64,000 nucleotides of DNA from Eudorina sp. 2006-703-Eu-15 (Eukaryota; Chlorophyta; Chlorophyceae; Chlamydomonadales; Volvocaceae), in NCBI GenBank assembly GCA_003117195.1, contig BDSI01000012.1, positions 1,121,316 to 1,185,315 of the forward strand, written 5' to 3'. A program made the translations under genes and the position numbers. The number at the start of each line of letters is the position of its first letter. Within the stretch, counting starts at the first letter, position 1. This document shows, piece after piece, positions 1 to 64,000 of the stretch. The notes beneath the pieces were generated by a model. That model was not told where the DNA came from and did not search any database. It was given only the letters and a program-made list of their open reading frames with translations.

Positions 1-1181
1 CGCCTGACTCCGCGCGTCGTCCCGGCGCTGCTGTATGTGCGACCTCGCCCCCGCCAGCACCCCCCACACCCCCAGACCCGCCAACAGCACAAACACCGCC
101 AGCGGGGCGGCCAGGGTGCTGACCGGATGCAGCCGGATGATGGTGGATATATCCTTTTGTGGGGGGGAGGGGGCAAGGGGAGACCGGGGCAGGCCGACAG
201 GGGCCGGCAGGGCCGCGGAGGACGTTCCGGGATGTCACGGACGGAGGTTTGGGCGGGTAGGGCTGCAGGGGGACAACCCCCTCGTACCCCCCTTCCGGAT
301 CTGAGCCGGTCACCAGCAGTTGGCTGTCCTCGCCGCCCCCCGACCGCATCCCTTGACGTGTCGCCCTGCCCGTGCCCGAACCGCATGGGGGGATGCGGAG
401 GCGGTAAGGGTGTACCCGCAGCTTTGGGGGCGGGGAGGAGGGGTCCTGCACTGCCGCCGCAAGCCTGGGCGCGAAGGACAGCCCCCTCCCCTCCTGAAAA
501 TGTGTATGTGCATGTGCCCCGACTGCGATGGTTTTGGTGGGGATGTCCATGAAAGATGGGGATCTGTCCGGGCGACCCGGGGGTCAGCGCCGCCCCCGCC
601 GCCGCCGCCGTCGCTGTCCGGTGCCGTACCTGTATGGTGCTCCAGGTATCGCGCCAGCTGCGAGCGCAGGCTCCGGAGCCGCTGACGCGGCCGCCGGCGG
701 CGTTCCCCGCCGACGGTATAGGGCCGCTGTTGATGTTCACGATGACGTTGGCGGGTGCGGGGGGCTGTTGCGGCCGCGTCGCCGCTGCGGCGGCGGGCTC
801 TCCTTTGGAGGTGCGCGCCGCCCTGGCCTTCCCCTTGCCGCCCCTGACCGTGCCCCGTGCCTTGTCGCCGGCCTTGCCCTTGCTGCCGGGCGCGGAAGTG
901 TCTGTGCTGCCGCCACCTGCGACTGCCAAATCGGGCTTTTGCTGTTGCTGGTGATGGGGCGGCTGCGAGGTCGCCGGCTGCTCAACGTCTGGGCCGGGTT
1001 GCGGGGTGTTGGCGTCATGGCTCTGACAGCGGTTGGGACCGGGCCCACCGCCCTCCAGCACTCTCCGAGCCCGTACTTGGAGCTCGCGCACAAGACCAGC
1101 CCTGTGAAAGCGCGAGACTGTGTGAGCGCAAACCCTATACACGGCAGGAGGGGGCCCGCTTGTACGAGGGCAGGCAAACAT
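1..1181 (-). CDS. N-terminal part of a membrane protein, cut by the left window edge
   Basis: Two exons read on the minus strand: 1181-630 and 153 to beyond position 1. The intron runs from a GTACGG donor at 629 to an acceptor ending AAAAG at 154, and both sides are phase 0. The first exon starts at the ATG at 1181 and encodes about 184 polar residues rich in Gln, Pro, Ala and Lys. The second exon changes frame and encodes a clear membrane helix (LAAPLAVFVLLAGLGVWGVL) followed by a basic, polar juxtamembrane stretch (QQRRDDARSQA). The unspliced frame is also open to the window edge, but there it reads as Trp/Cys/Arg-rich sequence, so the spliced reading is preferred. A cytosolic tail, one helix and then a sensor region would suit an algal receptor kinase or cyclase, but that is a guess because the diagnostic domains lie outside the window. 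The start codon is not certain. Confidence 0.55.
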   Translation of the reverse strand, partial: MFACPRTSGPPPAVYRVCAHTVSRFHRAGLVRELQVRARRVLEGGGPGPNRCQSHDANTPQPGPDVEQPATSQPPHHQQQQKPDLAVAGGGSTDTSAPGSKGKAGDKARGTVRGGKGKARAARTSKGEPAAAAATRPQQPPAPANVIVNINSGPIPSAGNAAGGRVSGSGACARSWRDTWSTIQVRHRTATAAAAGAALTPGSPGQIPIFHGHPHQNHRSRGTCTYTFSGGEGAVLRAQACGGSAGPLLPAPKAAGTPLPPPHPPMRFGHGQGDTSRDAVGGRRGQPTAGDRLRSGRGVRGGCPPAALPAQTSVRDIPERPPRPCRPLSACPGLPLPPPPHKRIYPPSSGCIRSAPWPPRWRCLCCWRVWGCGGCWRGRGRTYSSAGTTRGVR

Positions 1182-2795
1182 CTGCGACGTACATGGCATG
1201 GTTAGCTGTCGTAAATAAGCTGCGGGCCAGGTCCTCATTGGATTGCGCGCGCCGGGTCACGCTGGCAGACTTCTCTGGTGCGGCTGAAGAAACCCCTTCC
1301 TCGTCGGCAGGTCTGACTGTCATTCGAGCAGAACAGATACTTCGGCTAGTCAAAATTTTCAGGTAGGGCTTGGGTTCCAAGACGAAACCTCACTGTCTAC
1401 CGTTTCAACAGCCCAACAAAGAGCCCCGATGCGCTACAAGCTAGCGTTTCCGAGCGCCTGCAAATGTGTCCATACTATGAAATCCCCTGACCAACAGATA
1501 TCCGGCACAAACCGAGCGGTAACTAAAGTGCCAAGCGAAAGAAGTAACACAGCACAAGCTCATCCCCTAAAGTTGTACCGAGCAATTGTCGTAAAATTAA
1601 ACTTGTAGTAACCACTCCTATAGAGAAGATGTGATGGTTACGTGAACTACCACTGATGGCAACCGGCCGGCCGTAGTGTACGGCTCCCAGTTTAATTCAG
1701 TAGTAGTCGCAGGTTCGATTCCTGTACAGATCCCCGACGGAAGTCGGGTATGAGATACCAGCTAGTTGCTGAGATGTGGTGTTGAGGCTTAGTTGATGGG
1801 CCAAGATACGCACGCTTGATTGGTGGCGATGCCGAACCCTCAAACTCGAAGGATGGTCGGGTGAACGGATATGGCGGAGATCGTGAAACGGTTACGATGG
1901 TAACTGGTGCGGGAAGATCGTGATGAGCGGCCTTTGACGGATGTCCGTTGCGGAGCCACATGTGACTGGCCGGACGGTCAGTACAACATGTAACATTCCA
2001 TTCCATAAATTCAGTAGAGTTAGATCAGGTCAGTTCTGACTTTACATGCTACTAAGCTTGCAGTTCATGGAGCGTCATTCATCGGTGTGGGAAGGGGTTG
2101 TTTGAATCCTGTATGTACTTCACGAGCCGCAATGAGACTTTCTGCAACAAGCTGTTTCAGTGCCATTTGCCGCACGAGCTCATTTCCTACATCGTTTATT
2201 GCACAAGAGTTATGCCGAATTCTGAATCAGCTTTGTCACGTGGTACTGCCATATGTCAACCATGTTTCGCCGAACAGAGGAACTATGCAAAGCAAACTGT
2301 TAGTGCTCTGTTCATGAAAGGACGCTCACAGTTTAGGTTTTTTGGCCATGAGAACGTTGCCTTTATTTATAAACCTTTGCTGCAGCATACAGCAGGACAC
2401 CGGCGTTGTCACGGTACTCAAGTCCATACAAGCAGATGCAGCCCCAGCACTTAAGTCCAACGGTGGTCCTTCGATTATACAACGGTAAACCTTTGGTCCT
2501 ACCATCGACGCCATTGCTCACACTGCAGTCGTCCAATTGCCGGACGTGGCCTCTGAAGACCCGAGCATAAGCCATTAAAATTTGTCGGATACCTTGAGAA
2601 CATGACCGACGGGCTCTGCAAAGATTTGGCTACAGCTAAGGTACATCTCTTCGTCGCAGCCGCAGCCTGGTGTTCCTAAACGCGCCGATGCAATACAGAT
2701 GACACCGTTGGGCTCTGCAAAAATGGACAGATGCAACAGCCATAGTCAGCCAAACACCAACAAACGACGGTCATGTCCCTCGGCCCATCAACTGC
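1182..2795. other. Intergenic stretch with no supportable gene
   Basis: This lies between the start of the left-edge gene and the probable 3' end of the TRF4-like gene. Base composition is clearly lower in GC than in the flanking genes, and short reading frames on both strands are interrupted, lack splice-site context and resemble no family I know. The one recognisable piece is a tRNA-like T-arm near 1709-1725, listed separately. The rest may be promoter sequence and decayed mobile DNA. Confidence 0.5.
1640..1740 (+). mobile_element. tRNA-like B-box/T-arm, possible SINE fragment
   Basis: Positions 1709-1725 form a perfect tRNA T-arm: a five-base stem GCAGG (1709-1713), loop TTCGATT (1714-1720) and pairing strand CCTGT (1721-1725). 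This contains a match to the RNA polymerase III B-box GGTTCGATTCC. A loose A-box-like stretch (GCCGTAGTGTACGGC) lies about 35 bases upstream. I find no matching acceptor-stem strand for the bases after the T-arm and no anticodon arm, so it is not an intact tRNA gene. A tRNA-derived SINE or decayed tRNA copy is the simplest reading. Confidence 0.3.
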
Positions 2796-2805
2796 TGCGG
2801 GGTTC

Positions 2806-2810
2806 TTACA
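2806..2810 (-). terminator. Candidate poly(A) signal (TGTAA) of the TRF4-like gene
   Basis: TGTAA on the minus strand, about 1 kb past the stop codon at 3815. TGTAA is the usual green-algal nuclear polyadenylation signal. No closer copy was noticed. The intervening 2811-3814 would be a long 3' UTR and shows no convincing exon. Confidence 0.35.
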
Positions 2811-3814
2811 CACATATGCGAAATATTGAACCCGCAGGGCGCTCGCACCCCCTCCGCGTGCGGAACAACTAAGCGGCGCGCGGGCCGGGCGCGCGTACAA
2901 ACCGGAGCGGCCGAACTGCTTTCCTCAGAGTGCCGCCTCAACAACCACCCACGGGACTGGCCCCCCACGCCAGACTGCCACGGACTGCGCACCCCGCGCC
3001 TACATATTCCAACACGCAACACCCCACCACCCACGGAACGGATTCAGAAACCCGTTCTGCACTCGCACACCGCTCTGCACGCAGCGACGCACGACCAGGG
3101 GGCGTCCGAAGCCCCCCGAAAACGGGGGGGGTGCCCTTCGACCGCCCCCACCCCGACCACCACCTCCAACCCAACCTCGCCGAACCCAAGCCCAACGGAT
3201 CCCCCGCTGCGCTCTCCAACCTCCCCCAACCCGCCCAAGACGGCTGTTTGCCCCCTACCCCTTTTCGCCTCCTATTACACACGGACTGTACCGCTTGCTT
3301 GCCGCCTACCACCGCACCCGCGCCCGCATCCGCAGCCCCCGGTCGGGTCGGGTGAGGCCGGGTCCGCGATGGGTCAGCGCGCCTCTCCCATCCGTGGCGC
3401 CCGCACCTCCTCCACCACCCGCCCGCTCTAAGAGGTGGGTTCGGCTGGTACTCCAGGAGGGGCACGGCTCGGCAGCGGCGGGAGGGAAGGCAGGAACCCT
3501 TCACGCCTCACCTCACCTCACCCCGCGCCCCCTCCCCGCGCCCCAAAAACGAACACACCATTTGCTCTCCTCCGCACCGCCCGTCGGCCTCGACTTCGAG
3601 GCGACCGGCGGCCCGGTTCTCCTGTGGCACGCACGCACACAGACATACCTCGCAGCTCCGGTAGCCCCGTCCACCTCGGCCCCGCAGAGCAGCGCCCAAG
3701 GGCCTCGCTCGCAATCAGCCGCCACCACCCGCGCCTCTCCCCGGGCTGCTGCCACCGCCCGCACCCGCACCCGCACCGCACCCGCACCCAGGCTGCGACC
3801 ACCACCCGCGCCCC

Positions 3815-6397
3815 TCACCGCCGGTGGCTGTGGGCCCCCGCGGCTGTGGGGCTGCGCTCCAAGTAGTCCCCGTCCAGGTCATCATCGCCGTCGCCGTCAC
3901 CGCCGTACCGGTCGCCGTCACTGTCGGTGCCCACATCCTCGTCCTGGAGGCGAGGGAGCGGAGGGGAGGGGAGGGAAGGGTACGAGGAGGTGACATGACA
4001 AAGCACGGGGAGGGGAGGGTACGAGGAGGTGACATGACAAAGCACGGGGAGGGGAGGGTACGAGGAGGTGACATGGGTAAGCACGTGGAGGGGAATATAG
4101 AAAATTGGTAGACATATTCAAACTGCGCTGCTGCTAGAACAGCATGGGAGGGGAGGGGAGGGGGCCATAGGGCCACGGGGTGTATCCCGCCGCGCCACTG
4201 CATCTGCAGCACCCTCCGGTTGGCCAGCCGGTGGTGCCCGGCACGACCACAGCCACCACCGCTTTCCCCCAGTTCCCCGGTTGCCACCGCATCGGCCGCC
4301 GCCGCTTCCCTGGCGCTGGCAACTCCCTCCGTCCGTCCGTCCGTCCGTCACCGCTGCATTTTCCGATCGGACAGGAGCAGCTCTGGCAGCAGATCAGCTC
4401 CAATATCTCCACCGATTTCCCACGCCTCCCTCCCTCCGTCCTTGCCAGCCTGCCTGCAACCCGGCCAGCGCGCCCTTCCCTGCCCCACTGCGCAATCGGG
4501 AGCCCACCCCCTCCATGTAAACGAAGACAGCCCCCCACCCCCTCCATGTAAACCACACCCTCCACCCGAGCCCACCCACAGCCTCAGCTCAGCTCACCTT
4601 GTCGTCCCCTGCTCGTCCAATGACCTTGAGGTACTCGTCCTGGTAGCCCTCAAGGGGATCCGAGTAGGAGCGCTTCAGGGCGCGGTGCACATCGAACAGC
4701 GCCTGCAGCAGCAGCAGCACCACCACCACCGCCACCACAAGTCACCACCGCCACCACAAGTGGCAGATGTCGTAGCGCCAGCAGCAGGCCCGGCCAGGGT
4801 AAGGGAGGTGTCAGTCAGGCGGGGAGGGCGGGGGCGGGGAGAGAGAGGGGTCAGGTACGCGCCGACCACGCCACCCAGGTTCGAACCCCAGGCGCCACAC
4901 ATCGCGGCGGGCGCCCGCAAGCGGCGGAACAGAGGTTGACCAGGTCTCGCCCTCCACCCATCTGCACAAAGAAACACACGTATTGAGTGGTGTCCGCAGC
5001 CCAGGTCTCCAGCACTCCAGGGCGCAGCTGGCGCGCAGACACACACGCTCACAGTTTTCTTCGCAGACACGGTGAACACGACCGCAGCACGGGCCGGCTG
5101 CTTCCTCGATGAGCAGCTTCCCAGACCCCTCCAGCACCCCCCTTCTAGCACCCCTCCACCCACACACCCCAAGCCCACACCTGCAGGTAGTTGATGGACG
5201 TGTCGCTGATGCGGCGGCCCCGTGCCATGGCCTCCAGCCGTCGGGCCGCCTGCTGGAAGGCGGAACGGACCAGGTCGATCCGGTAGGTGCCGTTGCTCAC
5301 ATCCCGACCTGCGCGAAGGGGGGGGTTGGAGGGGGAGTATAGGAAATTGGTAGACGTAATTATACTGCGCTGCTGCCAGAGCGAATATCCGATAGAGACT
5401 CGACTGACCCGGGGAGGGGTGAGGGGTGTTATCAAGGAGAAAAGCTGAGCCGCGAATAAGCAGACCCGTGTCCAGCAATGCAACCGACGACTGAGACCGA
5501 GACCAGAGTTACCAATATGCCAGGGCGAAGTATGTCGACCATAAGGAGTCCCAAGGTGGTGTAGGCCGTGATGCTGCAGCGCCCCGTATCGTTGTCGAGC
5601 GCCGGTGGGCGCCGGGACGCCAGCAGAAGCAGCGGCTATGACGTCGTAGGCTAATGCAGACGAAACTCTACTAAGCTACCTACTGATCCTAAGGTGCAGC
5701 AAAAGCAAGGGCGTATGCGTCAACAGCGCGTGCAAGCCGGTGAGGGGTGTATGTGCGTGTGAATGTAGGGTGGGGGGGGGGTGAATCAGGGATGGAGGGC
5801 GGGTGTGGGGTGGGGGAGGAGAGGTCTAGGGGTTCTAGCGTGGGCCCGGCGGGGTCAGGGAGGGTCGATGGGGGCCGCCTCCCGTCCGACTCCCGTCCGC
5901 GATCAAATCGCGTGTCTGGGCGGCTTTTCCGCTTCAACTCCCACCCACCCTCCCACCCACCGTCCTACCCATCCTCCTTCCCACCCGCCGTTTTACTTTA
6001 TAACCACCCACCCACCCACCCACCCAGCCACCCAGCCAGCCAGCCACCTCACCTGTCAGCGGGCAGTCCACAAAGAGGCGCTCGCTCCAGCTGACCGCCC
6101 CGTCGTAGGAGCCCATGGACACCGCCGCCTGCCGGGCGGACTCCATCGCGTATCCCAGAGACATCTTGGGCACGATGCCGCCACTGCCCACCGACACCTG
6201 CGCCGGGAACCAGACCCCCCCCGAAACACACCCCAGACATCACCCGACACGACCCAACAGATGCACCAGCACCAGCAGCAAGGGGGAAGAGCGGGGGGTC
6301 AGGCTGAGGTCCCCCGGTCGAGGTGGCCGCTGAAACGACAAGGGGGTCAGGGCCGATCGGTGGCACTGACCAACGGGGGTGTTTAGAGAAGAGACCG

Positions 6398-6431
<34 letters not shown>

Positions 6432-9400
6432 GCAAGGAGAAAAGCTGTGTGTGTGTGTGTGTGTGTGTGTGTCGGGCGTCAAATGCGGTGGCATCCAGGG
6501 GTCGGGTGGATGGGGGGTTGGGTGGATGGGGGGTTGGGTGGATGGGGGGTCGGGTATGGGAAATCGGTAGACATATTTATACTGAGGGGGGTTGGTGGGC
6601 TGCCCCGTGTCCCGTGCCCCGCGCGCGCCTCCAGTACAGAATGTACGAACGTACCGCCTGAGTGCTGTAGTCATGCTCCTCGCCGTACCGCAGCAGGAAT
6701 GTGTACAACGTCTCGCCCAGGTCGCTGATGTCGTGACCCGACTTCACGGAGGGACGGAGGGGGTTGGCGGTAGGGAGGAGGAGGAGAAGGAGAGGGAGAG
6801 GAGAGGGAGGGGATGAAGATGGAGTCGCAGTGCGGCTCAAGGGATACCACCCAACCAATACAATGCAACCCGGTGGAGTGCTGCCTAATCAGGCTCCCTT
6901 ATCTTTCGGCCGTTCCGGCTCACTTACCCTAGGAAACCACTGTCTCTTCCCAATCCGCTCCTCCCCTCGCCCCCTTCCCTCCTCTCGCCCCCTCCGCTCG
7001 CCCCCTCCCCTGCCCCTCCCCTCCTCCCCCCGCCCCCCGCTACCTTGAGCTCCTCCTGCAGGTGCGCGATGACCATGTTGGTGAGGCTGTAGCTGGACAG
7101 GCCGCCCGAGTTGACCTCGTTCAGGCGGCAGGCCTTGAGGTAGGTCTTCAGGACCAGCACCTGCGCCCACACGCGCAGCTGCTCCTCACCAGGTGGCGGG
7201 GGAAACACACATAGGGCCCAACACGCGGGTACGGTATCACGCGTGGGTCCGCACGTCGCCGCCCGGGCAGCCGACCTGTCCCGACCCCTCGGCCATGCTC
7301 ATCCGTAGGGGTACCCTCCGCGATGCGGCCCTGGGGACCCCGGCTGTAGCCCCCACGAGCTACCTCCCAGCCCGCGCCAACCCGCGCTCCGGGCCCCCTT
7401 TCCCCGGCCCCCTTGGGGCTTCTGTTTCTCGTGTAGGGCCCCCTTGCCCCGGCCCCCTTGGGGCTTCTGTTTCTCGTGTAGGGCCCCCTTGCCCCGGCCC
7501 CCTTGGGGCTTCTGTTTCTCGTGTAGGGCCCCCTTGCCCCCCGCTCCATCCCCCCCCCTTCCCCACTGCTCTGCCCCGGCCCGCTCCCTCCCTCTCCCCT
7601 CCCCCCCGACCGACCGAGCCCCTACCAGCGGCTTCACGGGCGGGAAAGCCCGGCACTGCTGCACCATGTAGCGGGCCGCCCGGGGGCCGCTGTCGTCGCT
7701 CATGCTCACGTCCACACACACGCGGCTGCGGGTCCACAGCTGCGGTGCGTCGCGCGTAAGGGGGGCGGGCAGGGGGCGGCAGACGATGGGGGGCAGGTGT
7801 GGGCGCTTGAGCGGGAGACCCGGGGGAGCCCGAGGGAGGCAAGGGGGCAACGTGGTCCGAGAATGCAGGAGATGTGGGGGATGTATAGGAAATTGGTAGA
7901 CATATTCAAACTGCGCTGCTCCCCCCGGGAGACACGGGCCCGCTGGATGACTGCCCGACCCGGGTCGGCAGATCGCCTGCCCAGACCGACTAGACCACAC
8001 CTGACCGAGCGCCCCCACCCCATCCCACCCCACCACACAAGAGGGTATCTGCGGGCATCTACGGACCTTCACATGGGAAGCACCTACGGAACTCCTTCCA
8101 GGGCACCTTTCCCTCCCAAGCGCTGTGTCTAGATAAGAACCCGCCCGACACCCAAACCAAGTGCTGTGTGTGCATCATGCCGCGCCCGTTGGACTGACCC
8201 CGGGCCGGGCCGCCCCACGCTGAGAGCTGGAGTTCCGACACACCACCCTCGGCCTCAAGACTTCGGCGCGCCCGCGGCAAGGAGCTCAGTCCCCTTCGCC
8301 TTCCCCTTCCCGTTGCCAGTCCCCTTCCCGTTGCGCATCTCTCCCGCGCAACGGGCGCATCTCCCGGCCTGGCATGCCCCACCTTGAGGATAGGTATACG
8401 GGCCCGCGGAATGAGCTGCTGGCTCATGATGTCGATGCTGCTCTTAGACCGATTCAGCGCGTCCGCGATCTTCCGCAACCGGGCGGTGATCTTGGCGCGA
8501 TCAGCCGGCTCGTAGCCTGACCGCGGAGAGAGAAGGGGGTGAGCGGATGGGCGCGGCAGGTCGGAGGGTTGACTTGAGTTACGTCAAAAGGGTGTGACGG
8601 GAGGAACAACGCAGGTCGGCATCCCCGCGTAAACGCGGCCGCCCTCCTTCGCCCCCTAGGTGAGTGACCTGTTCCTCTTCCCCCGTGTCGCCCTCCCCTT
8701 TCCTTCCCCGAGGAGAGGTAAACGCACGAGGCTTCCGCCGCACGCTGCCCAGCCCCTGGCCCAGTGGCCGGGCGCCCCGCCCTCCCACGGCGGGCACCAA
8801 GTGCAGTCCCCTCCCACCCTCCAAACGCCCCCCTGCGCCTACCGCGCCCGCTCCTCGACCCCACGCCCCACCCAGCCCTCTCCTTCCGCTCACACGCCTG
8901 CACGACGGACAACATGTTTCCCTGGAGTCGTGTAGTTCGACCCGACCCCTTATTGGTGTCATGTTGTCAGGTATTAGGGCGAACCTGTGTAATGTCGTCG
9001 ACAACCGACGACAGGCGTCGTGGTGGTGGACGACCCGGTGCGCCTATCCCCTCCCGCCCTCCCCCCCTCCGTGCCCCTCCCTGCCCCTCCCAGCCCTCCC
9101 TCCCTGCCCCTGCCTACCCCTCCCTCCGTGCCCCTCCCAGCCCTCCCCCCGCCCACTCACTTCCCGTGACCCTGTCCGGCTCCATGACCCCCGTCACGAC
9201 CAGGTCCAGGTCGCTGCTCCAGGTGGACAGACCGTTGGCGAAGCTGCCAAACACCTGCACCTCCACCTGCCGCGTGTTGGGCCACACCTTGCGGACCCCG
9301 GCACGGATACTGGGGAGGAGGAGGGCAGGGGAGGGCAGGGGAGGGGGGGAACAGCGCAGAGGAGGGGAGGGGAGGGCAGGGGAGGGAGGGAGAGATAAGG

Positions 9401-10617
9401 GCGGGGCCTGGTCCGGTTTTCCCCTTGTTACACGCCCCCACGATCAACTCGCCCTCGTCCCTTGCACACATGCACATCCCTGCCTGCGTTCCGCCGCACA
9501 GGGGCCACTCCGACCCATAGGGACACTGGCGGGGATTTCTTGCTAATAAGCTCACTCAGGACATTAATGACACCCAGGGCACTCACGCGTCAATGACCTC
9601 CATCCGCTGCCGCTTCTCGCCCTCCGTGGGCACCACCTTGGCGCAGAACTCCTCAATGTTGTGGTGCAGCGGCGAGTACCGGACCGCCGCCGCCGCGGCC
9701 GGCTGCTGCTGCGGCGGCTGCTGCGGCTGCTGCTGCGGCACGGTTGACGAGGAAGACGGTGCTGCCCCGGCAACCGCGTCCACCGACGCCGCCGACGTCA
9801 CTTGGTTTTGCCCAGCGGCCGCCTGCTTCTGCGCCTGCGCCTGCGCCTGCTTCTGCTGCTTCTTCCCTCCTCCCTGGCCCGCCTGAGGTGACCCTGCTGC
9901 CCCCGAGCCGCCGCCTGCGGCCACTTGAGTACAGAGCTGCCGGTACCTGTCACCCAGCAGCGGCGGCGGCGGCGCCGCCGCCGCCGACAGGACCGCCGAC
10001 AACGCGGACGCGGACGCCGCCGCCGATGGCAACGCCGCCGTCGTGGCGGCGCCGCAGCGCCGACCCGCCAACCCCTGACGGCTGCTGAGGTCCCCCGCCC
10101 CGCATATGCCGCCTCCGCAGCTGGCGATGCTGCTGCTGCTGTTGCTGGTACTGCCGGCGCTGCTGTCATGGCGGCGCCGCGGTGCGAGGCCATGCAGCAC
10201 GAGGTGTGTCCCCCAGGCTGAGGATGCGTCGCCAACTGCGGCCGGTGATGCAGCTGCAGGGGCGGTGGTGGCGGCGGTTGCTGCGGTGGCGGCGGCGGCG
10301 GTGCCACCCATCGCGCGACCCACACCCGACGTCCGCACCGCGCCTCGGAGGCGCCGCGCGCAGCCCCCGAGCGGACCGGACCGCAGGTGGAACAGGGGCA
10401 GCATCATCTGCCCGGAGGGGTACTCCGCGCAGGGGGAGGACGTGCTGATGATGGCGTGGGGGTGCGCGTGCTGGGGGGTGGCGGAGAGCGGCTGCACGGT
10501 CGCGCGTGCCCGCGGCGCGGAGGCGGGGCCGGCGCCGCAGGCCAGCCGGGCGGAGGCCCCAGCGGCGCTGCCGCAGGCCATAGCAGGCGGGTGGAGCGCT
10601 CCAGGGGCAGCAAGCAT
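3815..10617 (-). CDS. TRF4: Non-canonical poly(A) RNA polymerase, TRF4/PAPD5 type
   Basis: Ten exons: 10617-9587, 9309-9161, 8516-8383, 7739-7626, 7160-7044, 6741-6655, 6197-6053, 5308-5181, 4702-4598, 3943-3815. They sum to 2139 nt, a 712-residue protein, with all phases consistent. The nucleotidyltransferase signature GSFANGLSTWSSDLDLVV lies at residues 365-382 (Gly365-Ser366, Asp377, Asp379), and the third catalytic Asp is in VCVDVSM (about 448). The central/PAP-associated domain follows, including RLNEVNSGGLSSYSLTNMV (about 488-506). Trf4 enzymes add short A-tails to aberrant nuclear RNAs for exosome decay, so nuclear RNA surveillance is inferred. The first 330 residues are Ala/Pro/Gln-rich and probably disordered. 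The C-terminus is acidic (repeated Asp/Gly) rather than basic. The first ATG in frame is at 10617; an upstream TTG at 10647 is not used. Several introns carry repeats. Confidence 0.92.
3981..4097. repeat. 39-bp tandem repeat, about three copies
   Basis: A unit containing TACGAGGAGGTGACATG starts at 3981, 4020 and 4059, a 39-base period. It lies in the last intron of the TRF4-like gene, just upstream of the final acceptor on the gene strand. The third copy diverges into the dispersed intronic element at 4092. Confidence 0.9.
4092..4135 (+). repeat. Dispersed intronic element, copy 1
   Basis: Contains AAAATTGGTAGACATATTC followed by AAACTGCGCTGCTGC. This sequence is shared with copies at 5333, 7879 and 30890. 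It sits in the last intron of the TRF4-like gene, antisense to the gene. Confidence 0.8.
4375..4426 (-). repeat. Dispersed intronic element, divergent inverted copy
   Basis: On the minus strand this reads GTGGGAAATCGGTGGAGATA and ends in a CTGCTGCCAGAGC tract like the one at 5333-5385. It is more diverged than the other copies and lies in the same intron as copy 1. Confidence 0.5.
5333..5380 (+). repeat. Dispersed intronic element, copy 2
   Basis: Contains TATAGGAAATTGGTAGACGT followed by AATTATACTGCGCTGCTGCC. It lies in the intron between exons 7 and 8 of the TRF4-like gene, antisense to the gene and about 25 bases upstream (gene sense) of the acceptor for exon 8. Confidence 0.8.
5428..5473 (+). 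repeat. Second dispersed element (GAGAAAAGCTGAGCCGCG family), copy a
   Basis: Contains ATCAAGGAGAAAAGCTGAG and then CCGCGAATAAGCAGACCCGTG. An inverted copy is at 30089-30138 and a partial copy at 6428-6446. Confidence 0.7.
5990..6048. repeat. Short-period CCCAC/CCAG microsatellite
   Basis: Simple repeats of CCACCCAC grading into CCAGCCAG, ending beside the exon 7 donor of the TRF4-like gene (GTGAGG at 6052). Confidence 0.85.
6400..6472. repeat. (GT)n microsatellite interrupted by a copy of the second dispersed element
   Basis: Two pure GT tracts (6400-6429 and 6445-6472) flank TTAGCAAGGAGAAAAGC. The insert matches the start of the element at 5428 and the inverted copy at 30089-30138. Confidence 0.85.
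6551..6587 (+). repeat. Dispersed intronic element, copy 3 (shortened)
   Basis: Contains GGGAAATCGGTAGACATATT and TATACTG, then diverges. It lies in the intron between exons 6 and 7 of the TRF4-like gene. Confidence 0.7.
7386..7545. repeat. 45-bp minisatellite, three copies
   Basis: The marker TTGGGGCTTCTGTTTCTCGT recurs at 7413, 7458 and 7503, a 45-base period. It lies in the intron between exons 4 and 5 of the TRF4-like gene. The period is a multiple of three, so spurious open frames run through it. Confidence 0.95.
7879..7921 (+). repeat. Dispersed intronic element, copy 4
   Basis: Contains TATAGGAAATTGGTAGACAT followed by ATTCAAACTGCGCTGCT, the form closest to the apparent consensus. 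It lies in the intron between exons 3 and 4 of the TRF4-like gene. Confidence 0.85.
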
Positions 10618-11009
10618 CAGGTTGGCGAGCAGTGAGCGCGCAGGCAAGCGGGCCAGGGAGGCGGGAGCGGGTGGGAGCGACCAGGCGTGGAGTGAAGAGC
10701 CGGCAGACCGAAGGTCCCCGCTTGCTGTGTTGCGTCCTCGGCAGCGCAGAGGAGCTAAGTCCTGCTGTTGGACGCCATCCCTCCGCGGGTTGATGGTTTA
10801 GCGCCGCACCCTGCATCGCAGCCCGGTGTGCCATCAGCGCGCGCTCAGACATAGTCCTCGTTCACATGATCACTTATGTACAGCCAAGCTTTGACATGAT
10901 GGAATGTGATGTCTGAATCCCCGATCGGTCGAGTCCAGCGAAGTAGCAGGGTGAAATGGCCAAAAGCCTGGGTTGTCCTCACCTGTCGCGGGTAAACCAA
11001 ACATGCCTT

Positions 11010-11015
11010 TTTATA
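11010..11015 (-). promoter_or_regulatory. TATA-like box upstream of the TRF4-like gene
   Basis: TATAAAAA on the minus strand about 395 bases upstream of the ATG at 10617. If used, the 5' UTR would be about 365 nt. Inferred from sequence only. Confidence 0.3.
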
Positions 11016-11290
11016 AATAATACTATCAACTATGTCAAGTAGGAAGCGCGGAGTGTGTCACAAGACTTGGTGTTTCCCAGGGTGCGATGTCAACGAACAC
11101 TGGCACGCCCGCGCGCGAGACCCCGGAAACGGGCGACGAGCGTTCGCTTTGACCTACTTACTACTTTCCAATCCGCAGGGTGTTACTTGTGAAGCGTACC
11201 CTTGAGGTTCACGACGTAAGGCCCCGCAACAGTTTTCCCGATAAGCTCGAGGTGCGCAGTGCGCGTCACCTTTCACAGCAGGTCAGATTG

Positions 11291-11306
11291 TTACACTATT
11301 GTTACA
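11291..11306 (-). terminator. Candidate poly(A) signals (two TGTAA) of the L2HGDH gene
   Basis: TGTAA occurs on the minus strand at 11306-11302 and again at 11295-11291, about 165-180 bases past the stop at 11471. This is a normal green-algal 3' UTR length. Confidence 0.6.
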
Positions 11307-11470
11307 ATGTTTGCTGTGGGTAAACCAGGGCAGCTCTTGCTGTTCCAGGGCTCTGTCCCAGACCTGACTTGGACGAGCAATCGCGTAGCCACCAGACGCA
11401 ACCGCACCGCGTCGTACCGTGCTCACAGCATATTCGCCAGGCCAACCCTCGCCGTCAGAAACTTCCTCCC

Positions 11471-14400
11471 TCAAGACTCTTCCAGCACGCCACAAACATA
11501 ATCCGCGAGCGCCAAGGACGACGTCAGGCCCGGCGACTCGATGCCGTACAGGTTCACCCAGCCCCGCAACCCATGCCCCCCTCTCGCGCCCTGCACCATG
11601 AAATCCGCGGCTGGCTCCCCCGGCCCCGAGAGCTTGGGGCGAACGCCGCTGTACGCGGGCTGCAGCGCGCCGTCCAGCAGCGCGGGGTAGTAGCGGCGGA
11701 TGGCGGGGTAGAACGACTCGGCGCGCCGGGGATCGACCTGAGGACGGCGGCCGCGTGCGTCTTGGGTCAGGGTATCAGGCAGGAACATGGCCGACAGCTC
11801 AGCCGCTTCAGCCGGCTCAGCTGGCGGCGGAGCTCTCGCGCTTAAAGCTACACGAGACAAACACTTGGTGACCCAGATCAGACAGGTGGGCAGGAGCGGC
11901 CGGCGTGCAGCGGCGGCCAGGCCGCCTGGGGACGGCGGAGATCGCTGCCCCGTGCGCCGACCTCCGACGTGTGGAGTGCGGGTTCTTCCTGGGCGGCTGC
12001 TTCTTCTGCTCCATTCCTCAGCCCTGTCCCCGTGTCCGTTGCGCCGCAGCCCATTTCTCCACCCGTGGTCCCGTGATCCCGTGCACCGCGCACCCGTGAT
12101 CCCGAGCTAATGCGGTGTCGTTCGACGCACCCGGTAGTCCAACACCAGGGGCGCCGCCGGGTCGGGCCCGGGGGGGCCCGGCAGCCACTCCACGTCGGGG
12201 CCGAAGCGCGCCGCACCCGCCAAGTCGAGGGTCAGGTGGGTGCCCAGACCCGCTAACCCACGCTCCGGCAGCGGGTAGATCAGGCGGCTGAAGGGCGATC
12301 GGACCGTCAGCGAAAAGTAATTGCCCTGCGGTTCGCGGGTTTGCGGGTTTGCGGGTTTGCAGGGCGGCAGGGTTGTGGGGTTGCACGGATGTGGGTTTGC
12401 GGGTTTGCAGGTTTGCGGCGCGGAGCGCCAGGCCCACTCGGAGGGCCAGGCCCACTGGGTCACCTGCGCCACGCTCCAGAGCCCGCCCCCATCCCCCCGG
12501 CACCCCTCTCTCCAGGTGCCCCGCCCCCCCCCCCACGGCACCACCTGCACACCCACCCGCCAGTCAGCCACCAAGCCCGGCCCCTCCTTGCCCCTTACTC
12601 GCCCAGATTCCCCGTTCCGCCTCCCCGCTGTGGCTCCCCAGCTGCCCAGCCCCTCTCAGCCCGCCCGGCCCAGCCCACCTTGGCAAGACGGAGCCGGGGT
12701 ATGGAGCTCCTGGGCAACCCCGACATGCTCGCCGCGACCCGCACGGCGTGGAGGCCCGCCGCGTTGACCACCCACCGGGCCCGCAGCCGACTGACCTCCA
12801 CCACCGCCGACTCTGGACCGGGCGTCACCGCCCCGGTGCCACCGCCGCCACTGCCTCTGCCTCTGCCGCCCCCACCCCCGCCGGCAGCGTCGCCGTCAGC
12901 GGCCGGAGCCAGGCTGTGCAGCTCCAGAATCTTGTACGGCACGGGTGAAGGAGAAGGGCTGGTGGCGGCGGAGGCGGCGGAGGCGGCGGTCAGGGGCGCA
13001 GGCTCCACCCAGCCGCCGGCCACTCGGGTGTTCAGCGCCAGTACGGCACCGTGCGCCTCTGCGTCCGCCAGCAGCGCCGCCATGTACCTGCGGGTGGGGC
13101 CAGTGCCCTCCCACCCGTGAATGGACCACCCGTGGGTGGGCAGCCCGGGTAGGACGGGTAGGGCGAGTAGGGTGCCCCGCGGCGAATCACACTTGGTTGG
13201 GCCACCGCCCACGACCCACGAGCTCACCTCGGTGAACCAGCGACCCCAGACCGACCCCCCCGCCTCCTTCAGCCCGCACCGCACGCCTAGGCCGGCGCCA
13301 GCCTACAGCCCCCGTCAGGAAGCGGTGCCTTCCTGACTGCCGTTGCTGAATGGACGCGCCCAGGCCGGTAAGGTACTGCAGCCAGCTGTCAGGCCAGCTG
13401 TCAGGCCAGCTGTCAGGCCAGCTGTCAGGCCAGCTGTGCGGCCAGCTGTCAGGCCAGCTGTGCGGCCAGCTGTGCGGCCAGCTGTGCGGCCAGCTGTGCG
13501 GCCAGCTGTGCGGCCAGCTGTGCGGCCAGCTGTCAGGCCAGCTGTGCGGCCAGCTGTGCGGCCAGCTGTGCGGCCAGCTGTGCGGCCAGCTGTCAGGCCA
13601 GCTGTGCGGCCAGCTGTCAGGCCAGCTGTGCGGCCAGCTGTGCGGCCCGGGACCCCCTGGACTCACGTGTGGCTGTCCAGGATGCCGGTGGAGGGCGACA
13701 GCAGCGCCCCCTCACAGGCCAAGGCCGGCTCCAGCGCCCGCGCCTCCGCGCCGCTGAGCAGCTGCAGGTCGGGCACCCCCAGGCGGGCCGCGGCGGCGCG
13801 GAAGGAGACCAGGTCCGGCAGCTGCCTGCGGAGCGGAATGGGACGGGGTGGGGTTTGGGGCCACAGGGTCCCAAAGGGTTGAAGTCCCTGGGCAGGAATT
13901 TTTCAAGGGTTTAGGGTCTAGGGCGGGGCACGTGGGCAGGGAGGGAGGGGACCGGGCAGCGGTGTGCGGTGCGCGCCGGTGCTGCCGCCTGAGGAGGAGC
14001 TTCAGGTGTTGCCGTGAGCTGGTTCGGCGGCTCCCTCCCTATCCCCTCTCCCTACACCTCGCCCCTGTGTCTTTCTCCCTCTCTGTCTCCAGACGGGACC
14101 GCACCCCGCCGGGGGGACCGGCCCCCACCCGCGACTCCCCCTGCTGCCCCGCCTTGCGCCATGTCCTGGCCGTCACCAGCACCCCGGGGCCCCCCTGCCG
14201 TCCAGGGACCGTCTTGGACTTTGGCACCCCTCCGGCCCCCTCCGCGCCCCTCCGAGCCCCTGGGTGACAGCCTCCCACGTGCGTCATCGTCTCTAGTTTC
14301 CCCGTGCGCCCTCGGACGGGTCGTAGGGGCACACGTCCATGCCCCAACAGCCGACGTCCCCAGTCCCTCGGCGTGTTCACCCCCTGAACCCCTGAAACCG

Positions 14401-15834
14401 CGGGTGTCTCTGGGCTATTTCTTTGTAAACCCCTAAATCCCGGAGGGTTTAAAAAGACAAAAAGGAAAGGAAGAAATCAAACCCTGACACGAACTCCGGA
14501 GGGCGGCACCCACTCCTTGGCGGTGGCCACGATGAGCTTCGTGATGTTCTTGTACGGCACATGGCGCTCCCGGCAGAAGTCGTACAACCGGACCTTGCCC
14601 TCCACACACATCCGCGCCTTGAGGCTGCCCGGCGGGTAGTAGATCCCCGCGTGGATGACTGCGGCCATTGGGCGAGGGCGGCGGCGCGTCGTGGCAGTGG
14701 CAGTTTCCATGGACACACACACGCACCTACCGCTCAATTGTTTATTACACACGCACCTACCCTCGCTGTGTCGGGAGCTGGTCTCCGTGCCCACCGCCCC
14801 CGCCGCCTCCACCACCACCACCTCTCGGCCGCGGAGGGCCAGGGCGCGCGCCACCGCCAGACCGATGACACCTGCCGCGTGCCGCCGGCCAGCAACAGCA
14901 GCAGCAGGAGCGGAAACAGCAGGAGCGGAAACAGCCGCAGCGGAAACAGCCGCAGCGGCAGCAGCAGCAGGAGCGGAAACAGCCGCAGCGGCAGCAGCAG
15001 CAGGAGCGGAAACAGCCGCAGCGGCAGCAGCAGCAGGAGCGGAAACAGCCGCAGCGGCAGCAGCAGCAGGAGCGGAAACAGCCGCAGCGGCAGCAGGAGC
15101 AGGAGCGGAAACAGCCGCAGCGGCAGCAGGAACAGCAGCAGTGTAAGGATTTCCAAATCAGGACTTCGAGCTGGGTCAGGCAAACAGCGCAACACCAGGT
15201 CGCGGATTGTCGGGGCTGTTTGTCGCACTGTCCGTCAGCCGCGAGACGCAGGACGTACCAGGACAAACGGGGCATTGTGGCTGACAGCTCCGTTACGCGC
15301 CAATGCACACGGAAAGGTACCGGGATGTGATGACCGGTAGGTATTACCAAGCCTTTTGTCGGTCTCAAGGAGGGATGTAGTAAGCACAGCGGGCAGGTAA
15401 GTGCGGAACGCGTGCGACTCACCTGCCCCAATCACCACGCACTCCACGCTGTCATCGCAACCGCGGCTCACAGAAGCATCGGTGGTTGCTGTAGAATCGG
15501 TGCTGTACGCGCGGCGAAATGGAGGAGACGGCGTGTTGCTGACGCAGGTGCCAGTCCAGGCATGGCGGGCTGCATGTACAGCCCTGCCCGCGCCAGTGTA
15601 CGCAACAAGGGAGCTTGCCAGCCGACAGAGAATACCTCCTGAGGCTTTTTTCGGGGCATGAGGTGTGGGAAGGGCCGCTCGGCGGTTCTCAACATGGACT
15701 TCTGAGGAACAACATCGCGACTCCGAAACGTCACTCCAACCACCGATTGCCAGCACCGGCTGACCGAATGTTATGATATTGCGAACGCATGAGTTTCCAA
15801 AAATAGGCTGCGCAGCTCTGTATGCCGTGACCAT
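11471..15834 (-). CDS. L2HGDH: L-2-hydroxyglutarate dehydrogenase, mitochondrial FAD enzyme
   Basis: Seven exons: 15834-15423, 14871-14761, 14658-14510, 13821-13667, 13087-12679, 12325-12131, 11737-11471; 1698 nt, 565 residues. The FAD-binding Rossmann motif [16 protein letters not shown] spans the first splice (about 133-148). Family motifs follow: [87 protein letters not shown] and [20 protein letters not shown] near the C-terminus. The enzyme oxidises L-2-hydroxyglutarate to 2-oxoglutarate and is normally mitochondrial. The long, basic, Ser/Ala-rich N-terminus before the Rossmann fold fits a targeting peptide. The substrate domain has a family-atypical Ala/Ser/Gly-rich insertion coded at about 12800-13000. 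The exon 3 donor (GTGCCG at 14509) is weak and could lie some codons further on. The ATG at 15834 is the only one in frame. Confidence 0.93.
13378..13646. repeat. 12-bp minisatellite, over 20 copies
   Basis: Units of GCCAGCTGTGCG or GCCAGCTGTCAG alternate irregularly. They fill the start of intron 4 of the L2HGDH gene. On the gene strand each unit reads CTGGCCGCACAG or CTGGCCTGACAG, so every unit carries an acceptor-like ACAG. Confidence 0.97.
14896..15133. repeat. 30-bp minisatellite
   Basis: Repeats built from AGCGGAAACAGCCGCAGCGG and GCAGCAGCAGG, in intron 1 of the L2HGDH gene just upstream (gene sense) of the exon 2 acceptor. The period is a multiple of three, which explains the repetitive Ser/Gly/Arg or Ala/Glu frames seen in it. 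Confidence 0.95.
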
Positions 15835-15883
15835 GCGGACAGCTGGTGCCCGCTGCAAGGGCGTGAGTTCAAAACCCAAGATG

Positions 15884-15889
15884 TTTATA
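15884..15889 (-). promoter_or_regulatory. TATA box of the L2HGDH gene
   Basis: TATAAA on the minus strand 50 bases upstream of the ATG at 15834. This predicts a very short 5' UTR of about 20-25 nt and supports that start codon. Confidence 0.45.
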
Positions 15890-15899
15890 AGTCCATGAG

Positions 15900-16332
15900 T
15901 TGCAGAATTGATCCAATATCAACCATATAAAGCGCAAAAATCACGTTAACGCTGGTAGGATGTCGCATTGGCGACGTTTACCGGAAAGTTTCGGAACGTC
16001 AAACGCGGAAGGCCAAAATTGATCTAACAGAGCATAATGGCATCACAATTATAAAATCCCAATTAAATCCTACGTTTGACCGAAGGTTCAACACAGAGCT
16101 CTGGTTCAACAGGAGTCGCCCTGCCGTACGTACGACACGCACTTCGTCACCACTGCAACTCCCAGCAAGACGCTGAAACGCCTCACCGATTAGGCTTCAG
16201 TCCATCGCCTTGTCACCCGGTATCACACACACCCCATGCAACCATGTTCGGCAACAACCCGCAACTCAAGGACCCCAGCCCCGTCACACGCATTCGCACC
16301 ACGCCACCCCATCTCCTAACCCCCACACCGCG
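15900..16332. other. Spacer between two minus-strand genes
   Basis: About 430 bases covering the L2HGDH promoter and the 3' UTR of the sugar transferase gene. Lower in GC than its surroundings. No further gene seen. Confidence 0.6.
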
Positions 16333-18350
16333 TCAAACCGACGTCGGCGACGAGCTCTGCTGCGGAGGCTGCCTCGGCGGCGTTGGGTTTGGCGGCGGCG
16401 CTGGGTGCCAAGTCTTCGTGATGTCCGCGGGCTGCTTCTTGCGGTACCCTTCCACAAACTGCGTCATGAAATACGCCTTCTGCTCAGTGGCTCCGGAGCA
16501 TGAGAAGTGCCGCATCAGCCACCGGTCCCAGCGCGTCGGGTCGCACACGGGCCGGTGGTTCTTGCCGAGCTGCGGCAGCGGCTCCACGCCCGGCAGGAGC
16601 GTGCCGTGCGTGGCGGCGGTCACATTGGCGTCGTCGTACTCGCAGCCGCAGCGCAGGTAGCAAGCGGACTGGAAGACCCGCGGATCGAGTCCGTGCAGAC
16701 TCAGATTGATCTTGTGAAAACATTTGGGCATCAGCACACCAAAAATGTCCTGCAGGGGGGAAGTGGCAGCGCCGGCATAGGCAGCTTACGGTGACAGGGG
16801 ACAGCGGACAGCGGACGGCGGCGGAACAGGAGTGGGCCAACCGCAACCAGGTAGGGCATCGGCCACGGCAAAGTAAGTGACCCCGGCTCCACGCGCGGTG
16901 ACGCTGGCCATCTCCCCTTACCTGGTCCCAGATATGGGGTCGGAAGGGGACCTGGCCGTACATGTCCCAGATCCAGCTGTACACGCAGCGCGTAACGCCC
17001 GCCGTCGCCTTGAAGTACAACGTCCCGATGTTGAGCGGCGGGGTGATCTTCTCGTGTTTGACGTACACTTCCGACGCGAACGAGTCGTTGATGTCGGACA
17101 GCAGGCACTTCTCCATCATGGTGTAAGTGTCACCGCCGCGCTCGTAAAAGTACGGCAGAGGGTCACGAAGCATGATGATGTCGGCGTCCAGGAAGATGAC
17201 GTCATGCCCCGCGGACAGCGCGTTCAGGATGTACTTCACCTTGGCGAATCTGCGGGACAGCAGCAGGTTCCGGAGCAGGTTCCGCAGCAGGTCATCGGTT
17301 CCGGAGCACAGCGGGTCATCGAGCGCGGGACGCACCGGGTTGAGGGGCAAGCTCTCCACAGGCGTGGAGGGCGCGACACGGGGATGCCGTTTTGGTGCGG
17401 CTGTGCAGGGTCCGCAAACCCACAAGGGAGCCTCAGCAGAGCAGCAACGCAGCGCCGCAAGCGCAGGCGGCGCGGCGCTGCGTGGCGCTGCGGGTGGGTG
17501 GGTGGCTGCTCTGCCGCTCATGTGGGTTTCACCAGCTTGGCACCCTCCTCACCCGCCATGGCAGCAGCAGTGATCAATGTTATGTACCGAAGAAACAATG
17601 CCCGGGGGTTCAGTCAGCCCAGGCCCTGACAGCCAGTCCGAGTGTTGGGGGAAGGCTACCTCCTAGCCCCGCGAACACCTAACACATGACCTGGCGGAGG
17701 CTGGTATTCCCATCGGACAGTGGCCCATGGCCCATTCTTTAACGCGGACAGCATGGAGACCGGTTCGGGTGGGGCTTTAGCATTACCCACAGTTTTCCAC
17801 GGCATGCGCCGCGGGCTGCCCCAGGTCCGGCACCCCCGGCTGATCTGGAGTCCCTGCGCGTGTCCCTGCCCATCTCGCCCTACCCGAGCGCATTGAAGCC
17901 GTCGCTGTGAAAGCCGAACGACTTCTTGCCGGCTCCATGCTCCGCATCCCGCACGCATTTGTGACTGTACTTGGATTGCAGCTCCTGACACATGGAGAGG
18001 GCCTTCCGGGACCAGGCCACGAGCACGAGCCTGCCATCCAAGGTCTCGCCGGCGTTTTTGCCGCCGGACACCTTGACCTGGCGCAGGCTCTCGAGGAAGA
18101 GTGGCACTGTGCGCTTCAGGGCCTCCTCGTTCGCCATGGCCAGCATGACCAGGGTCTTGCGGCAGCTCATGTGCGAGATGTCCACTGCCGCCTCGCGCAT
18201 GGCCGTGGTGAACTCCCGCGTCGGAAGGCGCACCCCGTGGCGGTGAAAGTGCGTCTGAACCATCATGGCCACATGGTTGACGGTTTCCTTCGCCGCGACG
18301 CAGGAGAGCCCGGCCAGGAGTACAATTGCAAGTACATGTAACCTCGGCAT
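16333..18350 (-). CDS. Nucleotide-diphospho-sugar transferase, secretory pathway
   Basis: Three exons: 18350-17884, 17249-16922, 16749-16333; 1212 nt, 403 residues. The N-terminus is a clean signal peptide or anchor (MPRLHVLAIVLLAGLSCVAA). Exon 1 ends in LVLVAWSRKALSMC and a short linker. Exon 2 opens with AKVKYILNALSAGHDVIFLD and carries the DxD-type metal/nucleotide motif at about residues 177-179, then IIMLRDPLPYF; PPLNIGTLYFKA follows. This layout is that of the nucleotide-diphospho-sugar transferase family (Pfam PF03407), which in plants includes Golgi arabinosyltransferases acting on hydroxyproline-rich proteins. Volvocine cell walls are made of such glycoproteins, so a wall-glycosylation role is a reasonable inference, but donor sugar and acceptor are unknown. 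The C-terminus is Pro-rich. Intron 1 (17250-17883) holds misleading open frames. Confidence 0.85.
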
Positions 18351-18380
18351 TGGGGCTGCTCCCCGGCGAAAGTAGCACCG

Positions 18381-18386
18381 TTTATA
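18381..18386 (-). promoter_or_regulatory. TATA box of the sugar transferase gene
   Basis: TATAAA on the minus strand 31 bases upstream of the ATG at 18350, implying transcription starting almost at the initiation codon. It may instead be fortuitous. Confidence 0.35.
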
Positions 18387-18872
18387 TCATCTCTGACAGT
18401 GTGCGGCGCCGTGCATGCGCAATCGGTGGAGCTTAGTTGTCGCTTGCAATCGAACTGCCATGATAGCTAAAGCAGTTTGAAATTAATAGCATGGATCTGC
18501 CAATAAAAACTGCATTGCGCTATAAAATATGATGCATTTAGTTTTCGGCAGGCACAGCTGCGGCAAAGTGCAATCCACTCGGCTTGACGCGATCCAGTAC
18601 TGTAAAACGTCAGCTCCGCCGCGGTCTCATTATCTGCCGAACAACGATGTCATACAATGCAGACATGCTGCACCTAAACTGAGGTCCTTCACCTATCACT
18701 AATTGCAGTTCAGATGCTGCCTGTTCACACAAAAAGAGGAAAATCGTACAACTCGTACACGGTAACACCTCCTCCCCACTTGCATCCGCCCCGTGCATCT
18801 AAATTTCTTTCCCATATCGCGCAATCTTCCGGACTGACCGACAAGTCAAGAAACAGAGCTCTCAAGTCGCAA
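18387..18872. other. Spacer, about 490 bases, no gene seen
   Basis: Lies between the stop of the helical-repeat protein gene (18873) and the sugar transferase promoter. It is low in GC and should hold the 3' UTR of the former and upstream sequence of the latter. A short minus-strand frame (18798-18610) has no family features. Confidence 0.55.
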
Positions 18873-19642
18873 CTACGCGTAGTCCGCCCCATGAGACCTG
18901 TCGCTCTGACCTTGCCGCGGCGGCGGCTCTGCCGCGCCCCCACTGCCGCCGCCATAGCCCAGCTCCTGCAGCACCTGCCGTACCCGCGCACACTCGGGGC
19001 CACCCAACGGCTCCACCCGGCCCCGGTCACCGCCGACCCCCTCCTCCCGTCGTCCGAGAGGGACACCGTCGGCGGTGGCACGCCCCGGTACGGCATCGTC
19101 ACGCTCACCACCGCCGCCGCCGCCGCCGTCGTCGCGGCCGCTGCCGCGCAGACGCTCCTGCACCGCGTCCGCCAGTACCCTTCCGGGGCTGGCCCCCGTC
19201 GCCTTGTAAGCCTCCAACTGCACGGACCAACCAGATGGCACACGGGTACGGCATCTGACGGCGTCGCACCCTTCACGCGGCGGCCACCACTGCTCCCCCG
19301 AAAAGCGTCTGCGCATACCTCCCAGCTCCCACCCACCCGCCACCCGCCCACCCACCCGCCCACCCGCCCACAAACCCGCCCACCCGCCCACACACCCGCC
19401 CACCCGCCCACCCCACCAGGTCCACCAGCTGTCCTCCGTCCAGTCGGTGCAGCTCCGAAATGATGTTGCGACCGATGGCGTCCAACACAGCCTGCGACGA
19501 CGACGGCAACAGCGCCAGAGGTAATGGTAATGGTAATGGTAATGGTCTTCTACTTGCCTTATACTTTGCGACCTGACGGGAGGTGGGGATGGATGTCTTG
19601 CTTGACGTGACGGGGATTAGGGGCAGCAACGGGACCGGTCGG

Positions 19643-19673
<31 letters not shown>

Positions 19674-22139
19674 AGTCATCAAGGCCTGCTACCGGCTTGC
19701 CAACAGGGAGTGTGTGCCGTGTAGCGGTGTGAGCGACCCGGAGGAGCTCACTTCGGGACCACGGCGCTCGGCCCCCGGTGTCGTCCTGTCCCCCCCCACT
19801 GCCGCGCTGTCGCCCCGCCGCACACCCCGCCGCACACCCCGCCGCACACCCACCTCGTCCTCCACCCGCAGACGGCCCAGGCTGCGCGCCACCACCGTGG
19901 CCTGCGCCGGCGTGAGCCGCTCCGCACCCGCCACCACCATGCCTGTGCAGGCGGGACAGGTGGGTGGGTGAGTGGGTGCTGTCCGCACGCCGGCGCTCAT
20001 TCCCCGAACACACTCTTTGCCTTCCTCAGGTACCGGTAGTAATCTTACCGTTGGTAGCTATGATTGTCGCCGGGCTGCGTGTGCCTGGGCAGTTTGCATT
20101 TAAATCCCCGGCAGTTTTCATTGTATCCCTGGTGCTTGCAGATCTGGCCTGGTCCTCGTTGGGTTGCTGCTGCGCCCGCGGGGCCCCTACCCCCCTTCAA
20201 CGACCGACCGACCGACCGACCGACCGACCGACCGACCGTCCGGCTCCGATCTCCTCCTTTCCCCGCCCCCGCCCCCGCCCTTCCCCCCCCGGCCTCGTGT
20301 CCTCGGTGACAGCCGATTAGCAGTACGGTCCAGTGTACACAACACGGTGCACGGCAGTTGTCGTACAGCCCGGTACAGCACGGTACGGCACTTACTGAGC
20401 AGCGACTGGAAGGTGTTGTGTCGGGCCACCCGCCGCCGGGCGTCCTCCTCCGCCTCGGGGCCGCCGCGGTCGCTGCCGCCGCCGCCGCCGCCGCTGTGCC
20501 CCAGAGGGCTCGGCGGCTGCTGCTGTTCGCAGGCGTCCGCCACCGCCTGCAGCGCCGCCACCAGCGCGTCCTCGTCGAAGTCGTGACCGCTTCGCTCCAC
20601 CACCTGATGGCGCACGGCGGCAGGGACGCGGTCCGACGAATGGCGACTTTGAAGGCCGGTGGGCCGGTGGGTTCTCTTACGGGTCAAGAACGCCACCCAT
20701 CCATCCATCCATCCGTCCGTCCATCCACCTTGCATCGGCCGTACCTCCACCTCAGAACCTACCCCTCCGCCACTCACCGCAGCCCACGGGGCATCCCGCC
20801 TCACCTGCAGCACCCCCTCCGGCCCGGCCTCCTCCCGCGCCGCCAGGGCCAGCAGCGCCGACAGCGCCGACCTGCCCGCCGAGCCGCCGGGCGCCCGCGA
20901 GCGGCTGTCGGGCTGGTCGGGGCTGAAGCGCTCCTGCCGGGGGGGGAAACAGGGAGACGCGACCCGTGGGTCAATGGCGGGTTAAGCGGGCTCTCACGGA
21001 CGTGGCGAGGGGCCAGCGAGCGAACTGCCGTACACCAGACGCGGACCACGGCGCGGCGCGGCGCGGTCACGTCGCGGATATGTGTCACGGCGGGGCAGGG
21101 GAGACACCCCCGGCCCCGGGATGGCTGAGAGAGGGCGCCTCTCCGGCCCCTGACCTTGTCTACTCGCACCCCATGCCTCGGCCCCATGAGGAGGACATAT
21201 CCAGGTCCGACGTTCCCCCGCCCCACTCGCAACCGCCCAACTCACAGTCTCGCAGTCACACACACACACACTCACCCCCGCCCCACTCACCCCCGCCCCA
21301 CTCACCCCCGCCCCACTCACCCCCGCCCCACTCACCCCCGCCCCACTCACCCCCGCGACGGCCTCCTGAGTGCCCACCCGCGGCACGTCACCGTCGTCCT
21401 CCCCGCTCCTGCCGCCCCTGCTCCTGCTACTGCCGCCGCCGCCACTGCCGCTCCCGCTGCTTCTACTTCCGCTCGCGGCGCCGCGGGATGGCGCACTGGA
21501 TGACTCACGGGATGCGAACGCGGCCGGCGACAGCCGTCCCGGCCACGTCGTCATAGGTGACGTGTGGTGCTGCCGGTGTCGCGGCGGCGCTGACCCTGGT
21601 GGCCACGGCGGCGCGTTCGCCGCACCCCGGGCCGCCCGCCACATCACCTGCCGTACGCGTGCGCCGAGGGCTTGCGTCGGTGTGGCGATCGGGCGAGACG
21701 TCACTGACCCACGGGTCACCGGTGGCTCGTCGCGGTGGGCTGGATCCTTGACCTGGCCGCACGGTCCCGCGCAGAGCGACCCCGCGCTTACCGTGGCGGC
21801 GGCAGTACCACCGGCAGTACCGGCAGTACCGGCAGTACCGGCAGTACCAGCAGTACCAGCAGTACCAGCAGCAGGCAGATGTGCAGGCCTGTTGTCGATG
21901 GAAGAGGCCTCGGGCTGGGGAGGCCCTGACTGCTGTGGCGGCAGCTGCTGGGAATCCCCTACGGGAGGAGATGGCAAAGCTGACAGCACGGAAAGGGGCA
22001 TCCGGGTCTGCGAACCCGCTGTGAGGTCGGTGGGGAGCTGTCGGGACGTTTCAGCTGCTGCGTGGGCGGCCAGCGCGCAGCGCGGCCAGAGGGCTCGGCG
22101 GGCGGCGCCCGCGGCCGCGACAAAGGACCGGATGGTCAT
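18873..22139 (-). CDS. Putative organellar helical-repeat protein (FASTK/RAP or OPR-like)
   Basis: Six exons: 22139-21351, 20933-20805, 20603-20396, 19942-19854, 19491-19417, 19217-18873; 1635 nt, 544 residues, phases consistent. The ATG at 22139 gives MTIRSFVAAAGAARRALWPR, a good Arg/Ala-rich organelle transit peptide; the frame extends upstream only to a TTG. After about 240 residues of low-complexity sequence come amphipathic helical units: DEDALVAALQAVADACEQ, RLTPAQATVVARSLGRLRV, AVLDAIGRNIISELHRLDGG and QLVDLLEAYKATGASPGRVL. These resemble the degenerate helical repeats of FAST-kinase/RAP or octotricopeptide proteins that bind organellar RNA. No C-terminal RAP domain is visible; the protein ends in Gly/Arg/Asp-rich sequence. 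The family call is tentative; the exon structure is better supported than the function. Confidence 0.6.
19520..19545. repeat. TAATGG hexamer repeat
   Basis: Four or more copies of GGTAATGG in the intron between exons 4 and 5 (gene sense, upstream of exon 5) of the helical-repeat gene. Confidence 0.8.
20200..20237. repeat. (CGAC)n microsatellite
   Basis: Nine uninterrupted CGAC tetramers in the intron between exons 3 and 4 of the helical-repeat gene. An ATCC tetramer repeat lies nearby at about 20699-20726. Confidence 0.9.
21271..21350 (-). repeat. Tandem copies of the intron 1 5' splice site, 15-bp period
   Basis: On the gene strand the intron opens with GTGAGTGGGGCGGGG repeated. GTGAG begins at 21350, 21335, 21320, 21305, 21290 and 21275. 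The first is the modelled donor. The 15-base unit keeps the reading frame and contains no stop, so each later donor would add five residues (Val-Ser-Gly-Ala-Gly type). Confidence 0.9.
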
Positions 22140-23298
22140 GGGCCACAGGGCCAGGGGCCGGGAGATGGCGTCAGCGCGAAAGAGCTCTTCGAGCAATGCA
22201 CAGCTCTGAGAGCCGAGCGCGTGAGTCCGCTGCTGCTGCTGTTGTTGTTGTTGTTGTTGTTGAGCCTGTCCGCGACTGTGAAGTCAGGCAAATGGAAGGT
22301 AAAGATTCCCTCGAAAGTCGAAACCCTAGGGAACTGCAGCTGACGACCACCGAGCGCGGGTGAAATGGCCCGCGGCAAGGTAGCCGGTCGAATGGCGGGG
22401 CAGCTTGTGGGATGCTTTGAGGCTGAGGCTACGGGTGACAACTCAAAATGGGACACGGCAGCAAAACATCATTGGCAGTTCGCTGGTGACCACACTGTTC
22501 CGCGATTAGTCAAGAACCAGGTTGTTGGCCACACAAAAACCCGGATTGGAATACGGCGCCATTCTCCAAGCACTTTTAATCACGGCCTTTTGATTTCCGA
22601 ACAAACAAGAGCTTGATAACTGTTTTCTCGACAACAGTCGCTGGCCTTCTCTTCCGCTGTCGCAAAACAGTCAACTCGACGTAAGTCCAAGAGGCGCCCC
22701 GCACCTGACCCGTGGGTCACGGCACCGCGCGTCGCCGTCGGCTGCGGATTCCCCTTCCGCCAGCACCAACTGCACCCAGGAGCCATGCAGCTCTGCATCT
22801 CTCCCACCGCCTCGCCCCAGCTGGGGCGACTTCGCGGAGGCCTGAGCCAAGGACCCCTGGTGGGTCCGGGTGGGCCCCAGCTCCCAGGGCAGGGCAGCCA
22901 GGCAGGGCCGCCAAGCCAGGCGTTGACAATCACCTATGACCAGGCAAAGCAGCGGAACAAGGCGGAACAGAGAGAGCGGTAGCCGGGTGTGCTTCTTGTA
23001 TCCTTGAATCCATCTGACGAGCCCGTGCGGGCGGTGGATGACTTGTCCACCTCTGCCATCACGCGCTTCCGCTCTTCGAACGGCTGTCCCCACGCCTGCC
23101 CTTGCTTACTTGTTGCCCGACGCTCCTAGGAAATTCTGTGAATAATTCTCTGTGTGGATAATCCTGTGAATTATTTATTAAGGATGTTACAGCGGGCCCC
23201 GCGGGTCATCGGTGACAGCCGAAGCTTCCTCGCCACACACTGCATAAACGAACTTGCGCCACCAATCATTTTATTTAATTTTCGGTGCGCAGTGGCCA
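22140..23298. other. Divergent promoter region between the helical-repeat gene and ferritin
   Basis: About 1.16 kb separating two genes transcribed away from each other. It holds a TTG triplet repeat (about 22240-22262) and a low-GC stretch (about 23130-23285) just upstream of ferritin. No exon with family similarity was found on either strand. Iron-response elements may lie here, but none could be named from sequence. Confidence 0.55.
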
Positions 23299-26200
23299 AT
23301 GGCGCAGCGCAGCGTCGCCCGGCGCCTAGGCGCCGCGGCCCCGCCCGCGGCCGTGCCGCCGTTCAAGGGCGACGAGGGGCTGGGGACCCCGGGACCCAAC
23401 GACCCGGTGATCAAGCGGGTGGGTGCTGGGTGGCCGTGGGTGCCAAGAGGTGAAGGGCACGCACCTGGAGGGCCGGGCTGGTGGTGGTGCGCGGAGGGAA
23501 CCTGGCGGGGCGGGCTCACCGCGCCGGACGCCTTGTTCCGGGTTTGTTTCGAGTTTGGCTCTCTTCAGGCTTTTGTCTCCCGTTCCCAAACCCCACGAGC
23601 GCCCTCCCGCCCTCGGAGCCGTACACCGCAATGGGTCGGGTGCTGGTGCCACGTCCTGGACCATACAGACCAGGGGCCAACGACCAACGACCAACGGCCA
23701 GCCGCTCACCAACGATGACGCCCCAGCTGTCCCGCCCTGCCCCTGACGTCCCGCGCCCGCGTGCAGGCGGCCGAGCAGGCGCAGGCCCAAGCCCAGTCCC
23801 AGTCCCAGGCCCTGCCTGGCCCCGGAGAGGCCGGCTCCGAGTACGGCAGCCAGACGGGCCTTGTGTTCCAGCCGCTGGGTGAGGTGCGGCCCATCGTGGC
23901 CGACATGGACAAGCAGCTGATGGACCCCACCCTGGAGCTGGGGCGGGCGGCCACCCGGTGGGTCGGACCGACCAGGGGGTGCAGGGGGAGGCGGGTCGGG
24001 CTCGGGGCGGACTCGATCACCACCGTACTGCGGAGGTGGGAGGCGGGTGGCCTCCGCTGCTTGACCTTTCAGGTCAGCCGTTTCAGGGTGGTGTCCACAG
24101 GCTTGTGTCGTCGGTGACCTGCATGACCGGGTGTCCCGGAATCCCCGGTTCGCGCAGGTCGCTGGCGCGGAGCAGCTACGCGGTCGATCTGGAGGCGGCG
24201 TTCAACGAGCAGATCAAGTGCGTGACAGGGCAGGGCAGGGCAGATCAAGTGCGTGACAGGGCAGGGCAGATCAAGTGCGTGACAGGGCAGGGCAGATCAA
24301 GTGCGTGACAGGGCAGGGCAGATCAAGTGCGTGACAGGGCAGGGCAGATCAAGTGCGTGACAGGGCAGGGCAGATCAAGTGCGTGACAGGGCAGGGCAGA
24401 TCAAGTGCGTGACAGGGCAGGGCAGATCAAGTGCGTGACAGGGCAGGGCAGATCAAGTGCGTGACAGGGCAGGGCAGATCAAGTGCGTGACAGGGCAGGG
24501 CAGATCAAGTGCGTGACAGGGCAGGGCAGATCAAGTGCGTGACAGGGCAGGGCAGATCAAGTGCGTGACAGGGCAGGGCAGATCAAGTGCGTGACAGGGC
24601 AGGGCAGATCAAGTGCGTGACAGGGCAGGGCAGATCAAGTGCGTGACAGGGCAGGGCAGATCAAGTGCGTGACAGGGCAGGGCAGATCAAGTGCGTGACA
24701 GGGCAGGGCAGATCAAGTGCGTGACAGGGCAGGGCAGGGGGGGACCAGACCGAGCGCTGCCGGTAATCCAGCATGACAGGCCCGCGGGGCCCGGAGCGCC
24801 CAGGAGGGCAAGGGGGGGTCCGGGGAGGAGGGCGGCGACGGACAACGAAATGTGGCGCACTCCACCTTCATCCAAGTACCGGTACTGTAACTCTGTCAGT
24901 GCCTGGACAGCCGGCAGGCCCAGGCCACGGGACTCCTCAACACCTGCGCACGAGGAGCCGTGTGCCGTCGAGGTGGAGGGAGGGAGGGATGGGACCCGCG
25001 TCGCCCCGGTCCCGGTGGTGGTGACCCCTAGCGCTACCCCGCGCCAGCGCCGCCCCCTCCCCGCTGCACCGTGCACCCGCTGCCCCGACCTCTCCTCCAC
25101 CGCCCCACCTCAGTGCGACCCCACCCTGCGGCCGCTGGACTTGCAGCCCACCCCGCCCGCTGTGCCCGCCCCGGACCTCCCACCCAGGACCGCTTTCCAA
25201 ACTCGTTTTCCTCATTTTCCTGACATCCAAAGTGCGGAGATCCACCGAATGTATTTGATGTGTCTTTTGAGTCGCGCAGAAGGTCTCCGGCGGGAGGTTC
25301 CGGAGCCGCCTCCTCCCGATCCGTTCCAATCCGACCCCGCACGTCACCCCTCCACCTCTTACCCCGGCTTTTCCCCCTGCTTGTTTCGACGCACTGCTTT
25401 TCCTCTGCCTGGGACCTACTCTGCGCCGTGGCCCCCGTACTGCCGTACCCCGTACGACCCGTACAGCATCGAGCTGACCATGAGCTACGTCTACACGTCC
25501 ATGTACGCCTTCTTCTCGCGGGACGACGTTGGACTGCCGGGCTTCGCCGCCTACTTCCGCCACAACAGCGAGGAGGAGCGAGACCACGCCCGCCTGCTCA
25601 TGGACTACCAGGTGGGAGGGTGGGTGGGCGGGTCGCTGAGGGTGGGTACTTGAGGCCGGAGAGGTAAAGTGTGCGTGTGTGTATGTGTGTGTATGTGTGT
25701 GTGTGTGGGGGGGGGGGTATATGTGATCCTTACATATCTGACCGGGCCCGACGCTGGTCAAGGGCTGCAAACCCAGCCTTAACGGAAAGACCGCCGGAGC
25801 ACTCTCTCCCGGATACGGGGGTGAGGTACCGTATGTGTGTGTGTGTGTGTGTGTTTTAGGGCGGGAGAGTACGGGGTGTTGCAGAGGCGCAGGCAGTTGG
25901 GATTGCTGCAAGCTGGGATGTGAAGGTGGCAGTAGCTTCGAGTAGGGGTCGCACAGGCCAGCACAGGCCAGCCCAGGACAGGACGAGCAGTCTCCCGCGG
26001 GTGGGTCCCGTCGTCGAGTCCGTACGGCGGTCGTACTACACCGGGGGTCCTTCCTTCCAACCCACCTCACCTGCCGCCCCCTCCCGCTGTCAATCACGCA
26101 AACCGATACCCGCATTCCATCGCCCACAGCGCACCCCTTCCAACCCCGAACCTACCCCTGAACCCTCCCAAACCCCGACAGACCCAGCGGGGCGGCCGCG

Positions 26201-27312
26201 TGCGACTGCTCCCCATCTCACCGCCGGAGACCGAGTACTGGCACGCCGGTGGGTCGGGTCGAAGGGGGGATTGGGTGTACGGCCCCCTTGTACGGAAGTC
26301 CGGCTTCCAACGGACGTCAGTCGTACCACCAGTCTCTCAGTAAGGCCACACGAGCGCACACCGCTCACAAGCGGCTTGCTGCCAGAGTGTGTCCGACCTG
26401 CACCTCGCACCTGCTGACCGCCGCTCCACCCCTGCCCTGCCCTGCCCTGCCCTGCCCCCCTCCGATGTTTCTCAACCAAGTTCCTATGCCCCCCTCCACC
26501 TTCTTGCTCCTCCGCAACGTCTTTCCCATCCCCCGCCCTCTCCTTCCTGGCCCCAGAGAAGGGCGACGCGCTCCACGCCACCGAGCTGGCCCTCAGCCTG
26601 GAGAAGCTGAACTTCACCAAGCTGCGGGAGCTGCACGCCGTGGCCACCGCCGCGGGGGATGCGGACGCCACCCACTTCCTCGAGGACTACCTGCTGCACC
26701 AGCAGGTGGGGCCGCATGGGGACTTGGGGAGGCGCATGGGGAGGCGCATGGGGGGCGGAGGAGCAGAGGGGGGGGGGGGCGGAGGCCCGGAGGTGCGGGG
26801 GCGGAGGGGCAGTCCTGGGGGCGAGCTGGGGTAGGGGTGGGGCTGTCGGGCCTGCAGCGTGGGGCCGGTGTCGTGTCGGCAACTTGTGTGCGCCCAACCA
26901 CTGTTGCTGCAGTTCCTCCCCCCTTGCCTGAGTGCGGGCGGCGCAAGCCCATTCACCGCCCCGGCCGCTCAGCAATCCCACCACACCCCGCTTCATTTGA
27001 TCTCAGCCCCACCAGCACGGCACGCAAGGAATTTCTGCTCCCAATCTGATGGACTGACGGACGGACGGACGGACCTGCACCCTGAGGCCTGTCCCGCACG
27101 GTAGTACGGCACCCGTACCCCAGTGAACCCCACCACCGTCCCCGCGGCCCCTGGCCCCCCCCTCCCCGCCCACCTACCAACAGTCCAAGGACGTCAAGGA
27201 GGCTGCCGTACTGGTCAGCCGGGTACACCGGGCGGGTCGGGGCCACGGGGTGTTCCACGTGGACCATCTGCTGAGCGAAGAGTACGGCGACAAGGACGGC
27301 GTGGCGGCATAA
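23299..27312 (+). CDS. FER: Ferritin, plastid (plant) type
   Basis: Seven exons: 23299-23418, 23767-23957, 24158-24217, 25467-25611, 26188-26248, 26557-26705, 27184-27312; 855 nt, 284 residues, all phases consistent. An Arg/Ala-rich transit peptide and a Gln-rich linker precede the plant-ferritin extension peptide (GLVFQPLGEVRPIVADMD). The ferroxidase residues are present: Glu126 (EQINIE), Tyr133 (SYVY), Glu161 and His164 (SEEERDHA), and Glu208 (ALSLEKLN). Other conserved blocks are RGGRVRLL and HAEKGDALHATELALSLEKL, and the C-terminus GHGVFHVDHLL. The protein should assemble into the 24-subunit iron store of the chloroplast. The segment between RGGRV and HAEKGD is diverged from land-plant forms. 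Intron 3 is filled by a tandem array of its own donor site. Exon 5 is only 61 nt. Confidence 0.95.
24211..24740 (+). repeat. 26-bp tandem array made of the ferritin exon 3 end plus 5' splice site, 20 copies
   Basis: AGATCAAGTGCGTGACAGGG recurs 20 times. The first copy spans the exon 3/intron 3 junction (exon ends at 24217). The second is 31 bases on, and the remaining 18 follow at exact 26-base intervals, the last GATCAA starting at 24711. Every copy carries the same donor, AA/GTGCGT, so potential donors lie at 24218, 24249, 24275 and so on to 24717. Copies are nearly identical, implying recent expansion or homogenisation. Confidence 0.97.
25670..25860. repeat. Two (GT)n-rich microsatellites
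   Basis: GT-rich tracts at about 25671-25708 and 25832-25855 in intron 4 of ferritin. Confidence 0.85.
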
Positions 27313-27984
27313 GAGGGTGGGACAAGGGGATAATTATGATGATGATGATAAGGCTGAGGTGGGAGGAATACCCACGGTGACGTCCCACGGGTCGGCGGCC
27401 CAGGGGCGACGGAAGCCACATACTCGGGTGGGGATTGGTGCTTTGTCAGGAGCGGTGGCGGCGGGCGGTGGTTGGGAGACCGGCACGCGGGCGTTGCCAA
27501 GCGTGCATCTGGATGTACGGAAGGGGACGACGCGTAGGAGTCGGGTTTGGATTTGCCGATGACGACGACCGTTGGTTGCTGGATGTGGAGTTTTGTGTGA
27601 CACGAGTTGCACCGAAGCTCTTGCGGTCTGCGCGTAGTCAGGGGGGGAATCGGCAGGTCGCGTCGGGGGTCTAACTTTGGTGTAGACGGGAATGGCTCTG
27701 GCGGGTTGCCGGCAACAGGCGTCAGCGGGCGTAGTGATCCCCTTCCCACAGGGGGGGGATCTGGTTGACTAAATGGCTGGCTGGTAAGGATGATGTTGGC
27801 ATTCACCCATCGAATTCCAGACAGCGGGCCGGGCTGCGGGTTGCATACTGGCGCACGGACGGTGCACCTTGCGTTGCAAAGGATTGGCCTTGGTGTACAG
27901 TCCTTCCATTTTCACGGCATGTTGGTTACCTGACTCCTGGTTTTGCGGGACTTCCGCGCACAACTGTCCGCGGTTGTGGCACGT

Positions 27985-27989
27985 TGTAA
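27985..27989 (+). terminator. Candidate ferritin poly(A) signal (TGTAA)
   Basis: TGTAA about 675 bases after the TAA stop (27310-27312). A second copy is at about 28063. The stretch between stop and signal shows no other gene and would be the 3' UTR. Confidence 0.45.
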
Positions 27990-28140
27990 ACTGTGAATAT
28001 TTACATACCGTCGAACGCGGGGCTGCACGGCTGAAACGCATTTACCTCGACGGTGAGTAAGGCTGTAAGGGGACGACAAATCCAGCGAAGTAGTTTTGTA
28101 TGTCAGACTGGGACATGTCTATCCAACATGGGCACGACAG

Positions 28141-28146
28141 TATAAA
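28141..28146 (+). promoter_or_regulatory. TATA box candidate upstream of the transporter gene
   Basis: TATAAA 322 bases before the ATG at 28463, in a low-GC stretch between ferritin and this gene. It implies a 5' UTR of roughly 290 nt. Confidence 0.35.
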
Positions 28147-28462
28147 GCAGACTCGTGCGCTATGCTTGCTAAATAAGCCAGAAGTAATACCTCTACAGTG
28201 TATTAGCAGCCTCGCTCACAAAATGTTGAGAATATTGACAGTCAGCAACGGCCGTACCTCGGGGGAAGTCAGCAAATCTGAACTTTGTCATTGCCTGTAC
28301 TTATTTACGAGATGCAACTATATGCAGCTGTGTTAAGGTAACTACCATTTTTGACAGCGATGCAGGAATGAGTGAGGCCGTCGAGGCCGTTGCTGTAACA
28401 GTTTCAAAGGTCACAAGTGCAACAGGTCAAATGTGCCGGATAGCGCGGCCGTGATCTCTGGT

Positions 28463-31400
28463 ATGATGTCCAAGTTAGAAGCTCCAGGAATCAGCAGTGA
28501 TGGAGCACCTCGCGGGCTGACAACACCATCGCGGCGATACAGAGAGCTCGTGGAAACAGTGCTTTTAGTGTTATTTTGGTACGCGGTTAATATCAGTAAG
28601 TACAGGTGTTCCAGGAAGTTCTGGGATGCGGTGGGTTCTGTTTGTTGCTTGTTCTTGAAGAAGTTGCTTGTTGGAGCCTGTCCACGAATCAGACGGAATG
28701 GCGGACGACGTAATTCATGTGTGAAGCGGGTTATGATAAATAAATATTCTGGATTCAGTCGCGACAGCTGGGCTGGCTGTCGCTTCATCCGGCCAGCTGC
28801 CGTTGAGTTTGTGCAGACGGCACGGCAATCTTTTAGGTTTGTAGCCTTGCTCTGTGCAGCTTGTCGGATTGGCTGCGGGACTCTGAACACTGATCGCGGG
28901 TGTGCTGCTAGTCGCCTCCTCAGTTCTCTCTTCCTTAGCCTTCCTCTACCATCCCTCCACGCCAACCAACTTCGCTCAATGCCCCTCCCTCCGTCCATCC
29001 ACCTCTCCCTGGCCCCTTAACCTCCATGCCCTCTCCCCGCCCCGCCCCCGGCCCCGCCCCGCACCCCGTCCCACCCAGGTCTGATCATCTCCAACAAATG
29101 GCTCATCTCCAATACCGGCTTCCACAGCACCTCTCTGCTCACCCTGCTGCACATGCTGTCCAGCTGCGTCGCCTCCAACACGCTGCTGGGACTGGGGTTC
29201 GTGCCGCGGCGGCGGGTCGGCTGGCAGTTGCTGCTCCGTGTGGGGGTGTTGGCCGCCTCCTTCACGATCTCGGTGGCCACATGCATGGCATCGCTCATCT
29301 ACCTGCCGGCCAGCTTCGTGCAGGCGTTGGGTGCGTCGGTCGGGGTTGGGGTGGGGTGGGGTCGGGGTTGGGTGCGTCGGTCGGGGCCAGGCGGGGTGGG
29401 GTCGGGGTTGGGGGTTGGGGAGGGGGGCCACAGAAAGAAATGGGGGAGGCAGGCGCGTGTGGGGGTTCTGCGGACAAAAAGGATGGCTTCTAGGCAGGCA
29501 AGCAGGCAGGCAGACAGGCAGGCAGGGAAGAGGCAGGGAGAGATGCAGGCAAGCCATGGTGGGTCAGGCTGTGATATGGGGCCGGGTGCAGGCCCCCCGG
29601 GTGCAGGCCCCCGGGTGCAGGCCCCCCGGGTGCAGGCCCCCCGGGTGCAGCCCCCCGGGTGCAGGCCCCCCGGTGCAGGCCCCCCGGGTGCAGGCCCCCC
29701 GGGTGCAGGCCCCCCGGGTGCAGGCCCCCCCGGGTGCAGGCCCCCCGGGTGCCCCCCGGGTGCAGGCCCCCGGGTGCAGGCCCCCCGGGTGCAGGCCCCC
29801 CGGGTGCAGGCCCCCGGGTGCAGTGCAGCGCCCCCGGGTGCAGGCCCCCCGGTGGCCCCCCCGGGTGCAGGCCCCCCGGGTGCGATCAGTTCTGGTGTTT
29901 GGAACGAGAGTTCTGATTCGGAGGGCGCTGGATGGGGGGTGCCCAGGCGATGCCGTAAACCGGGAAAGGGCCAAAAACTGGGGTCGAGGGAGGGGCACGC
30001 GGCGGATGCAGCTGTGATGATATGCAGGCCCTGCGGAGGAGCGCGGACTGTGCCCATCGCATGGCAGACACACACACACACACACACACGGTGTGACACG
30101 GTTCTGCTTACTCGCGGCTCAGCTTTTCTCCTTGCTAACACACACACACACACACACACTCCTGTCTTGCCTACTCATGGCCACACACGCACACGTCCGG
30201 GTGGCCTGGGCGGGCCTGGGTGGGTCCAACATTAAGCACACGTCCGGGTGGACGGTCGAACAGCAGCAAAGGCAATGCCCCTTCATCCGGCGGGCGAGAG
30301 GCCGGCAGGGGGCAGCGACAATCACTGCGCGCGGCATGGGCCGCCCGGGCATGTATCCGCGCTGTCCGACAATACCGGCCGGGCATCAGACTCGTGAAGG
30401 AATCGTGTGGCGGGTATCGCCGCCGCCGTGTCAGCCCCAGCCCCTTAATCTGAGGTAACGTCACTCCCGGGCTCTCCCCGTGCCCGCCGCACCCTCACCT
30501 TGACCAACGCCGCACCCTCCCCGACCTCCCCACCCTTCCTATGCCCCCCCCAGGCTCCACCACCCCCGGCTTCACCGCCGTGTTGGCCTTCCTGATCCAG
30601 GGCCGCCGGGAGGCCGCGGTGACGTACGCGGCGCTGCTGCCCGTGGTGGTGGGCATCGTCCTGGCCTCGGGCGGGGAGCCGATGTTCAGTTTGGCGGGGC
30701 TGCTGCTGCAGATCGTGGCTTGCCTGTTTAGGAGCTTCAAGACGGTGCTGCAGGTGGGTGGGGCGGCGCGGCAGGGAGGGGAGGGCAGGACGGGGTGCAG
30801 GGGCGCGATTGCGCTGGCTTTATCAATCGCAAAGGGGAAGAAAGGGGGTGGGGGCGCCGGAGAGCAGGGAGCTGGATGGCGGGGGAAGTTGGGGAATAGG
30901 AAATTGGTAGACATATTCGGGCAGGGGGTGGTGGTCAAGGTGAGGGCCCTGTGCGGGGAAGTGGAAGTGGGAGCTGTCTGGTGGGCGCTCTAGAAATGGG
31001 AGGGATGCCGCAGGTAGGCCCAATGTTGGTGGGTGGAAAGGAGGCGGGGGACGCGCGGGCGCTAGGGGTGTCTAGGTAGGGTGGGGGGGTGTGCGGGAGA
31101 GGGGATCGGTGGGGGGAGGGCCACGGCCGTGGGGCCGGTGGGGCGGTGTGCTGTGCTGTGCTTTGCTGCTAGGCGCGCGAGTGAGGGGGCAGGAGGGGCC
31201 CGGGTAGCCCAGGGGACAGGACGACCGCGGGTCCATGGGCCCATGGGTCGGACTGCGCGGTGCGGTGCCCTTACACCCTCTTTCAACAAAGACAGCGAAA
31301 CGCGAAAAAGTCACCGAAAGGGGCGTACTTGTCCGGGCGGCCGACAGCGTCGTTTTGCACCTGATGCTGCACCCAACCCTGTAGGGCCCCTCGGCCCCTC

Positions 31401-32514
31401 CCTATACCGCCCTCCTCCTCCTCACTGGCGGCCTCCTGTCCTCAGGACCCCTCCCCTTCCCTTCCCCCCGCTCCCCGCTCCCCAGGCTGTCCTGCTGACC
31501 GACGAGCGGGACCGGTTCCACCCCATGACGCTGCTGGCCTACACCTCGGCCATGTCGGCGGCGCTGTTGGCGCTGCTGACCGCCGCCACGGAGCCCGACA
31601 GCCTGCGCCGGGTGGCGGCCCTGCACGCCAAGCACCGGGACTTCGCGCCGCTGCTGGCGGTCTCGTGCGCCCTGGCCTTCCTCGCCAACTGGACCAACTT
31701 CATCATCTCGAAGAGGCTGGGGGCGCTCACTCTGCAGGTGCTGGGCAACTTTAAGAACGTGAGTGGTGGAGGAGGAGGTGGTGGAGGAGGAGGTGGAGGC
31801 GGAGGGAACACCGGGGGTGGCAGCTCGAGGAGTTTTTGCAGGGGGATGGATGGGGGTGCCCCGGCGGGGGCACCCTCCCCGCCCGCAGCCTCCGGCCGCG
31901 CAAGCGCCCCTCGCGCCACTGCCAAGAGCGCAGCGGGCGCAGGGCGGGTTGCGCAGGAGCTGTCTTGGATTCACCTGGCGGGGCGGCTGGGTGGGTTAGC
32001 CGCCTTGATCACTTCCCCTGTTGTCACCTGCCAGAACCCATGCCTTCCTCTCGCTTCCCCATCCCTCCCCCTCGACCCCGCTCCGTCCCTCTTACCTCGC
32101 ATGTCGTACGCCCACCCCCCACCCCACCCCCAGGTGATGGCAGCCGTGGCGGCCATCGCCGTGTTTGCGAATCCAGTGACGCAGCTGGGCATCGTAGGGT
32201 ACGGCATGACCACCGTGGGTGTATTCACGTACTCCCATTTCGTACACCTGCACCCGGCCTGCTGGGTGCCGCCCCCCGTGGCGGCGCTGCTGGGCCCGGC
32301 CTTCTCCTACCGCGCGCCGCTACCGCAGGAGCCCGGAGGCGAGCCCGAACCCGAGCCGGGGGCCGACCGCGGGCTGAAGGGCAAGGCGTCGGGGCCGGCG
32401 GAGGTGGTGGTGAACGGGATGAACGGGTACGGCAGCAGCAGCGACTTGGAGCACGGGTCAATAGGCAAGCGGGGGCCGCGGGTCACGGAGGAGCGGGCGC
32501 CGCTGCTGGCGTGA
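28463..32514 (+). CDS. Triose-phosphate-transporter-family (DMT) membrane protein
   Basis: Five exons: 28463-28595, 29079-29330, 30554-30753, 31486-31758, 32134-32514; 1239 nt, 412 residues, phases consistent. Exon 1 ends in a membrane helix (TVLLVLFWYAVNIS) that splices into LIISNKWLISNTGFHSTSLL, the conserved first-to-second helix region of TPT proteins. Further helices include GFTAVLAFLIQGR, LLPVVVGIVLASGGEPMFS and the family-typical NPVTQLGIVGYGMTTVGVFT. About ten helices are expected. The C-terminus is a polar tail ending in an acidic dileucine-like EERAPLLA, which may be a sorting signal. The family exchanges phosphorylated sugars, nucleotide sugars or related anions; substrate and membrane cannot be told, though the lack of a transit peptide argues against the plastid inner envelope. 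An extra Gly-rich stretch after 31758 is intron. Confidence 0.9.
29581..29884. repeat. 15-bp minisatellite (CCCCCCGGGTGCAGG), about 20 copies
   Basis: Irregular array in intron 2 of the transporter gene. Each unit contains an acceptor-like GTGCAG after a short C-run. Small indels among copies shift the phase. Confidence 0.95.
30068..30159 (-). repeat. Second dispersed element (inverted copy) between two (CA)n tracts
   Basis: CA tracts at 30068-30089 and 30137-30159 flank a sequence that on the minus strand reads TTAGCAAGGAGAAAAGCTGA then GCCGCGAGTAAGCAGAACCG. It matches the elements at 5428 and 6428 and lies in intron 2 of the transporter gene. Confidence 0.8.
30890..30924 (+). repeat. Dispersed intronic element, copy 5
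   Basis: Contains ATAGGAAATTGGTAGACATA and TTCGGGC. It is in intron 3 of the transporter gene, in the sense orientation. Confidence 0.75.
31282..31320 (+). repeat. Dispersed 39-base sequence, copy 1
   Basis: TTCAACAAAGACAGCGAAAC, then GCGAAAAAGTCACCGAAAG. A close match is at 37437-37475. Not coding in the transporter model (intron 3). Confidence 0.6.
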
Positions 32515-33077
32515 CGTCCCCGGGCGAGGAGCGGTGGGGGGGGCGCGGTGTGCTTGGGGGGGCACACCCGCTGTGCCACGTGACCCGGTGGTCCCCCGAC
32601 AAGAAGACGAGGCCCCTAGCACGGCCTGGGACCCCGATACGGGGTCGTATTACATAATACGCTGCAATGAAGCAATGGGCATGTGCGCATGTGTGTGTTG
32701 ACCGGCGGGCATGTGTGCGAACGTGTGTGGTTGGTTGTGGCAAAGCAGGACTGCATGTCACGTGATGAAGGGCAGTGGCCGCCGCTGGCACATTCTCACC
32801 GCTTGTCTGCCTGTCTGTCTGCCTGTGGGTGGCGAGTGGGGTCGAGCCCGCTGCCCTCTATGAGCCCGGTGGGGCGCGGGGCGGGGGGGTGGGGCGCTGG
32901 CGGCCACCGAGGTTGGTAGACCACGAAATTTGGACGGGGTTGAGCCGCGGACCCACCCCATGGTGACCGACTGGGGGATAGGGCGTCCGACGTCGGCGTG
33001 AGGCTGCTGGGTGTGTCCAGCGAGAAACTCACCGGGTGTGTAAAACAAAACCCGGTGTGTGTTTAGATACGAGACCC

Positions 33078-33078
<1 letters not shown>

Positions 33079-33114
<36 letters not shown>
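33079..33114. repeat. (GT)n microsatellite
   Basis: Eighteen GT units. Immediately beside it, AGAGAACTGAGCCGCCCGGTG (33118 onward) weakly resembles the second dispersed element, which elsewhere also borders GT tracts. Confidence 0.85.
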
Positions 33115-33115
<1 letters not shown>

Positions 33116-36100
33116 CTAGAGAACTGAGCCGCCCGGTGTGCGTGTGTCAGTGTATGTGTGTTTTGTGTGTTTTGTGTGTGTGTGTGTTTCCCCCCGACGT
33201 GTGGACATAGGTTTAGGGCCCTCGGACATCTCTGCGGATCTTCGAACCGTAGGTCGGTGGTGGGTGGGTGGGTGTGTATGGAGGGGGGCAGGGGGGAGTC
33301 TGTATCGCATCGGCCACTGCAGGTGCCGGCGGCGGCGGGGGCGGCGGAGGCTGCAGGGAACTTCAATAAAGCCGAGAGCGCTCGTGAGGACGTGGGGCGA
33401 CAACCCGCTGTGCAGGATGGGGATGAGGATGGGTTGACGGCGGGTGTGGAGGGCGAGGCGGCGGTGGCGCCCTCCGATGAGGCAGGAATGCGGATTGGGC
33501 AGTACGCAGGGCCAGGGGCACACGGTCTGTCTCGCCGTGACGGGGGCCCGGGGGGGATGTTGAACTCCGGGGGGGGCTCAGAAAGCACTGGTCGGGCTAC
33601 TGCAGGGCGGCGGGAGGGGGGTGGATGACGGACACTGGCAGGGGGGCTGGGGCGGGGCGGGGCTGGGGCTTGGGGTGGGGCTGGGGGCTGGGGCTGGTTG
33701 CGGGGCTGGGGCTGGAGGTCCAAGTGACGGGCGTGTGCGACCTCGCGTCAGCCCACCTCCCGAGGATCCGGACATCCGAGCGCCGACCACTTCCCAGTCC
33801 GGGATGTGGTCGAAAGGGGGAGGGGGGCAGTCTGCGGCAGGGGGAGTGGGCGATGCGGGGACCGGATGCGAGGACCGGCATCACATCACAACACATCACA
33901 TCGAAGCACATGGGCGCAGGGGCGGGGTCCGGGAGGGGGCGGGAGCGCCTCTGCACCTCGGATGACCCCTCGCAGCGCACATGAGGGGGGGGTCCACCGA
34001 GGCTGCATTGCACGCGGCTGCACTGCATGAGGGGGGGATTTTCGAATGGGCGCATGGTAGAATGGTTGGCTTTTCTCTCACGTTCAGTCCGGTAGTGGAT
34101 TCATGGGCCCGTGTCCCGTTTTTCATTCCCACCTCGGTGCTTTTTTTTGATGACGTTGCGGGAAGGGCTTCCGTTGGCGGGCCATTTTCTCAACAATAAT
34201 GTATGAGAAATCTAGGGGTTTCACTATCCAGGGTGTTTCACATGCCGGCCGTACCAGGCGGCGCTGCCGCGACGTGGGATCCGTCGGAATGCCCCGGGCG
34301 GCCGTAACGCGGAACGTGTTGCATGCCCTAACCCATACGGCCGAGGCCGCTGGGCGGGACGGCCCTTCCCCGCGAAGTGCATTGGGGCCTCCCGCCCTGG
34401 TCGCACGGTATGACGGAGCAGTTGGAGTGGGAGGGGCGGAGGTCGCAAGGGGAGGGAGGTCGGGGGCGCTATGCATGGGTGCGGCATTACGGCGGGGACC
34501 CACAGGTGGTTTCGAGCAGACGTGTGTGCTCTTACACAGCCGGGCTGCACTGCATCAGAATCTGACGAGCAGATAGATCTGTGGATAGATAGATGGATGG
34601 ATGGATATGCGCAAAGGCTACGAAATGGGAACAGGCACGAATGGCCTCCCTAGGGGTGAGTTCCACATCCCTAGCCGACATCGTCGGATGCAATCACCGT
34701 ATCACCCAAATGGCGGCCGTTCTGTCTCAGGACCCTCACCGCCCTCACTGTCTCAGGGCCCTCCTCACTGCCGCCACCACATCAACGATAATGAACGCAA
34801 TGACCATGATAGTATAACACCAGCAGTAATGACGACGGCTATCCTCCCTGATGATTTCTAGGCGAGCAGCGACCTGTCCGGGCACCAAGACGCCGTCTTT
34901 CGGGCATCCATGAATCTGTCGTAATTAACTGAATCTACAACTGAATATACAACTGAACTGAATGAACCCCTCCACCTCCAGATAACCACCACCCTCCCCG
35001 TGGCCCCGTGGAACAAATCTATCCGACGGGCCCTTTCCCATCAACACATACATGGCATACGGACTTGAAACATCACGGCAACGACCCGACCTCCCTGCAC
35101 CCACGACGCTGCTGCCCGGCAGCTGTGCACACAACAGATCAACACCGCCCCCTCCTATGCGCCCATCCCGAGTCACCGCCGTACGCACAGGGCTCCTCGC
35201 AACCAACGCACCGCGGCAGGGCTCGCAACCACAGCCCCGGGGCTGGTCAAACCAGTCAAAGGGCACCCTGCTTGACACGGACATCACCCGGGGCACCGTA
35301 CCCGCCCAACCCGTGGGACGTCAACCGAACCCCCGACCACTGCCTCTTTTGCGGAAACGCGTTCCGCCCCAGACAGAGCTCAGCGCAAAGCGCGCGTGCG
35401 GCTCAACACGGATCGCGTTTCGGGGCCGTTCCGCTCCAGGGGTGGGGTGGGGTGGGGGGCGCCAGTGCTCCGAAACCGGATGCGGGGGGTGGGTGGGTGC
35501 GAGAGCCCAACACAGGACGGCCTCGCCACGCAAACACAAGCGCACTTACCAGCACAGTACGGTGCAGTACAGTACAGTACGGCACAGGTACAGCAAAGCA
35601 AGCAATCGTCCGCCAGCGGGGCCCAAGACCTTTGTCCCGCGCTCCCAGGCACACACAATTAAGCACACGGCCGGGCTCATTCTCCGCGTGGTAAGCACTT
35701 CCTGCCTCACAGCCACCGTACGGTAGCTTCCTTCCGTTCCTTCCAGCATGAGAGGTCGCGGGGGAAGCTTCGCCGATCTCTCTTGCCATCGCCAGACACC
35801 TCTCAATCTCCTCAGCCAGCCCCAGCTAGCTTCATACAGCATCTCAAGCCACACCTGAACTGATATCACGAACCCGCCGAGGGGCGCCTTACACATGCTT
35901 GGACGCTCTTGAGTTGGGAGTTTTACCGAATCTGAGAGATATAAATCTTCCGTGTGTTCCCCCCGCATACCGCAGCCCGGTGGCGGGCTGCTTGCTGACC
36001 CAGGAGTGGATCAGACCCACCGCCTCGAGACGCCCCTAGAGTCGCCCCGTCGGGGCTCCTCCCCCTTCTCCGTTCCTCGAAGCTAGCCGACCCCGCAACC

Positions 36101-36163
36101 CGCGCTCTGACCGGACTGAGAAATGGGCACCCTCAGTGCACATCTGCCACGGCGCCGGCGTGC

Positions 36164-36417
36164 TCAGCGGCACAGCCCGCCCGCCACGTAACATCCATAA
36201 GCGCAGGCGCAGCCACGGAACCACCGCAGCCGAGCCGCCGGCACTGACCAGCACGCAGCCCCGCCAGCGCGGCCGTTCATGTCCGCTATACATGCCGTCA
36301 GCGCGGCCGTCAGCGATGCCGTCAGAGCGCAGATCCCCCGCCGGCCAGCCGTTCTGGGTGCCCCATCCCCCAACACCCAAGCCACAAGCCTCTCAAACTC
36401 CACGCCAAAAGTCAAGA
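36164..36417 (-). pseudogene. Possible amidoligase-like fragment
   Basis: The minus-strand frame opens with LTFGVEFERLVAWVLGDGAP and runs to a TGA at 36164. The pattern T-F-G-V-E-F-E resembles the start of amidoligase-type (ATP-grasp-like, COOH-NH2 ligase) domains found in fungi and algae. No in-frame ATG, no following catalytic region and no convincing splice partners were found, so this is at best one exon or a relic. The match rests on one short motif. Confidence 0.15.
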
Positions 36418-36697
36418 CGGCATCAGCGGGCCAGCGTCGGGCGCGACATCACGGAACCGAATAGCTCCACAGGGAGGTTGAGGGCCCTAGGATTGCCCCA
36501 GGTACTGCGGGTCTGGTCCTGAACAGCGCCGTTGGCCAACTGTGCCAAGTGCGCGTCAACGCTCTGCTCACGAAGGCACGAGGCCAACTGCGTGCAGTCT
36601 GCCAAATACACGTGTCTGACAAAGCATTATAGATAACGCAAGCGCGGGCGCGCGCCTCCGCCCAAGGGTCCACGATGCCCCGGCCGCTGCCTAGCAA

Positions 36698-36698
36698 C

Positions 36699-36754
<56 letters not shown>
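36698..36754. repeat. (CCAG)n microsatellite
   Basis: About 14 uninterrupted AGCC tetramers, giving artefactual Leu-Ala-Gly-Trp frames on the minus strand. Confidence 0.95.
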
Positions 36755-36755
<1 letters not shown>

Positions 36756-37436
36756 TGGCAACCAATCTAGGCGAGGGCTCCGCCTCCTTTTCGTTGTTCT
36801 GCCGCAACAGGACACATGCGAACGGGGACACAGCCCGCGCGGCAAACGGCGAACGGCACGCAGGACCCAGCCCGGCCGCATCGATCAAGTAAAGCATATT
36901 ATATATATTAAGTGGCACATAAGCGAGATAAAGATATTGTGGCATACGTCAACAGCTGTGACGGCGACATGCGGACAGCGCACAGCACAGCGGCGTGAGG
37001 TGCTCGCGGTGGATGGGCTGCTGTGGGCGCAGGCGATGAAAAGACGAATTCAGCGACATCTCGGTGTCCGTGGAGCAGCAGTATTTCGTCAGTTGCTTTC
37101 CAGTGCTCATGGCGCATGGCAGCAACACCAACATCAAGATAATAATGGCGAGGCCGAGGGCGGACAGGATGGGGCGCAGCCCCGAGACAGCATGTCTCCG
37201 AAGGCCGCGCCAGTGTTGAGTGCTTGGGTCTATACCCCCCACCCGATTATTCCAACCGTGTGTGCCCTAGGTAGCCTGGACACAACAGCTAATCAAGGGG
37301 GGCTGGCACGGTCGCGCGCGTCCCCCGCAGCCCCCTCTACGTGACGAGAGCGGCGACCCGCCACGCCCCCCTGCAGCAGCAGGCTCAACCTCCGCCCTCA
37401 AGACCATCTCCACCTGCTCGTCAACTCCCCCTTTTC

Positions 37437-37475
37437 GTCAACAAAGACAGCGGACCGCGAAGAGTCACCGAATGG
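37437..37475 (+). repeat. Dispersed 39-base sequence, copy 2
   Basis: GTCAACAAAGACAGCGGACC, then GCGAAGAGTCACCGAATGG, closely matching 31282-31320. Confidence 0.6.
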
Positions 37476-37585
37476 GTGGTAGCCAGCTACGCCCACCCCT
37501 GCCCCTGCGCACAGCCAGGATCTCAAAGTCCTGCCCCCCAAGCCCCCAAATTTGGGACAACCGGGGATCGATAGGCTCCCAGCTA

Positions 37586-37668
37586 GCGGCAACACAAGCA
37601 GCAACACAAGCGGCAACTGCGGTGAGTTGCGGCAACACAAGCAGCAACACAAGCGGCAACTGCGGTGC
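37586..37668. repeat. 43-bp tandem duplication
   Basis: GCGGCAACACAAGCAGCAAC starts at 37586 and again at 37629, and the copies are nearly identical. Confidence 0.85.
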
Positions 37669-39648
37669 GTGGTGAGGAGGCTACGGCTTTTCACCAATGG
37701 ACCACGGGGTCCGCCGTAACATCATCCATAATAAAACACGGTGGCGCTTCGCACCTTCCCCTCCCGTCCCAACGCCGTCCTCCTGTCCTCGTGCGGGGCA
37801 GGTCCACTGGTGCACCCGTTGAGCCCCACCGGGTGCACCTGGGCAGAGACATGAGGCGAAGCCCTCATGCAGCGAGGTGCGGGGAGGGGGCTGCGCCTCT
37901 CTCGTGAGAGTGTGCGCGCAGCATGCCCCGACATCACCGCTCGCCAGGTCCAACCCCCGCCCGGAACCCCGGTCGTTTCTGGGTTTGGTGGTTCTTTTCT
38001 TTTCAACCCCGGACCCGCCTGGCCTGGTGCGCAGGACGCCCACCGCGCGCCCCCTTCGGAAGCCGTCCATCGGGGCCCCCCTTGCCGGAAACATGAAAAA
38101 TTTGACAAGTGATTCAGAGCGGGCTACGGCGAGGAGTCTGCTTCTCCTTCGCACACGCACGCACACAATCATACACATAATCACGTCTTGTTTAAAAACA
38201 CATTTGAACAACACAGACGGATACAGATACACACAACCGCGTATTGTTTAAACGGGCGAGTTTCTCGCTAAGCAACACAGAAGAACTCACTTGTTTTCCA
38301 CAGCATGGTATACCCCCAAGACGCAAAAACAAGTGATCGCCCTCCAAATTCAAGTACATCTACATAACGTACGCTTCACATTCGTGCGCGTGTACGAACG
38401 TACGGTCGTCGTTGTACCGCCCGTACCAAGGCATTCGAGCCATCGGACGCTTCACAAACCCAACAACCCAACGCGTTGCCCACACGCCCCTCAAGCTCAC
38501 CTCCAGAGGCCCCCCCCCGGTGACATAACTGACCCAAGAGCCGCGCCGCACCGGCGGCCGTGCTGCTGCCACATCTGCTGGGCCTGGCTCTGCCTGGCTC
38601 TGCCTGGCTCTGCCTGAGCTGCATACCTCTCCATTCATCAGCGCCATCGCGACAACCTCTCGGCAACCTGGCTTTCGGCGCTGAGCTGTTGCCAAGGGAT
38701 CCGCACAGGTGGGGATCGGGTGGGGCACAGCCGCCCACCTTCCCCCTGCGGCCCAAAGCCGCGGAGTCCCCACCGTGCGGGGCAAGCTGCCTGCACTTCC
38801 CCCCGCCCCGTGCCCCCGTCCCCCGCCTCCCGTCCTCCGCCTTCCCCGCCCTTGTCCTTGCGCCCCGCCCACACCTCCCGCGGTTGCCAATGGGGCCTGC
38901 GGCCGCATCAGCCGCACCCGCTGCAGCTACTAATGCTACTGCTGCTGCTACTGCTGCTGCTACTGCTGCTGCTGCTGCTACTGCTGCTGTCGCCACGCAT
39001 GCACACGCATGCACACAGCTGAGATGCTGCTCCTTTCTCGCGGCTCAAAACTCAAAATTGCAGTACACAACCCGCGGCTTAACTACGCCCCCTGCAATCC
39101 CACGCACTCCTGCCTTGCCCTCCGAAGTACACACACGCACACGCACACGAAACACACACGCAGTTATCTTGTACAAACACACACACCCTAGTTCTCTTTA
39201 ACACACACATAAGCCCGTGTTGCTGTCGCTGTTGCTGGCACAGCCCTGCGCTGCTGTTGCTTCCCTGCACCCTAGGCCCGGCTACTAACCAACTAACTAA
39301 CCAACCAACCGGACAGGGCCTCACCTCTCCTCACCCCAACCAACCCAACCAACCTCAACCAGCCCACAGGTGAAGGCTACGGCCTCCGACGCCCCCCTCG
39401 CTGCACCGTCCGCAGCGAACAAGGGCCTGAGCCTGAGCCTGAGGTCGCGACTGTGCCCATTCTGTGGCCACCCTGGGTACTCTCTCCCCGAAGGCCGCCC
39501 GGGCTCCGGGGGCCACCCCCTGCGGCCCCGGAGCCCGGGGGTGGCCCCCGGTCAGGGAAGTCCGCCCGAGTCGCGAGTCATGTTGCCGGGGAGGGGGGAG
39601 GTTCAAGGAGCCGTTGGCCGTTGACCGTTGGCTGCCCGCCAGTGGCGG

Positions 39649-42600
39649 TCACGCGGCGTCTCCCCCCCCGGGGGGCCGCAGCAGGTAGGTCCTCAGCGGC
39701 CCCTTGCCCTTCACCTCCACCTCCCCGCGACATGTCCACTGCGTCCGACTGGCCTCGGGGAGGGCGCGGTACGTGTCCTCCGTGATCTGACGGCGGAGAG
39801 GGCCAAGGGGCGGGGCGGGGCGGGGCGGGGTGGGGCGGGGCGAGGCGGGGCGGGGCGAGGAGGGGCGGGGAGGGTTACAGAGGGTGGGTGGGAGCTGTGC
39901 CGCGGCAAGCGCCGTGCTTTTAGGCGGGCCTCTCCCTCCATCCCCCTCACCGACCTCCTCCTCATCGGCCTCCCGCTGCCGCCCCCTCTCTTCCCCCCAA
40001 CCCCAAACCCCACCTGTATGGCGCCCGGCACTCCGGTGCTCTCCATCCTGCTGGCCGTGTTGACTGTGTCACCTGCCGTACGTACAACGCGGCATGAGAC
40101 ACGAGGACGAAATCCCCCCGGGGGGGAATCAATGGGCAGCAGGGGGGCCGCGGGGGCGCCGCAGGCGGGGGCGCCGGAGGCGGTTCCCCAACGGCAAAGT
40201 GCTGTACACCAGGAACCGAAGCTGGCCTGGACAAGGAAGCGGTCGATTGTCCTTTTAACATAACGCGTATCGTCACAGAGACTCAACGCTGACAGACAGA
40301 CAGGCAGACAGACAGACAGCACACGGATACACATCTCTCCTGAAATGACACGGCCCCTTCCCAGGATCCAGGATCCACCACCACCACCACCAGGTTCCGG
40401 AGACGGCCAACCGCCGCACCGGCCCCTCCCTTCCCAACACATCCCGGATTTCCCAGCTGCCGCGTCCCTCGCCGCCTTGCACGGCCCTCCCCCCTCCCGA
40501 CCCCTTCGCCGCCCGGACAGACCGACCCACCAAACAAGCAGTAGCGGGCGCGGCAGGCCCCCACAATACCGGACATGACGGGGCCGCTGTTGATCCCCAC
40601 TCGGATCCGCAGCGGCAGGCCGCTGACGGGATCCGTCACCCGGGCCGCCGCGGTGATCATCCCCACTCCGAACTGCACCATGTCGGCCGCGTGGGAGGGG
40701 CTCTCGAACAACAGCCCGGTCGCGGCCATGTCTGCGGGGACCAGGGAGGTACGCCGGGGGGGAGAGGGGGGAAGAGGGGTGTGGGAAATTGGAGGACATA
40801 GTGAGCCCGTTGGGGAGGTGGGGAGCCGTGGGGGTGTGGAGGGAGGGATAAAGGACACTTTGGTAGGCATAGTGAAGCTGTGCTGCTGTTGAGAGGGAGA
40901 GAGAGGGAGGGGGTGTGTGCCCACGGCGAGAGGCAAGGAAAGGGAAGGGGGAAGGCAAAGCCCGGGATGGGACACCAAGCCGCCGGGCGAAAACTGACGC
41001 CGGGCGCGCCTTGCTGCTCTTATCACCGGGCCCAACCCCCTCCGCATATCCCCCCCTGCAATCCGTACACCCCCTGTCCCGCCTTTGGTACTGCGCAGCA
41101 GCCCAACTGGCCATCGGCACCATTGGCACCATGGGCAGTCAGCAAAGTTTGTGTACTCCTTCCCCCCCACACACACCCTCCCTCCCTCCTGCATCCCTCC
41201 CCGCCCTCCTTCCTGCACCCCTCCCCTCCACCCGTGCCGTCGCAACTGCCGTCCCGCCCCCGCTCACAGGCGTCGCCGATGGTCTCCACCTTGTACACAT
41301 TGAGCGGCGCCAGCAGGTCGTCGTAGCGGCTGAATAGCGAGTGCAGCACCGCCATCACCTGCTCCGGCTGCAGACAGCGAGCCATCGTGGTGTAGCCCAC
41401 GATGTCGGCGAAGAGGACAGTCACGTTCTTGTGCCACTGCTTGTACGGCACTTCGAGTACGACCAGCCCTGCAGCGGCGTCCTCGTCCGGCGCCGCCGCA
41501 CGCGCCGTCGGCGCCACCGGCGCCGCCGGGCCCGGCCCCGCGGCGGCGGCGGCGGCGTCGCCGCCGCCGCTCCCGTCGGCGCTGCAGGTGCCGCTGTCGC
41601 AGTCGCTGGAGCCGCGCCCGCGTCCCGGCGGTGTGGGACTCCAGGGAAGGCTCAGCTGGAGATGGCCGCCGCTGCTGACGCTGCCGAGCGGGTGGTGGTG
41701 GCTGCCGCTGGGGCTTAAAGCTGCGATAGCAAGGCAGGCATCCCCCACCCCCGGGCCGGCACGTCGGCTCATGGACAAGTGGATGCGAGGAGTGTTGGTT
41801 GGATGCCTGGTTGGATGATGCCCATGTGGTGGCAGACCCAGGGAGGCGACCCGGGCAGCGCGGCAGGGCCTGGACTGCGACCCCCCAGAGGGTATGCCCC
41901 GGGAGGCAACCCACGGGATAAGGGAAAGAAAAACCGGGGAGAATTTTCGAGTCGTGCAGGTACCGTTGTACAGTAGGTTCTACGGCAGTCGTGCAGGTAC
42001 GGTAGTCGTGCAGCTTCCATGCCGTCTGCACCCAATACCCGTGTTCGGGTACCACGCCAGTACCCCACCAAAGTCCCCGCGCGCGCAAAGCCCCCCTCCC
42101 CACTGACCTCCGTGGCTGATCGTGCGCCAGGAGTGGAGCCGCGACAGGGCCGATGACCCGGCGGGCGCACCTCCGCCGCTGGGGCCCGCGGCCGCACCGA
42201 CCGCCACGGACATCGAGGACGTCCCGTGGGTCACCGGCCCCGCGGCGACAGCCGCGCCGTCCGGAAACACCAGGCGCGGCAGCTCCATGCCTCCGGCAGA
42301 CCCACGGGTCAGCAGCGACGGCGGGATCGCCCCGCCGGCGGCGCCGCCACTGAAGCTGTGCCCGCTCGACGACAGCTGGACGAGCCGGCGGGTTTGGCGG
42401 GAAAGCGTCGGCGGCGGCGCCGCCGCCGCCGTCAGGCCCCCACTGAATGTCGAGCTCTTCTGTGTTCGGTCGGCGCCCGCTGCCCCACTGACAACACGCG
42501 AGCTGCCGTCGCCATCGGGGGTGCAGTCGGGGCCCCAGTGGGCAGCTGCCGAGTCGTCGCCGGCGATGTCGGACAGGACCTCGCCGCTGCTGATCGACTC

Positions 42601-45600
42601 GTCAATGCCCGGCAGCGGCACGCCCGCGGCGCCGAACACCGCTCCCGACCCGCGGGACGGGACGCGTGCCCAGGGCAGAAACGACGGGCGGGAAGCTGAC
42701 GTCACGGCGACCGCAGCGCCCAGAGCTGCCGCGGCCGCCCCGGGCAGCTGCGCTTCTCCCGACACTGACCCATGGGTCTCCCCACCGGCGGATGCGCTCC
42801 GCGCTGCTCCGTGCGGCGGCAGGCCGGTGCGCTCCTCATCCAATGGCTGAGCTCCGGCGGCGGCCATTGCTGCTGTCGCCGGCGCCGCCGCCGCCGCCGC
42901 CGCAGTCGTGGCTACCGCGGCTGCAGCGGCCCCGTCGGCGGGCTCGTCTTCGGGCGCCGCCGCCGCCGTCACAGCACCCGCCGCCGCTGCGCCGTCCGCG
43001 CCCGCTGTTTCGTCAGCAAGCGCCAAGCGGCCCATGGCAGACTGCGCTCCAGCTGCTGTCGCAGACGCCGCCGGAAGCGAGGGGAAGGACACCGGCGGCG
43101 ACGGCAGCGCGGGTGCCGGCGTGTTCGGCGCCAACCGCGCGGGCTGCGGTGCCGCGTGCGCCGCCAACGGCGAGTGCGGCGGCGACGACCACGCCGTTCC
43201 CGCCAATTGCGCAGCCGCCGCCGACGCCGCCGCTGCGGTGGTGGCGGCCATGCCGGTGTACGGCGCCCATGACGGCTGCGTCAAGCTGTGCCGCAGTGAC
43301 GTCGCCCTTCCGAGCAGTGTCGGGTGCGCGGCGGCGGCTGCGGCGGCGGGGCCTCGGCGCGGGGACACTGACCCGCTGCCAGTGTCGTGGGTGGGGATGC
43401 TGCCGAGGGCAGAAAGGCTCACAGTGCGGGGGGACCTCCCTGCGGCCACCCGGGCTCGGGAACCCGATCGACGGGAAGGCACCGGCTGCGGCAGCGACGC
43501 CGTGGCGGAAGCAGCGGCACTGAACTGACCGGGCAGCGGCGGCAGCGGCACTGACAGCGGCGGTGGTGCTGCCGCCGCTGCCGCCGTCGGCCCCGCCGCC
43601 GCTGCGTTGTACGGCAGCATGCCGTCGTACGGCCCAGGCACGCTTCCGTGGCCGGCGGCGGCGGCGGTGGTCGTGAGGACGGACGAGGGATGTCGCGGAG
43701 TGCCGGCGCCCGCCGACGGCGCCGCCAGGCTGCGGTGCACTCGGCGCTTCAGGAGCCGTACGGCGTCGTACGGCATAATGTCGGCCATCAACAGCTCCGC
43801 AACCGCCAGCTCAGCCTGTCGTGCGCGTTTCACAGCGGGGCGGACGGGCGCTCAACCTCGGCACACAACCAGACCTGTTCGTTAAGGTAGCAGAAGCGGT
43901 GTCGATGCCGCCGAGTGCAGGCCGCATAGGAAGGACAGAAACCCGAACCCAGGTCGCAGGCCACCCTCTAACCTGACCCGAAACGTCCACAGTCGTGTCA
44001 ACTGAAGGCGTCAGCGTGTACTCCACCCAAACAGACAAGTCCGGCCCAGACGGACTGCCTGTCGCCCGCGCCAAGCCCGTTCGTGTCAACTCCAAGACAG
44101 CGAAACCGCCCCCAGCTCCCGCCCACGCGCAGTTTGACAGAAGATGTGTACCAAATTTCCTATACAGTACCCCTCCCACCTCCTCCCTCCCTCCCTCCCT
44201 CCCACCTCCTCCCTATCTCCCACCTGCATGTGCTTCACGTACAACGCCGCCGCCAGCTCCTCCGCCAGGCTGCAGCTCAGCGCAAACAGCTCCTCATCCA
44301 GCGGCGGCGCCGGCGCCCTGCACGGGTACGGACCGCAGCCCGCAATGCCGTCGCCGCCGCCGCCGCTGACATCGTCCGCCGGCCTGGCCACCAGCAGCAG
44401 CCCAAACCGGTGCTCCAGACAGTGAATGGGCGCCACCAGGAACCCCGACGCGCTGACGTCAGCAGCCAGCATCACGACGTCCGCCGGCGGCGCCGACATC
44501 GGCTGCTCTCTGGCCGCGGCCGCCGCCGCCGCCGCCGTTGCCGCCAGCGGCGCCGTTGTGTCGCGGGGGGTGTCGGCCGTCGCCGCTGCTGCCGTGATGT
44601 CGTCAAAGGAAGCGGCGGCGCCGCAGTCCAGGCAGCTCCACAAAGTCGGCAGCTCCTCCAGAGACACGAAGGAACCCTCCCCTGCGTCGTCACCGCCCTC
44701 CTGCGGCGGCACCCACAGCTGCATCGCCGCCGAATGCACCAGCGGCACCAACACGGCCACTGGCGGCGGCGGCGGCCGCACCCCGCCGCCGCCGCCGTCG
44801 TCGCTGTTCTCGTCGGCCTCCGCCGGCAGCACCATCAGCAGGTACGCGCCCAGGCCGTCGTACAGCTCCGTCACGTGGTCCGACAGTGTTCGTACGACAC
44901 CAGCCACGTCAGCCGCCGCCAGCATCCTCAGCTTGACGGCCGACAGGAGAGCCTGCTGCCGCGCGAGCCAACGGTAGTCAACCTGCGCCGCCACCGTCGC
45001 CGCCGCCGCCGCCGCCGCCGTCAACCCGTCGTCGCGCACCAGGCAGTCCCCCTCTGCCGACCCCTGCACCCCTTGCGCCCCAACGCCGTCGCCACGGCCG
45101 CTGCTGCCCATTGGCTGCCCCTCCCCGACATCGCCGCCGCCGTCGACGGCCTCCGCCGCGAGGGTCGCGGCCGCGCGGGCCGGATGAACCTCGCGCTCGC
45201 CGACGCCAGCGGCCGCACGTGCGCGTGACGGTCCCAACGCCGTCGCGGCGATCCCTGCCGCCAGCAGGGCTGCCACCGCCGTCGCCAGCACGACCAGCAG
45301 CGCGGTACGGAACGCGGCCACACCGCCGCCGAGGTCCCCCGCCGCCGCCGCCGCCGCCACCAAAGAAGAAGGGGTCGCCGCCGCCCGGGACGTCCACAGC
45401 ACCACGCCGGCGGCCAGCGCCGCCGACAATGTCTCCCGGACCTCGGCCAGCTGCTGCCGCAGCCCCGCGGGCGGTCGGGACGGCCCAGCTGCCGCCACCG
45501 CCGCCGCCGCCGCCGCCACCAACCGCTCCAGGGCCGCTGTTCCCAGGGTGGCCACCGCCACAGTGCCAATCAGCGATTTGGGTAGACAAGGTATCAGCCC

Positions 45601-48600
45601 CGATGATAGAATCCGCGCCGCCGCCACGGCGGACAACGAGCCGACAGCCAGGCGCATCAGCTCCACCACACGCTGCCGTCGCCGGTTGGCCGCCGCCGGC
45701 GCCGCCAGGCGCCCATCGAGCGCGCCGTCGGCTGACGGGGACGCAGTAGCAGCTGTAGCGGCAGAAGCGGCAGTAGCGGTGGCGAGTGGAGGCGCAATCA
45801 CGGCGGAATCACCGTCGGTCGTCGCCTCATTCATCGCGACAGCGGCCCCCGCGCCGTACTCCGGCGGCACGGCCTCCGCGCCCTCAACCGTGCCCGACGA
45901 TCCAGCGCTCCGAAACACGTCGTCCCCCCGGTCATGTACAGCGGCGGCAGTAGCAGCAGCTTCTGCAGTTGCTGCTGCTGCTGCCGGCGGAGCGGCAGCA
46001 GCCGCGCCGGGGGCTGTTGCACTGCCGCCGGCAGAAAGACTGGCCGGGCTGGCGTCGCCGCGACGTTCCGCGAAACCGTACGGCGGTGCGGTCGGCGAGC
46101 CGCAGCTCGGAGTCCCCTCGGCGGCAGCCGCGTCCGCCACTGCCCCACGGGCCGTCAAGGCGAACGGCGTCGAAGGCCACGATCCACACGTGTACTCACC
46201 GCCCGAGTGTCCGTCGCGCCCGCCGGCGGCCCCCGAGTTCGACTGCGACTTCATCAGATCAGCGGCGGGATCGGGCTGCGGCACGGACACGCGGCGGGCG
46301 GAGCCCGACGGCGGCGGCGGCGGCGGTGCCAAACACGACTGCGCCATCACGGTCGCGTCCGCCGCGTTGACGATGAACGGCGAACCGAACATCTCCGAAT
46401 CCGCGGTCGAGCGGCGGGAGTTTGAAGCGCGGGTCCAGGGCCCGGGCACACCCGGCGACGCTACCGGCGTGCTGTACGCTGGGGCGAGACGACTCAACGG
46501 CGGCGGCGGTGCAGCGGCGATGCCGCAGGCACCGCGACGCGGCGACAGCCCCGTTGACGCCTGCATAGCCGCCGCCGCCGCCGCCGTAGGCACCTCTGCG
46601 GCGGCCAAGCCCGCCGTCGAGGTGGAGGAAGGCCCCGACTCTGCGCCTTCGCCCGCCGCGGCCGCGGCGTCGGCAGGCAGCACTGGTCCCCGCTCGCACA
46701 CGGACCGGCTCAGCAGGCTCGGTGCAGCGACAGCGGCGCCGGAGGCGCCGCCAACCGCACCGACCGCCGACATCCTATGCCCCGGCCTGCCGAGCACCTG
46801 GCCGCAGCCCAGGTAACCCGGGTAGCCCAGCCCGGCGGAGGATACACCACTGGCGGCGGCCGCCGTCGCCGTCGCCATGGCCTCCGAGTGAATGGCCTGC
46901 AGCGCCTGCGCGCGGTGCACGAGCCGCAGGCCGCTCTCGTGCGCTGACGAGGACCGAAGGAACCTCCGCGAGCCGCTGCCGCCGCTGCTGCCGCCTCCGC
47001 CCTCCGCCGCCATCACCCGCAGCGCCGCCACGATGCCCGTCCTGGAGCTGCGGTCGGCGACGACCGCCGACGAGGGCGTCGGCGGGGTCGCGTCGGCGGC
47101 GGCTCCGGGCGGCATCAAGATCCCGCTGGCACGGGTCGCCAGTAAAGGGCTGGCGGGCTGGGAGGACGACGCCGTCGACCCATGGGGTGACCAAGCGAAA
47201 GGAGTGGTGGGCGCGGCCCCGCGCGGCGACTGGCAGAGCGGCGACGACGGCACGGACGCCTGCCGCTGAGCGTCCTGCAGCGCTGCGCGCCATCGACTGG
47301 CCACCGCGAGACGCAGGGCGCGCCGGCGGTGCTGCATGTCGCCCTGCGCCGCCGCCGCCGCGGCGGCGGCGGCGGCGTTGGTGATGACCTCCGCGGCCGC
47401 CGCGATCGTTGCATCGACGGCGCCGGCGCCGCAAGGAGGCCCCGCCTCCGCCGTCGCGTCGTTGGTGTTCCGTCGCCGCCAACCCCTCGGCGACCCGCGA
47501 CGTGACCGAGTGGCGTCACCACCATCGTTATCGTCGCCATGGTGAGGGCTGTCGGCGCGCAAATGCAAGACACCGCCGCCGCCGAGCCCGCCGCCGCCAG
47601 GACGACTGCCGTCGCGCCGCCTGCCCCGGACGCCGCCGCCAGGGCAGCGGCCCGGACCGCACCCCTCGTCGCTGTCCTCGTCTTCGTCGTCAGTGCCGCT
47701 GACACTGCTGATGCCGCCAAAATTGCGCAGGTCGCCGTACACATTCCCCAGCGCGTACGACGGGCCGACCGGCGGCCTGGCGGCCTCGTGGACGTGGTTG
47801 TTGGAGGGTATGCGCAGCTGTGTCAGCTGGGGCATCGGCGGCAGCCGCAGTCTGCCGATCGACGCGCCGCTGTGTGCGCTGTGATCCGTCGGATTGTCTC
47901 CTCCTCCATCATCATCACACCCCCACGGGGGCGGGGCTGCACCGTTGCGGAGCGAGGGGCGGGGCACCCCTGACGAGCGAGCCGCCATTCCGCACGAACC
48001 GGAATGGGTCAAAGGCCGGACAGGGTCCAAACCACCCGGTGCTTCCCGCGGGTCGGTTCCGCCGTCGGCCGAACCGTCCGTACATGTCGACTCGTACGAC
48101 GCCCACAGCGTCCGCTGCACGCGGCAGTCACCGAAGACGCTGACGGGATGGCACGCCGGCTGCTGCTGCTGCCCATGGCCCTGCAGCTGCTGATGTACGA
48201 CAACACCGCCGTACTCATCCAGATGGCCTCCGGGTTGCCCAAGCGACCACGGGTTGCCGTCCGGGACCCCCTCCGGCTGCCGTGGTGGATGCACCGCAGC
48301 GGAACCGGGATCCCTCTGGCCGCTGCCGCCGCCGCCGCCACCACCGCCGCCGCCGTCTCCTCCCGCCTTTTGCTTTGCTGAACTCACGGCCAGTCGCGGC
48401 TCCGAGGCTGCCAGCTCGGTTGCGCCGGCCCCACGGGGCTCACATTCCACCTGCGCCTCCGCGGCCGCCACCGCCTCCTCACGGCTGACCCCTGCCATCA
48501 TCAGCAGCTCTGCTGCCGTGGCGGTGGATGCTGGTGGCGCAGGCACCACAACCTGAGAAGGAGGAGGAGGAGGAGGGCCCGGTCCCGGGAGGTACTGGGC

Positions 48601-49350
48601 GCTCTGTGGCCGCCGCAGCAGCAGCAGCGGCCGCTGCTGCTGCTGCGGCGGCAGCGGCGACGACGGCCGCGCTGTACCGCCGTCCTGGGACAGGGACAGG
48701 GTGCCGCCGGGCAGGTGCGCGGCCCCCAGGAGTTCCTGGTTGGTTGCTGCGGCCCAAGCTGATGTGGCCGGCACCTGACCGTGCGTCATCTCAATGCCCA
48801 GGCTCGGCCACTCCACCGTGGCTTGGAAGGGCACCCCGTCGTACGAGTACGACGCCCGGCGTGCCGCCGAGGTGACGCGTTTGCCCCGCCGCCCTTCCCC
48901 CCGCGCCTCGGCATCCGCCGCATCCCCCTCATCGGCCTGTGACCCGCGATCTGGGTCGGCCGCGCTGCCGTGCTGCTGGGGAGGCGAGGTCTGGCGCTGC
49001 TGCTGCTGCTGCTGTTGCTGCTTAGCGGGTCGCCCATCCTGGCCGCCAGTCGAGTCCGCCGCGACGAGCTGGTCCTCAGGACATTCGAGTGGACCGGCAG
49101 ACCGCGTGCTCCTGGGCTGCGCCCACGCCCTATCCAGCGGGTCTTCAGGGCCGTCCAGGGGGCCCCCAGGCAAGCCCGCGGGCTCATGCAACACGTATGC
49201 GTTACGGCCTGCGGAAGTCTGGCCCCTGCCGGTCTGTCCTAACGTCAGAGCTGGGCGGTCAGGCAAGTCCTCCTCCAGCGCGCAAGGCGCAGGCTGCCTG
49301 CGCTGGCCGAGCTCCGCGGTCGCGGTGTCGACGCCGCGCGCGGCATACAT
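39649..49350 (-). CDS. Giant guanylyl-cyclase-like protein with membrane helices and a GAF-like domain
   Basis: Six exons: 49350-44224, 43815-42108, 41720-41268, 40731-40531, 40072-40014, 39786-39649; 7686 nt, about 2561 residues, phases consistent. The C-terminal class III cyclase domain (about 2375-2561) has FADIVGYTTM (metal Asp, about 2384), KVETIGDAYM (Glu about 2424, Asp about 2428), RVGINSGPVMSGIVG and ARYCLFGDTVNTASRMES (Cys about 2494, Asn about 2501, Arg about 2505). Glu and Cys at the base-selecting positions are the guanylyl-cyclase pattern (adenylyl cyclases have Lys and Asp). Upstream are Ala-rich low-complexity sequence (about 1710-2330), a GAF-like region (about 1455-1705, ending LAEELAAALYVKHMQ) and about four hydrophobic helices (about 1225-1370). 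The first 1200 residues are mostly disordered. Small unseen introns within the 5.1-kb first exon are possible. Confidence 0.85.
40780..40893 (+). repeat. Dispersed intronic element, two diverged copies in tandem
   Basis: Copy at 40780-40809 (GTGGGAAATTGGAGGACATA) and copy at 40845-40893 (TTTGGTAGGCATAGTGAAGC then TGTGCTGCTG). Both are in intron 3 of the cyclase gene, antisense to it. Confidence 0.6.
44127..44177 (-). repeat. Dispersed intronic element in cyclase intron 1
   Basis: On the minus strand it reads TGTATAGGAAATTTGGTACA followed by CATCTTCTGTCAAACTGCGC. It is in the sense orientation in intron 1 of the cyclase gene, about 45 bases after the donor. Confidence 0.7.
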
Positions 49351-52300
49351 CGGGCGCTGTCAGGAGGCTCAGGACAAAGCCACCCCCTTCAATTGGAAGA
49401 CAAGACGCCTACTCTCCACGGTCGTGCACCTTGGACGCCTGCGGGAAACGCCGCTGGCGTTCAGGTGGCCATACTTGAAAGATGAACGTAAGGCTTCGGT
49501 CACGATCGTGCACATGTTAACGGCGGCTACGGACGTTAAGTGAATCGTGCGCAGAACCGCCAAACGGTTTGCTCGGGCTTGTTAGTCCAACAAAACCAAA
49601 ACTGCCACTTTGTGGAAACAAGCGTCCCGACCTTTGCACACTGTCAATTGCATGGGTAAAGCAGCCTCGCATATGATTCACTGAAGCTTGTAAAGAAGTC
49701 GGAAGCGAAAAGAAGTTTTCCAGTTCCCCAATGCGCGGAGATCACCCCACCAAACCTCGCTCACAAGCAATAACATAATATAAACTTCTCGCTCCTGTAT
49801 AACTTACCAAAGAGACGCTAGTTTGCAGTGAATATCATGGCGCCTCCATGTGATTGCCGCTTGTAGATTTCCTTGGAATATCTTGTATTCACTGCACGGC
49901 TTCTGCCTGGCATTCATACAATGTCTCCTCCGGCCAAAGCCTCGCCAGTGGCCTTGCTGCTCCGGCTGGCCTTGCTGCTCAGCGGGCAACCATAAGAACG
50001 GGTAACCGTAGTACAAAATATGACGGTCTCAGCCTGTCTCAACAATGTGTTGTGGCGATGCAGGTGCAGGACTGTACTGTTCAACGCCTAGTACCAAGCC
50101 GCAGAAGCAACGCACACGGTGAAAAAAGCAGTAGATGACATATACCAAATGACATATAATATACCGCAGTTTCAAGAATTCGCCACGTTTGCCAGTTATT
50201 GTTGCGTAAGGAGTGACACCACCAATGCGTCAGGGCATGAACATATCCGCACACTCAATATTTTTACAGCAATGATGCTATATGTACCTGAGTAGCGCTT
50301 TCGGGTTATGAGAACACTGACCCGTTCGGTTTACGGGAGACAGATCCAGGAGTATCCATGTCAGACTGCAATTTATCGTTCCTTCGTTCAATACTATGCC
50401 AAGATTTAATTATTTGATGAAGTATCTGACTGCAGAAAATGCATGGTATTTGGGGTTTACAAACGAACCACGGGTCTTCCAGGAGGGGGACCCCTGGGGA
50501 CCATTGGTAACACCCTACTAATTCGAACGCTGCCAACTTCGTGCTCTCTTCAAATTGACTGTTCAATCATGTGGTGCATAATTACAGGCTTTTGCATCAG
50601 TAAGACAGTTACCAAGGACAGTCATGTGAGTACCGCAAATTTTAATAACCTGAGGATGCTGTTACCGGCGGTCTGCGCAAGGCAAGGGTGTCTGCTCTGT
50701 GCAGCAGTGTTTGCATCTTCGTCGTCCGGATGATCCGCCTGTAGGCCCGTTTGACGCGTTCGTCCACCAGCCAAACGAACGAAAGGGTCCGAACACAAAC
50801 CTGTTCGTCCGTCAAAACTAGCAAATCCCTTCGAAGGACGAACATCGCCTGTGGCGCGGCGTAACACCTTGGCGAAAATGTCATCTAACACGCTCTGTTT
50901 CGATGGATCCCGTACAGGTACTCGACAACAAAACAATAATGCATGCAGAATGCCAATCGCAAGCGTAATGCACGCGTAGCAAAACAAATTTCAATCTGTC
51001 TCACTCGTTCTCCAAGCGTTCGTCCAGGTTGTCGAGCCGGACGAACGGATGAAGGCCCCGGACGGGCCGTTCGTCCACCAGCCATAGGGCGAAAGTTGCC
51101 GCATTTCGTCGTCATGGCGACGGAAGCCACAAAATAAGACACGAACACTGCAGCGCAGGGAATGCCTGCGTGCTGCCCTGACAGCCCGTAGCAGATGGGC
51201 ATGCACTAAGCCAAGCAGGGGGGAGCCCACACAGGCGCCCCATTACCCAGCTACCACCACCCCGGGAGCACCCAGCGCCGCACCCCCTCGAAGCCCCACG
51301 CCTGGCTCGTGAAAGTGCGCAGCGATCGCTAGTGGAGCACGCGCGCAACCCGCACCCAACGAACACCGATGCCCCTCAAAATGGAATGCCGGCCTCCCTA
51401 CAGCGGCTGAGGGTAGGCCAGGTCGTGTCAGGCTCCCATGAGGTTCAGGCATGTCGCCGACACTGATCTCTATCAGTTTGCTCGCTGACCGACTTACCTC
51501 CGCCCCTGTCGGCGAGTCACGACGCCTGGCTGTGAACCATCGTCGGATGCCCAGCTCACTGCGGTTCTTACCTCAGCAAACAGGCTGACTTCTTCCACCT
51601 GCACCTACCTGCGGTTATCTGCTGACTGACAACCGCCAACTCGCTGCGTTAGCTGCGAGCACCTAACTTCTGCCGCAATTGCTTATCTCCTTCAGCTTCC
51701 TTACAAATTGGCAGCTCTTATCACAATGACAGTACGTCTTTGCAGTGATAGTCGCCGGCGGCCGATCCTAAGATACGCCGTATAGTTATCACCGTCCCGC
51801 GGGTCAACGGCCACATATGCACCTAACCCGCCACCGTTACCCATAACTGCTAACGGCCGGCCCGCAATTGGCACGAACCACAACGGTGCACGACAGTCGC
51901 CACCGGGGCGCACCTGATAAGCACCACTAGCGCGCTGGACTGCACCCGGAGCCCTCGGGGCTTTCAGGGAACCATACGGCTCCGGGGGACCCAAGGATAC
52001 GATCATAAAGCCCACTCACGGGGAGTGTGCCGTACAGGCGACCCCATCAGTTAACCATCCCCAGGCCACCAGCCAGGTCCATACTTTTGTGCAGCCTCGG
52101 GGGCTCGAGCGCCACCCTGGAGTCGGAGAGTCCGGACGGTCCACCATTGGGACCACCTGGGCCGATACACCGAAAGCCTAAGAAGCGGGTCAAGAGGACA
52201 TTGGATTACGTTGCAACGCTTCATAACTGCGGCACGGCACTAACTGCCATCCAAGCATCGCCTGTACCGGTTGACAGCCGCGCGGCGGTTGCAGTGGGCA

Positions 52301-52980
52301 GGGGCTTTCTCTGAATGGTTCAGGTTACGCTGGGGTGATTGGTGACAGCCAAGGCCTCGTCACTGAGGCCGAAGCCGCCTCATCAATTCCTGCTTGTACC
52401 TGACAGGCAACATCCTAGATGGTGGTATCGTAATCTTGATCTGTACACGGGAACACGGCTGTACGGTGCTCGGCAAGGAGGCTTCCGGCCGGCCGGATCA
52501 CTGACGAAACCCTTGGGTTCAATAGGGACAGCAGGGCTTTGGTAAGGTGCGCATGGAGCTACAACCTGCCATCCCTGTTAGCGCGGTGGTTTTGGTTTGA
52601 AGGACGTGCTGCTATTGCATACCGTATCCATGGTTGAGTCTGCCATCGTAAACTTGCAGTGTGGCTGTGCGTGTCTCCTGAAATGCCTGTCCATGCAAAC
52701 AGCTGAACCTGTTCAACGGTACAACGGAAGGTCTAATCCTGTTGCGTACGGATGTGAATGCCTGAAGTGTCGTACTTCGACGTAAAAAGTCTGAAAAACT
52801 CTCAAGGAATAATTTTGTATATATCTCAGCCATACGCGAGGTTCAGTATAGCGTCTGAAAGGCGTATCCCTCCATAGACATATATACTCAACTGGCGGCG
52901 TCCCTTGTCCTGTACCAGTCCGTGTTTTGTAGATCAAACTGACAAGTGGTCTACTGGTCTTATACGTTTGAGGTGGAATC
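49351..52980. other. Low-GC divergent spacer between the cyclase and SR-protein genes
   Basis: About 3.6 kb with markedly lower GC than the genes. It should contain both promoters; TATATA occurs at 52818-52823, about 160 bases before the SR-protein ATG. A 17-base sequence CGTTCGTCCACCAGCCA is present twice (50757-50773 and 51068-51084), and around each copy the minus strand encodes a similar peptide containing WLVDER. Short frames at 52015-51701 (minus) and 52027-52314 (plus, with a basic KPKKRVKRT patch) resemble transposon fragments but cannot be assigned. No complete gene was found. Confidence 0.5.
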
Positions 52981-55650
52981 ATGTCCCGTGGCAGAGATGC
53001 CAGAGAACGCGATGATTACGGACCAGCATCTGCAGGTGTGCGGAACAAGGTCTCTGTCCTCGTTCGCAACATCCCATTAAACTACACGTAAGTATGAGTA
53101 GAAAGAAGCTGGCCTTGCAAGGTGTGGGTGCCCCACACAGTCTTTGTTTCGAGTATTACGCGGCGTGCGTAAGGAAGGTGCTTCTCACTTAGCAATACAA
53201 ATAAGTTTATCAGCATCATATGTGTTATTACTCGCGGACGTGTGGTCAAAAGTCTTTTGAATGTGCCGATCAAGAGAGGACCCGTCTGTCGGAGTGTGAG
53301 CAAATGTTTTTTATCATCCCTGCAAAGTTCTGCTTTGGCTTCTCGATGGGGATTCGTGCGTAATTCGTCTTGGGATTGTGCTTCACGCTTGCTTTGCCCT
53401 GCGACAGAGCCGACGACCTGCGCGCGCGGTTCGAGAAGTATGGCGAGCTTCGAGACGTCTACATCCCCAGGGACTACTACACACAGTGAGTGTTCAGTAA
53501 TCGGCCCGTTGTCTGGGCCACAGAAAAGGGTTGCCGTGTCTGTAGCTATGAGGTCTTGAGGTGGGTGTGTGACATGCCCATGGGGGCTAGAGAGCTGCGG
53601 GCATTGCTGGCTAAGCCACGAATCGCGGTCGTTTGCATGGTGGAGTGACACGTGCTGAGAAGTTGGACTGCGCGGAAAGCGAACAAGGCCTCATGCGCGG
53701 ATCGCAACACCAACGCAACTGGACACTTCTGCGCCCTCAACACCGCAACCAGACACTGCTGGGATCCATTGTGTCCACCGCATCCGCCAGGGCAGCAAGC
53801 GCAAGGACTAGACGCATTGATAGCCTGCGTCTGACAAGCAGGCAAACAAGGAAGGCAAGAACAAGAAGCAAGCAAGCATGTTCCTTGCAGAAGCAAGCAA
53901 GCGTGCCTTGAAGGATACGCACGAGGCGCATAGAATCAAGGCAAGGGCTGGTGCGAGCAACAGCAGGCAGTCATAGGACCGCCCTTGGCAGCACCAAAGT
54001 TCGGTCAAGTCGAGGTACCAAGCCTTGCCCACGGCCATCGTTTCGTGCATGGCGCGGCAGGCAAGCAATGTGCTACCAACTTCATTCCACTTACGTCCCG
54101 CATTCCGTCAATAAACGTATGTTCTTACCCGCTCATGTGGACCTGCTTTCCATGCCGATGGTCGGCCTGTGTAACGAGCACCAAAGATCTTAAGGTGCCG
54201 TGGCGTGCACGGTCTGGTGATTGCCTTTGGCCTTTGCCTGGATTTGCCTGGTTGTTAGGCACGGTTTTGTGCAGTACCTTCGCGTGTGCGACGTGGAAAT
54301 TCGAGAATTGGTTGCTACCCTTGCCGCCCGTCGTTGAGATCTGTGCGGTCTCGCCGTGTGGTACGTCATTCCGTTCGCCCCTCCACTCACAGGCGCTCGC
54401 GGGGTTTCGGTTTTATCGAGTTCCGTGACGCCCGTGACGCGGATGAGGTAAGTTTGTTGTGTTGAGTTATCCGTGCATGGCAACGGTGCGATTCATGGGG
54501 ATAGGTGTTCGATGAACGCTGCTCACCAAATTGGTCGTGAATGATGTCTGCAGATGTGGCGATTGTCCATCCAGCTGCCTGTTGACGTGTCCCTGCAACC
54601 CTGTTGAACCTTCCCGACAATGCAGGCGATATATCACATGGACAGGACGATGTTGGACGGACGGGAGATAAACGTGAGCGCGTATGGTTACGGGCTGAAC
54701 CCGGGTTGATTCGAAGGACAGAATTACAGCGTTACAGTGTGCGAGGATGGGGAGCCCCTCCGGGCGTCACCAGCCAGACCAAGCGATGTCTAGACGAGCC
54801 GTACGCCCATAGACCAGCCGAATGGATCGCCCCGTGTTCACCTGTATTCAAAGTTTTCAAGAAACGTCCTGATTTTGGCCTGAAACCGGCAAGGATTTCG
54901 TATTCTTTCACAATACGCAACGACGTGTTGTAGACATGAAAAGTCGTTACGGTCGGGGTCTTGTGCGCCAGTCCAAACGATTCACTGCCTCCTGTTCCTA
55001 TGTCCCTGGGTTGTGTATGACAGGTGTGTTTGTCAAAGGAAGGGCGGAAAACGCCGCGGGAAATGATGATTCTGGAGACAAAGCAGCCCGGTGGTCGAGG
55101 TAAGGATTCTGTTAGCTGCCACGGTTCGCTGGCCGCCTTTACTCCTCATCCTCATCCGCAATGGATATTTCTCTTGGCCTTTTCTCCGGTGATACCTAGG
55201 CCCTTGTCTTATCTGCTGCACCACACATGCAGACGGATATAGCGGGGGCGGAAGTGGGCGCGACCGGCGTCGCTCACGATCTCCTCGTCGGAGCAGCCGC
55301 TACAGCCGCAGCCGCAGCCCTCGCGATCGGGGAGGCCGCTACAGCCGCAGCCGCAGCCCTCGCGGCCGTGGAGGACGAGACTACGACCGGGAGCGCGACC
55401 GGGACTACGATCGTGACCGTGACTATGACCGCGGCTACGACCGTGAGGGCCGGGGCGGTGGTGGTGACCGCGATCGGGACAGGGACAGGGACTACGAGCC
55501 GCGGAGCCGCAGCCCTCATGGAGAGCGCGAGCGGGACCGGAGTCCCCAGGACAGGGCCGTCTCACCCAGGTCAGTGGACATGGGAGGCCGATTAGGTGAC
55601 GTGGGACTATCCAGGTGGAGGGGGGCGCTGTGCGTTGCAGGACGAGGTAA
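52981..55650 (+). CDS. SR-family splicing factor, SC35/SCL-like
   Basis: Seven exons: 52981-53087, 53408-53485, 54393-54447, 54626-54673, 55024-55099, 55233-55569, 55641-55650; 711 nt, 236 residues. One RRM (about residues 22-105) has RNP2 VSVLVRNIPLNYT and RNP1 RSRGFGFIEF, plus DVYIPRDYYT, the hallmark of plant SCL and metazoan SC35-like proteins. The C-terminus is an RS/RD domain: SRSPRRSSRYSRSRSPRDRG, then Asp-Tyr-Asp-Arg repeats. These proteins bind pre-mRNA and recruit spliceosome parts in the nucleus. The last exon is modelled as 10 nt (Arg-Thr-Arg-stop) after a GTCAGT donor. If intron 6 is retained, the frame instead runs to 55789 with a Cys-rich tail. SR genes often regulate themselves by alternative splicing, and the 907-nt intron 2 would be a place for it. 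GC is lower than in the neighbouring genes. Confidence 0.9.
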
Positions 55651-56626
55651 GCGAGCTGCTTGCACAGGAGGACATTTGATCCGTACACGCACTAATGATT
55701 GTGTGGAATGCCGGGAATGCGGGGCATGCTGCCTGCAGTTTCAGAGAGCGCACTCACCAACGCAGGATAGATTATTGGGAAAGGATTGACGCGATCACCG
55801 GTGCTACTCTATGAAATTGTTCTCGACAGTAAAGGTTGACGCGTCCGCTCCCCGACGATGCATTGACTTCCCGCCCTTGAAGGATCGAGCAGCAAGCGGA
55901 GGAGGAGCCCAGATTTGACGAAGCTGTTCAGCCAGCGAACGACTACTACTGATTCGCACCGGACACGGCAGCACACATACGGCACGCGCCACGACCTGAA
56001 CTGCTTCGGTGAGCTGAGCAGCTTTGGAAACGGTCCTGGGGGGTGCCAAGCGGATACGGCCTTTCGGCGCCAATGTCATGGGAAAGAGTGGCATATCTTG
56101 ATATCTAGTGTCTTGTGCGTAGGTTGTTCGAGCTGCCAGATGCCGAGATGCGTTGCGTGTGCCCAATCATCTCAATTATGTCGAGTCATTCTGCTGCTTC
56201 AGGACATGATGGATGTAATCGGGGGAGGTTATTGCATGGCTAGGGATGTCAGGAGATGTCTAGGTCGGCGATTGCTCGCCTGCGCGCGCACTAACTTTGG
56301 GACGTAGCCCTGGAGCGCGGGCTTTCGACGTGCCTGCTTGGATATTTGCGAGATTGCGCGGCGGATTTGCTCGTGCGGACTGTGTAATCTGTGTTTGATG
56401 ATGTGCATACCGCTCGGTGGAGGATCCGGCGTACGAACGTGTACGAAGGTCACCTTGACAACCGACGCGGTTGCCTTACAAACTATTTGCTTGGACATGG
56501 CACGTTTCATCACATTCTCGTGTGTTTTATGGGGTTATGCATGGGGTTATGCATAATTTCCAATCAATGTAAGAACTTCGGGATCGTTAAAATGACCAAA
56601 CCGCTTGCCTGAGGATTAACTTTTCT
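55651..56626. other. Spacer between the SR-protein and asparaginase genes
   Basis: About 980 bases in which no exon was recognised. TGTAA occurs at 56383-56387 and 56568 as possible SR-protein poly(A) signals. The asparaginase promoter must lie in the right half. A GGGGTTATGCAT-type sequence is directly duplicated at about 56530-56550. Confidence 0.5.
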
Positions 56627-59600
56627 ATGAGTATGTTCTCTTTAAACTACTTGCCTCTGCGAAGCTCAATAATTGGTTCGTTTCGATCAAGAAGAAAAAC
56701 CGGTCTGTTCGACCGGGAAGTGGTCCACTATGGAGCGGAGTCCTGTCGACCGATCATGCGTTCGGGTGTATCTTCTTTCAATGGCCATTTAGTTACTACC
56801 GTCGCGACCCAGCCGCAAGAAGTGGGAGGCGCGCCCACGCTACCTTCAAGTGCACCAAGTTCACCTGTGCGTAGCGACAGTGATAACTTACTTGCTTATG
56901 ATGACGACACGTTGGCTGTCCCCGCCGGCACCCGAGTTCGGGACACTGGAAACGCAACCCGTGGCGCCCTCAGTGAGCAGCCGGGCACCCGTGCACCTGC
57001 CCTGATGCCCGATCCCGCTGCTGGCGGCAAACCTTTGAGATCACCCCAGACAGGCCGCAGCCCGCGCGGCCGCAGGGCTGGCGGGAACAGTGGGCCTCCA
57101 GGTAGTGCAGCAGCATCGCCAATCACGTACAGGGTCGTACAGCTTGCAGATACTGCCGCCGCCGCCGCCGTACCAGCTGCGCCAACAGAACAAAACATGA
57201 AGCACAGCAACAACAGCAACGGCGCCGCAGGGCCTGCCAGTGCCGGCTCCGATGCCAGCCTGGTCCTGGGCCGCAGCGCCGGTCCGGACCCGCACACTGC
57301 GCGCCCCCGCTCACCATCGCCTCGGCCACACAGCCGCCTCCGCACCGTCACCCGACCCCTGCCCCGGGTGCTGTTCCTTCACACCGGCGGCACACTGGGC
57401 ATGGACCCGGAGGTGAGTCGATGCTGACCCGGGAAAGGCGCTAAGCAGCGCCACGGCCTTGCGGGGTGCTTACGAGGAGGCGCCTGGGTTGCAACCCATG
57501 ACGTCAGCGGATCTGCGGAACCATGGGGCTTGAGGGACCCTGCCATGGGCCGTGTTTTGGCCGTATGGCCGATGTGGGTTTCGTCGGTCTACAGCGACAC
57601 TGCGGCGGAGCCACTCACCCTGGAGGAAACCTGCGTGACCCAGAGGGTGGTGGAACTGCTCCCGGGAGGGCGCAGGGCGGGGTCGTGCAGGTTGGTGCAT
57701 CGCCGTACAACGCAGCCGCGCGAGCGCCGGTACTGTACTGTGAAGAGCTCCGACGCCTTGCGCGGCAGTGGATCACGTGCGCGTGTCGCGCCGTTTGGGT
57801 GTCATCGTCATTTTACTGCGCAGCAAGCAGCAGTTACCTAATTTTGATTTGTGTTGGTTAGTTTGTGGCATTAGCCCACCGTCTTCCCTAGGCACTTATT
57901 ACGTCAGTAGAGCAGTCATACGGCCTGACACGCGGGTGCGCATGCCCGGGTTGCAGCCGGCTGCACCGCCTGCCGCTATTGCACGGCAGCCTCCCTTGCA
58001 CATTCAGGGCGGCGCAAAGCTGTGGGTGCCGTACCATGGAACCAACGACCGCAGCATCCATGCTCCAACCCCGGCCTAGCCGGACAAATTTGTTCCCCCG
58101 CGGGGGGAACGGACACGACGGGCCTCGTGGGGTTGGGCCGCACGGTGATCGGCACCTGTGCGAGCAGCTGTACCCTATACCCTATACCCTATTCTGTGCG
58201 CGCTTGGGCGTTGGGCACTTGGGCTCCTCCGCTGCGCAGGAGGCCTTCGAGGAGGACGACGGCCACAACCTGCGCGTCCGGGCGGGCGCCACGGAGGGGT
58301 CCTACAAGGCCACTCTCAGACCCGGCGAGATGCTGTCCAGCCTGCTCAGTGGGTGGGGGCGGGGCCGGGCGGGCGTGGGCCGAGGGGTCGGCTGAGGGGT
58401 CGGCTGAGGGGTCGGCTGAGGGGTCGGCTGAGGGGTCGGCTGAGGGGTCGGCTGAGGGGTCGGCTGAGGGGTCGGCTGAGGGGTCGGCTGCGAAAGGCTT
58501 CGCCCCCGGGGCTCCCCGTTGCGGACGGGAGCGCGCGCGGCACCCCTGTTCTCCTGTTGGGGTCTGCCTCTGAACGTCTGAAACGTCGAAAGTGGCCTGC
58601 CTACCTGCTGGTGTGGCCCGCGTGCTTGTCTGTCTGACTGCCTGGCATGCGGCTGAGTGGTGCGCTGCAGCGGCAGGGCGGACACATCCGCAATGACGTG
58701 TCTCGCCCGGCGCTTGCTGTGCCCTTCCGCAGCGATGGTTCCGGAGCTGGAAAAGTTCGCCAATGTCGACCTGCAGGTGTGGGAAGGGGAAGGGGGCAGC
58801 CCCGTGAGCACTCCTCGCCTCCTACTGCCGCACCAGCTGATCAGGCGCTTGAGTTCTGACAAGCGGTGCTGACATCTGGATGTCCGACTGGAGATCCGAT
58901 CTGCCTGGGTTCCCGATCTCGGTTTTCTCAATCTGGATTGCCAATCCGGGTTTTTCCACCTGAATATCCTGTCTGGATTTCAGATCTGGATTTACGATCT
59001 GGGTTTTTAATCTGGGTTTCCGATCTGGGTTTTTGATTTGGGTTTTGATCTGGGTTCCTCCTGCGCTCCTCCTCCTCTCTCCTTCCGGGCGGCGTGCAGG
59101 TGTTGTTCAACAAGGACAGCAGCCGCGTGGGCCCAGCGGACTGGGTCCACATCGCTCGGGCGCTGGACCACAACCGCAACCACTACGACGCCTTCGTGGT
59201 AGGTCCGTCGCGGATCCGCGACAGATTCGCCGACCCGAGCCCAACTATTTGATGTCAGCCGTCCGGTCGAGCCACACCAGCCGCCCCCACACGCCCTGCA
59301 ATGCGGCCGGGCTGCATCCAACCCTTCCGGCTGAGGCGCCCCATGGGGCAACGCGTGCGCAGGTGGTCCACGGCACGGACACCCTGGCCTACACGGCGGC
59401 GGCGCTGTCACTGATGCTGTGCGGTTTCAAAAAGCCCATTGTGCTGACGGGTGGGGCTGGGCTGGGGCTGGGGTTGGGGTTGGGTGGGCTGGGATTAGAT
59501 GAGATTGGCGATGCGGTAGGACGACCGGCACTGCGGGGCTGACGGCTGAGCAGTGGGACGGTTGGGCAGCGACGGCGGACGGTAACAGTGGGGTTCCTGG

Positions 59601-61805
59601 CGGGGGGTAATAGTTCACCTCTAGGGTTTCCATGCCTGTGTTGTATACGACAACCTCCCCCGTAGTATCCGATTTCCCTCGGGAAGGATGCTCAGCCGGT
59701 TGGCCCCCGCTGTCTCCGTCCCTCCACACTCCACCGGGTCACCCTTCTGCCGCTGCCGCCGCCGCCGATGCGCGTTGTTCGCCCTCCTGGGCAAGTGCAG
59801 GCAGCCAACTGCCGCTGCGGGCGCCCCGCACCGATGCCCGACAGAACCTGCTGGACTCCATCCAGGTGAGTCGTGAGTGTCCACCTCACGAGGCCGGGGC
59901 GGGCGGGCGCCGGGTGGGCCGCACCCAGTTGCCAGTGCGGCAGTACGGCACCTGGTGCACGGGAAAGTGAGCGGACGCGTGGACCTCGGGGGCGCCCGTA
60001 GAAAGGGGGAGGTGGCCGGAAGGGGCCGCCGTGAGCGGAGTGGGGAGGAGCTGCGGGGACCCGGAGGCTGTACAGGAGGAGCGTACTGACACTTGGCCAT
60101 GTTCGTGGCAGCAGGCGCGGCACACGCACCCAAGGGTTGCGGCACCGGGTGAAGTGGCTCTGCACGCCCTCAGCCCGTGTGCCTGTCCCTGCCCTCCTGA
60201 CCCCTTGCCCTCACTGACCCCCTGCCCTCCTGGCCCCCTGCCCTCCTGGCCCCCTGCCCTCCTGGCCTCAGGTTGCTACCTCGGCCTTCAGCCCGCCCCA
60301 TGTGGAGCTGCAGGAAGTCGCGGTGTGCTTCGGAGGCAAGCTGATGCGGGGGAACAGGACGCAGAAGGTGCGCGTGCACCCGTGGGGGGGTGGGTGGGTG
60401 CGTGGGTGGGTGGGTGCTGTCGGTTATTCTCTCTGCACTGGGGGGTGGGGAGGGAGGGTGTTGTGTCCCTAGTGGGTGGGTGGGTGGGTGGGTGGGTGAA
60501 ATTGCAATCTGCTATTTCGGACTCTAATGCACCGCCCGCCCTCAACGTCACCACTTGCGGTCAGGGGCTGTCCTGTCACCATGCTATGCTGCTACTGCTG
60601 CTGTCGTTGCTGCCGCTGCTGCCGCTGCTGCTGCTACTGCGCCTTCACCCCACCCCACCCCTCCCCACCTCCCTTCCCACCTCCTTCCCCACCCCGACCT
60701 CCAGGTCAACTCGGCGGCCTACCAGGCGTTCGACTCCCTGACCTACCCCTACCTGGCCACCTTGGGGATCGACGTGGACTGGAACACCCGGGTGCTGCTG
60801 CGGGTGGAGGGCGCGTACAAGCCGAGGTTCAAGGCACGACGCGGCGGCGAGGGGAGGGGAGGGGAGGGGAGGAGAGGGAGGGTTCACAGCTGCGGAGGGA
60901 AGCGTTCGGCAGACGCCCGGCCTGGCCTGCTAGAAGTCTGTTTTTGCTCGATTTGCGCGCGCAAGAGATCGTTGGCTAATCAAGCCAGGGTAGTTAACGA
61001 ACAGCAGGTGCTTCATTGTTCAAGTTCTGTCTCTTGCGGTGGCGCGGTACGTGTGAAACCTGTCTAAACACCTGATCACACCTCCCCCTTCCCACCCGCC
61101 CCGGTTCTGGTGGCCTCTGGCTTCCCGGCAGTTGGACCCAAGGGTCATCCGCATACCGGTGGTCCCGGGCAGCGATCCGCGCATGGCGTACGGCGACCTG
61201 TACGGCCGTGGCGTGCGCGGCGTGGTGCTGGAGGCGTTCGGCGTGGGCAACCTGCCCGACCAGGCGTCGTACGGCTGGCTGCCGTGGCTCAAGGACCAGA
61301 CAGCCAAGGGCCTGCAGGTACGCCGGGGGGCACCCATGCGCTCCGTGTGCATCCATGAAGCAGCCATGGTGTGTCCGTCCGTCCGTCCGTCCGTCCGTCC
61401 GTCCGTCCGTCCGTCCGTCCGTCCAACCTCACGTGCGCCCCGTGGCTTGTGCCAAGTCCACGATGCGGACCTATCGGCAGCCCGGGCTCCCGGTCGTCCG
61501 TTTTGTCCTCTGGCAGCTACGGCCCCCTTCCCCGCCGCCCCCTTCCCCGCCGCCCCGGTCCTCGTGAAGGCGACGGCCGCTCGCGCCCCTCGCGTCCCCC
61601 CCTCGCCCGCCGGCAGGTGTGTCTGACCAGCCAGTGCTCCTCGGGGCCGCTGCAGCCCGCGCTGTACCGGGCGGGGCAGCTGGCGACGCGGATGGGCGTC
61701 AACGCGGGGCCGCACATGACGCCCGAGTGCGCCGCCGTGAAGCTCATGTTCTGCCTCAAGCACCCGGACCTGGCGCTGGGGGTGCCGCTGGCGGGGGAGC
61801 TGTGA
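56627..61805 (+). CDS. L-asparaginase, type I (bacterial/cytosolic-type fold)
   Basis: Ten exons: 56627-57412, 58240-58348, 58733-58776, 59100-59198, 59363-59450, 59801-59865, 60272-60367, 60705-60833, 61132-61317, 61617-61805; 1791 nt, 596 residues. It hydrolyses asparagine to aspartate and ammonia. The catalytic motifs are intact: RVLFLHTGGTLGMD (Thr253), VVHGTDTLAYTA (Thr351-Asp352) and CFGGKLMRGNR (Lys420). Other blocks are LFNKDSSRVGPADWV, VLTGSQLPLRAPRTDARQNL, IPVVPGSDPRMAYGDLYGRG, LEAFGVGNLPD and the C-terminal HMTPECAAVKLMFCL. Residues 1-245 are a disordered Ser/Pro/Ala/Arg-rich extension unusual for the family. All introns are GT-AG except after exon 8, where the only phase-compatible end at a conserved spot is AAG/GCACGA, a GC-AG intron; a nearby GT donor cannot be excluded. 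Confidence 0.92.
58385..58492. repeat. 12-bp minisatellite (GGTCGGCTGAGG), nine copies
   Basis: Perfect tandem copies in intron 2 of the asparaginase gene. One frame has a stop in every unit, the others are open. Confidence 0.97.
61372..61424. repeat. (GTCC)n microsatellite
   Basis: About 13 tetramers in the last intron of the asparaginase gene. Confidence 0.95.
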
Positions 61806-63766
61806 GGGGCGCGGCTGCTGGGGCTGAGGGGCGGGTGTTGGGTTTGGGTTTCAGGGGCAGGTTGCCGGGGGGGGCGTGCGGTGTGTGTGCGGTGTGTGTA
61901 ATTGTTGCGTGTGTGTGTGTCTGTGTGAAGGGCGAGGACTCAGTCCGATGGATGCGGTGCGGTTGAGTGAGTGAATATGAATTTAAGCGAGCATTACGGC
62001 ACTGGGCAGCATCCAGGCAATCCTGGTTGGGCATCGGCGCGTGGGAATGTGCCCTGGTGGCCATCGGGAGCGGCGTCGCGGCGGGTGCGATCGGAGTCCC
62101 GGCTTAGAAGCCAATAACAGTCGTCACGGCCCGCAAGCGTGGCGGTACGGTACTTGGGCGGCAGATGATGGAAAGACGACGGTTGTAACTGTACGACAGG
62201 TTTCGTCGAGTGCATAAACCCGGAGTTGGGAAGGGGTGCGGCCTCTCCTGTGAACAGCTCAAGGCTGTCAGGCTGGGGGTGCGGGTGCGGGTGTGGACAG
62301 AGCACGGTGTATCTCCAAGGCTTGACTGCCCTGCGAATTTGTAACCGGGCAGAGCGCATTCCAGATGCTCATCCCGTCAACGAAGCGCTGGCGCGGGCCC
62401 AGCAATGCAAACGAACGAACAGACCCGATAATGGGGGCTATCCTAGCGGCACCGCCAGCGCGTGAAACAGCAGCGGGACCAGGAACAAGAACCCACAGGG
62501 CTGAAAGGAGTAGAACGCAGTAAAATTGCGCAGGATTAATAGTTGCGGAACATTGATGTACGGCATGTCGTGGGTATCCGCCAGATCTAATTTCTAACTT
62601 CTTACGCCCATACATTGGTGGAATTTAGGAATCCCGTCAAACTTACTTACTATAAAATCCCTTCCCAATCCCCAAACGGCGAGACCGCGCTTCCTCCTAG
62701 CGAAGAAGCGGTTCGGTGATGATAGGGCGTCGTGCCCGGGATGCACCTGTCCCTCCGTATTGTTCCGTCGCGGAACGATACGGTACTGACCAAGGTGATC
62801 AAGCCTGGCAGCGCCTTCCTAGTAGCTGTTACTGTTGGCGGCTTGGCACCGACACAGCATCCCGCCGGTGTAACGTCGATGTTGTAGTTACGAGTTAGTT
62901 CCGCATTATTCCAATATGTTTAAATATCCGGTTTCGTATTGAATCGACCAGGCAAAGTGCTTTTAGCAGCAAAGCGCTTGCCTGGGGTATCGGAAGCCGG
63001 ATACTCCTACGTACGGCAGATGGATCCAGTAACTGTCATTCATCTAAGATGTCCACTGTTAATCCTTAATCCAACCTCCAGCCACCACGCATGCATGATC
63101 TGCCGTGGCCCGGACTAGAAGGCCGGCAACACGGCGTGCGACAGGCCGCGCCTGCCTGTCATGGCACATTGCGTGCTGTGCAAGTTGCGTCAGTATCAGT
63201 TTACCGTCCATCGAACAAATCCAGCATGTCATGACACGTCGTACAGCCCTCAGATGCCGACTTCGTCGTACAAGGGAAACATGTAACCTTACATGACAAG
63301 AGCAGGTACTGCATCACAGTTAGCGACCACCCAGGGGCCGCCGCTGTATCATATATACATGGCTGCGACAGCAGACCACCATCCAGCTCCAGCCCAATCC
63401 CCTGCTCCCGAGATCCTGGGGGGCCCCAGCAGGCACCGAGTCACAGCAGGGCATTCGCCTCGCGGTGAGCCATCAGCACAAATCGTCGCCTTACCGAAAC
63501 GCTGTTCCAGCCGGTCCGGTTCCGCCGTGCGTCCATCACTCGAATGCCTTACTTCCGTTCTCGCCTGCCCGTCGGGACCGATCCAATCCGCCTTTCACCT
63601 CACACGTCCAATTACCCGGATTCAAGCTACCGTCAAAGGCAGGACCTTAAAAATCAGGACGAGGACCAACGACAACATCACCCCACATCCGAATCCGCAT
63701 CCAGAGATTTCCGAGGTTTGAAACGACGTCCGCAGTGCCTCAACACACATGCGCCAAGGCAATGTC
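61806..63766. other. Convergent spacer between asparaginase and the right-edge aminotransferase
   Basis: Contains both 3' UTRs. TGTAA at 61897-61901 is the likely asparaginase poly(A) signal, 92 bases after the stop. TGTAA on the minus strand at 63293-63289 is the candidate for the aminotransferase gene. Between them GC falls, and no frame shows coding character or recognisable similarity. Confidence 0.55.
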
Positions 63767-64000
63767 CTACGTCAGCTGGCTCTTCATGCCGGTTGGATAT
63801 CCGTACGGCACAGGCACGTGGCGGGGGCTGAGCACCCCCGCCGGCGGTGGCGCCATGTCGTTGTCCATCACGTAATGCAGCGCCAGCGTCGTGAGGCCCG
63901 TCGCGCCGTCGGCAATGGGCTTGCCGTCCACCGCCCTCAACGGCACGATGGTGAAGGTGGTACACACGAGGAAGCACTCCTTGGCGGCCATCACCTCCGA
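63767..64000 (-). CDS. Class IV (branched-chain/D-amino-acid-like) aminotransferase, last exon
   Basis: Open from the window edge to a TAG at 63767, about 77 residues. The sequence EVMAAKECFLVCTTFTIVPL then RAVDGKPIADGATGLTTLAL matches the end of the fold type IV PLP-dependent aminotransferase domain, where a TT/GT-x-x-x-V-x-P-V stretch precedes the DGxxIxDGxxG turn. The C-terminal HVPVPYGYP recalls the VPVPY tail of plant D-amino-acid-aminotransferase-like proteins. The catalytic lysine and PLP-binding residues lie off the window, so activity and substrate cannot be judged. The exon start is not visible. Confidence 0.6.
   Translation of the reverse strand, partial: SEVMAAKECFLVCTTFTIVPLRAVDGKPIADGATGLTTLALHYVMDNDMAPPPAGVLSPRHVPVPYGYPTGMKSQLT

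Follow-up and report, generated by a model that had tools for sequence, protein, structure and literature searches.

Twenty identical 5' splice sites in tandem at an exon-intron junction of a Eudorina ferritin gene, a repeat array with the anatomy of a mirage

Turri et al. reportedly described in 1995 that the minisatellite of the human gene IFI6 provides multiple splice donors. In amphioxus, tandem repeats that span exon-intron boundaries have been named "mirages", and they occur in Adh3, in the globin genes BflGb6 and BflGb9 and in troponin C; PGBD5 carries similar ones. The arrays are reported to be unstable in length and to leave regular splicing undisturbed (PMC3087553, PMC3902484). In IFI6 (6-16/G1P3), two downstream repeat units serve as donors and three mRNAs result (PMC4526556). 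Here we describe an array in a ferritin gene of Eudorina sp. 2006-703-Eu-15 that by its anatomy fits the definition of a mirage. As in amphioxus, the repeat unit reaches across an exon-intron boundary and includes splice signals, and the structure is found in several genes of the genome (besides ferritin, these are the genes for a TPT-family transporter, an HSP70 and an Rce1-like protease, and probably an armadillo-like gene). Unlike the amphioxus cases, it belongs to a green alga, has 26-bp units (against about 150-160 bp in the amphioxus globins and 10-72 bp in Adh3), and carries 20 identical donors at a 5' boundary. It shares with IFI6 a minisatellite at the 5' splice site that supplies several donors, whereas the downstream donors are used in IFI6 and the conserved protein points to use of donor 1 in ferritin. 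It also resembles known tandem duplications that copy a splice signal, except that an existing intron is lengthened and no new intron position arises. No green-algal case was found in a literature search of open papers. The sequence-only reading had called expansion of a junction-spanning unit unusual, which stands in so far as the kind is rare; it is nevertheless a kind already described in amphioxus and IFI6, and one that recurs in the same genome.

The window, by which we mean the whole stretch of 64,000 nucleotides that was analysed, lies on contig C12 of a genome searched at 181.2 Mb in 3033 contigs (GC 63% in a 200-kb sample). The array occupies positions 24209..24737 of the + strand and consists of 20 donors, the first two 31 bp apart and the others at 26-bp spacings. 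AGATCAAGTGCGTG is present in 20 exact copies with starts from 24211 to 24710, the donor G stands at 24218, at 24249 (+31) and thereafter each 26 nt up to 24717, and TRF reports a repeat at 24231-24737 with a period of 26, 19.5 copies and 100% matches. The 31-nt first spacing corresponds to one additional GGGCA. Of each 26-bp unit, 9 nt are exon (GCAGATCAA) and 17 nt are intron, the donor being part of the latter. The 20 donors share one sequence from -9 to +21, and the 20 sites of AAGTGCGTG in the window are these same donors. The positions and identity of the donors claimed by the sequence-only reading were thus confirmed by the motif positions and TRF, as was its claim that the unit starts inside the exon, although the exon bases shared are nine and not the seven (AGATCAA) it had given. 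Copies of 26 bp that are 100% identical form the kind of array that is easiest to mis-assemble, and in amphioxus one mirage of the draft genome reportedly looked aberrantly assembled (PMC3087553). Still, we consider it very unlikely that the true locus has one or few copies, as the first spacing differs (31) and the flanks are distinct, an 11-copy array with internal differences was assembled elsewhere in the Rce1-like gene, and much longer simple arrays are present in the assembly.

Membership of the array in a dispersed repeat family was considered and rejected. The array query gave 62 further matches in the genome; TRF was run on four of the loci (L002, L003, L004 and L006), which contain (GGGCA)n microsatellites. 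At L004 (contig C1, about 1467902-1473730) a (CCCTG)n pentamer array spans all 3495 bases given to TRF, and the matches to the query around it extend across almost 6 kb. A genome-wide search for AAGTGCGTG-N5..35-AAGTGCGTG gave 98 matches against 11 for the reversed pattern (181-Mb genome); 19 are neighbours within the ferritin array, three are single pairs elsewhere and 76 represent one repeated word. The last are satellite-like, mostly with a period of about 2.4 kb and AAGTGCGTGCGTGCAAGTGCGTG once per period, and lie on contigs C189, C233, C385, C639, C965, C998, C1052, C1142, C1594, C1725 and C1834.

The gene carrying the array (23299..27312, + strand) has seven coding exons (23299-23418, 23767-23957, 24158-24217, 25467-25611, 26182-26248, 26557-26705 and 27184-27312, stop included) in one open frame of 286 aa, the start codon being our choice. 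Its product matches the Pfam ferritin domain PF00210 (E 5.5e-25) and the solved ferritin chain 3vnx (E 2.4e-57), whose sequence agrees with Ulva pertusa ferritin (P0060), and it is 72% identical to the ferritin of Volvox carteri, 72% to that of Pleodorina starrii and 73% to that of Chlamydomonas incerta. From the domain, the intact frame, the orthologs and 3vnx we identify the gene as a plant/algal-type ferritin, and by its closest relatives, which are from volvocine green algae, as one of the volvocine type.

Exon 3 (24158..24217, + strand, 60 nt) ends in GAGCAGATCAA, and intron 3 (24218..25466, 1249 nt) begins with the outermost donor GTGCGT (24218..24223, + strand), the one that retains the conserved protein, and ends in CCGTACAG|CATCGAG. 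With the boundary at 24217|24218, joining to 25467 gives a junction AA|C that encodes EQIN-IELTMSY, over which five of six close orthologs align free of gaps. The sixth, the ferritin of Edaphochlamys debaryana (P0005), has EQIK and then a gap of six residues exactly where intron 3 lies, which may be an annotation slip at this intron. On contig C35 a second ferritin gene reads AACGAGCAGATCAA|GTGAGTGACAG at the donor side and CACCAG|CATCGAG at the acceptor side, so the exon end, the intron position and the phase are identical. The orthologs and this paralog thus support the earlier proposal that exon 3 ends at the repeated motif, and the boundary within the array unit is placed by them. As the paralog has the boundary once, with a single donor and no array, the array is a derived feature of the gene in the window.

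The consequences of donor choice can be predicted by translating the splice forms. Donor 1 gives the normal conserved protein. Donor 2 (+31) shifts the frame, with no stop thereafter until the end of the CDS, and donor 4 (+83) shifts it and ends at codon 155 in a stop. Retention of the intron, like the use of donors 5-20, leads into an in-frame TGA at 24306-24308 (+ strand, codon 154). Donor 3 (+57) is the sole downstream form that is in frame and open, and it adds 19 residues; in total the subunit would be spoiled or altered in 19 of the 20 donor choices. The added lengths of 0, 31, 57 and 83 nt given by the sequence-only reading are correct, and it rightly held that of the additions just the 57-nt one keeps the frame and has no stop. 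It had also assigned the TGA to all later donors, which holds for forms 5-20 and fails for form 4. Its conclusion that a working ferritin requires the outermost copy holds as a deduction. Its alternative, in which the array would lower ferritin output, stays a conjecture. The 19-residue insertion would fall immediately before E126, which we take to be the ferroxidase glutamate of ferritin helix A, and ten other aligned ferritins have no insertion at that site. Both points speak against the idea that several copies are used constitutively as in IFI6, the in-frame 19-residue form among them as a minor long isoform. This idea draws on the identity of the donors, the open 57-nt form and the IFI6 precedent, and we regard it as unlikely.

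Since one sequence is common to all donors from -9 to +21, it is unable to explain a choice among them. We therefore considered what else could mark copy 1. Predicted RNA accessibility did not single it out: the unpaired probability in the predicted structure ranged from 0.0003 to 0.0015 across the 20 donors, with 0.0005 at copy 1 and the highest value, 0.0015, at copy 19. Exon 3 with the first copies is predicted to fold worse than shuffled sequences (z +2.28). Concealment of the later donors by RNA structure is supported by neither the accessibility nor the shuffles. The marks that are left to copy 1 would be those of context, namely the true exon upstream, the additional G-run of the first unit, the shortness of the exon and the earliest transcription. 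In mammals, where donors compete, SRSF1 is described as promoting the one proximal to the intron and hnRNP A1 the one distal to it (PMC5585400). The SRSF1 rule would choose copy 20, and clean use of copy 1 would therefore be informative.

Junction-spanning duplication is not confined to ferritin. In the next gene of the window, which encodes a TPT-family transporter, the exon end GTTGG and the donor GTGCGTCGG are present in two copies (29326..29412, + strand), with donors at 29331 and 29372 and the following exon from 30554. The duplication starts 5 nt within the exon, and the two exons, when joined, match PF03151 (E 3e-14). The same intron also holds a 15-bp array (CCGGGTGCAGGCCCC, about 20 copies) at 29582-29883. 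In an HSP70 gene (PF00012, E 3e-56; locus L032, contig C14:477434-477525, - strand), the intron begins with a 42-nt unit in three copies, followed by a decayed fourth, the unit consisting of the exon end, including 16 exon nt, and the donor; an in-frame TAG within the first unit would ruin all later donors. In an Rce1-like protease gene (joined exons PF02517, E 1.8e-17; locus L056, contig C30:248080-248420), a 28-nt unit of which about 21 nt are exon is repeated in 11 copies, and in two of the 11 the donor GT has become GC. In all three genes the outermost donor fits the conserved domain. An armadillo-like gene (L029, 1094-1187) has a 23-nt exon segment (1094-1116) repeated 71 nt further on (1165), inside a predicted intron with its donor at 1123 and the next exon at about 1472. 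Its Pfam matches are weak and under the curated cut-offs (best E 7.9e-5), and the sequence after the second copy is diverged, so we grade this single junction duplication as probable. Judged from these sequences, junction-spanning duplication recurs in the genome in three further domain-supported cases (TPT, HSP70 and Rce1-like) and one probable case.

How common such arrays are was approached with genome searches and a local survey. Three repeats of AGGTGAGT, the search that found the HSP70 locus, gave 6 matches against 29 for the reversed pattern, and genome-wide enrichment of donor-containing arrays is thus not seen with this pattern. Three repeats of AGGTGMGT, which found the Rce1-like locus, gave 78 matches against 36 for the reversed pattern, which is not a clean count since two simple repeats of 8 bp (C181 and C1613) account for 53 of them. 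The 78 matches represent 11 places, seven of which were inspected (C14, C30, C37, C43, C62, C111 and C136; C21, C181, C949 and C1613 were left out), and domain-supported junctions were found at two of the seven (C14 and C30). By inspection, the places on C62 and C43 resemble the opposite strand of genes; in the inspected flanks coding evidence was not found at C111 and C136, and C37 had no clear exon. The local survey covered 264 kb, that is, the window and 20 further 10-kb pieces, one of which includes 4005 bases of N; five of the 20 were non-arbitrary, as four flank the window and one contains the C35 paralog. TRF gave 188 rows with a period of at least 14, of which 12 had donor-like units, the ferritin and TPT junctions among them. 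Direct repeats of at least 18 nt within 200 nt formed 30 clusters, ten of which had their flanks inspected while the rest were judged from the repeat text. In a strict k-mer scan, donor words found ferritin only, reversed words found ferritin, and shuffled words found ferritin and one place in L016; the scan does not discriminate, as its controls also find ferritin, and it missed TPT because it requires 8 bases upstream of the donor. The 200 kb outside the window yielded one probable junction duplication (L029) and G-rich arrays at possible exon ends.

The G-rich short-unit arrays lie in the window at 19328-19413 and 21256-21356 (- strand), in L013 at 2100-2139 and in L022 at 2603-2651 (- strand). 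Each begins at the point where an open frame runs into a donor-like word, GTGGG or GTGAG, and they are possibly arrays at intron starts; three putative exons beside them were scanned and had no Pfam match. At 37586-37667 of the window there are two copies of a 43-bp unit, with GCGGTGAGTT at the end of the first and GCGGTGCGTG at that of the second; a donor-like word is present and no exon was recognised.

A further explanation would give the array a function as a splicing rheostat, in which some transcripts would be spliced at downstream donors and be degraded or make a defective subunit; ferritin output would then be set by the length of the array or by a regulator, for example an iron-responsive one. 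The use of downstream copies has its precedent in IFI6 (PMC4526556), a frameshift or an early stop follows from 18 of the 19 downstream donors, and decay is plausible for forms 4-20 as their stop sits 350-769 nt upstream of the last junction. No sequence feature pointing to regulation was seen, however, and nothing supports a link to iron. Moreover, the other ferritin gene (C35) lacks the array and unrelated genes carry the same structure, which favours a mutational over an iron-specific cause. We consider a rheostat very unlikely.

The explanation that we hold to be probable, with good confidence, is a mirage-type tandem duplication across the junction, in which the outermost donor is used and the array is carried as near-neutral intron cargo. 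In its favour are the exactness of the array, the junction as placed by orthologs and paralog, the preservation of the protein by donor 1 alone, the recurrence of the arrangement in other genes, the short words at copy boundaries and the undisturbed splicing reported for amphioxus mirages. Against it stand the identity of the donors, the predicted structure that fails to single out copy 1, the SRSF1 rule and the use of downstream copies in IFI6. The first copy may have arisen by end joining or slippage between the exonic GCAG and a GCAG of an intronic (GGGCA)n run, followed by expansion through unequal exchange or slippage, which was probably recent, as the 100% identity of the 26-bp copies suggests. 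Short words at the copy boundaries were recognised by inspection in ferritin (GCAG), TPT (GTTGG) and the Rce1-like gene (TGCGT). Judged by eye, they fit microhomology or slippage. In HSP70, where the array end is too decayed, microhomology was not clearly seen. Splicing would then commit to the 5'-most donor. As every copy past the first lies on the intron side, such splicing removes the array with no trace in the protein, and the array would therefore be tolerated as near-neutral cargo, possibly at the price of a low level of misspliced and decayed transcripts.

The case shows that lancelets are not alone in having repeats of the mirage type. More tentatively, and with somewhat less than even confidence, the alga may repeatedly make and tolerate junction-spanning donor arrays (2-20 copies, in at least four genes including HSP70) under a strong outermost-donor rule of its spliceosome, with clean splicing at any length. 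Such a rule would be opposite to the intron-proximal preference that SRSF1 promotes in mammals. The interest of the array and its companions lies in their being a natural experiment on 5' splice-site choice: with twenty identical donors, splice-site strength no longer varies, and RNA reads would directly gauge the effects of position and context. Copy numbers of 2, 3-4, 11 and 20 make the cases a natural series, and clean use of donor 1 throughout would support a rule of first-donor commitment in green algae.
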